This document shows positions 1 to 64,000 of a stretch of DNA of 64,000 nucleotides, one piece after another. The notes beneath the pieces were generated by a model. That model saw nothing but the letters and a program-made list of their open reading frames with translations. It did no database searches and was not told where the DNA came from. Made by a program: the position numbers and the translations under genes. The DNA lies in contig NZ_QVQH01000003.1 in NCBI RefSeq assembly GCF_003428645.1, positions 62,001 to 126,000 on the forward strand, written 5' to 3'. Origin of the DNA: Geodermatophilus marinus (GTDB taxonomy: Bacteria; Actinomycetota; Actinomycetes; Mycobacteriales; Geodermatophilaceae). Numbering within the stretch: the stretch's first letter is position 1; each line of letters starts with the position of its first letter.

Positions 1-279
1 GGCGACCAGCTCGACGACGGCGGCCACCGCCACGAAGGCGATGAGCATGACCCAGGGCAGCTTCGGGTCGTTCTTGCGCGTCAGCGAGTAGGCCTGCTTG
101 ATCATGCGGGCCTGGTTGCCGATCCGCTTCAGCCGGCCGCCGCGGGCCTTCTCCGGCTTGCCGGCGCCGCTCTTGCCACCGGCCGCAGTCGCCCCCGACC
201 GGCCGCGGGCGCCGGCGCCCGGTCCCCGGCCGGCCTTGCCGGTGGGCGCGGAGGGGTCAGTGGGCTTGCTGCGTGCCAT
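1..279 (-). CDS. DUF4191 family membrane protein (partial, C-terminus outside window)
   Basis: The visible 93 residues begin MARSKPTDPSAPTGK. A Gly/Ala/Lys-rich disordered segment follows (about residues 10-48), then the basic RLKRIGNQARMIKQAYSLTRK, then the start of a hydrophobic helix (LPWVMLIAFVAVAAVVELVA) that runs off the window. This layout and the position just downstream of lipA fit the actinobacterial DUF4191 membrane proteins; their function is not known to me. The ATG is preceded on the minus strand by TATCCT six bases upstream (plus 286-291), so the gene probably has its own leaderless promoter. It reads in the same direction as lipA, 82 bp away. Confidence 0.8.
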   Translation of the reverse strand, partial: MARSKPTDPSAPTGKAGRGPGAGARGRSGATAAGGKSGAGKPEKARGGRLKRIGNQARMIKQAYSLTRKNDPKLPWVMLIAFVAVAAVVELVA

Positions 280-295
280 GCCCCCAGGATAGGGA

Positions 296-355
296 AAGGA
301 CCCCGGTGCCCCCTACGCCGCGCTGACGCGCACCGCGGGTCCCTGCACCGGGGCC
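296..355. repeat. Intergenic palindromic element A (GGACCC...GGGGCC arms)
   Basis: The lipA to DUF4191 gap holds AAGGACCCCGGTGC (296-309) and its near-perfect inverse GCACCGGGGCC (345-355), separated by about 35 bp of GC-rich sequence. It resembles the elements near 17.7, 35.6 and 57.5 kb, which also start AAGGACCC and end in a GGGCC or GGGGCC arm. Lying just downstream of lipA, it could fold in RNA as a terminator-like stem. No T-run follows. Confidence 0.5.
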
Positions 356-361
356 GGCGGA

Positions 362-1336
362 TCAGCTCGGCGCGGTGATCCCTCGAGCCGCCACGGCCTG
401 CTGGTAGAGCCGCCCGGCGCGGTAGGAGCTGCGCACCAGCGGCCCGGCGAGGACGCCGGGGAAGCCGATCTCCTCCGCCTGCTGCTGGAACCCGACGAAC
501 TCGTCGGGCTTCACCCAGCGGACCACCGGGTGGTGCCGCGGGGATGGCCGCAGGTACTGGGTGATGGTGAGCAGGTCGCAGCCGGCCTCGTGCAGGGCCC
601 GCATCGTCTCGACGACCTCGTCGGGCTCCTCGCCCATGCCGAGGATGAGGTTGGACTTGGTGACCAGGCCGGCCTCGCGGGCGGCGGTGAGCACGGCCAG
701 CGAGCGCTCGAACCGGAACCCGGGCCGGATCCGCTTGAAGATGCGCGGCACGGTCTCGACGTTGTGCGCCAGGACCTCCGGCCGGGAGGAGAAGACCTCG
801 GCGAGCTGATCGGGGTCGGCGTTGAAGTCGGGGATGAGCAGCTCGACGCCGCACCCGGGGACGGCGGCGTGGATCTGCCGGACCGTCTCGGCGTAGAGCC
901 ACGCGCCGCCGTCGGGCAGGTCGTCGCGGGCGACCCCGGTGACGGTCGCGTACCGCAGCTGCATCGTCGCGACGCTCTCGGCCACGCGGCGGGGCTCGTC
1001 GGCGTCGAAGTCGGCGGGCTTGCCGGTGTCGATCTGGCAGAAGTCGCAGCGCCGGGTGCACTGGTCCCCGCCGATGAGGAACGTGGCCTCGCGGTCCTCC
1101 CAGCACTCGTAGATGTTGGGGCAGCCGGCCTCCTCGCAGACCGTGTGCAGCCCCTCGCGGCGGACCAGCGACTTGAGCTCGGTGTACTCGGGGCCGGTCT
1201 TCAAGCGCGTCTTGATCCACTCGGGCTTGCGCTCGATGGGGACCTGGCTGTTGCGGACCTCGAGGCGCAGCAGCTTGCGGCCGCCGGGCGCGAGGGGCGT
1301 GTCGGACGAGGGGGTCGGGGCCACCGTCTCGCTCAT
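362..1336 (-). CDS. lipA: Lipoyl synthase LipA
   Basis: Radical-SAM enzyme of 324 residues that inserts two sulfurs into octanoyl groups on E2 and GcvH lipoyl domains, the last step of lipoate synthesis. Both iron-sulfur sites are visible: the auxiliary-cluster cysteines in [12 protein letters not shown] (C67, C72, C78) and the radical-[11 protein letters not shown] (C93, C97, C100). The length is normal for the family. The ATG at 1336 was chosen because MSETVAP is the first start before the conserved body and TACCGT lies eight bases upstream (plus 1345-1350), suggesting a leaderless message. The partner gene lipB is 5.5 kb away, and its substrates SucB and GcvT-system proteins are also encoded in this window. 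Confidence 0.97.
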
Positions 1337-1379
1337 GATCGCCCACGGTACCCCTCGGGCCGGACCTGGCCCGGACGTG

Positions 1380-1415
1380 CGACGGCGCCCGCCCCTGCGG
1401 GGGCGGGCGCCGTCG
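1380..1415. terminator. Hairpin terminator between lipA and the 11-mer repeat gene
   Basis: Two perfect 16-base complementary arms (CGACGGCGCCCGCCCC at 1380-1395 and its complement at 1400-1415) enclose a TGCG loop. It lies 22 bp past the stop of the upstream minus-strand gene and 44 bp before lipA, so it most likely ends that transcript and insulates lipA. There is no T-tract, as is common for actinobacterial terminators. Confidence 0.75.
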
Positions 1416-1437
1416 CGTGCCGCGGGTGCGGGTCTGC

Positions 1438-2613
1438 TCAGGTGGCCGGGTTGCGCGGGTCCTCGGCGTCCGAGCCCTGGCCGCTGCTGGCCGTCTGCGG
1501 CCGGTCGGTCGGCGACGCGGTCGCCGTGTCCAGCGCCGGGTCGTTCGGGGTGGTGGTGGCCGTCCCGGGGGTGGCGGAGTTCTCCGCGTCCCCGTAGGCC
1601 ATCTGCTGCGGCTGCTCGCCCAGGTCGCTGTCGGGCGGGGTCGCGTCTCCGGCGGTCTCCTGGGCGGTGGAGACCGACTTCTCCGAGTTGCTGGGGGAAC
1701 TGGGCACGGGGTCCTCTCGGTAGCTGGGCACGGGCCCGTCCCCGGCGGGGGCGGGGGTCCACAGGTCGTCGTCCTTGCGGCGGCGCAGCAGCGAGAAGGC
1801 GACGGCGCCGACGGCGAGGAGGAGGACCGCCCACGGCCAGCGGCGCGGCGGGGACTCCAGGCCGGCCCGCCGCTTGGCCGCCGTGGTGCCCTTCGACACC
1901 TTCCGGCCCTGCTTGGCGGCCCGCTTCTCCAGGGCCCGGCGGCGCTTGGCGACCTGCTTGCGCGCCTTGTCCGTGCCGGCGGCCAGCTCCTCGCGCCGCA
2001 GGTCGAGCTCCTCGAGCACGCCGGCCAGGCTGTCGCGGGCGTTCTCCAGCGCCGGGCCGAGCGACTCGCGGGCGGCCAGCACCTTCGGCGTGGCGTAGGC
2101 CAGGGCCGCCGCCTGCGCCGCGGTCAGCCGGGGGCCGACGTCCTTCTCCAGGGTCTTGCGGGCCGACTCCCGGGCGGCCTCGAACCGGGGGCCGAGGTCG
2201 GCGGCCGCCTCCTGGGCGGCGATGCGCGCGGCCTCCACCCGGGGGGCCAGGGAGTCGCGGGCGGCCTCCACCCGCGGCGCCAGGGCCTCGCGGGCGGCCT
2301 CCACGCGCGGGGCCAGGTCGGCGGCGGCCCGGCCGGCGGCCTCGCGGGCCTGCGCCACCGCGGGGGCGGCGACCGCGGTGGCCGCGGCCACCTTCGGCGC
2401 CACCGCCACCTTGGCGGCCTGCAGCGCCGGGCCGGAGGCCTCGCGGGCGGCCTCGACACGCGGTGCGAGCTGCTCCGCCGCGGCCCGGCCCGCCTCGGCC
2501 ACCGCCGTCCCGAGGTGGCTGAAGCCCTCCTGCAGCTCCTCGCCGATGATCTGGCCGTGTGTCTTCTTGCGGAACACGGGATGCACCTCCGAGTTGATCG
2601 TCTCGGCGGCCAT
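1438..2613 (-). CDS. Apolipoprotein-like 11-mer repeat protein with one membrane segment
   Basis: A 391-residue protein of unknown function. A short N-terminus with [15 protein letters not shown] leads into a long Ala/Arg/Glu amphipathic region (about residues 40-220) built on an 11-residue theme such as [11 protein letters not shown], with several almost exact copies in tandem (DNA 2190-2330). A Lys/Arg-rich stretch follows, then one hydrophobic segment ([18 protein letters not shown]) and an acidic Ser/Pro/Thr tail. The periodicity resembles apolipoprotein A/E and LEA-type lipid-associating helices. A membrane-anchored, membrane-coating protein is plausible but is inference. The ATG at 2613 was preferred over an upstream start because it gives [10 protein letters not shown]. 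The ends of the gene differ sharply in composition from its Ala-rich core. Confidence 0.7.
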
Positions 2614-2696
2614 CCTGCCCGCTCGCCGCAGGGCGCACACCCCGGACCGCGATCTCGGCCGCGCGACCCCCGCGGGGGCGGGCTAGCGTCGCCGCC

Positions 2697-3626
2697 GTGC
2701 AGCTGCGGATCTTCACCGAGCCCCAGCAGGGGGCCACGTACGACGACCTGCTCGCCGTCGCGCGCCGGACGGAGGAGACCGGCTTCGACGCCTTCTTCCG
2801 GTCCGACCACTACCTGGCCATGGGCGGCGACGGGCTGCCCGGGCCCACGGACGCGTGGGTGACCCTCGCCGGTCTGGCCCGGGAGACCAGCCGCATCCGG
2901 CTCGGCACCCTGATGAGCGCGGCCACGTTCCGGCTGCCGGGGCCGCTGGCCATCGCGGTCGCGCAGGTGGACCGGATGAGCGGTGGCCGCGTCGAGCTCG
3001 GCCTGGGGTCGGGCTGGTACGAGGCCGAGCACACCGCCTACGGCATCCCGTTCCCGGAGCTGGGCGAGCGCTTCGACCGGTTCGAGGAGCAGCTCGCCGT
3101 CGTCACCGGGCTGTGGTCGACGCCGGTGGGGGAGACCTTCGACTTCGCCGGGGAGCACTACCGGGTCGCCGGCTCGCCGGCGCTGCCCAAGCCGGCCCAG
3201 GACGGCGGCGTCCCGGTGCTGGTCGGTGGCCGGGGGCGGAAGCGGACCCCCCGGCTGGCCGCCCGCTACGCGGCCGAGTTCAACGTGCCCTTCTCCTCGG
3301 TCGAGGAGAACGCGCGGCTCTTCGCCGGGGTCCGGGAGGCCTGCGAGGAGGCCGGCCGCGACCCGGCGTCGATGGTGTTCAGCTCCGCCCTGGTGCTGTG
3401 CGTCGGCCGCGACGAGGCCGAGCTGGCCCGCCGGGCCGCGGCGATCGGGCGCGAGGTGGACGAGCTGCGGGAGCACGGCGCGGCGGGCACCCCGGCCGAG
3501 GTGGTCGACGTCCTCGGCCGGTACGCCGAGGCGGGGGCCTCGCGGGCGTACCTGCAGGTGCTCGACCTCTCCGACCTCGACCACCTGGACCTGGTGGCCG
3601 CCGAGGTGGCCCCGCAGCTGGCCTGA
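2697..3626 (+). CDS. LLM-class (F420-dependent type) oxidoreductase
   Basis: A 309-residue bacterial luciferase-like TIM-barrel monooxygenase/reductase. The start [38 protein letters not shown], the [22 protein letters not shown] strand and the [16 protein letters not shown] signature are typical of the F420-using LLM class found in actinobacteria. The substrate is unknown. The GTG at 2697 has TAGCGT seven bases upstream (2684-2689), so this is a leaderless start divergent from the repeat-protein gene. The stop is followed by the leuS leader region. Confidence 0.9.
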
Positions 3627-3719
3627 CCCGGCGCCGGCCGCCCCCGCCCTCGGCGCCTGGGTGGGGTCGGCCGGGCCGAGCGCGGGAACGGAGCGGCCGG
3701 GCCGCGCTATCCTGGGCCG

Positions 3720-3752
3720 GTGACCGGTCGGCTCCTCCCGCGGCCGTGCTGA
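3720..3752 (+). CDS. Putative leuS leader peptide (10 aa)
   Basis: GTG-initiated ORF encoding V-T-G-R-L-L-P-R-P-C, with two adjacent CTC leucine codons at 3732-3737 and a TGA at 3750-3752. The transcript would start on the GTG itself (-10 box ends at 3713), so the peptide would be translated without a leader. A ribosome pausing at the two Leu codons would sit just upstream of the first hairpin. Two Leu codons are few for an attenuator, so this is a prediction only. Confidence 0.5.
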   Translation: MTGRLLPRPC

Positions 3753-3777
3753 CCTGACCGGATCAGGCAGCACGGCG

Positions 3778-3802
3778 ACCCCTCCTGCGTGAGGGGTTTT
3801 TT
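3778..3802 (+). terminator. Intrinsic terminator in the leuS leader
   Basis: A seven-pair stem ACCCCTC/GAGGGGT with a CTGCGT loop is followed immediately by TTTTTT, the only long T-run seen near a hairpin in this GC-rich window. It lies between the leader peptide and leuS in the same direction, so it is probably conditional, not an end-of-gene terminator. Confidence 0.75.
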
Positions 3803-3841
3803 CATGTCCGCCGCCGGTACGAGCCCCCAGGAGCACTGACG

Positions 3842-6733
3842 ATGAGCCAGACGGCCAGCCAGCCGAGCACCGACCCCGCCGCGGAGGGCACGCCCCCGCA
3901 CCGGTACACCCCCGCGCTGGCGCAGCGGATCGAGCTGGCCTGGCAGGACCGCTGGGCGGCCGAGGGCACCTGCCACACGCCGAACCCGACCGGGCGGCTG
4001 TCCGCGGGCTTCGACCGGGTCGCCGACCGGCCCAAGTTCTTCGTGATGGACATGTTCCCGTACCCCTCCGGTGCCGGGCTGCACGTCGGGCACCCGCTGG
4101 GCTACCTGGGCACCGACGTCACCAGCCGGTTCCGCCGGATGGACGGCGACAACGTGCTGCACCCGATGGGCTACGACGCCTTCGGCCTGCCCGCCGAGCA
4201 GTACGCCGTCCAGACCGGCCAGCACCCGCGGGTGACCACCGAGGCGAACATCGCCGCGATCAGGGCGCAGCTGCGCCGGCTGGGCGTCGACCACGACGAC
4301 CGCCGGTCCTTCGCCACCATCGACCCCGGCTACTACAAGTGGACCCAGTGGATCTTCCTGCAGGTCTTCGGGTCCTGGTTCGACGAGGAGGCCGGCCGGG
4401 CGCGGCCGATCGCCGAGCTGGTGGCCGAGCTGGACGCCGGCACCCGGGAGCCCGCCCCCGGCAGCAACCCGGCGGGCCGCCCCTGGGCGGAGCTGGACGA
4501 CGTCGAACGGCGGCGGGTCGTCGACGCCCACCGGCTGGCCTACCTGCACGAGGCGCCGGTCAACTGGTGCCCCGGCCTGGGCACGGTGCTGTCGAACGAG
4601 GAGGTCACCCCCGACGGGCGCTCCGAGCGCGGCAACTTCCCGGTGTTCCGCCGTCCGTTGACGCAGTGGATGATGCGGATCACCGCCTACGCCGACCGGC
4701 TGCTGGCCGACCTGGACCGGCTGGACTGGTCGGACTCGCTGAAGCTGATGCAGCGCAACTGGATCGGCCGCTCGACCGGCGCGCGCCTCCGGTTCTCCTG
4801 CGGGGCGGAGTCGATCGAGGTCTTCACCACCCGGCCGGACACGCTGTTCGGCGCCACGTACGTGGTGATCGCCCCGGAGCACCCGTTGGTCGACGCGCTG
4901 ACCGCCGACGCCTGGCCGGAGGGCACCGACCCGCGCTGGACCGGCGGGGCGACCACCCCCGCCGTGGCGGTGGCCGACTACCAGCGGCAGGCCTCCCGCC
5001 GCTCCGAGCTGGACCGGCAGAACGAGGCGCGGGAGAAGACCGGTGTCTGGCTGGGCGTCACGGCCGTCAACCCGGTCAACGGCCGCGAGCTGCCGGTGTT
5101 CATCGCCGATTACGTGCTGACCGGCTACGGTACCGGCGCGATCATGGCGGTGCCGGGGGAGGACACCCGCGACTTCGAGTTCGCGGAGGTGTTCGGCCTG
5201 CCCGTGGTGCGCACCGTGCAGCCGCCCGAGGGCTTCGAGGGCGGGGCCTGGACCGGCGCCGGCGCGATGATCAACTCCGCGAACGACGAGGTCTCGCTGG
5301 ACGGCCTGGCGAAGGCCGAGGCGATCGAGCGGATCACCGCGTGGCTGGTGGCGCGCGGGCACGGCGAGGCGACCACCACCTACAAGCTGCGCGACTGGCT
5401 GTTCAGCCGGCAGCGCTACTGGGGCGAGCCGTTCCCGATCGTCTACGACGAGCACGACCTGCCGGTCGCCGTCCCGGACCGGATGCTCCCGGTGCTGCTG
5501 CCCGAGGTCGACGACTACTCGCCGAAGACCTTCGCCGACGACGACGCCGACTCGGCACCGGAGCCGCCGCTGTCGCGGGCGACGGAGTGGACGACGGTCG
5601 AGATGGACCTGGGCGACGGGCCGAGGACCTACCGGCGCGAGACCAACACGATGCCCAACTGGGCGGGGTCCTGCTGGTACTACCTGCGCTACCTGGACCC
5701 GGGCGACGACGAGCGGATGGTCGACCCGGAGCTGGAGCGGTACTGGCTGGGCCCCCGCGGCGAGGGCGACGTCGGCGGCGTCGACCTGTACGTCGGCGGG
5801 GTCGAGCACGCGGTGCTGCACCTGCTGTACGCGCGGTTCTGGCACAAGGTGCTCTTCGACCTGGGGTACGTCTCCAGCGAGGAGCCGTTCCGCCGGCTGG
5901 TCAACCAGGGCTACATCTCCGCCTACGCCTACACCGACGCGCGCGGCTTCTACGTGCCCGCCGCCGAGGTGGAGGAGAGGGACGGCCGCTTCTTCCACGG
6001 GGGCGCCGAGGTCAACCGTGAGTACGGCAAGATCGGCAAGAGCCTGAAGAACATGGTGACCCCGGACGAGATGATCGGCGCCTACGGGGCCGACACCTTC
6101 CGGGTCTACGAGATGTCGACCGGGCCGCTGGAGCAGTCCCGGCCCTGGGAGACCAAGGCGGTCGTCGGCTCCCAGCGGCTGCTGCAGCGGATCTGGCGGG
6201 TCGTCGTCGACGAGGAGACCGGGGCCGTCCGCGCCGACGACGCCGCCGAGCCGGACGAGGGCACGCTGCGGGCGCTGCACCGGGCGATCGCCGGCGTCCG
6301 CGACGGGATGTCGACGCTGCGGTTCAACATCGCCATCGCGCGGATCACCGAGCTGACCAACCACCTGACGCAGGCCTACGGGGACGGGCGCCGGGTCCCG
6401 CGCTCGGTGGCCGAGCCGCTGGTGCTCGTGCTGGCCCCGCTGGCCCCGCACATCGCCGAGGAGCTGTGGTCACGGCTGGGGCACGGCGAGTCGCTGGCCT
6501 GGGCCCCGTTCCCGGTGGCCGACGAGCGCTGGCTGGTCGAGGACACCGTCCAGGTGGCCGTGCAGCTCAACGGCAAGGTCCGCGCGCAGGTGGACGTGGC
6601 GGCCGACGCGGACGCCGCCGGGCTGGAGGAGGCCGCCCGCGCCGACGAGAAGGTCGCCGGGCTGCTGGCGGGCCGGACGGTGCGCCGGGTGATCGCGGTG
6701 CCCGGCCGGCTGGTCAACTTCGTGGTCGGCTAG
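3842..6733 (+). CDS. leuS: Leucyl-tRNA synthetase
   Basis: Class I aminoacyl-tRNA synthetase of 963 residues that charges tRNA-Leu. The ATP-binding HIGH motif appears as HVGH (residues 81-84, after [12 protein letters not shown]) and KMSKS as KIGKS (about residues 730-734). The CP1 editing domain with [12 protein letters not shown] and a C-terminal anticodon-binding and LeuRS-specific region are present. It begins [13 protein letters not shown], with a longer disordered N-terminus than many homologues. The gene stands alone behind the attenuator-like leader and converges on lipB. Confidence 0.98.
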
Positions 6734-6793
6734 CCGCCCCCGGGTGGGGCGCCGCGGCGCGGTGGACGCGCCCCGGTACCCCGCCCGGCCGGG

Positions 6794-7447
6794 TCAGCTC
6801 GCGGCGGGGACCGCGGCGGCGCCGGTCCGCACGGCGCGCAGGGCGGTCTCGACCGCGTCGAGCACCTCGCCGACCGGGACGTCGCGGCCGAGCTCGGCCG
6901 ACAGCGAGGTGACGCCGGCGTCGGCGATGCCGCAGGGGACGATCGCGCCGAAGGCGGCGAGGTCGGGGTCGCAGTTGAGCGCGAAGCCGTGCATCGTCAC
7001 GCCACGGGCCACCCGGACCCCGATGGCCGCGACCTTGCGGTCCGGCCCGCGCGCGTCGGCGGGCACCCACACCCCGCTGCGCCCCTCGACCTGCTCGGTG
7101 GCCAGGCCCAGACCGGCGCAGACCGCCATGAGCGCGGTCTCCAGGCGGCGGACGTGGGCGACCACGTCGACCGGGTCGGGCAGCGCCACGACCGGGTAGC
7201 CGACGAGCTGCCCGGGCCCGTGCCAGGTGATCTTGCCACCGCGGTCGACGTCGACGACCGGGGTGCCGTCGACCGGCCGCTCGTGGGGCTCGGTGCGCTT
7301 GCCGGCCGTGTAGACCGGGGGGTGCTCCAGCAGGAGCAGGGTGTCCGGGCCCGTGCCGGCGACCCGCTCCTCGTGCAGCCTGCGCTGCCAGGCCCAGGCC
7401 TCCTCGTAGGGGACCAGGCCGGCGCGGATGACCTGCAGCTCGCTCAC
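6794..7447 (-). CDS. lipB: Octanoyl-[acyl-carrier protein] transferase LipB
   Basis: 217 residues; moves octanoate from ACP to lipoyl domains as substrate for LipA. The active-site segment [12 protein letters not shown] (69-80) and the Cys-Lys pair (C172 in [14 protein letters not shown]138 in DRKVAAIGV) are intact. The start is a GTG giving [10 protein letters not shown], with TAGGCT seven bases upstream on the minus strand (plus 7455-7460), so it is leaderless. The gene converges with leuS and is separated from it by about 60 bp. Confidence 0.97.
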
Positions 7448-7496
7448 GCCCCCGAGCCTATGCCCGGGACGGGGCCGCGACGGGCAGGGCGGCCGG

Positions 7497-8231
7497 TCAG
7501 CGCAGCCGTCGCGGCTCGATCCGGGTCTCGACGACGGCGCCGTCCGCCCCCCGCTCGACCCGGTAGGCGGCCCGGCCGGACCGGTCGGCCACCACCTCGG
7601 CCAGCTCGGTGCCGCGGTAGACCAGCCCCACCCCGTCGTCGGTGGCGTGCCCGCCGGGCAGGGTGCCGTCGGCGACGAGGCGGTGGTAGAGCGGGCGGCG
7701 CTGCTCCTCGGAGTCGTAGTGCACCCCGTTGGAGGTCGGGATGAGGCCCAGCCCGTTCGTCACCGGCCGCAGGTCCGGGCCGTAGGAGTCGGTGGTGCCC
7801 CCGACGTGCCAGCACAGCGACCCGGCCGAGACCCCGCCGAGCACGACGCCGGCCCGCCAGACCTCGGCCAGCACCTCGTCGAGGCCGTGCACGCGCCACA
7901 CGGCCAGCAGGTTCGCCACGCTCCCGCCGCCCACCCAGACGACGTCCTGGGCGAGCAGGTGCGCCCGCAGGTCCGGCACGGTCGGCATCGGGAAGAGGCT
8001 CAGGTGGCTCACCCGGACGCCGCTGCCGGCGAACGCGCCGTAGACGCCGGCCACGCGCACCGGGTCGTCACCGGTGGCGGTGCCGACGTAGCACAGCCGG
8101 GGCGCCTCCGGCCGGCCGGCGAGGTCGAAGGCGAGGTCGAAGACCGGCCCGGGCGCCCAGTCGTACGGGCCGCGGCCACGGGAGTCGAACCCGATGCTGG
8201 TCGCCAGGATGGTCGGTGCGGGTGCGGGCAC
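7497..8231 (-). CDS. Peptidase E-like (S51 family) protein
   Basis: 244-residue member of the peptidase E/cyanophycinase superfamily (class I glutamine amidotransferase-like fold). The nucleophile elbow [10 protein letters not shown] places the likely catalytic Ser at residue 135. It is preceded by [16 protein letters not shown], and [18 protein letters not shown] supplies a likely His. Known relatives cleave Asp-X dipeptides, but the substrate here is unknown. The GTG start lies two bases after the stop of the FAD oxidoreductase, so the two genes are co-transcribed and probably translationally coupled. Confidence 0.85.
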
Positions 8232-8233
8232 GG

Positions 8234-9478
8234 TCAGGCGGCTCCCTGCTGGCCGGGGCGGAGGGCGCGCAGCACGGCGCGGGCGGTGCGCGCACCGCTG
8301 GCCATGGCCCCCTGGATGGACGGGGTGTCGCGGTGGTCGCCGCAGACGAAGAGGCCCTCGCCCAGGTCGACCGGCTTGCGCAGGGTCAACGGGGGCAGGG
8401 CGGCCGGCTGGGCGCCGGGCACGGTCACCGACGTGAGGTGCTCGAGGTCGCGCGGGGCGACGCCGTGCAGGGCGGCGATCTCGTCCCGGACCTCGGCCTC
8501 GCCGGTCGGGGCCAGCGTCGAGCTGGCGAGCAGGGCCCGCCCGTCGGGGCTGTAGGCGGGCTGGGCGTCGGTCACCACCGCGGAGTTGACCAGGCGGCCG
8601 CCGGGCCGGCCGAGCAGCACCAGCGGGTCGCGCCACGGCGAGGACGGCAGCACGTGCAGGTGGGTGGTGACCTGGCGCGGTGCGGTGGCGACCACGCCGG
8701 GGACCAGCAGCCCCGCGGTCCCCGGGTCGGTGGCGACGACGACGGCGTCGGCCTCCACCCGGCCGTGCCCGGTGCGCACGGAGGTCCCCTCGACCGCGGT
8801 CACCGGTACGCCGAGGTGCACCCGCCCGTCCCCGACGCGGCCGGCCAGCTGCTCCCCGACGGCCTGCATCCCGCGCGCCGGCAGGCCGATGTCCCCGCGG
8901 GCGAAGCTGCGCCACAGCAGGTCGAGGTACCGGCTGGAGGTCTGCAGCCCCGACTCGAGCAGCACGCCGGAGAGGAAGGGCCGGAGGAACCGCTCGAGCG
9001 CGGCCGTGCCGACCCCGGAGCGGCGCAGGTGCTCCTCCGCGGTGAGCTCCCGCGCCCGCAGCAGCCGGGGGACGGGCGTCCAGGCGGCACGGGCGGAGAA
9101 GGCGGCGAGCGCGGCCTTGCGGGGGAGGGACCCCACCGGCGCGCGGAGGGTGCCCACCGCGGCCGCGGGGTGCCGGCGCGGGTCGACCAGCCGGTGGAGG
9201 CGGTCGCCGACGCGGATCACCGCCCCGCGCCAGAAGTACCCGAGGTCCAGGGCCGCCAGGTCGAGGTCGGCGGCCCGGGGGTAGCCGGTGTTGAGGACCT
9301 GGAACCCGCGGTCGACGACGAACCCGTCGATGCGCTCGGTGGCCAGCCGGCCGCCGGCGTGCGCCGCGGCCTCCACGACGTGGACGTCGCACCCGGCGCC
9401 GGCCAGCCGCACCGCCGCGGACAGGCCGGCCAGCCCGGCTCCGACGACGACGACCTCGGCGCGGGCGGGCGGTGGCAT
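8234..9478 (-). CDS. FAD-dependent oxidoreductase (phytoene desaturase/amine oxidase-like)
   Basis: 414 residues. The N-terminal Rossmann motif VVVGAGLAGLSAAVRL (GxGxxG at 13-18, Glu36 for FAD ribose) and a GGRL segment are typical of the flavin monoamine oxidase, protoporphyrinogen oxidase and carotenoid desaturase superfamily. The C-terminal FAD motif is LFVCGDHRDTPSIQGAMASGARTAR. The substrate cannot be read from sequence. The ATG has TAGGTT six bases upstream (plus 9485-9490), a leaderless start divergent from the kinase gene. It forms a two-gene unit with the peptidase E-like gene. Confidence 0.85.
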   Translation of the reverse strand: MPPPARAEVVVVGAGLAGLSAAVRLAGAGCDVHVVEAAAHAGGRLATERIDGFVVDRGFQVLNTGYPRAADLDLAALDLGYFWRGAVIRVGDRLHRLVDPRRHPAAAVGTLRAPVGSLPRKAALAAFSARAAWTPVPRLLRARELTAEEHLRRSGVGTAALERFLRPFLSGVLLESGLQTSSRYLDLLWRSFARGDIGLPARGMQAVGEQLAGRVGDGRVHLGVPVTAVEGTSVRTGHGRVEADAVVVATDPGTAGLLVPGVVATAPRQVTTHLHVLPSSPWRDPLVLLGRPGGRLVNSAVVTDAQPAYSPDGRALLASSTLAPTGEAEVRDEIAALHGVAPRDLEHLTSVTVPGAQPAALPPLTLRKPVDLGEGLFVCGDHRDTPSIQGAMASGARTARAVLRALRPGQQGAA

Positions 9479-9610
9479 GGCCCGAACCTAGGGGTCCGGC
9501 CCGCCGGCCACACGAGGCGGGTGCGGTCGCGCCCCCATCGGACGTCGGGCGGGCCGGCGCCTGTGGACAACCGGGGCGCCCGCGCTGCCCGCGGCTCTAC
9601 CGTGCCCGCC

Positions 9611-11284
9611 GTGCCTCTCCTGCCTGCGCCCGGGAACCCGGATGCCCCCGTCGTCCCCGGCTACCGGCTCGAGCACCTGCTCGGCCGCGGCGCCTCCGGG
9701 GAGGTATGGCGCGCGGTGCCGCGGGCCGGCGGCACCCCCGTGGCCGTGAAGGTGCTGGTGGCCGGCGACCCGGAGCGGCAGGCCCGCGAGGCGGCCCTCC
9801 TCGGCGCGCTGGACCACCCGCACCTCGTCCGCCTGGTCGAGGTGGTGCACCAGCCGCGCCGGGGCGGGCCCCCGCGGGTGGCGCTGGTCCTGGAGCTGCT
9901 CCCGGGCGGGAGCCTGGCGGCCCTGCTCGCCCGCCGGGGTCGGCTCCGCCCGGGGGAGGTGGTCACCGCGGTCGCCCCGGTGGCCGCTGCCCTGGCCTGC
10001 GCGCACGAGCAGGGCGTGGTGCACGGCGACCTGTCCCCGGGCAACGTCGTCTTCACCGCCGAGGGGCGCCCGGTGCTCACCGACCTGGGCGTGGCGCGGG
10101 TGCTGGGCGAGGAGGCCGCCGCCGAGGTCACCCCGGCCTACGTGGACCCGGTCGTGGCCCGCGGGGGTGCACCGGACCCGTCGTCGGACGTGTTCGGGGT
10201 GGCCGCGGCGGCGTTCCACGCCCTCACCGGCGTCGCACCCTGGAACGCGGCCACCCCGGCCGACACGCTGCGCGTCGCAGCCGCAGGGGAGCTCCCCGAC
10301 CTCACCGAGCTGGCCCCGGGGGCCCCGCCGGAGCTGCTGGCGGTCATCGCCCGGGGGCTGGACCCGCACCCGCACCGGAGGGGCACGGCGGCGGCCTTCG
10401 CCCTGGACCTCCGGCACGCCTGCCGGCCCGAGCCCGTGGAGCTGGGCCCACCCGGCCCGGGCGACCGGGCGGCCGGGAGTGGCGCCGGCACCCCCGCCCG
10501 CACGGAGCTGACCCACCAGGTGCCGGGGCGGCACCGGCGCGAGCCGCCCCGGGTGGTGGACCGCGCACCGCTCCGGCGCCGGCTGGCCGGCCGGCTGCGG
10601 GTCGGTGCGCTGCGGATGGGTGCGCTGCGCACCGGTGGGCTGCGGCCCGGGGCCGTGCGGGCCGCTGCCGTGCTCGCCGTCCTGCTGGCCGTGGTGGCGG
10701 TCGCCGTGGCGCTGGCACCGGGTCCGGCAGACCCCCCACCGGCGGCCGCGCCCGGCGCGGCCCCCGGCGGCACGGCCGCACCCGGCACGGCCCCGGGCGG
10801 CGCGGCCGCTCCCAGCACGGCCCCGGGCGGCCCGCCGTCGCAGCCCCCTGCGGCGGAGGTCGGCGAGGGGTCCACCGACGGGTTCGGCGAGGGGCCCCGC
10901 GCCGACTGGCGCGCCGTGCTGGAGGACCTCTACGAGGTCCGGGCCAGCGCGTTCGCCACGTCCGACCCCGTCCCGCTGGACCGGGTGCACGCCCCGGGCA
11001 GCCCGCTGCTGACCGCCGACCGGGCGGCGGTGGAGGCGCTGCGCGCCGCGGGACACCGGCTCGAGGGGTTCGCGCCCCGCGTCGTCCAGGCCTCCGTCGT
11101 GTCGGCCGGCGAGGGGCGGGTGGTGCTCGCCGTGGTGGACGAGTGGGCGGCCTACGCGGTCGTCGAGGCGCCCGGGACGGCGCCGGTGCAGACCGTCGGG
11201 CCCCGGGGGCCGAGCGGTGCCCGGATCACCCTCGTCGGCGGGGACGACGGGTGGCGGATCGCGGAGGCGCAGACCGCGCGCTGA
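9611..11284 (+). CDS. Membrane-bound Ser/Thr protein kinase with altered catalytic loop
   Basis: 557 residues. The N-terminal kinase domain has a glycine loop GRGASGEV (25-32) and VAVK lysine (K47). The catalytic loop reads HGDLSPGN (138-145) in place of HRDLKPxN, and the metal loop reads DLG (D158) in place of DFG. A basic linker, one hydrophobic segment (about 354-372), an Ala/Pro/Gly-rich spacer and a folded extracytoplasmic domain follow; no PASTA repeats are present. Catalytic Asp140, Asn145 and Asp158 remain, so activity is possible. GTG 9611 was chosen because TACCGT (9598-9603) ends seven bases before it; GTG 9602 would add three residues. The signal sensed is unknown. Confidence 0.85.
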   Translation: MPLLPAPGNPDAPVVPGYRLEHLLGRGASGEVWRAVPRAGGTPVAVKVLVAGDPERQAREAALLGALDHPHLVRLVEVVHQPRRGGPPRVALVLELLPGGSLAALLARRGRLRPGEVVTAVAPVAAALACAHEQGVVHGDLSPGNVVFTAEGRPVLTDLGVARVLGEEAAAEVTPAYVDPVVARGGAPDPSSDVFGVAAAAFHALTGVAPWNAATPADTLRVAAAGELPDLTELAPGAPPELLAVIARGLDPHPHRRGTAAAFALDLRHACRPEPVELGPPGPGDRAAGSGAGTPARTELTHQVPGRHRREPPRVVDRAPLRRRLAGRLRVGALRMGALRTGGLRPGAVRAAAVLAVLLAVVAVAVALAPGPADPPPAAAPGAAPGGTAAPGTAPGGAAAPSTAPGGPPSQPPAAEVGEGSTDGFGEGPRADWRAVLEDLYEVRASAFATSDPVPLDRVHAPGSPLLTADRAAVEALRAAGHRLEGFAPRVVQASVVSAGEGRVVLAVVDEWAAYAVVEAPGTAPVQTVGPRGPSGARITLVGGDDGWRIAEAQTAR

Positions 11285-11286
11285 GC

Positions 11287-12195
11287 TCAGCCCCGGCCGA
11301 GCGCCGTCCGCAGGGCCGAGTCGAGGTCCCGGTGCGTCCAGGTGAAGCCGGCCTCCTGCAGCGCGGCGGGCACGGCGCGCTGCCCGGCGAGGACGCTGGA
11401 CCGGCCGAACTCGCCCAGCGCGAGGGCGATGGCCGGGCCGGGCACGGGCAGGACGGCCGGCCGGTGCAGGACGTGCGCCAGCCGCCGGACGAACTCGGCG
11501 TTGGTGACCGGGTCCGGCCCGGTGAGGTTGACCGGGCCGGAGACGTCGGCGTCGAGCAGGAAGCGGATCGCGGCGATCTCGTCCTCCAGGCCGATCCAGG
11601 GCCAGTACTGGCGCCCCGAACCCATCCGCCCGCCCAGGCCGGCGCGGAAGACCAGGCCCAGGATCGTGACCAGCATGGCGCCGCGGCCGACGACGAGCCC
11701 CGTGCGCAGGTGGGCGACCCGGATGCCGGCGGCCTCGGCGGGCGCGGTGGCGGCCTCCCACTCCGCGCACAGGCGGGCCAGGAAGTCCTGCCCGGACGGG
11801 GCCGACTCGGTCACCGTCCGGTCCCCGGTGTCGCCGTAGTACCCCACGGCGGACGCCGACAGCAGCACCCGGCGACGGCCGGGCTCGGCGGTCGCGGCGT
11901 CGGCGAACGCCCTGCTGACCGTGGTCGTGCTGTCCAGCCGGCTGCGGCGCAGGCTCTCCTTGTAGGAGGACGTGAACGGCCGCGGCCGGATGGGCGTGCC
12001 GGCGAGATTGACCACGGCGTCGACGTCGGCCAGCAGGGTGGGGTCGACGCGCTGGTGGTGGGGGTCCCAGCGGTGCTCGTCGGCCGTCCGGGGCGTCCGC
12101 CGGACGAGGCGGAGCACGTCGTGCCCGTCGGTCCGCAGCGCGGCGACCAGGTGCGTGCCGATGAGACCGGACGAGCCGGTGACCGCGATCCTCAT
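11287..12195 (-). CDS. TIGR01777 family sugar-nucleotide epimerase-like SDR
   Basis: 302-residue extended short-chain dehydrogenase (SDR39U type). It has the NAD(P) motif MRIAVTGSSGLIGTHL, AVVNLAGTPI, LLSASAVGYYGDTGDR (S...YxxxG site) and the C-terminal DUF1731-like ending VLAGQRAVPAALQEAGFTWTHRDL. The true substrate of this family is not established. The ATG follows a GGAGGAAG ribosome site. It lies downstream of sucB in the same direction, as in other actinobacteria, and its stop nearly touches the convergent kinase stop. Confidence 0.92.
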   Translation of the reverse strand: MRIAVTGSSGLIGTHLVAALRTDGHDVLRLVRRTPRTADEHRWDPHHQRVDPTLLADVDAVVNLAGTPIRPRPFTSSYKESLRRSRLDSTTTVSRAFADAATAEPGRRRVLLSASAVGYYGDTGDRTVTESAPSGQDFLARLCAEWEAATAPAEAAGIRVAHLRTGLVVGRGAMLVTILGLVFRAGLGGRMGSGRQYWPWIGLEDEIAAIRFLLDADVSGPVNLTGPDPVTNAEFVRRLAHVLHRPAVLPVPGPAIALALGEFGRSSVLAGQRAVPAALQEAGFTWTHRDLDSALRTALGRG

Positions 12196-12285
12196 GCACT
12201 TCCTCCGCTGGCGCCGGGACGGCGGACGCGACGGGGCCCGGGCGGGTGCCGGGGCCCCGATGGCCCCCTGCAGGGCGCCGCCGCC

Positions 12286-12338
12286 GGCCCCGTCCCGGGG
12301 CTCGCCCCGGGCTCGCCGGGGGAGAGGGGGACGGGGCC
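12286..12338. repeat. Intergenic palindromic element B (possible terminator after sucB)
   Basis: Inverted arms GGCCCCGTCCC (12286-12296) and GGGGGACGGGGCC (12326-12338) flank GGGGCTCGCCCCGGG, which can itself fold. The element lies in the 180-bp gap between sucB and the epimerase, and its GGCCC arms recall elements A and G. It probably acts as a terminator or processing stem. Confidence 0.5.
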
Positions 12339-12376
12339 CGTCGACGACGGGTGGCAGGGGGCCCGGGGGACCTCGC

Positions 12377-14257
12377 TCAGCTGAGCCCGAGCTCGCCGTG
12401 GAACTGGCCGGCCTCCAGCCGCTCCTTCACCGTGCCGAGGAAGCGGGCGGCGTCGGCCCCGTCGACGATCCGGTGGTCGTAGGTCAGCGCCAGGTAGACC
12501 ATCGACCGGACCGCGATCACCTCGCCGAGGTCGGGGTCCTGGACGACGACCGGGCGCTTGACCACCGTGCCCACGCCCAGGATGGCCACCTGGGGCTGGT
12601 TGATGATCGGCGTGTCGAACAGCGCCCCGCGGCTGCCGGTGTTGGTCAGCGTGAAGGTGCCGCCGCCCAGCTCGTCCGGGGTGACCTTGTTCGTGCGGGT
12701 GCGCTCGGCCAGGTCGGCGATCTTGCGGGCCAGCCCGCCGATGCTCAGGTCGCCGGCGTCCTTGATGACCGGCACGAGCAGGCCGCGCTCGGTGTCGACC
12801 GCGACGCCCAGGTTCTCGGCGTCGTGGTAGGTGACCGTGCCGGCCTCGAGGTCGATCGAGGAGTTCACGGCCGGGTGGGCCTTGAGCGCCTCGACCGCCG
12901 CCTTGGCGAAGAAGGGCAGGAAGGACAGCTTGACGCCCTCGCGGGCCTCGAAGTCCCGCTTGGCCCGGTCCCGCAGCCGGGCGATCGCGGTGACGTCGGC
13001 CTCGACCACCGTGGTCAGCTGCGCGCTGACGGCCAGCGACTCCACCATCCGGCGGGCGATGACGCTGCGCAGCCGGGACAGCTTCTCGGTGCGGCCGCGC
13101 AGCGAGGTGTCGGGCATGGCCGCCGGCGACGGGGTCGGGGCGGTGCGGGCCGGGGCCTGCCGGGTCTCCCCCTGCGGCTCCGCCGCGGGCTGCCGGCCCT
13201 GCTGCGCGGCCGCCAGCACGTCCTGCTTGCGGATCCGCCCGCCGACGCCCGTGCCGCTCACCGAGGACAGGTCCACGCCGTGCTCGGCGGCCAGCCGGCG
13301 CACGAGCGGGGTGACGTACGTGCCGCCGCCGTCACCGCCGCCGTCGCCGCCCGCGGGAGCGGGCGACGGGGCCTTCGGCGCCTCAGGCGCCTGCGGGGCC
13401 ACCGCCTGCGCGGGGGAGGGTGCCGAGGTGGGCGACTCGGCGGGCATTGCGCCGCTGGAGCCGTAGTCGGCGCCCGGCTGCTCGGAGGCCGGCTGCGCAC
13501 GCTCCGGGGTGGGTTGCTCGGCGGCCGGCTCCTCCTGCTGCTGCGGCTCGGCGGCCGGCCGCTCCTGCTGCTGCGGTGCGGCCTGCTGGGGCGCGGAGCC
13601 GCCCCCGGCGGCGCCGCTGCCGATGACGGCCAGCTGCGCGCCGACCTCCACGGTCTCGTCCTCGCCGACCAGGATCTCCTGCAGGGTGCCGCTGACCGGC
13701 GCCGGGATCTCGGTGTCGACCTTGTCGGTGGACACCTCGAGCAGCGGCTCGTCGGCGCTCACCTCGTCGCCGACGGACTTCAGCCACCGGGTCACCGTGC
13801 CCTCGGTGACGCTCTCGCCGAGGGCGGGCATGGTCACCGGGGTGCCCTCGCCGCCGCCGGAGGAGCCCCCGGAGTCCCCGGACGGCGCCTCCGCCGCGGG
13901 CTGGGCCTCCGGCTGCGGCTCCTCGGCCGGCTCCGGAGCGGGCTCCTCGGCCGCGGCGGGCTGCTCCTCGGCGGCTCCGGCGTCCTCGTCCTGGCCGGCC
14001 GGTGCGCCACCGCCGTCCCCGTCGCCACCGATCACGGCGAGCTCGGCGCCGACCTCGACGGTCTCGTCCTCGGCGACGAGGATCTTGCTCAGGACACCGG
14101 CGGCCGGCGCCGGGATCTCGGTGTCGACCTTGTCGGTCGAGACCTCGAGCAACGGCTCGTCGGCCTCGACCTGCTCACCCTCCTGCTTGAGCCATCGGGT
14201 GACCGTGCCCTCGGTGACGCTCTCGCCCAGGGCGGGCATGGTGACGGAGGTCGGCAT
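12377..14257 (-). CDS. sucB: 2-oxoacid dehydrogenase E2, dihydrolipoyl succinyl/acyltransferase
   Basis: 626-residue E2 subunit. Two N-terminal lipoyl domains are nearly identical around [14 protein letters not shown], with lipoyl-lysines K43 and K179; they are joined by Ala/Glu/Pro-rich linkers. A peripheral subunit-binding domain ([16 protein letters not shown]) precedes the acyltransferase domain, which ends in [14 protein letters not shown] with the catalytic His595 and Asp599. Actinobacterial homologues annotated sucB or dlaT can serve both pyruvate and 2-oxoglutarate complexes, so the E1 partner is uncertain. The ATG has AAGGAG upstream, and it is 48 bp behind lpdA in the same operon. 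LipA and LipB from this window would modify its lysines. Confidence 0.95.
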
Positions 14258-14305
14258 CGGGGCGGGGCTCCTTCGCAGTGCTGGGTGGGTGGGGGTGAGG
14301 CGGGG

Positions 14306-15685
14306 TCAGCCGTGCACGTGCAGGGGCTTGCCCGCCAGCGCGAGGTGCGCCTCGCCGAGGGCCTCGCTCTGCGTCGGGTGCGGGTGGATGAGGCCGGCGA
14401 CGTCGTCGGCCTCGGCCTCCCAGTTGTAGATCAGCTGGGCCTCGGCGATCAGCTCGCCGACGCGGCTGCCCACCATGTGGACGCCGACGACGGGGCCGTC
14501 GACGGCCTGCACCAGCTTGACCGCGCCCTGGGTCTTGAGGATCTGGCTGCGGCCGTTCCCGCCGAGGTCGTAGGTCAGGGTCTTGACCTCGCCGAAGCGC
14601 TCCTTGGCCTGGGCCTCGGTCAGGCCGACCGAGGCCACCTCCGGGTCGGAATAGGTGATGCGCGGCACCCCGGCGTAGTCGATGGGCGGGGGGTTGAGCC
14701 CGGCCACGCGCTCGGCGACGAGGATGCCCTCGCCGAAGCCGACGTGGGCCAGCTGCAGGGTGGGGATGAGGTCGCCGACGGCCGAGATGGTCTCGACGTT
14801 GGTGCGGCAGTACTCGTCGACGAGCACGTACCCGCGGTCCATGGCGACCCCGGCCTCCTCGTAGCCGAGGCCCTGGCTGACCGGGCCGCGGCCCACGGCC
14901 ACGAGCACGATCTCGGCCTCGATCTCCTTGCCGTTCTCCAGCGCGACCTTGACGCCGTCCTCCGTGGTCTGCACCCCGGAGACGCGGCTGCCCAGCTCGA
15001 AGCCGATCTTGCGGCGGCGGAAGGCGCGCTCGAGCAGCTTGGACGACGACTCGTCCTCCAGCGGGACCAGGTGGGGCAGCGCCTCGACGATGGTGACGTC
15101 CACGCCGAAGGACTTCCAGGCGCTGGCGAACTCGCAGCCGATGACGCCGCCGCCGAGGATCACCGCCGACGTCGGTACGCGGTCCATCCGGAGGGCGTGG
15201 TCGCTGGTGATGACCTTGGTGCCGTCGAGCTCGATGCCCGGCAGGCTGCGGGCGTAGGACCCCGTGGCCAGCAGGACGTGCCGGCCCTCGTAGCGCTGGC
15301 CGTCGACCTCGACGGCCGTGGGCGAGACGAGCCGGCCCTCGCCCTCGACGTAGGTGATCTTCCGGCTCTTGATGAGCCCCTGCAGGCCCTTGTAGAGCCG
15401 CGAGACCACGCCGTCCTTGTAGGCGTTGACGCCGTCCATGTCGATGCCGGCCAGCGAGGTCTTGACGCCGAACTGCTCGCCCTCGCGGGCGGCGTCGGCG
15501 ATCTCCCCGGCGTGCAGCAGCGCCTTCGTCGGGATGCACCCGCGGTGCAGGCAGGTGCCGCCGACCTTGTCCCGCTCGACCAGGACGACGGACAACCCGA
15601 GCTCGGCGCCGCGCAGCGCGGCGGCATAGCCACCCGAGCCACCACCGAGGATGACCAGGTCGGCGGGGGAGGTGGGTGCACTCAC
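14306..15685 (-). CDS. lpdA: Dihydrolipoyl dehydrogenase (E3)
   Basis: 459-residue FAD flavoprotein that reoxidises dihydrolipoyl groups of E2 using NAD+. Visible are the FAD motif DLVILGGGSGGYAAALRGAE, the redox-active pair GGTCLHRGC (C45, C50), the NAD motif VILGGGVIGCEFASAW, and the interface His-Glu region HPHPTQSEALGE near the C-terminus. The GTG at 15685 (VSAPTSPADL) with GGAG upstream is preferred; the frame remains open much further 5' but that extension has no family similarity. It heads the lpdA-sucB operon. Confidence 0.96.
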   Translation of the reverse strand: MSAPTSPADLVILGGGSGGYAAALRGAELGLSVVLVERDKVGGTCLHRGCIPTKALLHAGEIADAAREGEQFGVKTSLAGIDMDGVNAYKDGVVSRLYKGLQGLIKSRKITYVEGEGRLVSPTAVEVDGQRYEGRHVLLATGSYARSLPGIELDGTKVITSDHALRMDRVPTSAVILGGGVIGCEFASAWKSFGVDVTIVEALPHLVPLEDESSSKLLERAFRRRKIGFELGSRVSGVQTTEDGVKVALENGKEIEAEIVLVAVGRGPVSQGLGYEEAGVAMDRGYVLVDEYCRTNVETISAVGDLIPTLQLAHVGFGEGILVAERVAGLNPPPIDYAGVPRITYSDPEVASVGLTEAQAKERFGEVKTLTYDLGGNGRSQILKTQGAVKLVQAVDGPVVGVHMVGSRVGELIAEAQLIYNWEAEADDVAGLIHPHPTQSEALGEAHLALAGKPLHVHG

Positions 15686-15832
15686 GGGAACTCCTCGTCG
15701 CTGTCGTCGGCGCCCCGCCCGCACGGGCGGGGGAACGTCCGTGCTCATCCTGCCACTAGGGGAACCCCGCGGCCCGGAACGGCCGTTCACCCGGCAGGGA
15801 GGCGGGCACGGCGGCCCGGGGGCGGAGGCGGG

Positions 15833-16168
15833 ATGCGGTTCTGGCGCAGGCGGCGAGGGCACCGTGCCGGTGCGCCCGGCCGGCCGACGCTCGACCGGGA
15901 GCCCGGCCGGGACGACGCCGCGCACCTCGAGCGGTTCGTGGCGACCCGCCGCGGCGTCGAGGGCTACGTCGAACCGCGGACGGCGGTCACCGAGACGACG
16001 ATCGTGCTCGTCGCCGCCGACGGCGAGTGGACCCGGCGCCGGATCGCGGGGCCGCGGGCGGCCCGCCGCCTCTCCCGCGAGCTGGGCATCCCCGTCTACG
16101 ACGCGCAGGTCACCGGCTACCCCCAGCGCATGCGGGCGTGGACGCGACGGCACCGCGGGCAGGGCTGA
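15833..16168 (+). CDS. Conserved hypothetical protein, 111 aa
   Basis: A small basic protein starting MRFWRRRRGHRAGA. The core HLERFVATRRGVEGYVEPRTAVTETTIVLVAADGEWTRRRI and the segment LSRELGIPVYDAQVTGYPQRMRAW look like a compact alpha/beta fold with no catalytic signature. I recall similar small genes next to lpdA/pepA in other actinobacteria but no function. The ATG was chosen as the first start before the conserved core, with GGCGGAGG upstream. It is convergent with pepA, 19 bp apart. Confidence 0.75.
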   Translation: MRFWRRRRGHRAGAPGRPTLDREPGRDDAAHLERFVATRRGVEGYVEPRTAVTETTIVLVAADGEWTRRRIAGPRAARRLSRELGIPVYDAQVTGYPQRMRAWTRRHRGQG

Positions 16169-16187
16169 GCCGCGCGGCACGGCGGGG

Positions 16188-17699
16188 TCAGCCGGCGATC
16201 AGCCCCTCGATGGTCGCGAGCAGGGTGCGCACCGGGACGCCGGTCCCGCCCTTGGGCGTGTACCCCCAGGGGGAGCCGGTGTTGTAGCTCGGGCCGGCGA
16301 TGTCGATGTGCGCCCAGGGGAGCCCGGCCGGCACGAACTCCGCCAGGAAGTGGGCGCCGACCAGCATCCCGCCCATGCGGTCGGCGTTGGCGTTGACGAA
16401 GTCGGCCACCGGCGAGTCCAGGCCCCGGCGCAGCTCGGCGGGCATCGGCATGGCCCACATCGCCTCACCGCAGCGCCGGCCGGCCGCCACCACGGCGTCC
16501 CGCAGGTCGTCGCTGCCCATGACGCCGGCCGTGCGCGAGCCGAGCGCGACCAGCTGGGCGCCGGTGAGGGTGGCGGTCTCCAGCAGGCAGTCGGGGGAGT
16601 CCTCGGCGGCGCGGGAGATGGCGTCGGCCAGCACCACGCGGCCCTCGGCGTCGGTGTTGGTGATCTCGGCCTTCTTGCCGTTGCGGAAGGTCACCACGTC
16701 GGCCGGGCGGTAGGCGGTGCCGCTGGGCAGGTTCTCCGCGATCGGGACGGTCGCCGTCACCTCCACCGGGAGGCCGAGCTCCGCGACGAGGCACACGGTG
16801 GCGATCACGGCGGCGGCGCCGGCCATGTCGCTCTTCATGTCCTCCATCTTCAGCGCCGGCTTGATCGACAGGCCCCCGCTGTCGAAGGTGATCCCCTTGC
16901 CGACCAGCGCGACCTTCTTCTGCGCCCGCTTGCCCCGGTAGGTCATCCGCAGCAGGCGCGGCTTGCGGGCCGAGCCGCCGCCGACGGCGAGGATGCCGCC
17001 GTAGCCGCCCTCGGCCAGGGCCTCCTCGTCGAGGACCTCCACGCTCAGGCCGGCCTTCTTGCCCGCGGCCGCACCGCGGGCGGCCAGCTCGGCCGGGTAC
17101 AGGTCGTTGGGCGGGGCGTTGACCAGGTCCCGGACGAGGCCGACCGCTGCGGCCACGGCACGCGATCGGGCCAGCGCGGCCTTGGCGTCCCCGGCGTCCG
17201 GGACGACGACGGTGAACTCGCGCGGGGGCAGCGGCCGGTTCGCCGGCAGGTCGGACTTGTAGGCGGTGAACTCGTAGGCTCCCAGCAGGCTGCCCTCGGC
17301 GACGGCGTGCAGGCGCAGGTCGTCGGGCGTCCCGCCCACCGCGGCCAGCAGGGTGACCACCGACGCGCGGCCCGACAGCGCCCGGCTGGCGGCACCCGCA
17401 CCCCGGCGCACCGCCTCGGCGTCGTAGCCGCCGCCGGTGCTCGGTGCGCCCAGGCCGACGGCGACCACGACGGGGAACGGACCCTGGCCGAGCGTCGCGA
17501 CGCGGGTGACCTCGTCCTCACCGCCCCGGGCACCGAGGTCGGCGAGGGCGGACAGCAGCCGGCCACCGAGGAGCCGGTCGACGGCGTCCGCCCCCGGGGT
17601 GGACAGCAGGCCATCGGGGCCCTTGCCGACGCCGACGACCACGGCGTCGGCGGAGAGCTTCTCGAGGGGGCGGTCGGTGGCGGTGATCGTCGGCGGCAC
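16188..17699 (-). CDS. pepA: Leucyl aminopeptidase (M17)
   Basis: 503-residue two-metal cytosolic aminopeptidase that removes N-terminal residues from peptides. The catalytic domain shows the metal and substrate motifs VGKGITFDSGGLSIKP, the MKSDMAGAAAV segment and the family signature NTDAEGRVVLAD (about 348-359). The N-terminal macro-like domain is present and the length is standard. It starts at a GTG with TAGGAT six bases upstream (plus 17706-17711), so it is leaderless; the repeat cluster begins immediately behind this promoter. Confidence 0.96.
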   Translation of the reverse strand: MPPTITATDRPLEKLSADAVVVGVGKGPDGLLSTPGADAVDRLLGGRLLSALADLGARGGEDEVTRVATLGQGPFPVVVAVGLGAPSTGGGYDAEAVRRGAGAASRALSGRASVVTLLAAVGGTPDDLRLHAVAEGSLLGAYEFTAYKSDLPANRPLPPREFTVVVPDAGDAKAALARSRAVAAAVGLVRDLVNAPPNDLYPAELAARGAAAGKKAGLSVEVLDEEALAEGGYGGILAVGGGSARKPRLLRMTYRGKRAQKKVALVGKGITFDSGGLSIKPALKMEDMKSDMAGAAAVIATVCLVAELGLPVEVTATVPIAENLPSGTAYRPADVVTFRNGKKAEITNTDAEGRVVLADAISRAAEDSPDCLLETATLTGAQLVALGSRTAGVMGSDDLRDAVVAAGRRCGEAMWAMPMPAELRRGLDSPVADFVNANADRMGGMLVGAHFLAEFVPAGLPWAHIDIAGPSYNTGSPWGYTPKGGTGVPVRTLLATIEGLIAG

Positions 17700-17711
17700 C
17701 GCTCGATCCTA

Positions 17712-17989
17712 GAAGGACCCTCCTGCTCCCCACCGTTCGCGGGCTCACGGCGGGCCCCTGCAGGAGGGCCGCACCGGGCTCGGGCTTCGAGGGCCGGCTG
17801 CCGCGGGTGCCGCCTGCCCACCTTCGCGGGCTCACGGCGGGCCCCTGCAGGAGGGCCGCACCGGGCTCGGGCTTCGAGGGCCGGCTGCCGCGGGTGCCGC
17901 CCGCCCACCGTTCGCGGGCTCACGGCGGGCCCCTGCAGGAGGGCCGCCCCCGGCTCCGGTCGTGCACGGCGGGCCCCTGCAGGAGGGCC
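17712..17989. repeat. Intergenic repeat cluster C (87/88/44-bp units)
   Basis: The 351-bp divergent gap between pepA and gcvT is mostly repeat. One GAAGGACCCTCCTGC arm (from 17712) is followed by four copies of CCCCTGCAGGAGGGCC ending at 17770, 17857, 17945 and 17989. Between the first three lies a near-identical block starting GCACCGGGCTCGGGCTTCG, giving units of 87 and 88 bp and then a short 44-bp unit. The first arm can pair with any of the four later arms (CCCTCCTGC/GCAGGAGGG). Unit lengths that are not multiples of three argue against coding. The gcvT -10 box TAGCGT (18039-18044) follows. Confidence 0.9.
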
Positions 17990-18050
17990 GTTCCCGGGGA
18001 CAGCTCCGTGCCCGCGGCTCGTCGACTGCCGGCACCGATAGCGTGCGGTC

Positions 18051-19169
18051 GTGGATGCGCGGACCTCGCCCCTGCACGAGCGGCACGTCGCCGCCGGCGC
18101 CAAGCTGGCGGACTTCGGCGGGTGGTCGATGCCGATCGAGTACGCCGGCGGCGGGGTGCTGGCCGAGCACGCCGCCGTCCGCGAGGGAGTGGGGCTCTTC
18201 GACGTCTCGCACCTGGGCACCGCCACCGTGCGGGGCCCGGGCGCGGCGGCGTTCGTCGACCGCTGCCTGACCAACGACCTGACCCGCATCGGCCCGGGGC
18301 AGGCGCAGTACACGATGTGCTGCCTGCCCGACGGCGACCCGCGCGCCGGCGGCGTGGTCGACGACCTGATCGTCTACCTGCACGGGCCCGACGACGTCCT
18401 GCTGGTGCCCAACGCGGCCAACGCGGCCGAGGTGGTGGCCCGGCTGTCCGCCGAGGCGCCCGCCGGGGTGACGGTCACCGACCGGCACACCGAGGTCGCC
18501 GTCCTCGCCGTCCAGGGCCCCCGATCGGCGGTGCTGCTCTCCATGCTGGGGCTGCCCGGCGAGCTGGCGTACATGTCCTTCGTGACCGGGACCGGCGGCG
18601 GGGACGCGGAGGTGACCGTCTGCCGCACCGGTTACACGGGCGAGCACGGCTACGAGCTGCTGGTGGCCGCCGACCGGGCCGGTGAGCTGTGGGACGTGCT
18701 GGTCGACGTCGGCCGCGACGAGGGGCTGCGGCTGTGCGGCCTCGGTGCCCGTGACACGCTGCGCACCGAGATGGGCTACCCCCTGCACGGCCACGAGCTG
18801 TCCCCGGAGATCAGCCCGCTGCAGGCCCGGGCCGGCTGGGCGGTCGGCTGGCGCAAGGACGCCTTCTGGGGCCGGGCGGCCCTCCTGGCCGAGAAGGGGT
18901 CCGGCCCGGCCCGGCTCCTCTGGGGTCTGCGGGCGCCCGGGCGCGGGATCCCCCGGCCGGGCATGGCGGTGCTCGGCGCCGCGGGGGAGCGGATCGGGGA
19001 GGTGACCAGCGGGACGTTCTCGCCGACGCTGCGGACCGGCATCGCCCTCGCGCTCCTCGACACCGCCGCAGGGGTCGAGGAGGGCGTCGAGCTGGCGGTG
19101 GACGTGCGCGGGCGGCCGCAGGCCGTGCAGGCCGTGCGGCCGCCGTTCGTGCCCTCGCACGTGCGCTGA
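18051..19169 (+). CDS. gcvT: Aminomethyltransferase, glycine cleavage T protein
   Basis: 372-residue THF-dependent aminomethyltransferase that transfers the methylene group from aminomethyl-lipoyl GcvH to tetrahydrofolate. Family landmarks are [34 protein letters not shown], the AVQGPRS strand and [14 protein letters not shown] near the folate pocket. The C-terminal barrel ends [25 protein letters not shown]. The GTG start has TAGCGT six bases upstream, so it is leaderless. The other glycine cleavage genes (gcvH, gcvP) are not in this window, as is common when gcvT sits beside pepA. Confidence 0.95.
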
Positions 19170-19212
19170 GCGGCGGGCGCGCGGTACGTCCGCCCGGGCC
19201 GTGACGCCCGGG

Positions 19213-20352
19213 CTACCCCCGGTTCTTGCGGGTGGGGTCCTTGTCCTCCTTCGTGGGCTCCTGCCGCTCGGGGAGGGTGTCGGCGACGACGGCGTCCCTG
19301 CGGCCCATGGGCTCGGGGTCGCCCTGGGTGGTGTCCTCCGCGGTCTGGTGCTCCGCCTCGGAGTTGATCTCCGCGCCCAGCAGCACCAGGAAGCAGGTGA
19401 TGTAGAGCCAGAGCATCAGCACGATGACCCCGGCGATCGTCCCGTAGGTCTCGTTGTAGCTGCCGAAGTTGTCGACGTAGAAGCTGAACGCCAGGCTCAC
19501 CAGGACCCAGACCACGGTGACGACGACGGCGCCGAGGCTCACCCAGCGGAACTGCGGGGCGTCCCGGTCGGGTGCCACGCGGTAGAGGACGGCCAGCGAC
19601 CCGGCGAAGACGGCGAGCAGGAGGCCCCAGCGGACGACCTGGGTGAGCACCGTGGCGAACGGTCCCAGCGGCAGCGCGTTGAGCACCGCCGGGACGACGG
19701 CGACCAGGCTGAAGGAGATCAGCACGAAAACGATCGCGCCGAGGGTCAGCAGCAGCGACGTGGCCCGCAGCTTGACGAGGTTGCGCGTCTCCACCTCGTC
19801 GTAGGCGAGGTTGACCGCGGTGACGAGGTTGTTCACCCCGCCGGAGGCAGCCCAGAGGGCGCCGAGCACGGAGACCACGAGGCTGACGGTGAGCGCACCC
19901 CCGGCACCCGTGGCGATCGAGCCCAGCTGGTCCCCGATGAGCCCCGCGGCGCTCTCGGGCAGCTGTTCGGAGAGGTCCTCGATCTGCCGGGTCACCGTCT
20001 CCGGGGAGGCCACCAGCCCGTAGAGCGAGATCGTCGCGATGAGGGCGGGGAAGACCGACAGGAAGCCCCAGAACGCGACACCGCCGGCGATGATCGGCAT
20101 GTTGTCGGCCTTGTGCTCCGCCCAGGCCCGCTTGAGGACCTGCTTCCACCCCCGCCAGGGGATCTCGGTGGGGGTGCCGGCGTCGATGCCGGGCTGCTGC
20201 TCGTTCCCGGGGGCGTCCGGCGGCAGCCCGGTCCCCTGCGGGCGGTCGCCCTCCGCGGCCGCCCGCGCGGCGGCGGCGCGGCGGGCGGCCTTCTCCTCGA
20301 CCCGCTGGCGGATCCGATCGACCGCGCTGTCCCGGGGCCGTGACCGGGTCAC
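19213..20352 (-). CDS. YihY/BrkB family inner-membrane protein
   Basis: 379 residues. A charged N-terminal region (about 1-75, Arg/Ala-rich then Pro/Gly) precedes WKQVLKRAWAEHKADNMPIIAGGVAFWGFLSVFPALIATIS and about six hydrophobic segments typical of the YihY/UPF0761 family, formerly misannotated as ribonuclease BN. The C-terminus is hydrophilic and charged. Function is not firmly known; roles in transport or envelope have been proposed. Its GTG follows the DUF4235 stop by a single base, making it the last gene of a tightly coupled operon that begins at 21548. Confidence 0.9.
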   Translation of the reverse strand: MTRSRPRDSAVDRIRQRVEEKAARRAAAARAAAEGDRPQGTGLPPDAPGNEQQPGIDAGTPTEIPWRGWKQVLKRAWAEHKADNMPIIAGGVAFWGFLSVFPALIATISLYGLVASPETVTRQIEDLSEQLPESAAGLIGDQLGSIATGAGGALTVSLVVSVLGALWAASGGVNNLVTAVNLAYDEVETRNLVKLRATSLLLTLGAIVFVLISFSLVAVVPAVLNALPLGPFATVLTQVVRWGLLLAVFAGSLAVLYRVAPDRDAPQFRWVSLGAVVVTVVWVLVSLAFSFYVDNFGSYNETYGTIAGVIVLMLWLYITCFLVLLGAEINSEAEHQTAEDTTQGDPEPMGRRDAVVADTLPERQEPTKEDKDPTRKNRG

Positions 20353-20353
20353 C

Positions 20354-20641
20354 TCAGTCCCCCGGCCAGGACCCGGTCAGCTTGTGGAAGCCACGGGCGC
20401 CGGCGCGGTCGATCGCGGCCTTGGTCGCGCCGAAGATCGCCCCCTGGAGCGCGGCGGCGAGCACGACCTCGCGCATCCGGTACTCGCTCTGCAGCGCGCC
20501 CGGCGCGTCGTCCTCGTGGGCGAGCCGCTTCCACACCTGCTTGAACACCGCGCCGGAGACGACACCGGCGAGCAGACCACCGAGGAGGCCGACCGGCCGG
20601 TAGGCCAGCGCGGCGCCCTTGTGCGTCTCCCGCTCGCTCAC
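20354..20641 (-). CDS. DUF4235 family membrane protein
   Basis: 95 residues. ALAYRPVGLLGGLLAGVVSGAVFKQVWKRL is a membrane-inserting segment, and VVLAAALQGAIFGATKAAIDRAGARGFHKLTGSWPGD matches the usual end of DUF4235 proteins. Function unknown. The GTG start overlaps the stop of the DUF3618 gene as GTGA (20638-20641), so translation is probably coupled. This holin-like/DUF3618/DUF4235 trio is common in actinobacteria, which suggests that its products work together at the membrane. Confidence 0.88.
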   Translation of the reverse strand: MSERETHKGAALAYRPVGLLGGLLAGVVSGAVFKQVWKRLAHEDDAPGALQSEYRMREVVLAAALQGAIFGATKAAIDRAGARGFHKLTGSWPGD

Positions 20642-21117
20642 GAGGCCCTCCGCACGGTGCGGCGCGCGTGGCGGCGGGCCTTGCGGACCGACCGCCGCCT
20701 GCGGCGGATCGCCCGCTGGGCCTCCCGGCCGGCCTTCTCGCGCGCCTGCTCGCGGGCCTTGGCCCGGGCCGCGCGCCGGGCGGCGGTGGCCTTCGCCTCC
20801 CGCTTGGCGGCGCGCCTGGCGGCGCGCTTGGCCCGGCGCCGGTCGCGGGTGCTGCGCCGCCAGACCAGCAGCGCCAGCAGCGCCGCCACGCCGGTCGCGG
20901 CGCCGATCACGGTCGGGGGGCTCTCCCGGTAGGTCTCGACGGCGGTGTCCCGCGCCCGGTAGGCCCCCTCCTTCGCCCGGGACGGCACGTCGAGGCGCGA
21001 GGACAGCTCGTCGACGGTGCGGCTGAGCTGCTCCCGCGTGGCCTCGATGTCGGCCTTGATGGCGTCGGGGTCGTTGGCGGGCGGCGACTGCCCGTCCGGG
21101 GTGCTGGGGGTGCTCAC
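20638..21117 (-). CDS. DUF3618 family protein
   Basis: 159 residues. The conserved head DPDAIKADIEATREQLSRTVDELSSRLD defines DUF3618. One hydrophobic segment (TVIGAATGVAALLALLVW) and an extremely basic Arg/Ala/Lys tail of about 75 residues follow. The tail could bind nucleic acid, anionic lipid or teichoic polymers (inference). The start GTG at 21117 overlaps the previous stop by four bases. The frame extends upstream to 21279, but that part has no family similarity. Confidence 0.88.
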   Translation of the reverse strand: MSTPSTPDGQSPPANDPDAIKADIEATREQLSRTVDELSSRLDVPSRAKEGAYRARDTAVETYRESPPTVIGAATGVAALLALLVWRRSTRDRRRAKRAARRAAKREAKATAARRAARAKAREQAREKAGREAQRAIRRRRRSVRKARRHARRTVRRAS

Positions 21118-21548
21118 CGGCGTGCACTCTCCTTCACGGTCGCGATGTCGGTCTTGGTGCTGGCGATCGCCTCGCTCGGGATCGGCGGGCTGCCCTTCTG
21201 CACGTCCTTCTTCCCGACCAGGGCCAGGACGCCGGCGACGAGGAACAGCACGACGGCGACGATCAGCGCAGCGAGCCATGCCGGCAGGACGAGGTCGAGC
21301 AGCAGGATGGCCGTGGTGATGAGGACGGCGAGGCCGAAGAAGCCGAACAGGCCGGCGCCGCCGAAGAGGCCGGCGCCGACGCCCAGCCGCTTGGCCTTCT
21401 GGCTGACCTCGGCCTGCGCCAGGCGGGTCTCGTCGCGGACGAGCCGCGAGATCTGCTCGGTCAGCTGCCCGACGAGCTGACCGGTGGAGGCGTCCCCGGG
21501 TGGGGGCGTCGCGTCGGCGCGGGTGGCGCCGGTGGTGGGCTCGTTCAT
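21114..21548 (-). CDS. Phage-holin-like (holin-X, DUF1469 type) membrane protein
   Basis: 144 residues. STGQLVGQLTEQISRLVRDETRLAQAEVSQKAKRLGVGAGL forms an amphipathic lead helix, followed by two hydrophobic segments (GLFGFFGLAVLITTAILLLDLVLPAWLAALIVAVVLF) and a short charged tail. This is the actinobacterial holin superfamily III family, usually chromosomal and not linked to prophages. It is the first gene of the operon, with a GGAGG ribosome site five bases before the ATG. No phage genes are nearby. Confidence 0.88.
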   Translation of the reverse strand: MNEPTTGATRADATPPPGDASTGQLVGQLTEQISRLVRDETRLAQAEVSQKAKRLGVGAGLFGGAGLFGFFGLAVLITTAILLLDLVLPAWLAALIVAVVLFLVAGVLALVGKKDVQKGSPPIPSEAIASTKTDIATVKESARR

Positions 21549-21647
21549 CGGTCCTCCGGAGCTGGGACGGACGGTCGATGATCTGTCATGCCCCCTGGAC
21601 GTGGCCGCTTAACCCGACCCGCGTCACACCCCGGCTAGCCTCGGGCC

Positions 21648-21860
21648 ATGGGTTGGTGGTGGCGGTTGGAGGACCCCGCGGGTGCGGAGGTGGACCCGGA
21701 GTCCGTGGGCGTGGAGGTCCCGCCCGCGGACAACCAGGGGGACGCCGAGTCCTGGCTCGGAGAGCACTGGCGCGTGCTGCTCGAGCGGGGGGTGGCCACC
21801 GTGACCCTGTTCGAGGGTGACCGCGAGGTGTACGGCCCGATGGGGCTCGCCGCCACCTGA
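21648..21860 (+). CDS. Small conserved hypothetical protein, 70 aa
   Basis: A 70-residue acidic protein beginning MGWWWRLEDPAGAEV and containing NQGDAESWLGEHWRVLLERGVATVTLFEGDREVYGPMGL. The well-formed amphipathic core and consistent codon use suggest a real gene. The ATG has TAGCCT six bases upstream (21636-21641), a leaderless start like its neighbours. I recognise it as a commonly annotated actinobacterial hypothetical and know no function. Confidence 0.8.
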   Translation: MGWWWRLEDPAGAEVDPESVGVEVPPADNQGDAESWLGEHWRVLLERGVATVTLFEGDREVYGPMGLAAT

Positions 21861-21911
21861 GCGGCCCGGCCCCCGCCGGCGTGCCGGTGCGGCCGCCGGC
21901 GGGGGCGCGCG

Positions 21912-22895
21912 TCAGCCGCGGGCCGTCTTCGCGGGGTCCCGCTCGACGACCTCCCCGAGCACCTCGTCGATGCGCCGGAGGACGTCGGCGTCCAGGCGGA
22001 CACCGGCCGCCGCGACGTTGTCCCGCACCTGCTCCGGCCGGCTGGCGCCGATGATCGCCGCCGCCACGTTGCCGTTCTGCAGCACCCACGCGATCGAGAG
22101 CTGCGCCAGGCTCAGCCCGAGGTCGGCCGCGACCGGCTGCAGGTCCTGCACCCGGGTGAGCACCTCGTCGCGGAGGAAGCGGGCCAGGAAGCGGCTGCCC
22201 TCGGGGTCGGTCGCACGGCTGCCCGCCGGCGGCTGCTCCCCGGGCCGGTACTTGCCGGTCAGCACGCCCTGGGCCACCGGCGACCAGACGATCTGCGACA
22301 CCCCCTCCCGCTCGCAGGTGGGCACCACCTCGTCCTCGATGACCCGCCACAGCATCGAGTACTGCGGCTGGTTGCTGATCAGCTGGACGCCGAGGTCGCG
22401 GGCCAGCGCGGCGCCGGCGGCGATCTCCTCGGCGCGCCACTCCGAGACGCCGATGTAGAGGACCTTCCCCGCGCGCACCAGGTCGGCGAAGGCGGTCATC
22501 GTCTCCTCCAGCGGCACCGTCGCGTCGTAGCGGTGCGCCTGGTAGAGGTCGATGTGGTCGGTCTGCAGCCGCCGCAGCGAGGCCTCGCAGCTCTCGGTGA
22601 TGTGCTTGCGGGACAGGCCGCGGTCGTTGCGGCCGGGCCCGGTGGGCCAGTAGACCTTCGTGAACACCTCCAGCCCCTCGCGGCGCTGACCGGCCAGCGC
22701 CCGCCCCAGGACGGACTCGGCGCGCGTCCCGGCGTAGACGTCCGCGGTGTCGAAGGTCGTGATCCCGGCGTCGAGGGCGGCGCGCACGCAGGCCTGCGCG
22801 GCGTCCTCCTCGACCTGACCGCCGTGGGTCAGCCAGTTGCCGTAGGCGATCTCGGAGATGGTCAGGCCGGAACGGCCGAGGCGTCGGTACTCCAC
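21912..22895 (-). CDS. Aldo/keto reductase (Kv-beta/YghZ-like)
   Basis: 327-residue TIM-barrel NADPH oxidoreductase. MEYRRLGRSGLTISEIAYGNWLTHGG, the Asp of FDTADVYAGTRAESVLGRAL, Tyr in the same stretch, and HIDLYQAHRYDATVPLEETMTAFADLVRAGKVLYIGVSEW match the potassium-channel-beta-subunit class of AKRs. The cofactor end IIGASRPEQVRDN is intact. The physiological substrate is unknown. The start is a GTG with TAGCGT eight bases upstream on the minus strand (plus 22904-22909). Confidence 0.92.
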   Translation of the reverse strand: MEYRRLGRSGLTISEIAYGNWLTHGGQVEEDAAQACVRAALDAGITTFDTADVYAGTRAESVLGRALAGQRREGLEVFTKVYWPTGPGRNDRGLSRKHITESCEASLRRLQTDHIDLYQAHRYDATVPLEETMTAFADLVRAGKVLYIGVSEWRAEEIAAGAALARDLGVQLISNQPQYSMLWRVIEDEVVPTCEREGVSQIVWSPVAQGVLTGKYRPGEQPPAGSRATDPEGSRFLARFLRDEVLTRVQDLQPVAADLGLSLAQLSIAWVLQNGNVAAAIIGASRPEQVRDNVAAAGVRLDADVLRRIDEVLGEVVERDPAKTARG

Positions 22896-22926
22896 GTGCC
22901 CCGACGCTAGGCCGGGGCCGCCGACC

Positions 22927-23532
22927 TCACACCTCGGCGCCGAGCGCGACCTCCGGCTTGGGGAACCGCCAGCGGCGGATCATCGTGGCGCGGCTGACGC
23001 CGTACCAGACCAGGCCGCGCATCCTGTGGTCCTGGTTCGGGAAGCGCTCGAGCACCTTGCGCTTGATCCGGCGGCCGAGCACGAAGGAGTCGGCGATGAT
23101 GACGAGGAAGAACAGGAACCAGATGAAGACGGTGTAGCTCTGCACCGCCGGGTTCGGGATGAAGTAGCCCACCAGCACCAGCGCCGCGACGACCAGGAAC
23201 CAGCTCCCGGCGTTGCGGCGGGCGTCGACCACGTCGCGCACCAGCTTGCGGACCGGCCCCCGGTCGCGGGCCGGCAGGTAGCTGTCGTCCCCGCGCACGG
23301 CCGCGGAGCGCGCGCTGCCGCGCTGGGCGGCCTGCTGCTCCCGCATCCGCTTGTAGGCCTCCTTGCGCGTGGTCGGAGGCGGCGGCGGGGGGCCGGGCCG
23401 GCGGCCCTGCGCCTCGTGACGCTTGGGCGTGGGCCGGCCCTTGCCGCCGGCCTTCACCAGCGACGGGGCCGCCTCGGTGGCCTCGGGGGCGGCCTCGGCG
23501 CGGTCACGACGGCCGGGCAGGCGCAGCTTCAC
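22927..23532 (-). CDS. DUF3043 family membrane protein
   Basis: 201 residues. A Pro/Arg-rich cytoplasmic half with TRKEAYKRMREQQAAQRGSAR is followed by RGPVRKLVRDVVDARRNAGSW, two transmembrane helices (FLVVAALVLVGYFI and YTVFIWFLFFLVIIADSFVL) and KRKVLERFPNQDHRMRGLVWYGVSRATMIRRWR, the standard DUF3043 order. Function unknown. The start is GTG 23532 (VKLRLPGRRD) with TAGACT seven bases upstream (plus 23540-23545). It is divergent from the erpA-like gene, as in other actinobacteria. Confidence 0.92.
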   Translation of the reverse strand: MKLRLPGRRDRAEAAPEATEAAPSLVKAGGKGRPTPKRHEAQGRRPGPPPPPPTTRKEAYKRMREQQAAQRGSARSAAVRGDDSYLPARDRGPVRKLVRDVVDARRNAGSWFLVVAALVLVGYFIPNPAVQSYTVFIWFLFFLVIIADSFVLGRRIKRKVLERFPNQDHRMRGLVWYGVSRATMIRRWRFPKPEVALGAEV

Positions 23533-23677
23533 GCTCCCGAGTCTACGTGCGGGTCCCGCCGTCCCTGGTGCGCGCGACCCCGGGCCGTACAGTGGGAAGA
23601 GGAGCCGCCCCGGCGGCGTTGCCTGGTGCAGGACGTGCCTGGTGCAGGCACCCCTCGAACCTGGGAGGACTACAGAC

Positions 23678-24025
23678 ATGACGGTGCAGGACACCGCAGC
23701 GACCGGCGTCGTCCTGAGCGACCCCGCTGCCGCGAAGGTCAAGGCCCTGCTGGACCAGGAGGGCCGCGACGACCTGCGGCTGCGCATCGCCGTGCAGCCG
23801 GGCGGGTGCTCCGGGCTGCGGTACCAGCTGTTCTTCGACGAGCGCTTCCTCGACGGCGACCAGACCTACGACTTCGGCGGCGTCGAGGTCATCGTGGACC
23901 GCATGAGCGGCCCCTACCTCGGCGGCGCGGTGATCGACTTCGTCGACACCATCGAGAAGCAGGGCTTCACGATCGACAACCCGAACGCCACGGGCTCGTG
24001 CGCCTGCGGGGACTCCTTCAGCTGA
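23678..24025 (+). CDS. erpA: HesB/IscA-type iron-sulfur carrier (ErpA-like)
   Basis: 115-residue A-type Fe-S carrier. The three cluster-ligating cysteines are present: C44 in QPGGCSGLRYQL and C108/C110 in the C-terminal GSCACGDSFS. The ATG is preceded by GGGAGG (23663-23668) and, further up, a TACAGT box near 23588. The leader between them carries a direct repeat of CCTGGTGCAGG (about 23620-23650). A strong terminator follows the stop. Likely clients in this window include LipA and the Rieske protein QcrA (inference). Confidence 0.95.
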   Translation: MTVQDTAATGVVLSDPAAAKVKALLDQEGRDDLRLRIAVQPGGCSGLRYQLFFDERFLDGDQTYDFGGVEVIVDRMSGPYLGGAVIDFVDTIEKQGFTIDNPNATGSCACGDSFS

Positions 24026-24043
24026 GTCCCGCCGCCTGACCCG

Positions 24044-24080
24044 ACGACGCCCGGCTCCCCCGTGGGGAGCCGGGCGTCGT
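24044..24080 (+). terminator. Terminator downstream of erpA
   Basis: Perfect 17-bp inverted repeat ACGACGCCCGGCTCCCC (24044-24060) with a CGT loop and its complement (24064-24080), starting 19 bp after the stop. No T-tract. It separates erpA from the tandem repeat block. Confidence 0.85.
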
Positions 24081-24106
24081 GCTGTGTGATCTGCGGTCCT
24101 CCGGAC

Positions 24107-24376
24107 CGCTCCCGCGGCCAGGTGCCGTCCCCGGCCGGCGCGGAGCCGCTCGGTCGGGCCCTCCTCGGAGGACCCTGCGGGCCCCCGCTCGTCGGGCGCT
24201 CCCGCGGCCAGGTGCCGTCCCCGGCCGGCGCGGAGCCGCTCGGTCGGGCCCTCCTCGGGGGACCCTGCGGGCCCCCGCTCGTCGGGCGCTCCCGCGGCCA
24301 GGTGCCGTCCCCGGCCGGCGCGGAGCCGCTCGGTCGGGCCCTCCTCGGGGGACCCTGCGGGCCCCCGCTCGTCGGG
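24107..24376. repeat. Intergenic tandem repeat D: three 90-bp units
   Basis: CGCTCCCGCGGCCAGG recurs at 24107, 24197 and 24287, and the 90-bp units are almost identical, differing at CTCGGAGG versus CTCGGGGG. Each carries GTGCCGTCCCCGGCCGGCG and GACCCTGCGGGCCCCCGC. The block opens with the palindrome GGTCCTCCGGACCG. It fills the gap between erpA and asnB, starting 26 bp past the erpA terminator and ending 22 bp before the asnB stop. Because 90 is a multiple of three, spurious 30-residue protein repeats appear; I do not consider them coding. Confidence 0.92.
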
Positions 24377-24398
24377 CGCGCCCGCTCGAATCGGGCCG

Positions 24399-26348
24399 TC
24401 AGACCTGGACCGGGTAGACCGTCTCCGGGATCTCGGGCTTGATCCGCTCCTCGACGAAGATCCCGTGCCAGACCATGAACACGAGCACCTCCCACACCTG
24501 GCGGGCGGTGCGCTTCCCCGGCACCTCGGCGGTGCGCAGCTGCTCGAGCAGGGCGAGGACCTGGCCGCGGTCGAGCCACTCGTCGGTCTGGCTCTCGGTC
24601 ACGATGTCGCGGGCCCAGCCGTGCAGCGGCCCGGCGAGGAAGTCCGCCGTCGGCACGGGGAAGCCCAGCTTGCGCCGGTGCAGGATGGCCGGCGGCACGA
24701 TCTGCTCCATCGCCCGCCGCAGCGCGTACTTGGTCGCCCCCTTGCGGTCGCCCGCGCCGCGGCGCGGCACGCGCTCGTCCAGCGGGATGGTGCTGGCCAG
24801 GGCGAACACCTCGGGGTCGAGGAACGGCACGCGCAGCTCGAGCGAGTTGGCCATGGTCATCTTGTCGGCCTTGACCAGGATGTCGCCGCGCAGCCAGGTG
24901 AACAGGTCGACGTACTGCATCGCCGTCACGTCGTCGTACCCGGCCTCCCGGGTGCGCCGGTAGAGGCTCTCCGTGACCGCGACGTGCGACAGGTCCGGGT
25001 CGTGGCCGCGCATCAGCCGGGCGAGCTCGGCGGGGGAGAGGTTGCGGGCGTTGCCGTAGTAGCGCTCCTCCAGCGGGATCGACGCCCGCCGCAGCAGGTC
25101 CTTGCCCCGCATGCCCTCGGGCAGCCGCTCCGACAGCGCGGCCATGGCCCGCCGGCCGGACCGCGGCACCCGCTCGGCCCACGCCAGGCTCAGCGGCTCG
25201 CGGTAGATGGTGTAGCCGCCGAACAGCTCGTCGGCACCCTCGCCGGAGAGCACCACCTTGACGTGCTTGCGGGCCTCCCGGGCCACGAAGTACAGGGGCA
25301 CGAGCGCGGGGTCGGCGACCGGGTCGTCGAGGTACCAGACCACCTCGGGGATGGCCGCGGCGAACTGCTCGGCGTCGATGACGACCGGCACGTGGCGGAC
25401 GCCGAGCGCCGCAGCCGACTCCGCCGCGATGTCCACCTCCGACGTCGACTCGCGCTCGAAGCCGACCGTGAAGGTCATCAGGTCCGGGTTGTACCGGTGC
25501 GCGAGCGCGGCGATCGCCGTGGAGTCGATGCCGCTGGAGAGGAACGAGCCCACGGTGACGTCGGCCCGCATGTGCTTGGCCACCGAGTCGTCGAGGGTCG
25601 CCGCGATCCGGTCGTAGAGCTCCTGCTCCCGCCCGGCCGGCACCGGCTGCGGGCGGAAGGTCGGGTGGAAGTACCGCGTGGTGGACAGCTCGCCGTCCAC
25701 CACGGTGAAGCTCGTGCCGCTCTCGATCCGGCGGATGCCGCGGTGCAGGGTCGCCGGCTCGGGCACGTACTGCAGCGTCAGGTAGTGCTGCAGCGACGCC
25801 GGGTCCACACCCCCGGCGGCGGCGCTCCCGCCGAGCAGTTCCAGGACCGCCTTCTTCTCGGAGCTGAAGACGAGCCCGCCGTCGGCCAGCCGCGCGGTGA
25901 ACAGCGGCTTGATGCCGAAGGGGTCGCGGGCGCCGAACGCCGTCCGGGTCTCGGTGTCCCAGATGACGAAGGAGAACATGCCGCGCAGCCGGCGGACGAC
26001 GTCCGGCCCCCACAGGTGGTAGCCGGCCACGATCGTCTCGGTGTCGCCGTGCGTGCGCAGGTCCGCGCCGGCGGCGGCGAGCTCCGCGCGCAGCTCGACG
26101 TAGTTGTAGATCTCGCCGTTGAAGAGGATCCGGTACCGGTCGCCGGCGTAGGGGAGGGGCTGCGGGCTGCCCTCCAGGTCGATGATCGACAGCCGGTTGA
26201 AGCCGAGGACGGCGCGGGTGTCGGACCAGACCGCGGTGTCGTCGGGGCCGCGGTGGTGCAGGCAGTGCAGCGCCTCCCGGACGGCGGCGACGTGGGGGTC
26301 GCCGACCCGGTCGGCGTCGGTGGACAGGTAGGCCAGCAGGCCGCACAT
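24399..26348 (-). CDS. asnB: Asparagine synthase (glutamine-hydrolysing)
   Basis: 649 residues. The class II amidotransferase nucleophile Cys2 follows the start (MCGLLAYLS), with LSIIDLEGSPQPL, LFNGEIYNYVELR and GDTETIVAGYHLWG in the glutaminase half. The synthetase half has the PP-loop SFLSSGIDSTAIAALA and SGEGADELFGGY. It makes asparagine from aspartate, ATP and glutamine-derived ammonia. Its position beside the cytochrome oxidase genes is conserved in actinobacteria; asnB-type enzymes can also amidate cell-wall or other substrates, so the acceptor is not certain. Confidence 0.95.
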   Translation of the reverse strand: MCGLLAYLSTDADRVGDPHVAAVREALHCLHHRGPDDTAVWSDTRAVLGFNRLSIIDLEGSPQPLPYAGDRYRILFNGEIYNYVELRAELAAAGADLRTHGDTETIVAGYHLWGPDVVRRLRGMFSFVIWDTETRTAFGARDPFGIKPLFTARLADGGLVFSSEKKAVLELLGGSAAAGGVDPASLQHYLTLQYVPEPATLHRGIRRIESGTSFTVVDGELSTTRYFHPTFRPQPVPAGREQELYDRIAATLDDSVAKHMRADVTVGSFLSSGIDSTAIAALAHRYNPDLMTFTVGFERESTSEVDIAAESAAALGVRHVPVVIDAEQFAAAIPEVVWYLDDPVADPALVPLYFVAREARKHVKVVLSGEGADELFGGYTIYREPLSLAWAERVPRSGRRAMAALSERLPEGMRGKDLLRRASIPLEERYYGNARNLSPAELARLMRGHDPDLSHVAVTESLYRRTREAGYDDVTAMQYVDLFTWLRGDILVKADKMTMANSLELRVPFLDPEVFALASTIPLDERVPRRGAGDRKGATKYALRRAMEQIVPPAILHRRKLGFPVPTADFLAGPLHGWARDIVTESQTDEWLDRGQVLALLEQLRTAEVPGKRTARQVWEVLVFMVWHGIFVEERIKPEIPETVYPVQV

Positions 26349-26404
26349 GGGGCGCGAGTCTCCCGGGGGTCAGGGCGCGTCCGGGCGCGGCGTCGCCGCG
26401 GCCC

Positions 26405-26779
26405 TCAGACGCGCTCGCCGGCGCGGGTCCGCCGGGTGGCGACGCGCTCGGCGTAGAAGGACAGCACGGGCACGGTACCGGCCACGAGCACCAGCAGCGC
26501 GCCCTTGAGGGTCCAGCGGGCGCGGAGTGCCAGGTCGCACGCGGTGAGGAAGAAGATGAAGTAGAGCCAGCCGTGCAGCGTGCCCAGGACGGTCACCGGG
26601 CCCTCGATCCCCGCGGCGTACTTCAGCGGGACGGCCACGAGCACGAGGGCGATGAGCAGGACGCCGACCACCCAGGCCATGACGCGGTAGCGGGTGAGGG
26701 CCGCGGGGACGTCCTTCCCGACCCGGCGCGCCAGGGCCCGCGGCAGTCGGGGGGCGGTGGCGGTGCGCTCAGCCGACAC
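26405..26779 (-). CDS. DUF3817 family membrane protein
   Basis: 124 residues. After a short basic N-terminus, YRVMAWVVGVLLIALVLVAVPLKY, VTVLGTLHGWLYFIFFLTACDLALRARW and LKGALLVLVAGTVPVLSFYAERV form three helices in the DUF3817 pattern (a conserved HGW...F in the second). Function unknown, but the family is often next to cytochrome oxidase genes. The GTG start overlaps the end of the upstream membrane gene by 11 bp, so the two are co-translated. Confidence 0.85.
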   Translation of the reverse strand: MSAERTATAPRLPRALARRVGKDVPAALTRYRVMAWVVGVLLIALVLVAVPLKYAAGIEGPVTVLGTLHGWLYFIFFLTACDLALRARWTLKGALLVLVAGTVPVLSFYAERVATRRTRAGERV

Positions 26780-27134
26780 GGTCGCCCCGCTGCCCCAGGG
26801 CCTTGGCGTTGAGCTCGGCCAGGTAGGCGTTGTAGGCGGCCAGCTCGGGGTCGCCGGTCGTGTCGACGCGCGGCCGCTGGTAGAGGACGACGGCGGTGCC
26901 CGGCTCGTCCTCGTCGGGGTCGCGGTGCAGCTCGTCCCGGGCCATCTTGACGTAGAAGCCCAGGCCCATGAACCCGTAGAGGGGCCACTGCAGGGCGTAG
27001 CTCCAGTTGACGGCCCCACCGCCGGCCTCGGCCTTGGTGAGCTGCCAGTACCCCAGGAAGAAGGTGGCGACGAACAGCGCCGCCACGACAAGGTGGCCGA
27101 GCACCCACCGGGGGGTCAGCAGCCGCGTCCACAC
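26769..27134 (-). CDS. Small membrane protein beside ctaC (SURF1-N-terminus-like)
   Basis: 121 residues. The start VWTRLLTPRWVLGHLVVAALFVATFFLGYWQLTKAEAG strongly resembles the first transmembrane segment of SURF1 oxidase-assembly proteins (GxWQLxR). The periplasmic SURF1 domain is missing; instead there is a second helix (LQWPLYGFMGLGFYVKM) and an acidic tail. The GTG has TACAGT seven bases upstream (plus 27142-27147), a leaderless start divergent from ctaC. A role in oxidase assembly is suggested by location only. Confidence 0.75.
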   Translation of the reverse strand: MWTRLLTPRWVLGHLVVAALFVATFFLGYWQLTKAEAGGGAVNWSYALQWPLYGFMGLGFYVKMARDELHRDPDEDEPGTAVVLYQRPRVDTTGDPELAAYNAYLAELNAKALGQRGDRVG

Positions 27135-27283
27135 GCCCCCGACTGTAACCGCCGGGACCTGCCGGTCGGGGTGCCGGTGAGCCGGCTCACGGGCGTCGGG
27201 GCCCGCGGCGACGGGCGTGGCCCGCGGGCGTCCCGACCCGCCGGGCACCCGTCTCCGGTGGTCGGCGCCCACGGGGGGTCCGT

Positions 27284-27468
27284 TAGGCTCGGCCCAGACT
27301 GACGTCGGCGGAGGACGTCGTCCGCCCGGACCCGGCGGGCGGCCCCGCCGGAGGACCGTCCGGCAGGCCCGGACGGAGGAGGAGGCAGCGAGCAGTGGCT
27401 CGAGGCAGCAGGCCTGCGCGGCTGGCCGCGCTCGGTCTCCCGGTCGACCGAACGGGCGGAGGCGTGCG
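27284..27468 (+). promoter_or_regulatory. ctaC promoter and long leader
   Basis: A TAGGCT -10 box (27284-27289) predicts a start near 27296, giving a leader of about 170 nt before ctaC. The leader contains CCGCCCG/CGGGCGG-type stems around 27325-27345, a purine-rich GGAGGAGGAGG run (about 27374-27384), a small upstream ORF and finally GGAGG (27457-27461), eight bases before the ctaC GTG. In a window where most genes lack leaders this one stands out. Confidence 0.55.
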
Positions 27469-27472
27469 GTGA
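27395..27472 (+). CDS. Possible upstream ORF or signal-peptide remnant before ctaC (25 aa)
   Basis: GTG at 27395 opens VARGSRPARLAALGLPVDR and ends at TGA 27470-27472, which overlaps the ctaC start codon as GTGA. The first 15 residues look like the basic start of a CtaC lipoprotein signal peptide, but no hydrophobic core or lipobox follows in any frame. It is either a translationally coupled leader ORF or the decayed end of a lost signal sequence. Confidence 0.35.
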   Translation: MARGSRPARLAALGLPVDRTGGGVR

Positions 27473-28269
27473 ACTGGGACCGGTTCTGGGAGATCGGCTG
27501 GCCCGAGGGCGTCACCGACGAGGCCGAGGCGATGCACGACCTGTGGATCGGCTCGATCATCGCCGCGATGATCGTGGGCACCCTCGTGTGGGGGCTGATC
27601 TTCTACGCGATGGCGCGCTACAAGAAGCGCGGCGACGAGCTGCCCCGGCAGACGGCGTACAACCTGCCGCTGGAGATCGTCTACACGATCATCCCGTTCC
27701 TCATCATCGCCGGGCTGTTCTTCTTCACGGTCGTGGTGCAGAACCGGGTCCAGGAGCGCAGCCCCGACCCCGACGTCACCATCGCGGTCAACGCCTTCAA
27801 GTGGAACTGGCAGTTCGTCTACCCGGAGACCTTCGACGAGGAGACCGGGGAGCCGGTGAGCACGGTCGGCACCAGCGACGAGATCCCGATCGTCGTCGTG
27901 CCGGTCGACCAGACCGTGCAGTTCAACCTGGCCTCGGCCGACGTCATCCACTCCTTCTGGGTGCCGGACTTCCTCTTCAAGCTCGACGTCATCCCCGGCA
28001 ACGAGAACGGCGTGGACAACGTCTTCGAGGTGACCGTCCGCGAGGAGGGCGCCTTCGTCGGCCGGTGCGCCGAGCTGTGCGGCACGTACCACGCGTACAT
28101 GAACTTCGAGGTCCGGGCGGTGTCGCCGGACGACTACGACGCCTACCTGGCCGCCCGCGAGTCGGGGCTGACGACCTACGACGCGCTCGAGAGCATCGGC
28201 GAGCCCGGCGAGGCGATCAGCACCAGCCCCTTCGACCTGGTCACCGACTCCCAGCGGGCCGATGGCTGA
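27469..28269 (+). CDS. ctaC: Cytochrome c oxidase subunit II (CuA subunit)
   Basis: 266 residues from the GTG at 27469, chosen for its GGAGG site (27457-27461). Two N-terminal membrane helices (LWIGSIIAAMIVGTLVWGLIFYAM and a second around LEIVYTIIPFLIIAGLFFFTVVV) are followed by the periplasmic cupredoxin domain. The CuA ligands are complete: H161 in VIHSFWVPDF, then C200, C204, H208 and M211 in CAELCGTYHAYM. Unlike the actinobacterial homologues I remember, no lipoprotein signal peptide precedes NWDRFWEIGWPEGV. ctaF follows 42 bp later and ctaD is absent from the window, as in mycobacteria where ctaD is encoded elsewhere. Confidence 0.95.
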   Translation: MNWDRFWEIGWPEGVTDEAEAMHDLWIGSIIAAMIVGTLVWGLIFYAMARYKKRGDELPRQTAYNLPLEIVYTIIPFLIIAGLFFFTVVVQNRVQERSPDPDVTIAVNAFKWNWQFVYPETFDEETGEPVSTVGTSDEIPIVVVPVDQTVQFNLASADVIHSFWVPDFLFKLDVIPGNENGVDNVFEVTVREEGAFVGRCAELCGTYHAYMNFEVRAVSPDDYDAYLAARESGLTTYDALESIGEPGEAISTSPFDLVTDSQRADG

Positions 28270-28311
28270 CACCCGCCCGGCATCGTCCGGCACGCAGCAG
28301 GAGGGACGGCC

Positions 28312-28713
28312 GTGAAGGTCGAAGCGCTCATCTTCAACCTCATCGGGGTGTTCTGCATCGCGGTGGCGGTGGTCTACGGGCTCTGGGCCCGGGAGCCGAT
28401 CGGGACGACGGCGCTGGCGCTGTCCGGCGGGCTGGTCTTCCTCATCGGGGGGTTCTTCTGGTTCGTGTCGCGCCGCATCGACGCCCGCCCGGAGGACCGC
28501 AAGGACGCCGAGATCGCCGACGGCGCCGGTGAGCTCGGGTTCTTCAGCCCCGGCAGCTACTGGCCCTTCGGCATCGCGCTCTCCGCGGCCCTCATGGGCA
28601 TCGGGTTGGCCTACTTCCACGCCTGGCTGATCCTCCTGGCCGGGGCCGCCATCATCGTCACCGTCGGCGGTCTGCTCTTCGAGTACTACGTGGGGCAGAA
28701 CGCGCACAGCTGA
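28312..28713 (+). CDS. ctaF: Cytochrome c oxidase subunit IV, actinobacterial type
   Basis: 133 residues with four hydrophobic helices: MKVEALIFNLIGVFCIAVAVVYGLW, ALALSGGLVFLIGGFFWFVSRR, WPFGIALSAALMGIGLAYFHAW and LILLAGAAIIVTVGGLLFEYYVG. This is the small aa3-oxidase subunit specific to actinobacteria. The GTG has an AGGAGGGA ribosome site. It is the last gene of the ctaC-ctaF unit and is closed by an exceptionally strong hairpin. Confidence 0.95.
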   Translation: MKVEALIFNLIGVFCIAVAVVYGLWAREPIGTTALALSGGLVFLIGGFFWFVSRRIDARPEDRKDAEIADGAGELGFFSPGSYWPFGIALSAALMGIGLAYFHAWLILLAGAAIIVTVGGLLFEYYVGQNAHS

Positions 28714-28725
28714 GCCGCACCCGGT

Positions 28726-28775
28726 CCGACGACGAGGGCCCTCCCCGCTCCGGCGGGGAGGGCCCTCGTCGTCGG
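28726..28775. terminator. 23-bp perfect hairpin terminator after ctaF
   Basis: Perfectly complementary 23-base arms (28726-28748 and 28753-28775) with a TCCG loop, containing CGACGAGGGCCC. It starts 13 bp after the ctaF stop and can work in both directions, protecting against transcripts coming from qcrB. Confidence 0.9.
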
Positions 28776-29231
28776 AGCGTGCGACGTGCTCCCCGGACGG
28801 AGGTGCGCGGCCGCGGGCGCCACGCAGCCCCTGCGCCCCGGGCGAGCCGCGGCTGGCCCGGGGGAGGGCGGGGCCTGCTGCCGCCCTCCTGGCGGCGCTG
28901 AGCCGGCCGCCGCCGTCCCTGGGCGGGTGCGGCACCGACCGTGCCTGAGCGGTACGTGCCGACCGGCCGGGGCGGAGGGCCTTCCCTGCGGCGCAGGGCG
29001 GCCGCGGGGACCCCCCAGCGGCACAGGAGCGCCCGGGGGCGGGTGATCGGCGTCCGCGCCGCATCGTCGCCGCCCGTCCGGCGGCGAGGACGGCGACCGC
29101 GAGGTGAGGGCCGCCGGCTGCGGCCCGGACGTGGACGGCCACCGACCGCCGCTGACGACGCCGAACCGGCCGACGGGCCGGCCGGTTCGGCGAGCGCCCG
29201 GGCCGCTCCGCGGGGGCCGGCAGGGCACGGA
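28776..29231. other. 456-bp non-coding spacer between convergent respiratory operons
   Basis: No ORF here has a plausible start, family similarity or coding-like periodicity, and I see no RNA gene. The only visible structure is an 11-bp inverted repeat CCGAACCGGCC/GGCCGGTTCGG (29161-29190). The stretch is bounded by two strong terminators whose arms share CGACGAGGGCCC. Confidence 0.6.
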
Positions 29232-29272
29232 CGACGAGGGCCCCGACGGATGATCCGTCGGGGCCCTCGTCG
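29232..29272. terminator. 19-bp hairpin terminator after qcrB
   Basis: Arms CGACGAGGGCCCCGACGGA (29232-29250) and its exact complement (29254-29272) with a three-base TGA loop, 11 bp beyond the qcrB stop on the minus strand. It shares its first twelve bases with the ctaF terminator. Confidence 0.88.
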
Positions 29273-29283
29273 CGTGCGGGAAC

Positions 29284-30948
29284 TCAGTCGCGCGGCTCCT
29301 GCGGGCGTCCGCTGTCGGACGGGCGACCGGAGGAGGTGAGCTCGCGGCTCTCGTCCGCGGCCGCTGCCCCGTGGGACTCGCGCCGCTGCTCGAGCTCCAC
29401 CTGGGCCGGCTCCTCGATGGGGGAGAAGAAGCCGCGGACGGCCCGCCGGGCGGCGCCGACCTGGTTCATCTTCTTGGGCACCGAGGCCCCGCCGTAGGCG
29501 AGCTGGCCGTGGCCGTGCTCGTCGACCGGTCCGAGCGGCTGGTGCACCTCGATGAACTCGCCGTGCGGCAGGCGCCGGATGACACCGGTCTCGATGCCGT
29601 GCTCGAGGACCTCCCGGTCGTGCTTCTGCAGGCCCAGGCAGATCCGGTAGGTGATCACGTAGACGATCGGCGGCAGGATGATGAGTCCGATCCGGCCGAT
29701 CCAGGTCATCGCGTTGAGGCTGATGTCGAACTTGTCCGCGACCACGTCGTTGCCGCCGGAGATCATCAGCACCACGTAGAAGGTGATGGCCATCGTCCCC
29801 AACGAGGTGCGGACGGGGACGTCGCGCGGCCGCTGCAGCAGGTGGTGGCTGGTCTCGTCCCGGGTGAGCTTGCGCTCGATCACCGGGTAGAGAGCCATGA
29901 GGGTGAACAGGATCCCCGGCAGCACCACCGTCGGCCAGAACAGCGCCGGGATCGTGTAGTCACCCGGCAGGTTGATGTCCCAGGCCGGCCACAGCCGGGT
30001 CGAGCCGTCGAGGAACATGACGTACCAGTCGGGCTGGGACGCCGCCGAGACCTGCGCCGGGTTGTACGGGCCCCACAGCCACAGCGGGTTGATCTGCACC
30101 AGACCGCCCAGGGCCGCGCAGACGCCGAAGACGATGAACACCAGACCGGTGGCCTTGCCCGCGAAGGCCGGGAACAGCCGGTTGCCGACCACGTTGTGCT
30201 CGGTGCGCCCCGGGCCGGGGAACTGGGTGTGCTTCTGCTTGACCAGGATCAGCAGATGGAGGGCGATGAGCGCGAGCATGATCGCCGGCACGATCAGCAC
30301 GTGCACGATGTACATGCGGCCGACGATGTACTCACCGACGTAGTCGCCGTTGAAGACCGCCCAGTGCACCCAGGTCCCCACGACCGGGATCGACAGGATG
30401 ATCGCCGAGACGATCCGCAGGCCCGTGCCGGAGAGCAGGTCGTCGGGCATCGAGTAGCCGGTGAAGCCCATGGCGAAGGACAGGACGAGCAGCGCGATGC
30501 CGATGAGCCAGTTCGTCTCCCGCGGCCGGCGGAAGGCGCCGGTGAAGAAGATGCGCAGCAGGTGCACCACGATGGCGGCGACGAACAGCAGCGCCGCCCA
30601 GTGGTGCAGCTGGCGCATGAACAGCCCGCCGCGGACGTCGAAGGAGATGTCCAGCGTCGAGTCGTAGGCCGCCGACATCTCCACGCCCCGCAGCGGCGCG
30701 TAGCTGCCGTCGTAGACGACCTCCCGCATGGAGGCGTCGAAGAAGAACGTCAGGTAGGTGCCCGACAGCAGCAGCAGGATGAACGAGTAGAGGGCGATCT
30801 CCCCGAGCAGGAACGACCAGTGGTCGGGGAAGACCTTGTTGAGGGTCCGGCGCAGCGGGCCGGCGACGATGAGGCGGTCGTCGAAGTCCACGGCGGCCTT
30901 GCCGAGCCGCGTGGTCGGGACCCCCGGCGCCGTGGCGGTACGAGCCAT
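29284..30948 (-). CDS. qcrB: Cytochrome bc1 complex cytochrome b subunit
   Basis: 554 residues; menaquinol-oxidising, two-heme membrane subunit of complex III. Eight or so helices are visible, with heme-ligand regions [24 protein letters not shown] and [27 protein letters not shown], the Q-site loop containing [12 protein letters not shown], and an actinobacterial C-terminal hydrophilic extension of about 130 residues. The ATG shares its A with the qcrA stop (TGATG), so translation is coupled. QcrB is the last gene of ctaE-qcrC-qcrA-qcrB. Confidence 0.97.
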
Positions 30949-32060
30949 CAGATGCGCTCCCGGTTCCAGTAGGTGGGGCCTACGGCCTCAATGTAATCGC
31001 TGCGCGCAACAAAATAGCCCTCGTCATCGACCGTGATGGGCAACTGCGGCAGGGCGCGGGTGGCCGGGCCGAACACCGGCTTGGCCCCCTGCGTGACGTC
31101 GAACTGCGACTGGTGGCACGGGCAGAGGATCCGGCTGGTCTCCTGCTCGTAGAGCGACACGGGGCAGCCGGCGTGCGTGCAGATCTTCGAGTAGGCGACG
31201 TAGTCGCCGTAGCCGAAGCCCTCCTGGCCGGGGATCGGCCGGTCGGCCTCGAGCTGCTCCGGGCGCAGCCGGATGAGCATGGTCGCCGCATCGGACTCCC
31301 GGTTGCCACCGGGCACGGCCGGGAAGACCGTCTCCAGCGAGCCGGGCTGCTGGTCACCCGGACGGATCGGGGTGCCGTCGTCCCGGAGCAGCCGGACGCC
31401 CTCGCCCCAGCTGGTGGTCCCGAGCGGGTTGCCGGTGTTCGGGTTCCGGATCAGGCCGCCCAGCGGCATGATCAGCATGGCCCCGAGCGCGCCACCCATG
31501 AACACCATCGAGCGGGTGAGCAGCTTGCGCCGGGCCAGGCCGCTGTCGTGCAGGCCGCCGACGAGGGTGGCGCCGGTGGTGACCCGGTCGAAGTGCGAGC
31601 CGTCGTGCTTGTCCTGCACCGCGGTCTCGTGCGGCAGGAGCTTCTTGGTGTAGAGCACCAGCCCGACGCCGACCAGGATCAGCGACAGGCCACCGAGCGA
31701 GCCCAGCAACGGGGTGAAGATCGCGCTCCAGCCGCCCTCGGTGATGTCCCACTGCCAGTCGGGCAGGAACCAGCCGGAGCCGACGTAGACGACGATGAAC
31801 GCGAGCGCGGCCACCCCGGCCAGCGCGAAGGTCAGCGCGACCTGGCGGACGGCCCGCTTCTCCAGCGTCGACCCCGGCTCCGGGCCGGGGTCGACGTGCA
31901 GGACCTCGACGCCGTCGTACCGCGCGCCGAGCCGGTCGAGCTCCTCGCGCGGCATGGCCGCCAGCTGCTCGGCGCTGTACTGGTCGTCCGGCCCGCCGAC
32001 GTGCGGGCCGGAGACGCCGGCGCCGCCGTGGGAGCCGGGGCCGGTGTGCTGCGTGGTCAC
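30948..32060 (-). CDS. qcrA: Rieske iron-sulfur subunit of cytochrome bc1
   Basis: 370 residues. Three N-terminal membrane helices, as in actinobacterial QcrA, precede the Rieske domain. The [2Fe-2S] boxes are C294-T-H296-A-G-C299 and C313-P-C315-H316, where C294, H296, C313 and H316 bind the cluster and C299/C315 can form the disulfide. The GTG start overlaps the qcrC stop by four bases (GTGA). The DNA for the last 20 residues (30960-31020) is visibly more AT-rich than its surroundings. Confidence 0.97.
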
Positions 32061-32950
32061 GCCTTGCTCCCCATCCAGAAGATGCCGAACAGCAGGATGC
32101 TGACTCCGACGGTCCAGATGACCAGGCCCTCGGCCACCGGGCCGATCCGCCCGATGCCGGCGCCGCCCGGGTCGGCCTGCTCGTTGATGGTCTGGACGTA
32201 GTTGATGATCGACCGCTTCTCCTCGGGGGTCAGCTGGTTGTCCCCGAAGACCGGCATGTTCTCCGGCCCGCTGAGCATCGCGGTGTAGATCTCCAGGTCG
32301 TTGGAGCTCTCCAGGCTCGGCGCCGCCTTGCCCGAGGAGAGCGCGCCGCCCGCGCCGACGAAGTTGTGGCAGGAGGCGCAGTTGAGCCGGAACAGCTCAC
32401 CGCCCTCGGCGAGGTCGCCCTCGCGCAGGTCGCCCGACGGCAGGGTCGGGCCGCCGCCGTTGGCCTGCACGTAGGCCATGAGCTGGTCGATCTGCTCGTC
32501 GGAGAAGACCGCGGGCTTGTCGGGGGCGTCGGCCTCCTGCCGGACCAGCGGCATGCGACCGGTGTGGACCTGGAAGTAGACGGCCGCCTCGCCGACGCCG
32601 ATGAGCGAGGGGCCACGGTTGGGCACCCCTTCGAGGTTCTCCCCGTGGCAGGAGATGCAGCTGCGCTCGTAGAGCTCGCGGCCGGCGGCCTCCGCGGAGG
32701 ACTCGGTGGTCGCCGTCCCCTCCTCGCCGGCCGCGTAGGCCGGGGACAGGAACGCGTACAGCGTGCCGGTCAGGACCAGGGCGGCCATGAGGCCGGCCAC
32801 GTTGGTGACGCGGCGGCGCTGCCGCGAGCGCCGCCGTGCACGGGCCGCCGCGGCCGGCGAGCCCGCGGCGGGACGGCGGGACCGGCGGCCGCGGCCCCGC
32901 GGGGAGGCGTCGTCGTGCCGGGCGTCGGAGTGCGGGTTCGTGGTGGACAC
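32057..32950 (-). CDS. qcrC: Diheme cytochrome c subunit of bc1 complex
   Basis: 297 residues. A very Arg-rich N-terminus (about 1-48) precedes a membrane anchor ([19 protein letters not shown]). Two cytochrome c domains follow, with CISCH (C98, C101, H102) and CASCH (C191, C194, H195), then a C-terminal membrane helix ([19 protein letters not shown]). This fused diheme cytochrome replaces a soluble cytochrome c and passes electrons directly to CtaC in the actinobacterial III2IV2 supercomplex. The GTG lies seven bases after the ctaE stop. Confidence 0.97.
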
Positions 32951-32957
32951 CGGTTCC

Positions 32958-33572
32958 CTAGCGGATCAGGTAGATCGTGGCGAAGAGCCCGACCCACACG
33001 ACGTCGACGAAGTGCCAGTAGTAGGAGACCACGATCGCCGCGGTCGCCTGCGCCGGCGTGAAGCGGCCCATCGTGGACCGGATGAGCAGGTACACGAAGG
33101 CGACCAGGCCCCCGATGACGTGCAGCGCGTGGAAACCGGTCGTCAGGTAGAAGACCGACCCGTAGGTGGAGCTGGAGATGCTCGTGCCGTGGTCCACGAC
33201 CAGCACGCGGTACTCGTTGGCCTGGGCGAGCACGAAGACCAGGCCCATGGCGAACGTGATGGTGAACCAGCGGCGCAGCCCGTAGACGTTGCCCTGCTCG
33301 GCGGCGAAGACGCCCAGCTGGCAGGTGACCGAGCTCAGCACCAGGATGATCGTGAAGACCAGCGCGTACGGCAGGTTGAGCTCGGTGGGTTCCGGCGGCC
33401 ACCCCTCCGTCGCGCGCGCCCGCGCGGTGAAGTACATGGCGAACAGGCCGGCGAAGAACATCAGCTCGCTGGACAGCCAGATGATCGTTCCGACGCTGAC
33501 CATGTTCGGTCGGGACAGCGAGTGCACCCGCGAGGTGTCGAAGGTGCCGCTCGCGACGGGAGCCGTTGTCAC
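32958..33572 (-). CDS. ctaE: Cytochrome c oxidase subunit III
   Basis: 204 residues with five hydrophobic helices: [85 protein letters not shown] and [23 protein letters not shown], the standard short actinobacterial CtaE. GTG 33572 ([11 protein letters not shown]) was chosen because CATGAT ends seven bases upstream (plus 33580-33585), fitting the leaderless pattern. In-frame ATGs at 33581 and 33584 would add three or four residues. It heads the ctaE-qcrCAB operon. Confidence 0.93.
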
Positions 33573-33788
33573 GAGGCCCATCATGGCATCGGCTCCGGCG
33601 TCGCACCGACCGCGGGTGGTGTGCGCGCCGTTCCCGTGACCTGCCCGAGACCTTGCCCGGGACCGGGGGTCCGGGTGCCCGGTCGAGCGGGCCGGGGGGC
33701 CCGGCGGGGGCAACGGGGGGGTGCCTCCGCCGCGGCTCCGGGCCCGCGCTCCCCGGGCGGCGGGCGGGCGGGCACTAGGCTCGCCGGC

Positions 33789-34208
33789 GTGATCGACGCC
33801 GCGCCGGCCACCGTCCTGGTCTACAGCTCCCGCCCCGAGGTCCGGGCCGCCGTGCGGACCGCCGTGGGGCGGCGCCCGGCGAGGGACGTCGGCCCGCTCA
33901 CCTGGGTGGAGTGCGCCACCGGTCAGGACGTCGTCGACACGGTCGACGGCGGCGGCGTCGACCTGTGCGTCCTCGACGGCGAGGCCCAGCCCACCGGTGG
34001 GTTGGGCCTGGCCCGGCAGCTGCGCATCGAGCTCGCCGACCCCCCGCTGCTGTGCGTGCTGGTGGCCCGGCAGCCCGACCGGTGGCTGGCGCACTGGTCG
34101 CAGGCCGACGCGACCCTCCCGCACCCGCTCGACCCGCTGACCGCCCCCGACGTCGTCGCGGCCCTGCTGCGCGACCGCGTCGGGGGGCGGTCGGCCGCGC
34201 GCCGGTGA
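33789..34208 (+). CDS. Response-regulator receiver-like protein
   Basis: 139 residues with an alternating alpha/beta pattern. [20 protein letters not shown] resembles the first strand and helix of a CheY-type receiver, [24 protein letters not shown] places an Asp where the phosphorylation site belongs, and [20 protein letters not shown] fits the fourth strand. No output domain is present. The GTG start has TAGGCT seven bases upstream (33776-33781). Its stop overlaps the trpD start as GTGA, so both proteins come from one message. Confidence 0.75.
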
Positions 34209-35245
34209 GCGCCCGCACCTGGCCGGCGCTGCTCACCCGGCTGCTGGCCCGCGAGGACCTCGCGGCCGAGGACACCGCGTGGGCCATGCGCGAGGTCATG
34301 ACCGGGGAGGCCACGCCGGCGCAGGTCGCCGGCTTCGCCGTGGCGCTGCGGGCCAAGGGGGAGGCGCCCTCCGAGGTCGCCGGCCTCGCGGCCACGATGC
34401 TGGAGCAGGCCACGCCGGTCTCGCTCCCGCTGCCCTGCGTCGACATCGTCGGCACCGGCGGCGACGGCGCGCACACGGTCAACATCAGCACGATGGCGGC
34501 GGTGGTGACGGCGGCCACCGGGGTCCCGGTCGCCAAGCACGGCAACCGTGCGGCGTCGTCGTCCTCCGGGGCGGCCGACGTGCTCGAGGCGCTCGGCGTG
34601 GTCATCGACCTGCCCGCGGCCGGGGTCGCGCGCTGCGTGCAGGAGGCCGGCATCGGCTTCTTCTTCGCCCCGGTGTTCCACCCCGGCTACCGGCACACCG
34701 CGGCGCCCCGGCGGGAGATGGGCATCGGCACGGTCTTCAACTTCCTCGGGCCGCTCACCAATCCGGCCCGGCCGGTGGCCGCGGCGATCGGCTGCGCCGA
34801 CGCGCGGATGGCGCCGGTGCTGGCGGCCGTCTTGGCCGGGCGCGGCATGCGCGCGCTGGTGTTCCGGGGGGACGACGGCCTGGACGAGCTCACCACGGCC
34901 ACGACGTCCTCGGTCTGGGTGGTGCGCGGGGGAGAGGTCGAGCCCGACCGCGCCGACCCCACCGCCCTCGGCCTCGAGGTGCCGCCGCCGGGCGCCCTCC
35001 GGGGCGGTGACCCCGCGGCCAACGCCGATGCGTTCCGGCGGGTGGTCCGGGGGGAGCCGGGGCCGGTGCGCGACGCCGTGCTGCTCAACGCGGCCGCGGC
35101 ACTGGCCGCCTTCGACGAGCGGCCGGCGCGGCTGCACGACGCCCTGGCCGCGGGCCTGGAGCGGGCGGCGGCCGCGGTCGACGACGGCCGGGCGGCTGCC
35201 CTGCTCGACCGCTGGGTGACCGTCAGCCGGGCGCTGCGCGGCTGA
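34205..35245 (+). CDS. trpD: Anthranilate phosphoribosyltransferase
   Basis: 346 residues; converts anthranilate and PRPP to phosphoribosyl-anthranilate in tryptophan synthesis. The PRPP loop [18 protein letters not shown] (GTGGDG at 83-88), the conserved [21 protein letters not shown] and [18 protein letters not shown] leading to [18 protein letters not shown] are all intact. The GTG start is coupled to the receiver-like gene. No other trp gene is nearby, which matches the isolated trpD beside ctaE in other actinobacteria. Confidence 0.97.
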
Positions 35246-35293
35246 CGGCCGGGGGCACCCGCGCGGGGCGCCGCGGCGGGTCGGGTGCCGTGC

Positions 35294-35581
35294 TCAGGCG
35301 CCGGACTCGAAGCCGATCGAGAAGGCGGCCTCCAGGTCGTGCCGCGAGTAGCTGCGGAAAGCGATGTGGGTGTCGGTCTCCAGGACACCGGGGACCTTGT
35401 TGATCCGCCCTGCGATGACCTCGGCCACCTGGTCGAACTCCCGCACCCGCACGACGGCGATGAGGTCGACGTCCCCGGCCACGGAGTAGACCTCGCTCAC
35501 GCCGTCGAGGTCGGCGACGGCCTCGGCCACCTCGGGGATCGCGTCGGTGGCCGCGTCGATCATGACGATGGCGGTGATCAC
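35294..35581 (-). CDS. Stand-alone RAM domain (Lrp/AsnC ligand-binding) protein
   Basis: 95 residues covering only the C-terminal RAM domain of Lrp/AsnC regulators: VITAIVMIDAATDAIPEVAEAVADLDGVSEVYSVAGDVDLIAVVRVREFDQ, then the typical IAGRINKVPGVLETDTHIAFRSYSR. There is no helix-turn-helix. Such single-domain proteins may bind amino acids or form mixed oligomers with full-length Lrp proteins. The GTG has TAGCAT seven bases upstream (plus 35589-35594). It is convergent with trpD, 48 bp apart. Confidence 0.9.
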   Translation of the reverse strand: MITAIVMIDAATDAIPEVAEAVADLDGVSEVYSVAGDVDLIAVVRVREFDQVAEVIAGRINKVPGVLETDTHIAFRSYSRHDLEAAFSIGFESGA

Positions 35582-35597
35582 GCCGGGGATGCTAGTG

Positions 35598-35810
35598 GAA
35601 GGACCCTCCTGCCCCCACGCCTCGCTCCGCTCGGCGCGGGCCCCTGTAGGAGGGCCGTTCCAGCACGTCACCCGGCTCGGCGCGGGCCCCGGCACGAGGG
35701 CGTTCCGGCCCGTCACCGGCTCGGCGCGGGCCCGGCGGGAGGGCCGTTCCCGCCCGTCACCGGCTCGGCGCGGGCCCCGGCAGGAGGGCCGTTCCGGCCC
35801 GTCCAGCGCG
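35598..35810. repeat. Intergenic repeat cluster E (44-46-bp units) running into the exonuclease gene
   Basis: A GAAGGACCCTCCTGCCCCC arm (35598 onward) is followed by four units beginning CTCGGCGCGGGCCC at about 35630, 35676, 35720 and 35764, each with a GGAGGGCCGTTCC-like end and CCCGTCACCGG. The first arm pairs with CTGTAGGAGGGCC. The fourth unit lies inside the 3' end of the exonuclease/GIY-YIG gene, whose stop is at 35757, so the repeat supplies its last ~18 codons. Confidence 0.88.
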
Positions 35811-37631
35811 GGGCCCGGGCGGGCCCGCCGACACCCGCTCGGGCCGCGCGCGGGTGCGCAGCGGGCGGTCGTCGGCGAAGGGATCACGCTCGGCGCGGCT
35901 CTGCTCGACGCGGTGCAGGAAGTCGCTGTAGCCACCGGTGCCCGGTACGGGGCAGGCGAGCGTCCCGTCCACCTCCACCAGGCGGGTGCCGGGCTTCTCC
36001 ATCCAGCGCAGCACCAGCTCGGTCTCGTCCACGGAGGCGGCCAGCTCGCCGTCGGGACCCAGCGGCGTCTCGGCGGTGGCCCGCAGGCCGGCCAGGGCCG
36101 AGCGCACCGAGGACCCGCGGGCGGCGCAGCCGGCGGCGACGAGGCGGCCGCGCCGGACGAGCGACAGCGCCCACCCCCCTTCGGTCCCCGGCCGCGCCAG
36201 CACCAGCTCCGGGACGGTGGCCAACGACTCCAGCCGCTGCCGGCGGCGCACCGCGCGGACGAGGACCGCCACCCGGTCGCGCAGCACGGCGGCGTCCTCG
36301 TAGCGCTCGTCGGCGGCCAGCCGCTCGACGCGGTCCAGCAGCGGGGTGAGCAGCGCGCGGGGGTCGGCGGCCACGGCGGCCCGCAGCACCGCGGCGACGG
36401 CGGCGTACTCCTCGACCGACTGCGCCCCGGTGCAGGGCGCGCCACAGCGGCCCATGTCCGCGAGGGCGCACGCCGTGCCGAGCACCCGCGGGGACAGCCG
36501 GCCGGTGCACTGGCGCAGCGGCAGGGACTCGTGGACGGCGGCGACCGCGGAGTCGGCCGCCCGCCGGTCGGGGAAGGGGCCGAGGAACACCCCGGCACCG
36601 GGGCGGACGCGGCGCACCACCGACAGCCGCGGGAACGGCTCGTCGGTGAGGCGCACCCACAGGGCCCGCTCCGGGAAGCGGGAGCGCCGGTTGTAGCGGG
36701 GTTTGTGCTCGGCGATCAGGCGCAGCTCCCGGACGGCGGCCTCCAGGTCGTGGGCGCAGGGGACCGCGTCGACCCGCTGGGCCAGCGCCACCATCTCGGT
36801 GATCCGGCTGCGCTGCTCACCGGAGGTGAAGTAGCTGCGCACCCGGCTGCGCAGGTCGGTGGACGTGCCGACGTAGAGCGGCTCGTCGCGGGGCCCGCGG
36901 AAGACGTACACCCCCGGGCCGGAGGGGACGTCGTCGGCCAGGTGCCGCTTGCGCCGCCGCTCGGGGTCGACCTGGCGGGTGAGCCCGGAGAGCTCCTCCA
37001 GCGAGGTGATGCCGAGCGGGCCGAGCCGCTCGAAGAGCCCGTGCAGCACGTCCACCGTGGCCCGCGCGTCGTCGAGGGCCCGGTGGGTGGGCGAGGTGGT
37101 CGCTGAGAAGAACGGCGCGAGGGTGGCGAGCTTGCAGTTGGGGACCTCGTCGCGGCTGAGCAGGCGGCGGGCCAGCACGGCCGTGTCGACCGACGCCGCG
37201 GCCGGCCACGGCACCGCGCTGGCGGCGCAGGCGGCCTTGAGGAAGCCGAGGTCGAAGGGCGCGTTGTGCGCCACCAGCACCGCGCCGCGGGCGAACTCCA
37301 GGAAGGCCGGCAGGACGGCGGCGATCCGCGGCGCGGCGGCCACCATGGTCGAGGTGATGCCGGTCAGCACGCTGATGTAGGGCGGGATCTCGCAGCCGGG
37401 GTCGACCAGGGTCTGGAACTCGCCCAGCACCTCGCCCCCGCGCACCTTGACCGCGCCGATCTCGGTGATCGCGCTGTCGTTCGGCGACCCGCCGGTGGTC
37501 TCCAGGTCGACCACGACGAAGGTGACCTCCGCGAGCGGGGTGCCCAGCTCGTCGATCGTCGCCTGCTCGTAGCGCGGCCGGCCCGCGGCCGGTGTCGTGG
37601 CGGCGGCCGGACCGGCGGGGAAGAGGTGCAC
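35757..37631 (-). CDS. DEDDh exonuclease fused to UvrC-like GIY-YIG domain
   Basis: 624 residues. The N-terminal DnaQ-type exonuclease has FVVVDLETTGGSPND (Exo I, D42/E44), VLVAHNAPFDLGFLKAA (Exo II) and HRALDDARATVDVLHGL (Exo III). A GIY-YIG domain follows (GPGVYVFRGPRDEPLYVGTSTDLRSRVRSYF) with the UvrC/Cho-like Cys-rich TGRLSPRVLGTACALADMGRCGAPCTG and a UVR-like region. Such fusions are annotated in actinobacteria as DEDD exonucleases and probably act in DNA repair. The GTG has TAGCGT seven bases upstream (plus 37639-37644). Its C-terminal tail is encoded by repeat cluster E and is likely variable. Confidence 0.92.
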   Translation of the reverse strand: MHLFPAGPAAATTPAAGRPRYEQATIDELGTPLAEVTFVVVDLETTGGSPNDSAITEIGAVKVRGGEVLGEFQTLVDPGCEIPPYISVLTGITSTMVAAAPRIAAVLPAFLEFARGAVLVAHNAPFDLGFLKAACAASAVPWPAAASVDTAVLARRLLSRDEVPNCKLATLAPFFSATTSPTHRALDDARATVDVLHGLFERLGPLGITSLEELSGLTRQVDPERRRKRHLADDVPSGPGVYVFRGPRDEPLYVGTSTDLRSRVRSYFTSGEQRSRITEMVALAQRVDAVPCAHDLEAAVRELRLIAEHKPRYNRRSRFPERALWVRLTDEPFPRLSVVRRVRPGAGVFLGPFPDRRAADSAVAAVHESLPLRQCTGRLSPRVLGTACALADMGRCGAPCTGAQSVEEYAAVAAVLRAAVAADPRALLTPLLDRVERLAADERYEDAAVLRDRVAVLVRAVRRRQRLESLATVPELVLARPGTEGGWALSLVRRGRLVAAGCAARGSSVRSALAGLRATAETPLGPDGELAASVDETELVLRWMEKPGTRLVEVDGTLACPVPGTGGYSDFLHRVEQSRAERDPFADDRPLRTRARPERVSAGPPGPRAGRAGTALLPGPAPSR

Positions 37632-37638
37632 GGCGCGG

Positions 37639-37725
37639 ACGCTAGGTCGGGGTGCCGACAGTCCCGGGGACGCGCGCCGGGGCGCCCGGACGGCCGCGGG
37701 GACTGTCGGTGGGTGCTCCTAGCGT
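37639..37725. promoter_or_regulatory. Mirror-symmetric divergent promoter pair
   Basis: Outward-facing -10 boxes TAGCGT lie at 37639-37644 (minus, for the exonuclease) and 37720-37725 (plus, for the Cys-rich protein). Inside them are the inverted copies CCGACAGTCCC (37655-37665) and GGGACTGTCGG (37699-37709), each about 10 bp from its -10 box. The whole 87-bp region is therefore close to a palindrome, suggesting one factor or sigma specificity for both directions. Confidence 0.6.
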
Positions 37726-37789
37726 CCGGCGCGCACCGACCGAGGCCACGGCGGCCTCGTCCCGGTCGGTCGAGGAGGAGGCGAGCGCC

Positions 37790-38089
37790 GTGCACATCGA
37801 CTGCGACACCTGCACCGTCCGCGGCACCGGCTGCGCCGACTGCGTCGTCACCGTGCTCCTGGGCGCCCCGCCGGGGTGGCGGGGGAGGGACCCGGTCGTC
37901 GTCCCGATGACCGCGCGCGACGACGCGGGGGGCGCGGAGGAGCCGGTCGTCGTCCGGCCGGGCGTGGTGGTGGACCTCGACGACGTCGAGCGGCGGGCCG
38001 TGCGGGCGCTGGCCGATGGCGGCCTGGTCCCGCCGCTGCGGCACCGGCCCGCGCCGGGGGCCGGTTCCCACGGGCGTCGGACGGGCTGA
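37790..38089 (+). CDS. Small Cys-rich conserved protein (DCxxCxVRGxxCxDC)
   Basis: 99 residues starting VHIDCDTCTVRGTGCADCVVTVLLGAPP, with four cysteines in 14 residues that could bind zinc or a cluster. The remainder (VVRPGVVVDLDDVERRAVRALADGGLVPPLR) is short and helical. I recall such proteins next to NlpC/P60 genes in actinobacteria without known function. The GTG has a GGAGGAGG ribosome site (about 37773-37780) and a leader of about 60 nt from the divergent promoter. Confidence 0.85.
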   Translation: MHIDCDTCTVRGTGCADCVVTVLLGAPPGWRGRDPVVVPMTARDDAGGAEEPVVVRPGVVVDLDDVERRAVRALADGGLVPPLRHRPAPGAGSHGRRTG

Positions 38090-38173
38090 GCGCGGTGCGC
38101 GCCCGGCCGTCCCCCCACGCGCCGGTCCCCGCAGACCACAGGGGTCCCGTTCGTCACCCCCGCACCGCACCCG

Positions 38174-38412
38174 TACGGTGTGCGGGTCCGGCCGGGTGGT
38201 CGCCACCCCTGGAGGGGTGGCCTCGGGCGGACACCGCCGAATCGCCCGACCCGCTCGGCAGAGCGACGAGGGCGAACCGGGGACCCACCGCAGCACTGGG
38301 GTGAGTTCTCGCGCGTCCCGGTCCGCCGGGCGCACGCACCGGCTGCCCCGGTGCGCAGAGATAGGGCGCTTCTTCCCAGCCCGAACCCGTCAGCTAACCC
38401 GGTAGGCGGTCG
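38174..38412 (+). promoter_or_regulatory. Cyclic-di-AMP (ydaO/yuaA) riboswitch with promoter
   Basis: The TACGGT box (38174-38179) predicts an RNA starting near 38186. A GCCACCCCT/AGGGGTGGC stem comes first (about 38202-38221). The aptamer spans about 38233-38412, and I recognise the conserved blocks GAGGGCGAACCGGGGACC (38269-38286), GGGGTGAGTTC (38298-38308), the GCAGAGATAGGGCGCTTC region (38354-38372) and CCCGAACCCGTCAGC (38380-38394) followed by TAACCCGGTAGGCGG (38395-38409). In actinobacteria this riboswitch controls cell-wall hydrolases and turns expression off when c-di-AMP is high. It ends about 30 nt before the hydrolase start. Confidence 0.93.
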
Positions 38413-38440
38413 CCGAGGAAGAAACGGAGAGCCACCGACC

Positions 38441-39508
38441 GTGGCGTCCCGCCGCCCTGCCCCGGGGCATGCCGTCGACCCCGACCACCGCGACCCCGCC
38501 GTCGCAGCCCGCCGCCCCCTGGGCCGGGTGCTCCTCGTGGCGGCCACCACCACCCTCGCGGTCACACTCCTGCCGGGTACCGCGGTCGCGGACCCCGAGC
38601 GGGCGGCCACCCCCGAGCAGGCCGTGCAGCTCGTCGCCCGGGCCGGTCACGAGCTCGAGGTGGTCAGCGAGCAGGTCAACGAGGCCCGCGAGACGCTGGC
38701 CGGCCGGCAGGCCGCGGCCGAGGCCGCGCACGTGGCCGCCGTGACCGCCCGCCGGCAGCTCCACGGGCTCGACGGGCAGATCCGCCAGGTCGCCCGCTCG
38801 GCCTTCACCGGGGAGAACCTGACGGAGCTGGAGCTGCTGCTGACCAGCGGCTCGGCCGAGGACTTCGTCTCCCGGCTGGCGACCCTGGACGCGATCGCCG
38901 GTCACACCGGCGAGGTGATCGCCCAGGTCTCCGCCTCGGCGACGGCCGCCGAGCAGGCACAGGCCGAGGCCGACGAAGCGACGGGCGCGGCCCAGCGGGC
39001 CCTCGACGAGGTCGCCGCGCGCCAGGCCGAGCTCGAGGCCGACATCGCCGACTACCGGGCGCAGTACGACGCGCTCACCGTGGCCCAGCAGGAGGTCGTC
39101 GTCGCCGCGCACGGGGGGCAGGCGATCGTCACGCCGGCACCGGCCGCGGCCCCCGGCGGCGCCGCCCAGGTCGCCGTCGACACCGCCCTCGGCCAGGTGG
39201 GCGACCCGTACGTGTGGGGAGCCGGCGGGCCGGACGCCTTCGACTGCTCCGGGCTGACCCAGTACGCCTACGCCGCGGCCGGCATCACGCTGCCGCACTC
39301 CAGCCGCATGCAGTCGCAGCTGGGCACCGCGGTGTCCCGCGCCGACCTCCAGCCCGGCGACCTGATCTTCTACCGCAGCCCGGTCAGCCACGTGTCGATG
39401 TACATCGGCAACGGGCAGATGGTGCACGCCTCGACCTCCGGCCAACCGGTCGAGGTCGTCGCGGTCGACTCCATGGGCGGGATCACCGCGATGCGCCGCG
39501 TCGCCTGA
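38441..39508 (+). CDS. Secreted NlpC/P60 peptidoglycan endopeptidase
   Basis: 355 residues. A signal peptide (RRPLGRVLLVAATTTLAVTLLPGTAVA, about residues 24-50) leads to a long coiled-coil region rich in Ala/Glu/Arg (about 55-215). A short linker and the NlpC/P60 domain follow. The catalytic triad is visible as C269 in FDCSGLTQYAY, H317 in SHVSMYIG and H329 in MVHAST. It resembles RipA/RipD-type enzymes that cleave stem peptides during growth or resuscitation. The GTG (VASRRPAPGH) has GGAGA upstream and follows the riboswitch directly. Confidence 0.95.
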   Translation: MASRRPAPGHAVDPDHRDPAVAARRPLGRVLLVAATTTLAVTLLPGTAVADPERAATPEQAVQLVARAGHELEVVSEQVNEARETLAGRQAAAEAAHVAAVTARRQLHGLDGQIRQVARSAFTGENLTELELLLTSGSAEDFVSRLATLDAIAGHTGEVIAQVSASATAAEQAQAEADEATGAAQRALDEVAARQAELEADIADYRAQYDALTVAQQEVVVAAHGGQAIVTPAPAAAPGGAAQVAVDTALGQVGDPYVWGAGGPDAFDCSGLTQYAYAAAGITLPHSSRMQSQLGTAVSRADLQPGDLIFYRSPVSHVSMYIGNGQMVHASTSGQPVEVVAVDSMGGITAMRRVA

Positions 39509-39581
39509 CCCGCACCGCCAGCCGGCCGCCGGCCCGGCGGCGTCCCGCGGTGGTCATGGTCGGCGACCTAGGATCGGACGG

Positions 39582-40850
39582 GTGAGCGCCCCCCGGGCCG
39601 CCCTCGTGGTGGCGGCCGTCCTGGGTGGCGCGCTCACCGCGGTCATCTGGTGGACCACGCCGTGGACGGTGCTGCCCGAACCGCCCGGCGGCCGGACTCC
39701 GGTCCGACCCGAGGAGGGGTTGCCCGCCGGGGTCGGCGCGCTCGCCGCCGAGTACGCCGCGGCGCTGCGGCCGGCCACGCTGGCCTCGATCGTCCTGGGG
39801 CTGGCCACCGCAGCCGTGCTCGGCCTGACGCCGATCGGCGCCCGCCTGGTCCGCGGGGTGGCCCGCCCCGTCGGCGGCGGCTGGGCCTGGCAGGTGCTCC
39901 TGGGCACCGTCGTCCTCGTGGTCGTCGGTCGGCTGGTGACCCTGCCGGTGGCCGCCTACGGCGAGGTGGTGCGGCACCGCTACGGCCTGTCGACGCGCAG
40001 CTGGGGGCTGTGGGCCCGCGACGTGGCGCTGTCGACCGCCATCGACGCCGCCCTGACCGCGCTGAGCCTGCTGGTCGTCGTCGGGCTGGCCCGCCGGCTG
40101 CCGCGCACCTGGTGGGCCTGGACCGCGGGCGGGGCGGCGGCCCTGGTCGTCGTCGGGTCCTTCCTCTACCCGGTGCTCATCGAGCCGGCCTTCAACCGGT
40201 TCGACCCGCTGCCGCCCTCCGAGCTGCGCACCGACCTGCTGGCGCTCGCCGAGGAGAACGGCACCCCGGTCGAGGACGTGCTCGTCTCCGACGCCTCCCG
40301 CCGCACCACCGCGCTCAACGCCTACGTCTCCGGGTTCGGCTCGACCCGCCGCATCGTCCTGTACGACACCACCCTGGAGCGGCTGCCCGACGACGAGATC
40401 GAGTCGATCGTGGCGCACGAGCTCGGCCACGTGGCCACCGACGACGTCCTCGCCGGCACGGTCATGGGCGCATTGGGGGCGGCGGCCGCGGTGGCGCTGC
40501 TCGGCCGGCTGCTGGCGTGGACGCCGCTGCTGCGGCGGGCCGGCGCCACCTCCTCGGCCGACCCCCGGGTGGTGCCGCTGACCCTGCTGCTGCTGACCCT
40601 GGGCTCGCTGCTGTCCGCGCCCGTCCAGAACCTGGTGTCCCGCCACGTCGAGGCCCGGGCGGACCTGCACGCCCTGGAGCTCACCGGGGACGCGGGCGCG
40701 TTCATCGCCATGCAGGACCGGCTCGCGGAGACCAACCTCTCCGACCCCGACCCGCCGGCCGCCTGGCAGTGGTGGTTCGGCTCGCACCCGACCGGGCCGC
40801 AGCGGGTGGCCTTCGCCCTGGACTGGCAGCGCCTCCAGGAGGCCGGGTGA
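39582..40850 (+). CDS. M48 family (Ste24-like) integral membrane metallopeptidase
   Basis: 422 residues. Several N-terminal membrane segments and the zinc site HELGH (279-283, within IESIVAHELGHVATDD), with the third ligand region EARADLHALELTG, identify a CAAX-protease-like M48B enzyme. The N-terminal M48 segment with YGEVVRHRYGLSTRSWGLW is conserved. The GTG has TAGGAT seven bases upstream (39569-39574). The stop overlaps the pimB-like start (GTGA), so a link to envelope assembly is plausible but unproven. Confidence 0.93.
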   Translation: MSAPRAALVVAAVLGGALTAVIWWTTPWTVLPEPPGGRTPVRPEEGLPAGVGALAAEYAAALRPATLASIVLGLATAAVLGLTPIGARLVRGVARPVGGGWAWQVLLGTVVLVVVGRLVTLPVAAYGEVVRHRYGLSTRSWGLWARDVALSTAIDAALTALSLLVVVGLARRLPRTWWAWTAGGAAALVVVGSFLYPVLIEPAFNRFDPLPPSELRTDLLALAEENGTPVEDVLVSDASRRTTALNAYVSGFGSTRRIVLYDTTLERLPDDEIESIVAHELGHVATDDVLAGTVMGALGAAAAVALLGRLLAWTPLLRRAGATSSADPRVVPLTLLLLTLGSLLSAPVQNLVSRHVEARADLHALELTGDAGAFIAMQDRLAETNLSDPDPPAAWQWWFGSHPTGPQRVAFALDWQRLQEAG

Positions 40851-41968
40851 GGACGCTCGTCGTCACCAACGACTTCCCACCCCGCCAGGGCGGCATCCAG
40901 ACCTTCGTCGCGGCCCTGCTCGCCCGCCGCCCGCCCGGCTCGCTGGTCGTGCTCACCTCCCGGTCGCCGGGCTGGCAGGCCCACGACGCGCAGCTGCCCT
41001 ACCCGGTGGTGCGCCGGCCCACCGGCATGTTGCTGCCCACCCCGGCGACCGCGCGGGCCGCCGCGGACCTGGCCCGCCGGCACGGCTGCGACACCGCGCT
41101 GTTCGGCGCCGCGGCGCCGCTGGGCCTGATCGCCCCGGCGCTGCGCGCGGCCGGGGTGCGGCGGCTGGTCGGCATCACGCACGGGCACGAGACCGGCTGG
41201 GTGGCGCTGCCGGGGGCACGCCAGGTCGTGCGGCGGATCGCCGCCGGTCTGGACGTGCTCACCTGCATCAGCGACTACACCCGCGACCGCCTCGAGCCGG
41301 CGTTGGGGGACCGGACGCGGCTCGCGCAGCTCTCGCCCGGCGTGGACGTCGACCTGTTCACCCCGCGCGCCGACGGAGCGGCGGTGCGGCGGCAGCACCG
41401 CCTCGGCGGGGGGCCGGTGGTCGTGTGCGTGTCCCGGCTCGTGCCCCGCAAGGGCCAGGACGTGCTCGTCGCCGCCTGGCCGCGGGTGCTGGCCCGCCAC
41501 CCCGGCGCCCGCCTGCTGCTGGTCGGCGGTGGCCCGCTCGAGGGGGCGCTGCGCCGCGCGGTCGCGGCCCGCGGGCTGGCGGGCTCCGTCGTCCTTACCG
41601 GCCCGGTGCCGCCGGCCCGGCTGCCGGAGCACTACGCCGCCGGCGAGGTGTTCGCCATGCCCTGCCGGACCCGCCGCGGCGGTCTGGACGTCGAGGGTCT
41701 CGGCATGGTCTACCTCGAGGCTGCCGCGTGCGGGCGGCCGGTGGTCGCCGGCACGTCGGGCGGCGCCCCGGAGACGGTCCGCGAGGGCGTCACCGGCACC
41801 GTGGTGGGGGACCCGCGCTCACCCGGGGCCGTCGCCGACGCCGTGTGCGCGCTGCTCGACGACCCGGCGCGGGCCCGGGCCATGGGGGCCGCAGGCCGCG
41901 CATGGGTCGAGCAGCGGTGGTCGTGGACGACGATCGCCGCGGACCTCGACCGGCTGCTCACCGGCTAG
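40847..41968 (+). CDS. pimB: GT4 glycosyltransferase, PimB-type mannosyltransferase
   Basis: 373 residues of GT-B fold: N-terminal TLVVTNDFPPRQGGIQTFV, acceptor helix ITHGHETGWVALPG, then donor-domain motifs VCVSRLVPRKGQDVLVAAW, LLLVGGGPLEGALRR and DVEGLGMVYLEAAACGRPVVAG with the conserved EGLGMVYLEA. This matches PimB', which adds the second mannose to phosphatidylinositol mannoside using GDP-mannose at the cytoplasmic membrane face. Assignment rests on motif and gene order; other GDP-mannose transferases are possible. Confidence 0.88.
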   Translation: MRTLVVTNDFPPRQGGIQTFVAALLARRPPGSLVVLTSRSPGWQAHDAQLPYPVVRRPTGMLLPTPATARAAADLARRHGCDTALFGAAAPLGLIAPALRAAGVRRLVGITHGHETGWVALPGARQVVRRIAAGLDVLTCISDYTRDRLEPALGDRTRLAQLSPGVDVDLFTPRADGAAVRRQHRLGGGPVVVCVSRLVPRKGQDVLVAAWPRVLARHPGARLLLVGGGPLEGALRRAVAARGLAGSVVLTGPVPPARLPEHYAAGEVFAMPCRTRRGGLDVEGLGMVYLEAAACGRPVVAGTSGGAPETVREGVTGTVVGDPRSPGAVADAVCALLDDPARARAMGAAGRAWVEQRWSWTTIAADLDRLLTG

Positions 41969-41976
41969 CGGCCCCG

Positions 41977-43827
41977 TCAGCGGGCGTAGAGCGCCTCCAC
42001 CTCGGCGTCGTGCTCCTTGAGGACGACGCTGCGCTTGAGCTTGAGGCTGGGCGTGAGCATGCCGTTGGCCTCGGTGAAGTCGCCCCCGAGCACCCGGAAC
42101 CGCTTGATCGCCTCGGCCTTCGACACCGCCTTGTTCGCGTCGGCGACCGCGGTCTCGATCTCGGCCTGCACGTCGGGGTCCTCGGTCAGGTCGGCCGCCT
42201 TCGTGCCGGCCGGCTTGCCCTTGCTCTCCAGCCAGGCCGGCAGGGCCTCCTCGTCGAGGGTGATCAGGGCGCCGATGTACGGGCGCTGGTCGCCGACCAC
42301 GATGCACTGGCTGACCAGGCGGTGGGCGCGCAGCCGGTCCTCCAGCACGGCCGGGGCGACGTTCTTGCCGCCGGCGGTCACCAGGATCTCCTTCTTGCGG
42401 CCGGTGATCCGCAGGAAGCCGTCGCTGTCGATGTCGCCGAGGTCGCCGGTGTGGAACCAGCCGTCGGCGTCGATCGCCTCCGCCGTGGCCTGCTCGTTGT
42501 GCCAGTAGCCCCGCATCACGATGCCGCCGCGGACGAGGATCTCGCCGTCGTCGGCGATCGCCGCCGACACACCCGGAAGGGGACGGCCCACGGTGCCGAT
42601 GCGCAGCGCGCCGTCGTGGTTGACCGAGGCCGCCGCCGTCGTCTCGGTGAGCCCGTAGCCCTCGTAGACGGTGACGCCGATGCCGCGGAAGAAGTGGCCC
42701 AGCCGCTCCCCGAGGGGCGCGCCCCCGGAGATGGCGCCCCCGCAGCGGCCGCCCAGCGCGGCGCGCAGCTTGCCGTAGACCAGGCGCTCGAACAGCGCGT
42801 GCTGCAGCCGCAGACCCAGCCCGGGGCCACCGGTGTCCTGCGCCCGCGACCAGGCGATGGCCACCGCGGCGGCCCGGTCGAAGATCTTCCCCTTGCCGCC
42901 GGCCTCGGCCTTCGCCTTGGCCTGGTTGAACACCTTCTCGAACACCCGCGGCACGGCCAGCACGAACGTGGGGCGGAAGGCGCCGAGGTCGTCGACCAGG
43001 TTGCTCACGTCCGGGGTGTGCCCGATGACGGTACGGGTCTTGACGGCGCCGACCTCGAGCACGCGGGCCAGGACGTGGGCCAGCGGGATGAACAGCAGCA
43101 CCGAACCGCCGGGGGCGAGGTAGCGGTCCAGCAGCCCCATCCCGTTGCCGATCTCGAACAGGAAGTTGCCGTGGGTCAGCTCGCAGCCCTTGGGCCGCCC
43201 GGTGGTGCCGCTGGTGTAGATCAGCGTGGCGAGGCTGTCGGCCCTCAGCGTGGCCCGGCGGGCGGCGAGCTCGCTGTCGGCCACGTCGGCACCGGCGGCG
43301 GTGAGCGCCGCGACGGCGCCGTCCTCGATCACCCACACCGACCGCAGGTCCGGCGCCTGGTCGCGCACCGACTCGACCGCGGCCGCGTGCTCGGGGCGCT
43401 CGACGACGATCCCGGTGGCGCCGGAGTCGGACAGGATCCAGGCCACCTGGTCCGGGCTGGAGGTCTCGTACACCGGGACGACGACCGCGCCGGCCGTCCA
43501 GATGGCGAAGTCCAGCACCGTCCACTCGTAGCGGGTCCGGGCCTGGAGGGCGACGCGGTCACCGGCCTCGATGCCGGAGGCGATGAGGCCCTTGGCGACG
43601 CCGGCGACCTGGTCGCCGAACTCCCGCCAGGTCACGTCGGCCCACCCGCCGTCGCGCTGGACCCGCAGCCCGACCTCGTCGCCGTGGTCGGCGACGTTGG
43701 CGGCCAGCAGGTCCGGCACGGCCTCGTCAGGGCCGACCTCGGTGGTCGCGGGGACGCTGAACTCGCGCACGCCTGGTCTCCTCCTCCCCGTCGGCCGCTC
43801 GGCTCCGTCGCCCGCGGCCCCGGTCAC
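41977..43827 (-). CDS. fadD: Long-chain fatty-acid-CoA ligase (FadD15-like)
   Basis: 616-residue ANL-superfamily adenylating enzyme. The P-loop-like LIYTSGTTGRPKGCELTH, the VYEGYGLTETTAAASVN motif, GWFHTGDLGDIDSDGFLRITGRKKEI and a C-terminal lysine segment (LKLKRSVVLKEHDAEVEALYAR) identify a bacterial long-chain acyl-CoA synthetase. Start 43827 (GTG) has a perfect GAGGAGGT site five bases upstream and a TTAGAT box beyond it. An internal GTG at 43770 (VREFSVPATT) also has GGAGGAGGAG upstream and could be a second start. It is divergent from the SRPBCC gene. Confidence 0.93.
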   Translation of the reverse strand: MTGAAGDGAERPTGRRRPGVREFSVPATTEVGPDEAVPDLLAANVADHGDEVGLRVQRDGGWADVTWREFGDQVAGVAKGLIASGIEAGDRVALQARTRYEWTVLDFAIWTAGAVVVPVYETSSPDQVAWILSDSGATGIVVERPEHAAAVESVRDQAPDLRSVWVIEDGAVAALTAAGADVADSELAARRATLRADSLATLIYTSGTTGRPKGCELTHGNFLFEIGNGMGLLDRYLAPGGSVLLFIPLAHVLARVLEVGAVKTRTVIGHTPDVSNLVDDLGAFRPTFVLAVPRVFEKVFNQAKAKAEAGGKGKIFDRAAAVAIAWSRAQDTGGPGLGLRLQHALFERLVYGKLRAALGGRCGGAISGGAPLGERLGHFFRGIGVTVYEGYGLTETTAAASVNHDGALRIGTVGRPLPGVSAAIADDGEILVRGGIVMRGYWHNEQATAEAIDADGWFHTGDLGDIDSDGFLRITGRKKEILVTAGGKNVAPAVLEDRLRAHRLVSQCIVVGDQRPYIGALITLDEEALPAWLESKGKPAGTKAADLTEDPDVQAEIETAVADANKAVSKAEAIKRFRVLGGDFTEANGMLTPSLKLKRSVVLKEHDAEVEALYAR

Positions 43828-43928
43828 GGGTACCTCCTCGGAAATCTAACCGGTGCCTGCTACCCCCGAGCAGGGACGGCCCGGAGCGGTACCCGGTCGG
43901 GGGGCGGGGAGCGGCTAGCCTGCTCCGC

Positions 43929-44363
43929 ATGGCCGACCAGTCCACGCAGTCGATCACCGTCGAGGCGCCGCCGCCGGCGGTCATGGCGGTCATCGCCGAC
44001 TTCCCGGCCTACCCGCAGTGGGTGGCCGCGGCCAAGACGGTCGAGGTGCTCGAGACCGGCCCCGGCGGCCGCGCCCGCCGGGTGCACTTCGTGCTGGACG
44101 CCGGGGCGGTGAAGGACGACTACGTCCTCGAGTACGACTGGGACGGCGACCGGCGGGTCTCCTGGCACCTGGTCACCGGCCAGATGCAGAAGCGGCAGGA
44201 GGGCTCCTACACGCTCGTGCCGACCCCGGCCGGCGGAACCGAGGTCGTCTACGCGATCACCATCGACCTGTCGATCCCCATGCTCGGGATGATCAAGCGC
44301 AAGGCGGAGAAGGTCATCCTCGACACCGCGCTCAAGGAGCTCAAGAAGCGCGTCGAGGGCTGA
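43929..44363 (+). CDS. SRPBCC (START/polyketide-cyclase-like) protein
   Basis: 144 residues with the helix-grip pattern: QSITVEAPPPAVMAVIADFPAYPQWVAAAKTVEVLE, then FVLDAGAVKDDYVLEYDWDGDRRVSWHLV, and a long C-terminal helix (LGMIKRKAEKVILDTALKELKKRVEG) closing a hydrophobic cavity. It probably binds a lipid or other apolar ligand. The ATG has TAGCCT seven bases upstream (43916-43921). The next gene starts 5 bp after its stop. A SRPBCC-ATPase pair beside fadD and pimB is also seen in mycobacteria. Confidence 0.9.
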   Translation: MADQSTQSITVEAPPPAVMAVIADFPAYPQWVAAAKTVEVLETGPGGRARRVHFVLDAGAVKDDYVLEYDWDGDRRVSWHLVTGQMQKRQEGSYTLVPTPAGGTEVVYAITIDLSIPMLGMIKRKAEKVILDTALKELKKRVEG

Positions 44364-44368
44364 GCCGG

Positions 44369-45523
44369 GTGCGGGTCCTCCTCCTCACCGGCCCCGGTGG
44401 GGCCGGCACCACCACGCTGGCCGCGGCGACCGGGGTGCGCAGCGCCCGGGCGGGAGCGCGCACCCTGCTGCTGGCGCGCCCCGGCCCCCTGCCGGCCGGG
44501 CTCGACGCCGTGGCCGGGCTGGCCGTCGTGCGCCCCGAGCCGCTGGCCGCCGCGGAGGCGCTGTGGGGCTCGCTGTCGGCCGAGCTGGCCACGGCCGCAC
44601 CGGGGCTGCCCCTCCCGCCGGCGAGCTCCGTGCCGCTGCTGCCGGGCGCCGCGGACCTCGCGCTGCTGACCCGGCTGGCCGAGGCGGGAGCCGCGGCGGA
44701 GGCGGACACCGTCGTCGTCGACGCCGGCCCGCTGCCCGGCGGCCCGGCCCTGGTCGCCCTGCCCGGCGCGCTGCGCTGGTGGCTCGACCGCGCCCTGCCC
44801 GGGCAGGCGCGGGTGCTGGGTGCGGTGCGGACGGCGGCGGTGCGCGCCGGCGCGGTGCCCCGCGGCCCCCTCGACGTGGCGCTGGACGCCGTCCCCCGGC
44901 TGGAGGCGCTGCTCGGCCGGCTGGCCCTCGACGACCCGGCCACCACCGAGGTGCGGCTGGTGGCGCTGCCGCGGCCCGGGGCCGCCGCCGCCCTGCGCGC
45001 CGCGGTCACCGCGCTGGCCCTGCACGGCCAGCGGCCGGCGGCGCTGCTGGCCCGCGTGCTGCCGCCCGCGCCCGCGGGGTGGTGGGCCGAGCGCGCCGCC
45101 GAGCAGGACGCCGTCCTGGCCGAGCTGGCCGCGCTGGCGCCGCTGCGGACGGTGCCCGAGGCCGCGGCGGCCCCGGCCGGGGCCGCGGGGCTGGCCGGCC
45201 TCCTGCCCGACGACCCGGGCAGCGCGCCCCCGCCGGCCGCCCCTACCGTCGAGCGGGCCCCGGGCGGACGTCGCCTCGTCCTCCCGCTGCCGTTCGCCGA
45301 GCGGGGCGACCTCACGCTGACCCGCGCCGGGGACGACCTCGTGGTGAGCGTCGCCGGCACCCGGCGCGCGGTCGGCCTGGACGCGCTGCTGCGCCGCTGC
45401 CGTGTCACCTCGGGCGCCCTGGCCGACGCCGGCACGGCGTCCGCGCGCCTGGAGGTCACCTTCACACCCGATCCGGAGCAGTGGCCGGCCGACCTGCTGG
45501 CCGCCGAGGGGAGCACACGATGA
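44369..45523 (+). CDS. ArsA/Get3-like ATPase relative with degenerate Walker A
   Basis: 384 residues. RVLLLTGPGGAGTTTLAAATG corresponds to the ArsA/MinD deviant Walker A (KGGVGKTT), but both lysines are replaced (P9 and T14), so normal ATP hydrolysis is doubtful. DTVVVDAGPLPGGPALVALPGALRWWLD fits Walker B and the following membrane-partner region. The C-terminal RRLVLPLPFAERGDLTLTRAGDDLVVSVAGTRRAVGL is the small Get3/ArsA_HSP20-like domain. It sits between the SRPBCC gene and a CxxCPxC protein, overlapping the latter by ATGA. Confidence 0.8.
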   Translation: MRVLLLTGPGGAGTTTLAAATGVRSARAGARTLLLARPGPLPAGLDAVAGLAVVRPEPLAAAEALWGSLSAELATAAPGLPLPPASSVPLLPGAADLALLTRLAEAGAAAEADTVVVDAGPLPGGPALVALPGALRWWLDRALPGQARVLGAVRTAAVRAGAVPRGPLDVALDAVPRLEALLGRLALDDPATTEVRLVALPRPGAAAALRAAVTALALHGQRPAALLARVLPPAPAGWWAERAAEQDAVLAELAALAPLRTVPEAAAAPAGAAGLAGLLPDDPGSAPPPAAPTVERAPGGRRLVLPLPFAERGDLTLTRAGDDLVVSVAGTRRAVGLDALLRRCRVTSGALADAGTASARLEVTFTPDPEQWPADLLAAEGSTR

Positions 45524-45900
45524 GCGAGCCGCCCGACTGGGTGGAGCAGGCCCGGCGACTGGTGGCCGGCCTCGGCCGGGCGTCCGGGGCGGGGGAGCAC
45601 CCGGCCGACTGCCGGTGGTGCCCGGTCTGCCAGGTCGCGGCCGTGGTCCGCGGCGAGCGGCCCGAGGTCGCCGCCGCGCTGGCCGGTGTGCTCGACGCTG
45701 CCGCCGCCGCGCTGCGGTCGCTGGCCGAGCCGCCGGCCGAGCCGACGGCCGCGGGCCGGGCCTCGTCCCCGGCCGCGTCCCCGGCTGCGACCCCCGGTGC
45801 GACCCCGGGCACGACCTCCCGCCCGGCCGCGGCGCCGGCGGAGCCCGGGGTGCCGCCCCGGCCGCAGTCGCCGCCGGTCCAGCACATCGAGATCGCCTGA
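45520..45900 (+). CDS. Conserved hypothetical protein with CRWCPVC knuckle
   Basis: 126 residues. ADCRWCPVCQVAAVVRGERPEV contains C31, C34 and C37 in a CxxCPxC arrangement likely to bind zinc, followed by a helix and an Ala/Pro/Thr-rich disordered tail. Function unknown. The ATG overlaps the ArsA-like stop as ATGA, and its own stop is immediately followed by the glucokinase GTG, so four genes (43929-46905) form one operon. Confidence 0.82.
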   Translation: MSEPPDWVEQARRLVAGLGRASGAGEHPADCRWCPVCQVAAVVRGERPEVAAALAGVLDAAAAALRSLAEPPAEPTAAGRASSPAASPAATPGATPGTTSRPAAAPAEPGVPPRPQSPPVQHIEIA

Positions 45901-46905
45901 GTGACCGGCACGCAGGAGGCCGCCCGGCGGCCGGCGCTCGGCATCGACATCGGCGGGACCAAGGTCGCCGGTGGCGTCGTGGCGCCCGACGGCGCGGTCC
46001 TGGCCACCGCGCGCCGGGCCACCCCCGGCGCCTCGGTCCAGGAGACCGAGGACGCGATCGCGGCCGTCGTCGAGGAGCTCGCCGCCGGCCCCGGCCGGGA
46101 CGCGGTCGGCGTCGGCGTGGGGGCCGCCGGGTGGTTCGACCGCACCGGCGACCGGGTGCTGTTCAGCCCCCACCTGGCCTGGCGCAACTCCAGCCTGCGC
46201 CGCGACCTGGCCGCGCGGTTCGGCCGGCCGCTGTGGGTCGGCAACGACGCCGACGCGGCGGCCTGGGCGGAGTACCGCTACGGCGCCGCCCGCGGGGCCG
46301 ATCTCGCGCTGATGGTCACGCTGGGCACCGGCATCGGTGGCGGCATCGTCCTGGGCGGCCGGCTGCAGCGCGGCTCGCACGGCGTCGCGGGGGAGTGGGG
46401 GCACATGCGGGTGGTCCCCGACGGCCGGCTGTGCGCCTGCGGCAACCGCGGCTGCTGGGAGCAGTACGCCAGCGGGACCGCGCTGGCCCACACCGCCCGG
46501 GAGGTGGCCCGCAGCTCACCGGCCGCCGCGGCGGTGCTGCTCGAGCGGGTGGACGGCGACCCCGACCGGCTCACCGGCGAGCACGTCGCCCGCGCCGCGG
46601 CCGACGGCGACCCGCTGGCCCGCGGGCTGCTGGCCGAGATGGGCGAGTGGCTGGGGCAGGGCATCGCCGACCTCGCCGCCGTCCTCGACCCGGAGGTCGT
46701 CGTCATCGGCGGTGGGGTGAGCGTGCTCGGCGAGACGGTGCTGGGGCCGGCGCGGGAGCGGCTCGAGCGGGCGCTGCCCGGCCGCGGGTTCCGGCCCGGG
46801 CCGCGGGTGGTCGTCGCCGAGCTCGGCGCGCAGGCCGGCCTCGTGGGCGCCGCCGACCTGGTCCGCACCGCGGTCGCCGAGAGCGGAGTGGATCCGTCGG
46901 CGTGA
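45901..46905 (+). CDS. glkA: ROK-family glucokinase
   Basis: 334 residues. The ATP phosphate loop ALGIDIGGTKVAGGVV, the catalytic-Asp region LWVGNDADAAAWAEYRYGAARG, TLGTGIGGGIVLGG and the ROK zinc-binding CACGNRGCWEQYASG (C178, C180, C185) are intact. It phosphorylates glucose, feeding the glycolytic gene at 55 kb. Streptomyces glkA of this family also mediates glucose repression; whether this one does is unknown. The start GTG abuts the previous stop. Its TGA lies in the loop of a bidirectional terminator. Confidence 0.92.
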   Translation: MTGTQEAARRPALGIDIGGTKVAGGVVAPDGAVLATARRATPGASVQETEDAIAAVVEELAAGPGRDAVGVGVGAAGWFDRTGDRVLFSPHLAWRNSSLRRDLAARFGRPLWVGNDADAAAWAEYRYGAARGADLALMVTLGTGIGGGIVLGGRLQRGSHGVAGEWGHMRVVPDGRLCACGNRGCWEQYASGTALAHTAREVARSSPAAAAVLLERVDGDPDRLTGEHVARAAADGDPLARGLLAEMGEWLGQGIADLAAVLDPEVVVIGGGVSVLGETVLGPARERLERALPGRGFRPGPRVVVAELGAQAGLVGAADLVRTAVAESGVDPSA

Positions 46906-46926
46906 CGCCGACGGGTCCACTCCGCT
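46882..46926. terminator. Bidirectional terminator overlapping both stop codons
   Basis: Arms 46882-46902 and 46906-46926 pair over 21 bp with a single T-G wobble. The three-base loop is the glucokinase stop codon TGA (46903-46905), and the stop of the convergent TIGR00300 gene begins at the far end of the other arm (46925-46927). The two genes therefore share one terminator within their coding ends. Confidence 0.85.
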
Positions 46927-48172
46927 ACGTCAGCTCGCGGGCCAGCTGCTCGAGGAACAGGCCGATGTCGGTGACGATGCCGATGGCCTGGGCGCTGCCG
47001 CGGTCGGCCAGCTTGGTCACCGTCGCCGGGTTGATGTCCACGCAGACCAGCGGCACCGACGCCGGGAGGATGTTCCCGGTCGCGATCGCGTGCAGCATCG
47101 TGGCCACCATGATGCAGAAGCCGACCCCCGGCAGCTGGGCCCGCATCGCCCGCTGACCGTCGAGGACGTCGGTGTGCACGTCGGGCAGCGGGCCGTCGTC
47201 GCGCACCGACCCGACCAGCACGAACGGCTTCCCGGCCTGCACCATCGCGTGCATGACCCCGCCGGTGAGGACGCCGGAGGACACCGCGCCCGCGATCGAC
47301 CCGGCCCGCCGGATCGTGTTGATCGCGCGGATGTGGTGCTCGTGCCCGTGCGGGACGCCCGAGCCCTTGGCCAGGTCGACACCCAGCGACGTGCCGAACA
47401 GCGCCGACTCGATGTCGTGGGTGGCCAGCGCGTTGCCGGCGAAGAGGACGTCGACGTAGCCGGCCTCGACCAGCCGCACCATCGCCGGCGCGGCGCCGGT
47501 GTGGACGACGGCCGGCCCGCCGACCCACAGCACCTTCTGCCCGGCCGCCTTGACCTCCCGCATCCGCTCGGCGATCTGGCGCACCAGCACCACCTGCGGC
47601 TTCTCGCTCGAGGCCACCGAGGACATGAAGCCGAAGGCCTCCTCGTCGCCGCGGGCGACCGCGGGCGGCAGCTCGACCCGGACGCCGTGCGACCCGCACA
47701 CCACCCGCTCGCCGGCGCGGACGTCGCTGACCGGGACGGTGCGCACCACCGGCCGGCCGCCCTCCTCCGAGACGACCAGCCCGCAGTCCATCTCGGCGCG
47801 GTCGACCGGCAGCCACTCGCGGTCCAGCCGCACGGAGGTGTCCAGGTTGGTCGTGGAGTAGAAGTCGTCGGGGAACACGCCGTCGGCCGGGGCCGGCCGC
47901 AGGGTGGCCGTCCCCGGGTCGACGGCGTTGGCGCCGTGGGTCTGCAGCCGCATCACGATGCGGTCGAGCAGCTCGGCGTCGGCGGCGCTGACCCGGACCA
48001 GGGCTCGGGACTCGTCCTCGTGCTGGCGGCCGAGGTCGAGGGACTCGATGCGGTAGTCCCCGCCGTACTCGAGGACGTCGTCGAGGACCCGGGCGAGGAC
48101 GCCGGTGTCCATGAGGTGCCCGCTCAGAGCGACCGTCGTGGCGTGCGGTGTCGGGGTCTGCGTGGGCTCCAC
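46925..48172 (-). CDS. TIGR00300-type ornithine cyclodeaminase-like protein (LOR/SDH domain)
   Basis: 415 residues. The N-terminal ALSGHLMDTGVLARVLDDVLEYGGDYRIESLDLGRQHEDESRALVRVSA is the LOR/SDH-type domain. The C-terminal part has KVLWVGGPAVVHTGAAPAMVRLVEAGYVDVLFAGNALATHDIE and GVGFCIMVATMLHAIATGNILPASVPLVCVDINPATVTKL, matching archaeal-type ornithine cyclodeaminase and the C-terminal module of cyanobacterial ArgZ/AgrE. It would convert ornithine to proline with NAD; the arginine dihydrolase module is absent. GTG 48172 has TAGCCT seven bases upstream (plus 48180-48185). Confidence 0.82.
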   Translation of the reverse strand: MEPTQTPTPHATTVALSGHLMDTGVLARVLDDVLEYGGDYRIESLDLGRQHEDESRALVRVSAADAELLDRIVMRLQTHGANAVDPGTATLRPAPADGVFPDDFYSTTNLDTSVRLDREWLPVDRAEMDCGLVVSEEGGRPVVRTVPVSDVRAGERVVCGSHGVRVELPPAVARGDEEAFGFMSSVASSEKPQVVLVRQIAERMREVKAAGQKVLWVGGPAVVHTGAAPAMVRLVEAGYVDVLFAGNALATHDIESALFGTSLGVDLAKGSGVPHGHEHHIRAINTIRRAGSIAGAVSSGVLTGGVMHAMVQAGKPFVLVGSVRDDGPLPDVHTDVLDGQRAMRAQLPGVGFCIMVATMLHAIATGNILPASVPLVCVDINPATVTKLADRGSAQAIGIVTDIGLFLEQLARELT

Positions 48173-48196
48173 CCGGCGGAGGCTATGGCACGGTCG

Positions 48197-48446
48197 TCCT
48201 CCGGACGACACCGCGACCACCTGCCGTCCCCGACCGGCGCCGAGCCGTCCCGTCGCCGCTGCGCGGAGCCCTGCGGGCCCCACTGGCGCCGACGTCCGCG
48301 ACCACCTGCCGTCCCCGACCGGCGCCGAGCCGTCCCGTCGCCGCTGCGCGGAGCCCTGCGGGCCCCACTGGCGCCGACGTCCGCGACCACCTGCCGTCCC
48401 CGACCGGCGCCGAGCCGTCCCGTCGCCGCTGCGCGGAGCCCTGCGG
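48197..48446. repeat. Intergenic tandem repeat F: 85-bp units
   Basis: CCGCGACCACCTGCCG recurs at 48211, 48296 and 48381, giving two full 85-bp units and a third truncated one. Each has GTCCCCGACCGGCGCCGAGCCG and GCGCGGAGCCCTGCGGGCCCC. The block opens with GTCCTCCGGACGAC. Both the opening palindrome and the GCCGTCCCCGRCCGGCG core match repeat D at 24.1 kb, so these are two members of one family. It lies between the TIGR00300 promoter and the next minus-strand gene. Confidence 0.92.
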
Positions 48447-48466
48447 TCCCCTGCCCCGTGGGACGG

Positions 48467-49162
48467 TCAGACGACCGCGCCGTCGTCGCCGTCGTCGTCC
48501 AGCGAACGCTCGCGCATGCGGGAGAGGAGCAGCCACGCACCGCCGGCCACCGCGGCCACCCCGAGCACGAGGCCGGTGTCCCCGGACAGCCCGACCACCC
48601 GCGGCGCGAAGACGAGGACGACGCCGGCTGCCACGAGCAGCACGGCGTAGAGGGAGGCGGGGGAGGGGGCCGGGACCGGCGGGGGCGGCGGCGGCTCGTA
48701 GTGCTCCTCGGGGCCGTCGAGCAGGTCGGGCTCTGACGGTGCCGGCGCCAGGGCCGGCGCCGGGGCGTCGCCCTCGCCGCCCGCCGCGCGGCCGTGCTCG
48801 GCCTCGTAGGCGGCGACGATGCGTGCCCACTCGGCGTCCTCGTCGAGGTCGGGCCGGGACGCGCGCGGCGCCCGGGTGCGCTCGGGGACGTGCTCGTCGG
48901 CGTGCTGGTCGACCAGGGCGTGACCCTCGCCGGCCCGGGCCCGGTCGACGAACAGCCGGTCGGTCGGGGGGCTGGGCAGCGACACGGTGCGGGTGTAGGG
49001 CTCCACGTCGGCCGAGGGCTCCAGGTAGGCGGCGATGCCGGCCTCGCGCAGCACGTCGAGCAGGTGCTCCCCGACCCGCGGGTCGACGTCGCGCAGGGGG
49101 GACCACAGCGCGGCGTCCAGGCCGTTGTCGCGCCGTCCCCTGCCGCGGCGCGGCCCGCTCAC
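48467..49162 (-). CDS. Hypothetical protein with two C-terminal membrane helices
   Basis: 231 residues. The N-terminal domain (LDAALWSPLRDVDPRVGEHLLDVLREAGIAAYLEPSADVEPYTRTVSLPSPPTDRLFVDR) has a compact, DUF2007-like appearance. An acidic Pro-rich linker (EEHYEPPPPPPVPAPSP) follows, then two hydrophobic segments (LYAVLLVAAGVVLVFAPRVVG and GLVLGVAAVAGGAWLLL). Function unknown. The GTG overlaps the upstream hydrolase stop as GTGA, so it is the second gene of a pair. Confidence 0.8.
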   Translation of the reverse strand: MSGPRRGRGRRDNGLDAALWSPLRDVDPRVGEHLLDVLREAGIAAYLEPSADVEPYTRTVSLPSPPTDRLFVDRARAGEGHALVDQHADEHVPERTRAPRASRPDLDEDAEWARIVAAYEAEHGRAAGGEGDAPAPALAPAPSEPDLLDGPEEHYEPPPPPPVPAPSPASLYAVLLVAAGVVLVFAPRVVGLSGDTGLVLGVAAVAGGAWLLLSRMRERSLDDDGDDGAVV

Positions 49163-49944
49163 GCGCCCGCCTCGCGGGCGGGCGTGCGGGCGCGGATCCA
49201 CTCCACGGAGCCGGCGAAGATGCGCGGTGCGTCGTTGTCCAGGGTGGCCACGTGGTAGCTGTCCTCCAGGAGGACCTCGGTGACGTCGGTGCTGCCCACC
49301 TCGGCGAGCAGCACCCGGACCGATGCCGGTTCGACCACGTGGTCGGTGACGCTGCGGAACACCAGCAGCGGTGCGGTCACCGAGCCGAGCCCGGCCCGGG
49401 TCGCCGTCCACAGCCGGCGCAGCCCCAGGACGGCACGGGTCGGCAGCCGGCCGTACGCGCGCTCGGTGACCCCCGGCTTCTTGATGTCGTCGGCGATGGC
49501 CCGCCAGCTCGGCGTGACCCGGGCCAGCAGCGGCAGCAGCTTGGCGTCGAGCCGCTCGGTGAGCAGCGACGGGTTGACCAGGACCAGGCCCTCGACCTCG
49601 TCCGGGCGCAGCTGGGCCAGCCGCAGGGCCAGCGTGCCGCCCATGGACAGCCCGGCCACCACGACGCGGTCGCACTCCGCGGCCAGCTCGTCCAGAGCGG
49701 CGGAGACCGCCCGGACCCAGTCCTCCTCCGTGGTGAGGTTGCAGTCCTGCCAGCGGGTGCCGTGGCCCGGCAGCAGCGGCGCGCGGACGGCGAAGCCCTC
49801 GGCGGCCAGGTGCTCGCCCCAGGGCCGCATGCTGAACGGGGAGCCGGTGAAGCCGTGCACCAGGAGCACGCCGGTGCCCTCGCCGGCCGGCCTGCCGGCG
49901 GCGGAGAAGGGCTCGGCGCCGGGCTGCACCTCGGGGTCGGGCAC
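49159..49944 (-). CDS. Alpha/beta hydrolase (monoacylglycerol lipase/carboxylesterase-like)
   Basis: 261 residues. VLLVHGFTGSPFSMRPW supplies the oxyanion HG, LLPGHGTRWQD follows, and VVVAGLSMGGTLALRLA holds the nucleophile Ser100. LVFRSVTDHVVEP gives the likely catalytic Asp and LEDSYHVATLD the His. It resembles Est30-type carboxylesterases and monoacylglycerol lipases. Together with the divergent acyltransferase this suggests glycerolipid turnover (inference). The GTG has GAGGAGG upstream. Confidence 0.9.
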   Translation of the reverse strand: MPDPEVQPGAEPFSAAGRPAGEGTGVLLVHGFTGSPFSMRPWGEHLAAEGFAVRAPLLPGHGTRWQDCNLTTEEDWVRAVSAALDELAAECDRVVVAGLSMGGTLALRLAQLRPDEVEGLVLVNPSLLTERLDAKLLPLLARVTPSWRAIADDIKKPGVTERAYGRLPTRAVLGLRRLWTATRAGLGSVTAPLLVFRSVTDHVVEPASVRVLLAEVGSTDVTEVLLEDSYHVATLDNDAPRIFAGSVEWIRARTPAREAGA

Positions 49945-50065
49945 GGGTCCTCCTCGGCGTCCGGGCGGGGCCCGGCGGGTACGTCGCGGCTGGTCCGGCG
50001 GACAGGGCGGGCTCGATTGTCCTCCCGCCGCCGGGCTCCTTAGTCTGGCAGCCCCCGAGGGAGGC

Positions 50066-50830
50066 GTGTTGTTCTACTGGTTCCTCAAGTTCGTGGCCAT
50101 CGGCCCGGTCGTGAAGCTCGTGCTCCGGCCGCGGGCCGAGGGCACGTCGCACGTCCCCCGCACGGGGGCGGCGATCCTGGCGAGCAACCACCTGTCGGCG
50201 GCGGACTGGGTGTTCATGCCGCTGGCGCTGCGCCGGCGGGTGACCTTCCTCGCCAAGTCCGAGTACTTCACCGGTCGCGGCGTGAAGGGGTTCCTGCAGC
50301 GGGCCTTCTTCGCCGGCGCGGGCCAGGTGCCCATCGACCGCACCAACGCCTCGGCCGCGGAGAACGCGATCCGCACGGGCCTGCGGATCCTGCGCGGGGG
50401 CAGGTTGCTCGGCATCTACCCCGAGGGCACGCGCTCGCCCGACGGCCGGCTGTTCCGCGGCAAGACCGGCGTGGCGCGCATGGCGCTCGAGACGCGGGTG
50501 CCCGTCGTCCCGGTGGCGATGGTCTACCAGCCGCGGTCGTGGCCGCTGGTCGGCCGGAGGTTGCCGCGGGTGTGCGTGCGGTTCGGGCAGCCGCTGGACT
50601 TCAGCCGCTACGAGGGCCTGGCCGGTGACCGCTTCGTCGAGCGGTCGATCACCGACGAGATCATGTACGAGATCATGACCCTGTCCGCGCAGGAGTACGT
50701 CGACGTCTACGGCGCGCGGGTGAAGAAGTCGATGGACGCCACCGGGGCCAGCGCGGCGGAGGTCCTGCTGCGGATGACGCCGCCGGCCGAGGAGTCCGCC
50801 GAGCGCGCACCGGAGTCGCTGGCCGGCTGA
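50066..50830 (+). CDS. plsC: 1-acyl-sn-glycerol-3-phosphate acyltransferase family protein
   Basis: 254 residues. Motif I is NHLSAADW (H42-x4-D47), motif III is IYPEGTRSPDG (E120) and motif IV is VPVVPVAM, as in PlsC. An N-terminal hydrophobic stretch (FYWFLKFVAIGPVVKLVL) anchors it to the membrane. It would esterify lysophosphatidic acid or a related lipid. GTG 50066 and TTG 50069 are both possible starts behind GAGGGAGG; a TAGTCT box (50041 area) gives a very short leader. Confidence 0.92.
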   Translation: MLFYWFLKFVAIGPVVKLVLRPRAEGTSHVPRTGAAILASNHLSAADWVFMPLALRRRVTFLAKSEYFTGRGVKGFLQRAFFAGAGQVPIDRTNASAAENAIRTGLRILRGGRLLGIYPEGTRSPDGRLFRGKTGVARMALETRVPVVPVAMVYQPRSWPLVGRRLPRVCVRFGQPLDFSRYEGLAGDRFVERSITDEIMYEIMTLSAQEYVDVYGARVKKSMDATGASAAEVLLRMTPPAEESAERAPESLAG

Positions 50831-50896
50831 CCCTGCGGCGCCGGGGTCGGCGTCGCACGATCGGACCGTGCCCTGTCGACCCCGTCGTCCCCTGCG

Positions 50897-51047
50897 GTGA
50901 GCCCGGACCCGGCCGGACTGGTGTACGCGGCCGCGGGGGTCGCGGCCCTGCTGGCCGCCGTCCTCCCGCGCGCTCGCCCGGGCGCCGGTCTCGATGCCGA
51001 TGGTCTTCGTCGGGATCGAGGCCGCGGCTCCGGTCACGGCCACCTGA
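50897..51047 (+). pseudogene. Possible remnant of a cation/proton antiporter N-terminus
   Basis: GTG 50897 opens VSPDPAGLVYAAAGVAALLAAVLPR, which looks like the first helix of a NhaP/CPA1-type antiporter. The similarity then continues in the +1 frame as ALARAPVSMPMVFVGIEAAA before a TGA at 51045-51047. The rest of the gene is missing and RNase AS begins 22 bp later. A frameshifted, truncated relic explains the pattern, but the fragment is short. Confidence 0.4.
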
Positions 51048-51069
51048 GGGCGCACCTACGGTGGGCGCC

Positions 51070-51555
51070 GTGCGGCGGTACTTCTACGACACCGAGTTCA
51101 TCGAGGACGGCACCACCATCGACCTGGTGTCCATCGGGGTCGTCGACGAGGCCGGGCGGGAGTTCTACGCGGTCAGCACCGAGTTCGACGAGCGCAGGGC
51201 CATCCCGTGGGTGCGGCGCAACGTGCTCGACCAGCTGCCCCCGCCCGCCGACCGCGCCTGGCGCAGCCGGCGGCGGATCCGCGAGGACCTGCTCGCCTTC
51301 CTCACCGGCCCGGGCGAGGAGGTGGAGCTGTGGGCCTGGTTCGGGGCCTACGACCACGTCGCCCTCTGCCAGCTGTGGGGGCCGATGACCGCGCTGCCCC
51401 GGGCGGTGCCGCGGTTCACCCGCGAGCTGCGGCAGCGCTGGGACGACCGGGGGCAGCCTGCCCTGCCGCCGAAACCGGCCGGCAGCCACGACGCGCTGGT
51501 CGACGCCCGGTACAACCTGGCCCGGTGGCGGGCCATGGAGCCCGGCGGGGGCTGA
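51070..51555 (+). CDS. RNase AS-like 3'-5' exoribonuclease (DEDDh)
   Basis: 161 residues. RRYFYDTEFIEDGTTIDLVSIGVV contains the first catalytic DxE (D7, E9), WAWFGAYDHVALCQLWG supplies the second Asp, and SHDALVDARYNLARWR has the terminal HD...D. This is the actinobacterial polyadenylate-specific RNase AS family (Rv2179c-like). GTG 51070 has TACGGT (51057-51062) seven bases upstream, favouring it over an in-frame GTG at 51061. Its position near aroG is also typical. Confidence 0.92.
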   Translation: MRRYFYDTEFIEDGTTIDLVSIGVVDEAGREFYAVSTEFDERRAIPWVRRNVLDQLPPPADRAWRSRRRIREDLLAFLTGPGEEVELWAWFGAYDHVALCQLWGPMTALPRAVPRFTRELRQRWDDRGQPALPPKPAGSHDALVDARYNLARWRAMEPGGG

Positions 51556-51583
51556 CGGGGCAGGACGGCTCCGTTGCGATCGC

Positions 51584-52858
51584 GTGACGGGCGCCGACGG
51601 GCGTGGCGGGGCGGCCGGGTCGAGCGGCAGAGTCGCGCCCGTGGACCCGCTCACCGCGGACACGACCGGGGCCGTCACCGCCCGCGTCGCCGAGGCCGCC
51701 GCCCGGGAGCGCGCCCTGCCGCCGGGGCTGCTGGAGGGCTATCTCGGCGCGCTGGTCGCCGTGGCCCGCACCGGCGGCCGGCTCAGCGCCGAGGACGAGG
51801 ACGCCTGCCGGCGGGCCGGCGGGGAGGCCGCGGCCACGGGCGTCGGGCTGCCGGTGCTCGTGGACCTCTACATGTCCGCCTCCCGGCGGCTGTGGCCGTG
51901 GCTGCCGGAGCTGGTCGCCGCCGGCCGCGGCCGGCCGGTCCGCACGGCCGAGCTGGTCGCGCTGGGCGAGGCGGTGTGGCAGGCGGCGGACACCGCGCTG
52001 GCCGCGCTGGCGGAGGGGCACGGCGAGGCGCAGCGGCAGGTGGTGCGCCGCGAGGAGGCGTTCCGCCGGGAGTTCGTCGAGGACCTCCTCGGCGGCGGCT
52101 CGGACGTCGGGTCGCTGGTCGAGCGCGCCGAGCACTTCGGGCTCTCGCTGGCCGGCACCCACCTCGTGCTGCTGGCCGCCACCGACCGGGCCGCGGACTC
52201 CGGCATGCCCGTGGCCGCCCTGCTCGAGGACGACCTCCGGGCCCGCGCCGCGCACCGCGGGACGCTGTTCGCGGTGAAGGAGGGCCGGCTGGCCGTCGTG
52301 GTCGCCGTCCCGCCGGCGGCCGGCCCGGCAGCCCACGCGGCCGCGGCGGAGGAGCTGGCCGCGCGGGCCGGTCCGGCCGTGGCCCGGCTCACCCGCCAGG
52401 TCACCTGGCGCGCCGGGGTCGGTCGCGCCCACCCCGGCCCGCAGGGCGTCGCCCGCTCCTACCTGGAGGCGCTGGAGGCCCTCGACGTGGCCGCGCGGCT
52501 GGACCTGCCGCAGCGCGTGACGCACGCCCGCGACCTGCTGGTCTACCGGGTGCTGCTGCGCGACGAGGAGGCGATCGCCGACCTGGTGGGCACCGTCCTG
52601 GGGCCGCTGACCGCGGCACGGGGCGGGCCGGTCCCGCTGCTGCGGACCCTGGAGACCTGGTTCGCCGCCGGGCGCAACTCCGCCGAGACCGCCCGGCGGC
52701 TGCACCTGTCGGTGCGGGCGGTCACCTACCGCCTGGAGCGGGTCCGGGAGCTCACCGGCCACCGCCCGGGCGATCCCGCCGCCGACCTGCCCCTGCAGGT
52801 CGCGGTCACCGGGGCGCGGCTGCTGGACTGGCCCCGCACGCCGCTGCCCGGGACCTGA
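51584..52858 (+). CDS. PucR-family transcriptional regulator
   Basis: 424 residues. A helical N-terminal sensor-like region (about 20-180) and a GGDEF-like middle (GLSLAGTHLVLLAATDRAADSG onward) precede the PucR C-terminal helix-turn-helix: LLRTLETWFAAGRNSAETARRLHLSVRAVTYRLERVRELTG. Relatives regulate purine, sugar-acid or amino-acid use. The ligand is unknown and no obvious target operon adjoins. GTG 51584 is used; a second GTG at 51641 is possible and would remove 19 low-complexity residues. Confidence 0.88.
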   Translation: MTGADGRGGAAGSSGRVAPVDPLTADTTGAVTARVAEAAARERALPPGLLEGYLGALVAVARTGGRLSAEDEDACRRAGGEAAATGVGLPVLVDLYMSASRRLWPWLPELVAAGRGRPVRTAELVALGEAVWQAADTALAALAEGHGEAQRQVVRREEAFRREFVEDLLGGGSDVGSLVERAEHFGLSLAGTHLVLLAATDRAADSGMPVAALLEDDLRARAAHRGTLFAVKEGRLAVVVAVPPAAGPAAHAAAAEELAARAGPAVARLTRQVTWRAGVGRAHPGPQGVARSYLEALEALDVAARLDLPQRVTHARDLLVYRVLLRDEEAIADLVGTVLGPLTAARGGPVPLLRTLETWFAAGRNSAETARRLHLSVRAVTYRLERVRELTGHRPGDPAADLPLQVAVTGARLLDWPRTPLPGT

Positions 52859-52957
52859 CCGCCGCCCGTTCCTGCCGGGACCCGGCAGGTGCCGGGACCA
52901 GGAGACGTCCCCGGCCGGACCTGGGCGCGCGGGCCGGCTGCCGGGAGCATGCGGTGC

Positions 52958-53383
52958 ATGCGTGCCCTCTCGCACCCGGTCGCCCCGCCCGCCCCGCAAC
53001 GGCGCACCGCCCCACGCCGGGCACCGGCGCGGCACGGCGCGGCGCCCTGGTCGGAGGGCCTGAGCGCGGAGATCCGCACGGGCCCCACCGGGCCGGTCGT
53101 GGTCGTCCGCGGGGAGCTGGACGCGGCCGGGGAGCGGCTGCTGACCGCCGTCCTGGAGTACCTGGCGGCGGTCGAGGGCGGCCCCGTCGCGGTCGACCTG
53201 CGGGCGGTCCCGTTCGCGGACACGCACGGTCTGGCGCCGCTGCTGCGGCCCGGCGTCGTCCTGGTCGCCGCCTCGCCGGAGGTGACGCGGCTGCTCGCGC
53301 TGATGGGCGCCCCTCCGCCCCGCGGCGGACCGCCGGTGCCGTCGACCCCGGCGCGGCGGCCCGGCGGGCCGCCGCCGGGGTGA
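52958..53383 (+). CDS. STAS-domain-like protein (anti-sigma antagonist type)
   Basis: About 141 residues. After a disordered basic N-terminus, LSAEIRTGPTGPVVVVRGELDAAGERLLTAVLEYLAAVEGGPVAVDLRAVPFADTHGLAPLL follows the STAS order, with the Asp-Thr-His-Gly stretch where the phosphorylatable Ser usually lies. Position 53225 encodes T-H-G rather than the common S-S/T-G. A Pro/Gly-rich tail ends it. The start is uncertain (ATG 52949 or 52958); the latter has a GAGCAT box seven bases upstream. Confidence 0.65.
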   Translation: MRALSHPVAPPAPQRRTAPRRAPARHGAAPWSEGLSAEIRTGPTGPVVVVRGELDAAGERLLTAVLEYLAAVEGGPVAVDLRAVPFADTHGLAPLLRPGVVLVAASPEVTRLLALMGAPPPRGGPPVPSTPARRPGGPPPG

Positions 53384-53516
53384 GCGACCGCTGCCGCACC
53401 CCGGCAGGGAACGCCCGCCCGGCCGTTCCGGTCCCCGCCCGGGTGCGCGCCCCGGGGCCCGGTGGCGCCGCGGGCGGGACCGCCGGGAGGGGCCGACCCC
53501 GGCCGAGGAGGTGACC

Positions 53517-54122
53517 GTGGGGGACCCGACCCTGCTGCCCGCGTGGTGCCGGGCACTGGCCCGCGCCGGGAGGCGCGCGGTCCCGCTCGTCGTCATCCCG
53601 GTGTCGCTGCTCGGCGCGCTGCTCCTCCCGACCTGGACGGTCCTCGGCCTGGGCCCGCTGCTCGGCCTGTTCGCCGCCGGGGTCGTCCTCACCGCCGAGC
53701 CCTGCGGCCCGGTCCGGCCGGGCACCCGGCGGGCCGCGGCGCTCGCCGGCGCCGTCGGGGTGCTGGCCCTGCCGTTCGCGGCCGGCGCGAACCAGCTCGA
53801 GCCCGTCGGGGGCGTGCTGGTCCTCCTGGTGCTGGTCCTCGGCTCCGCCGCCGCGCTCGAGCAGGTGGCCGCGGCGGACGGCGACGGGCCGGCGGACGAG
53901 GTCCTCCGCACCCTGCCCACCGCGCAGCTCGTGGCCGTCTGGGCGGCCGCCGGTGCGGTGCTCGACCGGCGGTCCTCGCCCCGCGACCGCGCGCGGGCGG
54001 TGCGCCGGCGCGCGGCGGTGCTCGACGAGCTGACCCGCCGGGACCCCGAGGGCGTCGCGGCCTGGCTGCGCGCCGGCGGCGACCCGCCGGGGCCGGCCAC
54101 CCGCGCCGACGCGGCCGGGTGA
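53517..54122 (+). CDS. Hypothetical membrane protein
   Basis: 201 residues. Hydrophobic segments include AVPLVVIPVSLLGALLLPTW, VLGLGPLLGLFAAGVVLTA, AALAGAVGVLALPFAAG and GGVLVLLVLVLGSAAALEQ, about four helices. A soluble C-terminal region with DRARAVRRRAAVLDELTRRDPEGVAAWL follows. I recognise no family. GTG 53517 was chosen because GAGGAGG ends about six bases upstream; a GTG at 53511 would overlap that site. Confidence 0.65.
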   Translation: MGDPTLLPAWCRALARAGRRAVPLVVIPVSLLGALLLPTWTVLGLGPLLGLFAAGVVLTAEPCGPVRPGTRRAAALAGAVGVLALPFAAGANQLEPVGGVLVLLVLVLGSAAALEQVAAADGDGPADEVLRTLPTAQLVAVWAAAGAVLDRRSSPRDRARAVRRRAAVLDELTRRDPEGVAAWLRAGGDPPGPATRADAAG

Positions 54123-54163
54123 GCCCGGTCGGTCGAGCCCGTGGCGGACGGCGGGGTCGGTCC

Positions 54164-55045
54164 TCAGCCGCGCAGGGCGGCCCAGTCCTCGGGGTGAGCG
54201 CGCAGGTGCTCGGCGAGGGTCCGCGCCGGGTGCCCGGTCAGCCGCGGCACGACGTCGGTGACCTCGGCCAGCTCGCCCGCGGCGAGCGCGAGGTAGCTGC
54301 TCACCCACCCCTCGACCTCCCAGTCCGGGTGCCCGGAGGGCCGGCGGGTGGCCCAGGCCTCCTCGACCGTCTGCTCGCGGTACGTGGTCGGCACCCCGGT
54401 CACCTCGGTGAGGACGGCGGCGGCCTCGGCCAGCGTCAGCGCCTGCGGGCCGGTCACCGTGAGGACGGCGCCGTCCAGGGCGGGGGAGTCGTCGAGCAGC
54501 GCGGCCGCCCCGACCTCGGCGAGGTCGTCGCGGGAGACGAAGCCCGCCCGGCCCTGCCCGCCGGGCGCGGCGATCACCGCCCGGCCCTCCTCGCGGGTGG
54601 CGAAGAAGGGCACGAAGTCGGCGTACATGCCGTGCCGCAGGACGGTCGCCCGCACCCCGGTGGCCGCTAGGGCCTCCTCGGTGGCGGCGTGCTGGCGGGC
54701 CAGGGTGAAGGCCGCGTCCGGCGCGGCACCGACGAAGGAGGTGTAGACGACGCGCTGCACGCCGGCGTCCGCAGCCGCCCGGACGGCGGAGAGGTGCTGC
54801 TGCAGCCGGTCCTCCGCCTCGGCGGCCGACACGAGGTAGAGCGTGTGCACGCCGGTCAGGGCGGCGGCCAGGCCGGGGCCGTCGGCGTAGCCGCCTGGTG
54901 CGGCGACCACCTCGGCCCCGGGCAGGGCCGGTGCGCGACCGGGGTCGCGCACCACCAGGCGCAGCGGCGGCCCGCCGGGAGCCGCGGCCAGGCGGCGGGC
55001 CACCCGGCCGCCGAGGACGCCGGTGCTCCCGGTGACGGCGATCAC
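54164..55045 (-). CDS. NmrA-like NAD(P)-binding SDR family protein
   Basis: 293 residues. MIAVTGSTGVLGGRVARRL is the NAD(P) loop; HTLYLVSAAEAEDRLQQHLSAVRAAADAGVQRVVYTSFVG and TVLRHGMYADFVPFF are typical of atypical SDRs of the NmrA/quinone-oxidoreductase-2 (QOR2) group. The C-terminal domain ends LTGHPARTLAEHLRAHPEDW. It may reduce quinones or act as a redox sensor; the substrate is unknown. It is divergent from the phosphofructokinase gene with an 86-bp gap. Confidence 0.88.
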   Translation of the reverse strand: MIAVTGSTGVLGGRVARRLAAAPGGPPLRLVVRDPGRAPALPGAEVVAAPGGYADGPGLAAALTGVHTLYLVSAAEAEDRLQQHLSAVRAAADAGVQRVVYTSFVGAAPDAAFTLARQHAATEEALAATGVRATVLRHGMYADFVPFFATREEGRAVIAAPGGQGRAGFVSRDDLAEVGAAALLDDSPALDGAVLTVTGPQALTLAEAAAVLTEVTGVPTTYREQTVEEAWATRRPSGHPDWEVEGWVSSYLALAAGELAEVTDVVPRLTGHPARTLAEHLRAHPEDWAALRG

Positions 55046-55131
55046 GCGTGTCCTACGGGTACGGCCCGGGGCTGCGGCATCATGACGCGTGCCAACCGCC
55101 CACTGGCCACGGACCTTCCCGGAGGACGCAC

Positions 55132-57523
<2,392 letters not shown>

Positions 57524-57537
57524 AGAAGGACCCCGGG

Positions 57538-57593
57538 AAGGACCCCGTCCTCCCCACCGCTCGCCCGCTCGCGGCGGTGCCCGGGACGGGGCC
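57538..57593. repeat. Intergenic palindromic element G
   Basis: AAGGACCCCGTCC (57538-57550) and GGGACGGGGCC (57583-57593) form inverted arms around CTCCCCACCGCTCGCCCGCTCG. The opening and the CCCCACCG-TCGC core match clusters C and E. It lies between aroG and the threonine-aldolase-like gene. Confidence 0.6.
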
Positions 57594-57647
57594 GGCGACC
57601 CCTCGCAGGCTCGGGACGAGCCTCGGGACGGGACCGGAGAGGCCGCT

Positions 57648-58649
57648 GTGATCGACCTCCGCTCCGACACCGTCACCCGCCCCACCCCCGGCATGCGCCG
57701 GGCGATGGCCGAGGCCTGCGTGGGGGACGACGTCTACGGCGAGGACCCGTCGGTCCGGGCGCTGGAGGAGCGGGTCGCCGACCTCATGGGCCACGAGGCG
57801 GCGCTGTTCGTGCCGTCGGGGACCATGGGCAACCAGATCGGCATGCGCCTGGTCTGCGAGCCCGGCCAGGAGGTGCTCTGCGACGCCGACGCGCACGTGG
57901 TCACCTACGAGATGGGCGCCGCGGCCGCGGTCTTCGGCATCTCCACCCGCACCGTCGTGTCCGGCACCGGCCGGCTCGACGTGGACGCGCTCATCGCGCA
58001 GGTGCGCCCGCGCGGTGACTGGCACCTGACCGCCACCGCCGCGGTCGCGGTGGAGAACACGCACAACCGGGGCGGTGGGCTGGTGCAGCCGCTGGGGGAG
58101 CTGCAGCGGCTCTGGGAGTGGTCGCGGGGCGCCGGGGTAGCGGTGCACCTCGACGGCGCGCGGGTCTGGAACGCCGCGGTCGCCGCCGGGGTCGACCCGG
58201 CCACCTACGGGCGGCTGGCCGACACCGCCTCGGTGTGCCTGTCGAAGGGGCTCGGTGCGCCGGTCGGCTCGGTGCTGGTCGCCTCCGCCGAGCGCATCGC
58301 GGTCGCCCGGCTGTGGCGCAAGCGGCTCGGTGGGGGCATGCGGCAGGCCGGGGTGCTGGCCGCCGCGGGGCTCCACGCCCTCGACCACCACCTCGGGCGG
58401 CTGGCCGAGGACCACGCGCACGCCCGGCTGCTCGCCGAGCGGCTCGGCGTCGACCCGGCCGGCGTGGAGACCAACATCGTGCGCATCGACGGCGTCAACG
58501 CGCCCGTGGTGGCCGAGGCCGCCAAGGCCCGGGGCGTCCTGGTCAGCCAGGTGGCCCCGACCCGGCTGCGGCTGGTCACCCACCTCGACGTGGACCGCGC
58601 CGGGGTCGAGCGCGCCGCGCAGGTCCTGGCGGAGCTGCTCGACCGCTGA
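57648..58649 (+). CDS. Low-specificity threonine aldolase / GntG-type PLP lyase
   Basis: 333 residues of fold-type I PLP enzyme. [19 protein letters not shown] and the [23 protein letters not shown] motif are classic threonine-aldolase starts; H83 stacks on PLP, D169 in HLDGAR binds the ring nitrogen, and K200 in [12 protein letters not shown] forms the Schiff base. It would cleave L-threonine/allo-threonine to glycine, which could feed the GcvT system. GTG 57648 has GGAGAGG upstream. It is the last gene before the polyketide-type cluster. Confidence 0.93.
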
Positions 58650-58694
58650 GGGGTGGGGCGTGCCGTGCGGGGTCGGGCACCGTCGCCCTCACCG

Positions 58695-59855
58695 TCAGCC
58701 GGCGGCGTATCCCCACTCCTCGAAGTTCCGCCGCCAGGCGCGTCCGACATCGCGGCGCAGGGACGACGACAGCTCCGGGTAGGTGTTCTTCCGATAGCCG
58801 ACGATGGAGTCGACGTAGCGCTGCAGGGGGGGCTGCACCGCGCCGAAGCCGGGTATGCCGAGGGTGTCGTAGATCCGCTCCACCTGCCCTACCGGGTCCT
58901 TCTCGAGTTCCTCGAAGCACACCTCGTGGTACCTGCCCTCGGGGATCAGCGAACGCTCCTCGAAGAACGCGTCGTACATGATCCTGAAACGCTCGATGAC
59001 CACATCGCGGATGCGGCGCACGTCGAAGTGCTGGAGGCCCATCGTGCGGAGGCTCACCTGGTTCTGCCGCTGCGTGGACTGGAAGACCACGTAGGGATCG
59101 CGGTGGATGTGCACGAAGCGCGCGTCGGGGAACGTGTCGAGGAGCAGCCTGATGCGGCCGGTGTGAGGCGGTGACTTGAGCAGGAGCGGGCGACCGTGCT
59201 TCCACGTCAGCTTCCGGTAGAAGAGCGTCAGTGCCTCCGTCCACTCGGCGACTTCTCGCTCGGGAACCCCTCGAAACGTCAGGTACCGGTGGTACTGCGC
59301 GGCGTCCCGCGGGAACACCCAGGTCAGGAACGGTGAACGCAGCGTGCCGCAGGTCGCGAACTCGTCCTCGAAGGGGACGTCGGCACCGAGGGGTACCTCA
59401 TCCATGATGCGGGTCCTCGGAGAGGCGAACAGGAGCCTGGAATACCGTTCGGTGGTCAGGAACGTATGGGGGTTGAGCACCTGGTAGACGTTCGGGTAGG
59501 CGAACTGCGTGTCGGTGGCCAGCAGGTTGTGCAAGTGTGTCGTCCCGCTGCGCCAGTGCCCGAGGATGAAGAGCGGGGGATGGATCCGGACGTCGGCCAG
59601 CTCGGGCCCGTAGACCCTCGTCTCGTGCCCAGCGACGACCGAGTTCAGGACGCCCGCGCCGGCCATGAACGCCGCGCGTGGCCAGTACGCCGGAGCGACC
59701 GCGAAGCGGTGCTTCCGCAGCAGGCGCACGTACTCGCCGAGCGTCATGCCGTACAGGCTGGTGAAGAACCAGCTGGCCAGGAAGACCCGCAGGGCCTCGA
59801 CCGGACCCGACCGGCCGCCACCGGAAGCCACCGTCACGTCGGTCCTCCGCATCAT
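58695..59855 (-). CDS. PAPS-dependent sulfotransferase family protein
   Basis: 386 residues. The 5'-phosphosulfate loop is FILGHWRSGTTHLHNLLA (GHWRSGTTH at 99-107), and RFVHIHRDPYVVFQST is the 3'-phosphate-binding segment. The N-terminal 75 residues (hydrophobic LASWFFTSLYGMTLGEYVRLL and PRAAFMAGAGVLNSVV) suggest membrane association, as in lipid or glycolipid sulfotransferases. It would move sulfate from PAPS to a hydroxyl, possibly on the product of this cluster (inference). It is the last gene of the minus-strand operon, seven bases after the PPTase stop. G+C appears lower than in the core genes. Confidence 0.88.
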   Translation of the reverse strand: MMRRTDVTVASGGGRSGPVEALRVFLASWFFTSLYGMTLGEYVRLLRKHRFAVAPAYWPRAAFMAGAGVLNSVVAGHETRVYGPELADVRIHPPLFILGHWRSGTTHLHNLLATDTQFAYPNVYQVLNPHTFLTTERYSRLLFASPRTRIMDEVPLGADVPFEDEFATCGTLRSPFLTWVFPRDAAQYHRYLTFRGVPEREVAEWTEALTLFYRKLTWKHGRPLLLKSPPHTGRIRLLLDTFPDARFVHIHRDPYVVFQSTQRQNQVSLRTMGLQHFDVRRIRDVVIERFRIMYDAFFEERSLIPEGRYHEVCFEELEKDPVGQVERIYDTLGIPGFGAVQPPLQRYVDSIVGYRKNTYPELSSSLRRDVGRAWRRNFEEWGYAAG

Positions 59856-59862
59856 CCGTGGG

Positions 59863-60618
59863 TCAGAGCCACTCCGGCCACTGCACGCAGGTCACCGGCA
59901 GTGCCTGGTCCCCCTCGTTGGCGAGTGCAGCCACGTAGCCGGGCACCGGCGCCAGGTCCTGGAGCCACCAGCGGGAGGAGTGCCGTGGATCGCCGTCGAC
60001 GGTCGGCCTGCGCGCCGGTTCGTACGGTGGCAGCGAGACGTCGACGCGGTCCGGCGATCGCGACAGGCCTGCTCCGCAGGCCTTCAGGAAGGCCTCCTTG
60101 CGGGTCCAGCCGCGGAAGAAGGCTGCCTGCCGCTGCTCGGGAGCGAGGGTCTGGAAGGCCGCGTGCTCGCGGGGCGAGAGGACCCGCCCGGCCAGGGACG
60201 TCACGCTCGCGAGGTCGCGGATCCGTTCGACGTCGATGCCGATCCGCCGGCCGCACGTGACGGCACAGAGGACCAGCCCGAGCGAGTGCGACACGCTGAA
60301 CTCCACGTCGCCGGCCTGTGACGCCGACAGCGCCGGCTTCCCGGTCCCGCCGGAGTGCACCTGCAGGTGGTGAGGGGGGATCGTCAGGTACGACGCCAGG
60401 ATCATGCGGACGACACCGCGTCCGACGACGAACCACCTGCGATCTCGCTCGAAGCAGAACTGCGCCGCTCGGCGGCGTTCCGAATCCGACAGGACGCGCA
60501 GCGAGCGCTCGAGGTGGCGTGCGGGCGGATCCAGCGACGCGCGCCAGACGTGTACCGCGCCCCGAGGGAGCCGGGGACGTGGAGAGGGGAAGTCCCACGC
60601 GGCCTCACGCGGTGCCAT
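59863..60618 (-). CDS. Sfp-type 4'-phosphopantetheinyl transferase
   Basis: 251 residues. The three Sfp motifs are FSVSHSLGLVLCAV, RIGIDVERIRDL (G127-E131, Mg-binding Asp129/Glu131) and FFRGWTRKEAFLKACGAGL (W171-K179). The pseudo-dimeric length matches Sfp/HetI, not AcpS. It transfers phosphopantetheine from CoA to carrier-protein serines and most likely activates the ACP of the PKS at 63.3-64.0 kb. Its start lies 14 bp inside the glycosyltransferase gene, so the two are tightly coupled. Confidence 0.93.
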   Translation of the reverse strand: MAPREAAWDFPSPRPRLPRGAVHVWRASLDPPARHLERSLRVLSDSERRRAAQFCFERDRRWFVVGRGVVRMILASYLTIPPHHLQVHSGGTGKPALSASQAGDVEFSVSHSLGLVLCAVTCGRRIGIDVERIRDLASVTSLAGRVLSPREHAAFQTLAPEQRQAAFFRGWTRKEAFLKACGAGLSRSPDRVDVSLPPYEPARRPTVDGDPRHSSRWWLQDLAPVPGYVAALANEGDQALPVTCVQWPEWL

Positions 60619-61813
60619 GACCGACCGCTCGGGGCTCGACGACGCTGGCCGTTCCGTCCGGGTGGACGCGGAACCGCCGGCCCCGCCACACGATCTCGTC
60701 CGTGACCAGGCTGTGCAGGAACAACGGGAACCGCAGCAGCTCCTGGACCAGGACGACCCAGAGGAAGCGTACGAGCTTCTCGTTGCGTGCCAGGCCCGTG
60801 TTGACGGCCACCGCCGAGACCGACGGCACGGCGAGGGCCACGAGGACCGAGGTCAGGGCGACCGGGACGTCACTGCCCCGGAACAGGGTGACGGCCAGGA
60901 GCAGGAGGCTCCACAGGAGGACGAGGTCCACCAGGTGCATCAGCAGGTAGTGGACCGGCCAGTAGTGGCGGATGATCACCAGCCAGCGGTGCCGGTGCGA
61001 CCACCAGCCCGGGAAGCTGTCGTGAGGGTGGATGACCAGTGCCGGCTGCCTGAGCAGGTGGATCCGGTACCCGCGACGCCGGATCACCCGGGCGAGCTGG
61101 ATGTCGTCGGCGATGTGCCATCCGAGTCGCTCGATCCCGCCGACCTCCCGCAGAACCGATCGTCGGGTGACCATCGTGGTCCCGATGGCGCCGTCGAAGA
61201 GCCCGAAGCGGTGCAACGTCGCGATCCGGAGCACGAGCTCGTTGACCGACGTGCTGGTGAGCGCTGCCGGCCAGTCCTCGGAGCCGGTGTACGCCGGCGG
61301 ACCGAAGGCGATGCCGAGCGAGGGATCGCCCATGCACGCCACGGTGTCGCGGAGGAACGTGGGCGGGACACGGGCGTCGGAGTCGCTGAAGACGATCACG
61401 TCGTAGGAGCTGGCTGCGACCCCGGCCGTCATGTTCTTGAGCTTGCCGAAGGACCGTGAGTCCGCGGAGTCGCTGAAGACCAGCCTGATCCGCTCGTCCG
61501 GGTGCTCCTCCATGAGCCGGCGGATGACGGGGACGACCGGATCGGACACCTCCTCGACGCAGAACAGGAGCTCGTACGCGGCGCCGTACTCCTGCCGGCA
61601 GAAGCTGGCGAAGTTCTCGTAGGCCGACTGGTCGACACCCTTGGTGGGCTTCACGACCGAGACCTCGGGCTCGTGCGTCGTCCGCCGTGGCGACGGGTCA
61701 CGGCCGGCGAGATAGGTCCACGTGCAGAGGTGCATGACGAGGGTCCACAGCACGGAACTGCCGATGATGGCGAGCAACGTGCCGTAGAGCACGTCCACGA
61801 CGAGCACCCGCAC
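60605..61813 (-). CDS. Membrane glycosyltransferase, ceramide-glucosyltransferase-like (GT2/GT21)
   Basis: 402 residues. An N-terminal membrane segment (TLLAIIGSSVLWTLVMHLCTWTYLAG), then EVSVVKPTKGVDQSAYENFASFCRQEY, the UDP-sugar D1 site VIVFSDSDARV (D144/D146), D3 in WHIADDIQLARVIRRRGYR (D236/D237) and HRHRW (273-277) replacing the usual (Q/R)xxRW. Two or more C-terminal helices follow. This order matches ceramide glucosyltransferase and HpnI-type enzymes, which glycosylate lipids on the cytoplasmic membrane face. The acceptor is probably the long alcohol or acyl chain made by this cluster (inference). Confidence 0.9.
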   Translation of the reverse strand: MRVLVVDVLYGTLLAIIGSSVLWTLVMHLCTWTYLAGRDPSPRRTTHEPEVSVVKPTKGVDQSAYENFASFCRQEYGAAYELLFCVEEVSDPVVPVIRRLMEEHPDERIRLVFSDSADSRSFGKLKNMTAGVAASSYDVIVFSDSDARVPPTFLRDTVACMGDPSLGIAFGPPAYTGSEDWPAALTSTSVNELVLRIATLHRFGLFDGAIGTTMVTRRSVLREVGGIERLGWHIADDIQLARVIRRRGYRIHLLRQPALVIHPHDSFPGWWSHRHRWLVIIRHYWPVHYLLMHLVDLVLLWSLLLLAVTLFRGSDVPVALTSVLVALAVPSVSAVAVNTGLARNEKLVRFLWVVLVQELLRFPLFLHSLVTDEIVWRGRRFRVHPDGTASVVEPRAVGHGTA

Positions 61814-61837
61814 AGGAGCCTCCGACCGAGCTCGGGA

Positions 61838-63286
61838 TCAATCCGGCCGGTCGACGAGCGGTCGTCGACCGACGTGCGCCGGGGGGTGGAGGAAGCCGGT
61901 GCGGACGAAGTACGACAGGTAGCGTGCGAGCACGTCCCCGTCGACCTGGGGACAGGTGATCGTGGTGCCGGCGAGCCCGTCCCGTGCGTGCCGGTCGTCG
62001 AACGTCACCGACCGCGCTGCGTACTGGGCCGCCATGACGCGTCCGACCCGGTCCACCGTGCCCCGGACCTCCGGTCTCACCCGGTCCAGCCCTCGCGGAC
62101 GGTCGTCCGGGGTCGCCGAGAAGAGCGGCAGGAGGTGGGACGCCCCGACTGCCTTGGCACGCCCCGCAGGGCTCAGCAGCGTGGTCCGCCACCGGTCGTA
62201 GGGGAGCAGCCGGACCGGGAAACCGGACGAACGGATCCACCGGGCGAGCTCCCGGAGGTGCACCGGCCGGGAGTTGACGAGGTGGAACACGCCCCCGAGC
62301 GCCTGGTCGGACAGCGACAGGTGGACCATCGCCCGGCTGACGTAGTCGACCGGCGTCATGTCGATCGCCCCGTCCAGGTCCGGAGCTGTGCCCAGCTCGA
62401 CCCAGCTGGTGAGCAGCCGGGGCAGGAAGTCGTCGGTGTTCCACGCGCCGGTCCGGCTGTGCCCGGTGATGATGCCCGGTCGGTACACGGCCACGGGGAG
62501 GCCCCGGGAGCGGGCGACGGCCACCAGCTTCTCCGCGACCCACTTGCTCTGCGTGTACCCCCCGAAGAGGACCCCGCCGTGGTCGAGGCTGTCCTGCTCC
62601 CGGACGACCGTGCCTCCGGGATCGTCCGCCAGGGGGAAGACGGCGAGGGAGGAGACGACGTGCACCGGCTTGACCCGGCCGGAACAGGCCAGGCGCAGCA
62701 CCTCCTGCGTCCCCGCCACGTTCGCGGGCTTCAGCCGGGTGTAGGACGAGATCCAGTTGACCGCCGCACCGTTGTGGTAGATCGCGTCGACGCGCGACGA
62801 GAGGGCATCGAACCGCTCCGGTGTCAGGCCGAGCAGCGGCCTCGACAGATCGCCGACGACGGGGACGACGCGCGATCGGCGATCCCCCCGATCGGGCACG
62901 TAGGACGCGAGGTTCTGCTCGATCCTCCGTCGCGCCTCCTCGGGGGTCGCGGCCCGGACCAGGCAGTGGATGACCGCGTCCGTCCGCTCGAGCAGTTCGT
63001 GCAGCAGGAAGGCTCCCAGGAAGCCCGTCGCACCGGTCAGGAACACGTGACCCCGGCCGGCCGGCCGGGCGACGGGCGGACCGCCCGGTCGGATGGCCGG
63101 ATCGAGGTCCACCTCAGCGCTCAGGTCCGACACCGGAGCCGCGAACTGGTCGAGAGCGCTCCGGTGCGGCACGTCCGCGGGCGAAGGCGTCGTGCCCCCC
63201 CGGGCCCTCCGCGCGAGCAGTCTCACGAGCAGCGCCCGCTTCTCCGCCGAGGACAGGGACGACAGGTCCGGAGGCGTCCGGCTCAC
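61838..63286 (-). CDS. Stand-alone thioester reductase (NAD-binding_4)
   Basis: 482 residues. The N-terminus SSLSSAEKRALLVRLLAR is a docking-type helix like those after condensation or ACP modules. The reductase domain has VFLTGATGFLGAFLLHELL (GATGFLG 85-91), a VSSLAVF active-site region (S212/S213) and GGYTQSKWVAEKLV (Y244, K248). This extended SDR family reductively releases acyl chains from carrier proteins as aldehydes or alcohols, as in HglB/HetM and Lys2. Its GTG overlaps the PKS stop by four bases, so it probably docks on that PKS. Confidence 0.93.
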   Translation of the reverse strand: MSRTPPDLSSLSSAEKRALLVRLLARRARGGTTPSPADVPHRSALDQFAAPVSDLSAEVDLDPAIRPGGPPVARPAGRGHVFLTGATGFLGAFLLHELLERTDAVIHCLVRAATPEEARRRIEQNLASYVPDRGDRRSRVVPVVGDLSRPLLGLTPERFDALSSRVDAIYHNGAAVNWISSYTRLKPANVAGTQEVLRLACSGRVKPVHVVSSLAVFPLADDPGGTVVREQDSLDHGGVLFGGYTQSKWVAEKLVAVARSRGLPVAVYRPGIITGHSRTGAWNTDDFLPRLLTSWVELGTAPDLDGAIDMTPVDYVSRAMVHLSLSDQALGGVFHLVNSRPVHLRELARWIRSSGFPVRLLPYDRWRTTLLSPAGRAKAVGASHLLPLFSATPDDRPRGLDRVRPEVRGTVDRVGRVMAAQYAARSVTFDDRHARDGLAGTTITCPQVDGDVLARYLSYFVRTGFLHPPAHVGRRPLVDRPD

Positions 63287-64000
63287 GGGTTCGCCTCCTC
63301 GCTGACCTCCCCGGCCACCATCTCCTGCAGCAGGGCCGACACCTCCTCGTCGGAGAGCTGCGACACGTCGTCCACCACCTGCGCCGGGTCGTCCTGGTCG
63401 CTCGGCGCCGTCACCGGGGCCGCCGCGTCTCCGCTCAACTGCTCGATCACCAAGGCCGACAGGCCGGCGATGCTGAGACCCTCCATGAACTTCATGGTCG
63501 GCACCTCCACCCCCACCATGGCCTGGATCTGGTTGCCGATCTCCACGGCCATGAGGGAGTCGAGCCCCAGGTTGAGCAACGACTGCTCCACGTCGAGCTT
63601 CTCCGGTGACATGCCGAGCACCCGTGCCAGCTGGTCCCGGATGTGCATCGACAGCAACGGTTGCCGCTCGGCCGGGTCCGCGGCCAGGACCGCATCGATC
63701 AGCGACGCAGCGGTCCCTTCCCCGTCGTCCCCCGGCGTGGTCTCCACCAGATGGGCGAAGCGCGGCGTCACCCGGATCAGGTGCACCTTCGCCAGCCGGG
63801 GCCAGTCGATGTGCCCCACGCCGACCTGCACGGCGTCGTGGCGGAGGAGTTCTCCCAGGATCCCCAGGAGCTGGTGGGCGGGCAGGGATCTCACGCCGAC
63901 GTGGTCGAGCTTCTGACCGATCTCCGGGTTCTCGGCGACGTACCCGACCTCGGAGACCGCACCCCAGTTCACGGTGAGCGCCGGCAGCCGCTGGAGCCTG
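63283..64000 (-). CDS. Type I polyketide synthase, C-terminal part (KR end plus ACP; 5' part beyond window)
   Basis: About 238 residues are visible, entering from the right edge. LQRLPALTVNWGAVSEVGYVAENPEIGQKL is the usual end of a PKS ketoreductase domain, followed by LLGILGELLRHDAVQVGVGHIDWPRL. The acyl carrier protein has NLGLDSLMAVEIGNQI with the phosphopantetheine Ser at 63556-63558. A C-terminal tail (QVVDDVSQLSDEEVSALLQEM) looks like a docking helix. There is no thioesterase, so chain release probably falls to the adjacent thioester reductase. KS, AT and other domains must lie beyond the window. Confidence 0.93.
   Translation of the reverse strand, partial: RLQRLPALTVNWGAVSEVGYVAENPEIGQKLDHVGVRSLPAHQLLGILGELLRHDAVQVGVGHIDWPRLAKVHLIRVTPRFAHLVETTPGDDGEGTAASLIDAVLAADPAERQPLLSMHIRDQLARVLGMSPEKLDVEQSLLNLGLDSLMAVEIGNQIQAMVGVEVPTMKFMEGLSIAGLSALVIEQLSGDAAAPVTAPSDQDDPAQVVDDVSQLSDEEVSALLQEMVAGEVSEEANP

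What the first reader, a model, noticed from the sequence alone, without database searches (positions are those of the whole stretch)
58695..64000. Candidate glycolipid pathway: PKS, thioester reductase, lipid glycosyltransferase, PPTase and sulfotransferase in one operon
Five minus-strand genes are coupled or nearly so: GTGA overlap, 24-bp gap, 14-bp overlap, 7-bp gap. Known functions of the families give a coherent route: chain assembly on a PKS without thioesterase, reductive release by a stand-alone thioester reductase, glycosylation by a ceramide-glucosyltransferase-like enzyme, and PPTase for ACP activation. These are the functions of cyanobacterial heterocyst-glycolipid synthesis (HglE PKS, HglB reductase, HglT, HetI). 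Related envelope glycolipids are known in Frankia vesicles. The sulfotransferase is not part of the cyanobacterial set I know and points to a sulfated variant. The product and role (for example desiccation or radiation protection of the envelope) are inference.
Basis: partly seen in the sequence, partly recalled or inferred. Interest (0 to 1): 0.82.

Follow-up and report, generated by a model that had tools for sequence, protein, structure and literature searches.

The report
Operon for a sulfated, branched glycolipid
A Geodermatophilus soil bacterium carries an island of genes that is predicted to build a methyl-branched fatty alcohol, attach a sugar and a sulfate to it and likely export it; the same finishing enzymes occur in distant bacteria beside a chain-building enzyme of another lineage, which suggests a so far undescribed family of sulfated envelope lipids.

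Summary
The five coupled minus-strand genes are real, with exactly the junctions reported. The own genome shows what the window cuts off: one complete PKS module without thioesterase (KS-AT-DH-C-methyltransferase-ER-KR-ACP, 2587 aa) and an ABC pair. The block is an island between Thr aldolase and DNase IV, seen in 2 of 26 Geodermatophilus genomes; in 20 of 21 other sites fetched the flanks are neighbours (one not assessable). PKS-TR-GT-ST recurs in that order in a Rubrobacteraceae MAG (with an MMPL exporter) and a Chloroflexota genome (five tandem sulfotransferases, an MFS). The thioester reductases group together, but the PKSs do not: Geodermatophilus has a cyanobacteria-like PKS with a C-methyltransferase, the other two a different lineage without it but with a methylmalonyl-type (YASH) AT motif. 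Two chemistries thus seem to give one kind of methyl-branched chain. Best reading: release as an alcohol, glycosylation, sulfation, export. It resembles heterocyst-glycolipid synthesis in logic but fails the features of that family that could be tested; the closest published architecture I found is the sponge-symbiont swf cluster. No product has been seen. It is unlikely to be the genus-typical unidentified glycolipid, since most Geodermatophilus genomes lack the block.

The parts
58695..59855 (-). ST: sulfotransferase, 386 aa, STF-like
59863..60618 (-). PPTase, 251 aa, HetI-like
   Evidence: ACPS 1.2e-18; HetI model 186.4 bits, under its cut-off of 370
60605..61813 (-). GT: ceramide-glucosyltransferase/HpnI-like glycosyltransferase, 402 aa
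   Evidence: Glyco_transf_21 1.9e-31; profile match to solved ceramide glucosyltransferase 2.3e-39; DSD, DD and HRW motifs kept
61838..63286 (-). TR: stand-alone thioester reductase, 482 aa
   Evidence: TIGR01746 349.9 bits over cut-off; MxaA 4.1e-101; GATGFLG and YxxxK kept
63283..64000 (-). C-terminal part (end of KR, ACP) of the single-module PKS; the gene goes on to window-equivalent 71046 (2587 aa)
   Evidence: Further upstream, outside the window: ABC permease C23:133572-135971 and ATPase C23:135971-136807

Best explanation
The operon is predicted to make and export a sulfated glycolipid: a single-module PKS that likely acts iteratively would build a saturated, methyl-branched acyl chain (malonyl units plus SAM-derived methyls), the thioester reductase would release it as a primary alcohol, the ceramide-glucosyltransferase-like enzyme would add a sugar, the sulfotransferase would add sulfate from PAPS, and the ABC pair would likely carry it out. 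Shown: gene order, domain content, kept catalytic motifs, island position, recurrence of PKS-TR-GT-ST in three lineages, and separate descent of the PKSs. Supported but not starred in the trees: common descent of the TRs and of the GTs. Inferred: iteration, chain length, extender units, 4-electron reduction, sugar identity, position of the sulfate, envelope location. In Chloroflexota five tandem sulfotransferases point to a polysulfated product (inferred).
For: One complete reducing module with MT and no TE. Relatives: PKS to mycocerosic acid synthase, TR to MxaA (recalled as a 4-electron, alcohol-forming reductase), GT to ceramide glucosyltransferase, ST to STF9/STF1. Same core order in Rubrobacteraceae and Chloroflexota. 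The Rubrobacter and Chloroflexota PKSs lack MT but have YASH/GQSxGE ATs, so methyl branching seems kept by other means. An exporter in or beside each cluster: ABC, MMPL, MFS; the ABC permease is found in the same 2 of 26 genus genomes as the cluster. APS kinase, needed for PAPS, in the own genome. TR clade of all three (94/96).
Against: No product is known. YASH/HAFH rules are recalled and VPYH is not a textbook motif. TR and GT clades fall short of the star (94/96, 83/77), and the 32-row GT clade also holds L015, whose flanks lack the other cluster genes. The ST tree has no outgroup from outside such clusters. The ABC pair is separated by 525 bp and its cargo is unknown. APS kinase is in 26 of 26 genus genomes, so it does not track the cluster. 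The five Chloroflexota STs may be redundant or act elsewhere.
Confidence: 0.55

Rival explanations
1. A heterocyst-glycolipid (hgl) type pathway, homologous to the cyanobacterial one, with a sulfotransferase added.
For: Same set of functions: PKS, stand-alone TR, lipid GT, HetI-like PPTase and an ABC exporter. PKS relatives are often cyanobacterial.
Against: One-ORF complete module with MT instead of the split hgl PKS (PMC11804610 passages). HetI model under cut-off. Sulfotransferase conserved in all three clusters, not an add-on.
Confidence: 0.08
2. The PKS product is released as an alcohol and sulfated directly to an alkyl sulfate, as proposed for swf, while the GT acts on another lipid or on a second hydroxyl.
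For: PMC3908369 suggests a primary sulfate for PKS + R-ST without a GT. GT and ST could compete for the same hydroxyl.
Against: GT lies between TR and ST in all three clusters with short gaps or overlaps.
Confidence: 0.16
3. Sulfonation serves as a leaving group for decarboxylative alkene formation, as in CurM/Ols.
For: 4gox and 4gbm (Ols and CurM sulfotransferases) are among the solved relatives.
Confidence: 0.04
4. A diffusible short polyketide (signal, antibiotic or siderophore-like) rather than an envelope lipid.
For: Patchy, island-like distribution (2 of 196 relatives; empty sites) and exporters of three different kinds fit a secondary metabolite.
Against: GT of lipid-modifying type; the Rubrobacter MMPL is nearest a lipid exporter model, though below its cut-off. 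Chain length is simply unknown.
Confidence: 0.13

Closest known systems
swf cluster of sponge symbionts (SwfA PKS, SwfB R+ST; PMC3908369, parts 1-3 of 5 read)
   Same: Single reducing PKS module, thioester reductase and sulfotransferase together; product unknown there too
   Different: R and ST are fused, no GT or PPTase in the described operon, radical SAM in some; SwfA marks DPQ(I/V)R, HATGT and QCALVEL are absent here
hgl islands of cyanobacteria (PMC11804610, passages)
   Same: PKS chain, thioester reductase, glycosyltransferase, PPTase, ABC transporter; glycosylated long-chain alcohol
   Different: PKS split over several genes; no sulfotransferase among the genes named in the passages seen; here one ORF with MT
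Mycocerosic acid synthase / Pks2 and sulfolipid-1
   Same: Nearest solved PKS; reducing, makes methyl-branched chains (recalled); sulfated glycolipid as end product (recalled)
   Different: Under the NF041183 cut-off (1454 of 2400 bits); reductive release and GT on an alcohol instead of acyl transfer to trehalose
Cyanobacterial and Deinococcus single-module PKSs with C-methyltransferase (P0150, P0156, P0164, L074, L075)
   Same: Same domain order and KS-AT clade; P0164 is fused to a thioester reductase
   Different: No cluster of this make-up seen around the Deinococcus ones; the neighbourhoods of the cyanobacterial proteins were not seen
MxaA reductase, ceramide glucosyltransferase, STF9/STF1
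   Same: Nearest solved relatives of TR, GT and ST
   Different: Substrates here unknown

Membership tests
hgl island (heterocyst glycolipid) | PKS domains spread over several genes (HglEA, F, G, D, CA, B) | tested here: not met
   One 2587-aa ORF with all domains; description from PMC11804610 passages
hgl island (heterocyst glycolipid) | HetI-type PPTase | tested here: not met
   NF042922 186.4 bits, cut-off 370
hgl island (heterocyst glycolipid) | hglE-type KS | not testable with these tools
   No antiSMASH and no HglEA sequence on hand
hgl island (heterocyst glycolipid) | HglT-type glycosyltransferase | not tested
   No HglT sequence on hand
swf cluster | KS marks DPQ(I/V)R and HATGT, AT mark QCALVEL | tested here: not met
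   DPQQR and HGTGT; no QCALVEL
swf cluster | Thioester reductase fused to sulfotransferase | tested here: not met
   Separate genes with GT and PPTase between
swf cluster | Single complete reducing PKS module | tested here: met
   with an extra MT
Mas/Pks2 phthioceranic acid synthase (NF041183) | Score over the curated cut-off | tested here: not met
   1454.3 of 2400 bits
Stand-alone thioester reductase (TIGR01746) | Score over cut-off; GATGFLG and YxxxK | tested here: met
   349.9 of 213.35 bits; motifs
HpnI hopanoid glycosyltransferase (TIGR03472) | Score over cut-off | tested here: not met
   217.7 of 310 bits
CurM/Ols decarboxylative chain termination | ST and thioesterase in the PKS polypeptide | tested here: not met
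   No TE or ST match in the PKS
PAPS-dependent sulfotransferase | Sulfotransferase fold and PAPS-binding motifs | tested here: met

The most novel reading that the evidence does not exclude
A so far undescribed, horizontally spread family of (poly)sulfated methyl-branched alkyl glycolipids, built by a conserved finishing cassette (thioester reductase, glycosyltransferase, one to five sulfotransferases) that has been paired at least twice with separate lineages of polyketide synthase. Selection kept the methyl-branched chain while its chemistry was replaced: SAM C-methylation in Geodermatophilus, methylmalonyl extension in Rubrobacter and Chloroflexota.
Probability: 0.4. Interest if true: 0.78.

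Novelty: new variant of a known kind. Interest (0 to 1): 0.62.

Why it matters
Sulfated glycolipids made on PKSs are known mainly from mycobacteria (recalled). A compact route in soil actinobacteria, with a finishing cassette also found in another class and another phylum, would name the genes for an unseen envelope lipid. It would also give a natural case of synthase replacement with retention of product shape, directly testable by isotope labelling. Tandem sulfotransferases in Chloroflexota would give a genetic handle on polysulfated lipids. Many metagenome proteins resemble the GT and ST closely, so the lipid may be more widespread than the sampled genomes suggest.

Tried and rejected
hgl, swf and Mas/Pks2 membership, HpnI identity and CurM-type alkene formation were tested and set aside (Membership tests). 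That this operon makes the typical unidentified Geodermatophilus glycolipid is unlikely: that lipid is described for most species of the genus (PMC5742155, passages), the cluster is in 2 of 26 genomes. Island edges: no shared direct or inverted 11-mer between the two edge stretches compared; integrases were not searched for. Thermoleophilia: 0 of 385 genomes, which the tool calls uninformative without a positive control. Distant GT relatives L015-L018 (38-41%): no TR, ST or PKS of this type in the flanks held (for some the flank on one side is under 2 kb), so the GT family is wider than the cluster. A reading that identity alone shows PKS replacement was dropped: KS-AT identities (50-53%) are no lower than those of TR and GT; only the trees show it. 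Structure was predicted for ST only and searched in pdb and pdb_via only. Plasmid STs outside such clusters reach 39% at best (18 records).

Searches (AP_endonuc_2, 4.6e-46; 23 of 26 genomes) repeat it in the right frame; the ten sites missing were then fetched and all 21 compared.

Full report
Observation. The five minus-strand genes at 58695-64000 exist with exactly the stated junctions and the stated families. The window is C23:62001-126000 of a 5.23-Mb genome.

What the window cuts off. The PKS runs to window-equivalent 71046: 2587 aa, KS-AT-DH-MT-ER-KR-ACP, each once, no thioesterase match. The motifs of KS, AT, DH, MT, ER, KR and ACP that I inspected are kept (the meaning of the motifs is recalled). 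After 525 bp follow a FtsX/MacB-like permease (799 aa) and an ABC ATPase (278 aa) that overlap by one base. The flanks are phosphofructokinase, class II DAHP synthase and a beta-eliminating lyase (read as Thr aldolase) on one side, and an AP_endonuc_2 protein (read as DNase IV) and a PASTA kinase on the other.

Island. Among 196 relatives from 51 genera only this genome and G003 have the GT at E 1e-30. A third Geodermatophilus, SYSU D01176, has an 89% ST (P0246). DNase IV was found in 23 of 26 genus genomes. In 20 of the 21 that lack the GT, Thr aldolase and DNase IV are neighbours, 83 to 2526 bp apart, with no match to any cluster gene; the remaining site ends at a contig edge and cannot be judged. 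G003 has the whole block, ABC pair included, at the same site. The permease occurs in the same 2 of 26 genomes (E 1e-20), so it belongs to the island. GC of the cluster genes is 66.8-72.5% against 75.3% for the window, but the flanking DAHP synthase is also at 71.6%, so GC alone is weak evidence.

Relatives. A scan of genome contigs with the GT alignment (25 loci) and tblastn of the cluster proteins against them found the operon in G. africanus and a related one in a Rubrobacteraceae MAG: PKS-TR-GT-ST-MMPL-PPTase, mostly with overlaps of 4-8 bp. That MAG is the single match among 39 genomes of its class. In a Chloroflexota sample 1 of 400 genomes matched at E 1e-80; its contig length equals that of P0121, Chloroflexia bacterium SDU3-3. 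It holds PKS-TR-GT, five tandem Sulfotransfer_3 genes (45-55% identical to each other), an MFS_3 transporter and a group-1 glycosyltransferase. In an Actinomycetota sample 2 of 396 matched: this genome and the Rubrobacteraceae one. Identities to the Geodermatophilus proteins (Rubrobacter / Chloroflexota): KS-AT 52.5/50.0, TR 49.7/46.5, GT 52.3/47.9, ST 62.3/55.2 at best. Metagenome GT and ST listings share 20 exact contig lengths, where jittered lengths share 1.8 on average and at most 7 in 2000 trials: a proxy for linkage, not proof.

Two synthase lineages. In the KS-AT tree of 52 PKSs the Geodermatophilus PKS sits inside a clade of 41 MT-bearing PKSs (100/99) with cyanobacterial and Deinococcus members, and the Rubrobacter PKS lies outside. 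With the Chloroflexota PKS added, Rubrobacter and Chloroflexota pair (100/99), and a clade joining them with the Geodermatophilus-type PKSs is rejected (p-AU 7e-7; the group was named after the first tree was seen). By contrast the TRs of all three are one clade (94/96, just short of the star), and joining the Geodermatophilus TRs with the TR of cyanobacterial P0164 is rejected (p 0.00036; 15 rows, reference TRs picked by similarity). The GTs lie in one 32-row clade (83/77) that also holds L015, a locus without the other genes. The ST tree has no outgroup from outside such clusters; in it the five Chloroflexota STs branch outside the Geodermatophilus plus Rubrobacter set (96/98). Common descent of the STs rests on 46-62% identity against at most 39% for plasmid STs elsewhere.

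The methyl question. The Rubrobacter and Chloroflexota PKSs lack the methyltransferase but carry GQS(L/M)GE and YASH in the AT, the textbook methylmalonyl marks (recalled). Geodermatophilus has the methyltransferase with GHSVGE and VPYH. In the set none of 43 MT-bearing PKSs shows YASH and 38 of 43 show (V/I)PYH; of the 9 without MT only Rubrobacter shows YASH (three gave no motif with the loose pattern used; the two Deinococcus PKSs count as MT-bearing though their MT match is weak and their SAM motif differs). So both lineages seem able to make methyl branches by different means. This is the strongest hint about the product, and it is an inference from motifs.

Literature. Seen: passages of PMC11804610 (hgl islands), parts 1-3 of 5 of PMC3908369 (swf), passages of PMC4245539, PMC5742155 and PMC9686282; other papers only as search listings. 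The swf cluster is the closest published architecture I found; its expression in E. coli gave no product. No paper of the held library has all of thioester reductase, sulfotransferase, glycosyltransferase, polyketide and gene cluster; related searches listed nothing of this make-up other than swf. The library lacks most subscription journals, and spelling (sulphotransferase) limits such searches.

Verdict. The product remains unseen.

Noticed in passing
L084:13330-19092 (Chloroflexota genome G894): Five tandem sulfotransferase paralogues (45-55% identical) directly after PKS-TR-GT; suggests a polysulfated variant.
   Followed up: partly
L074:16874-36989 (Deinococcus sp. QL22 plasmid) and L075:9886-29382 (Deinococcus sp. 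KNUC1210 plasmid): PPTase, single-module PKS of the same clade, thioester reductase, class III aminotransferase, GNAT, radical SAM, KAS III and ACP: looks like a long-chain amine or amide pathway (function inferred).
   Followed up: no
L077:6517-24198 (Planktothrix agardhii plasmid p3): Fatty acyl-AMP ligase, single PKS without MT, two GT39 proteins and another glycosyltransferase: possibly another PKS glycolipid cluster.
   Followed up: no
P0164 (Iphinoe sp. HA4291-MV1): The same type of MT-bearing PKS fused to a thioester reductase in one protein of 2985 aa.
   Followed up: partly
L043:7945-8967 (G. africanus): A TauE/SafE-family gene lies between Thr aldolase and the cluster; not found in L009 nor in any of the 21 sites.
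   Followed up: partly
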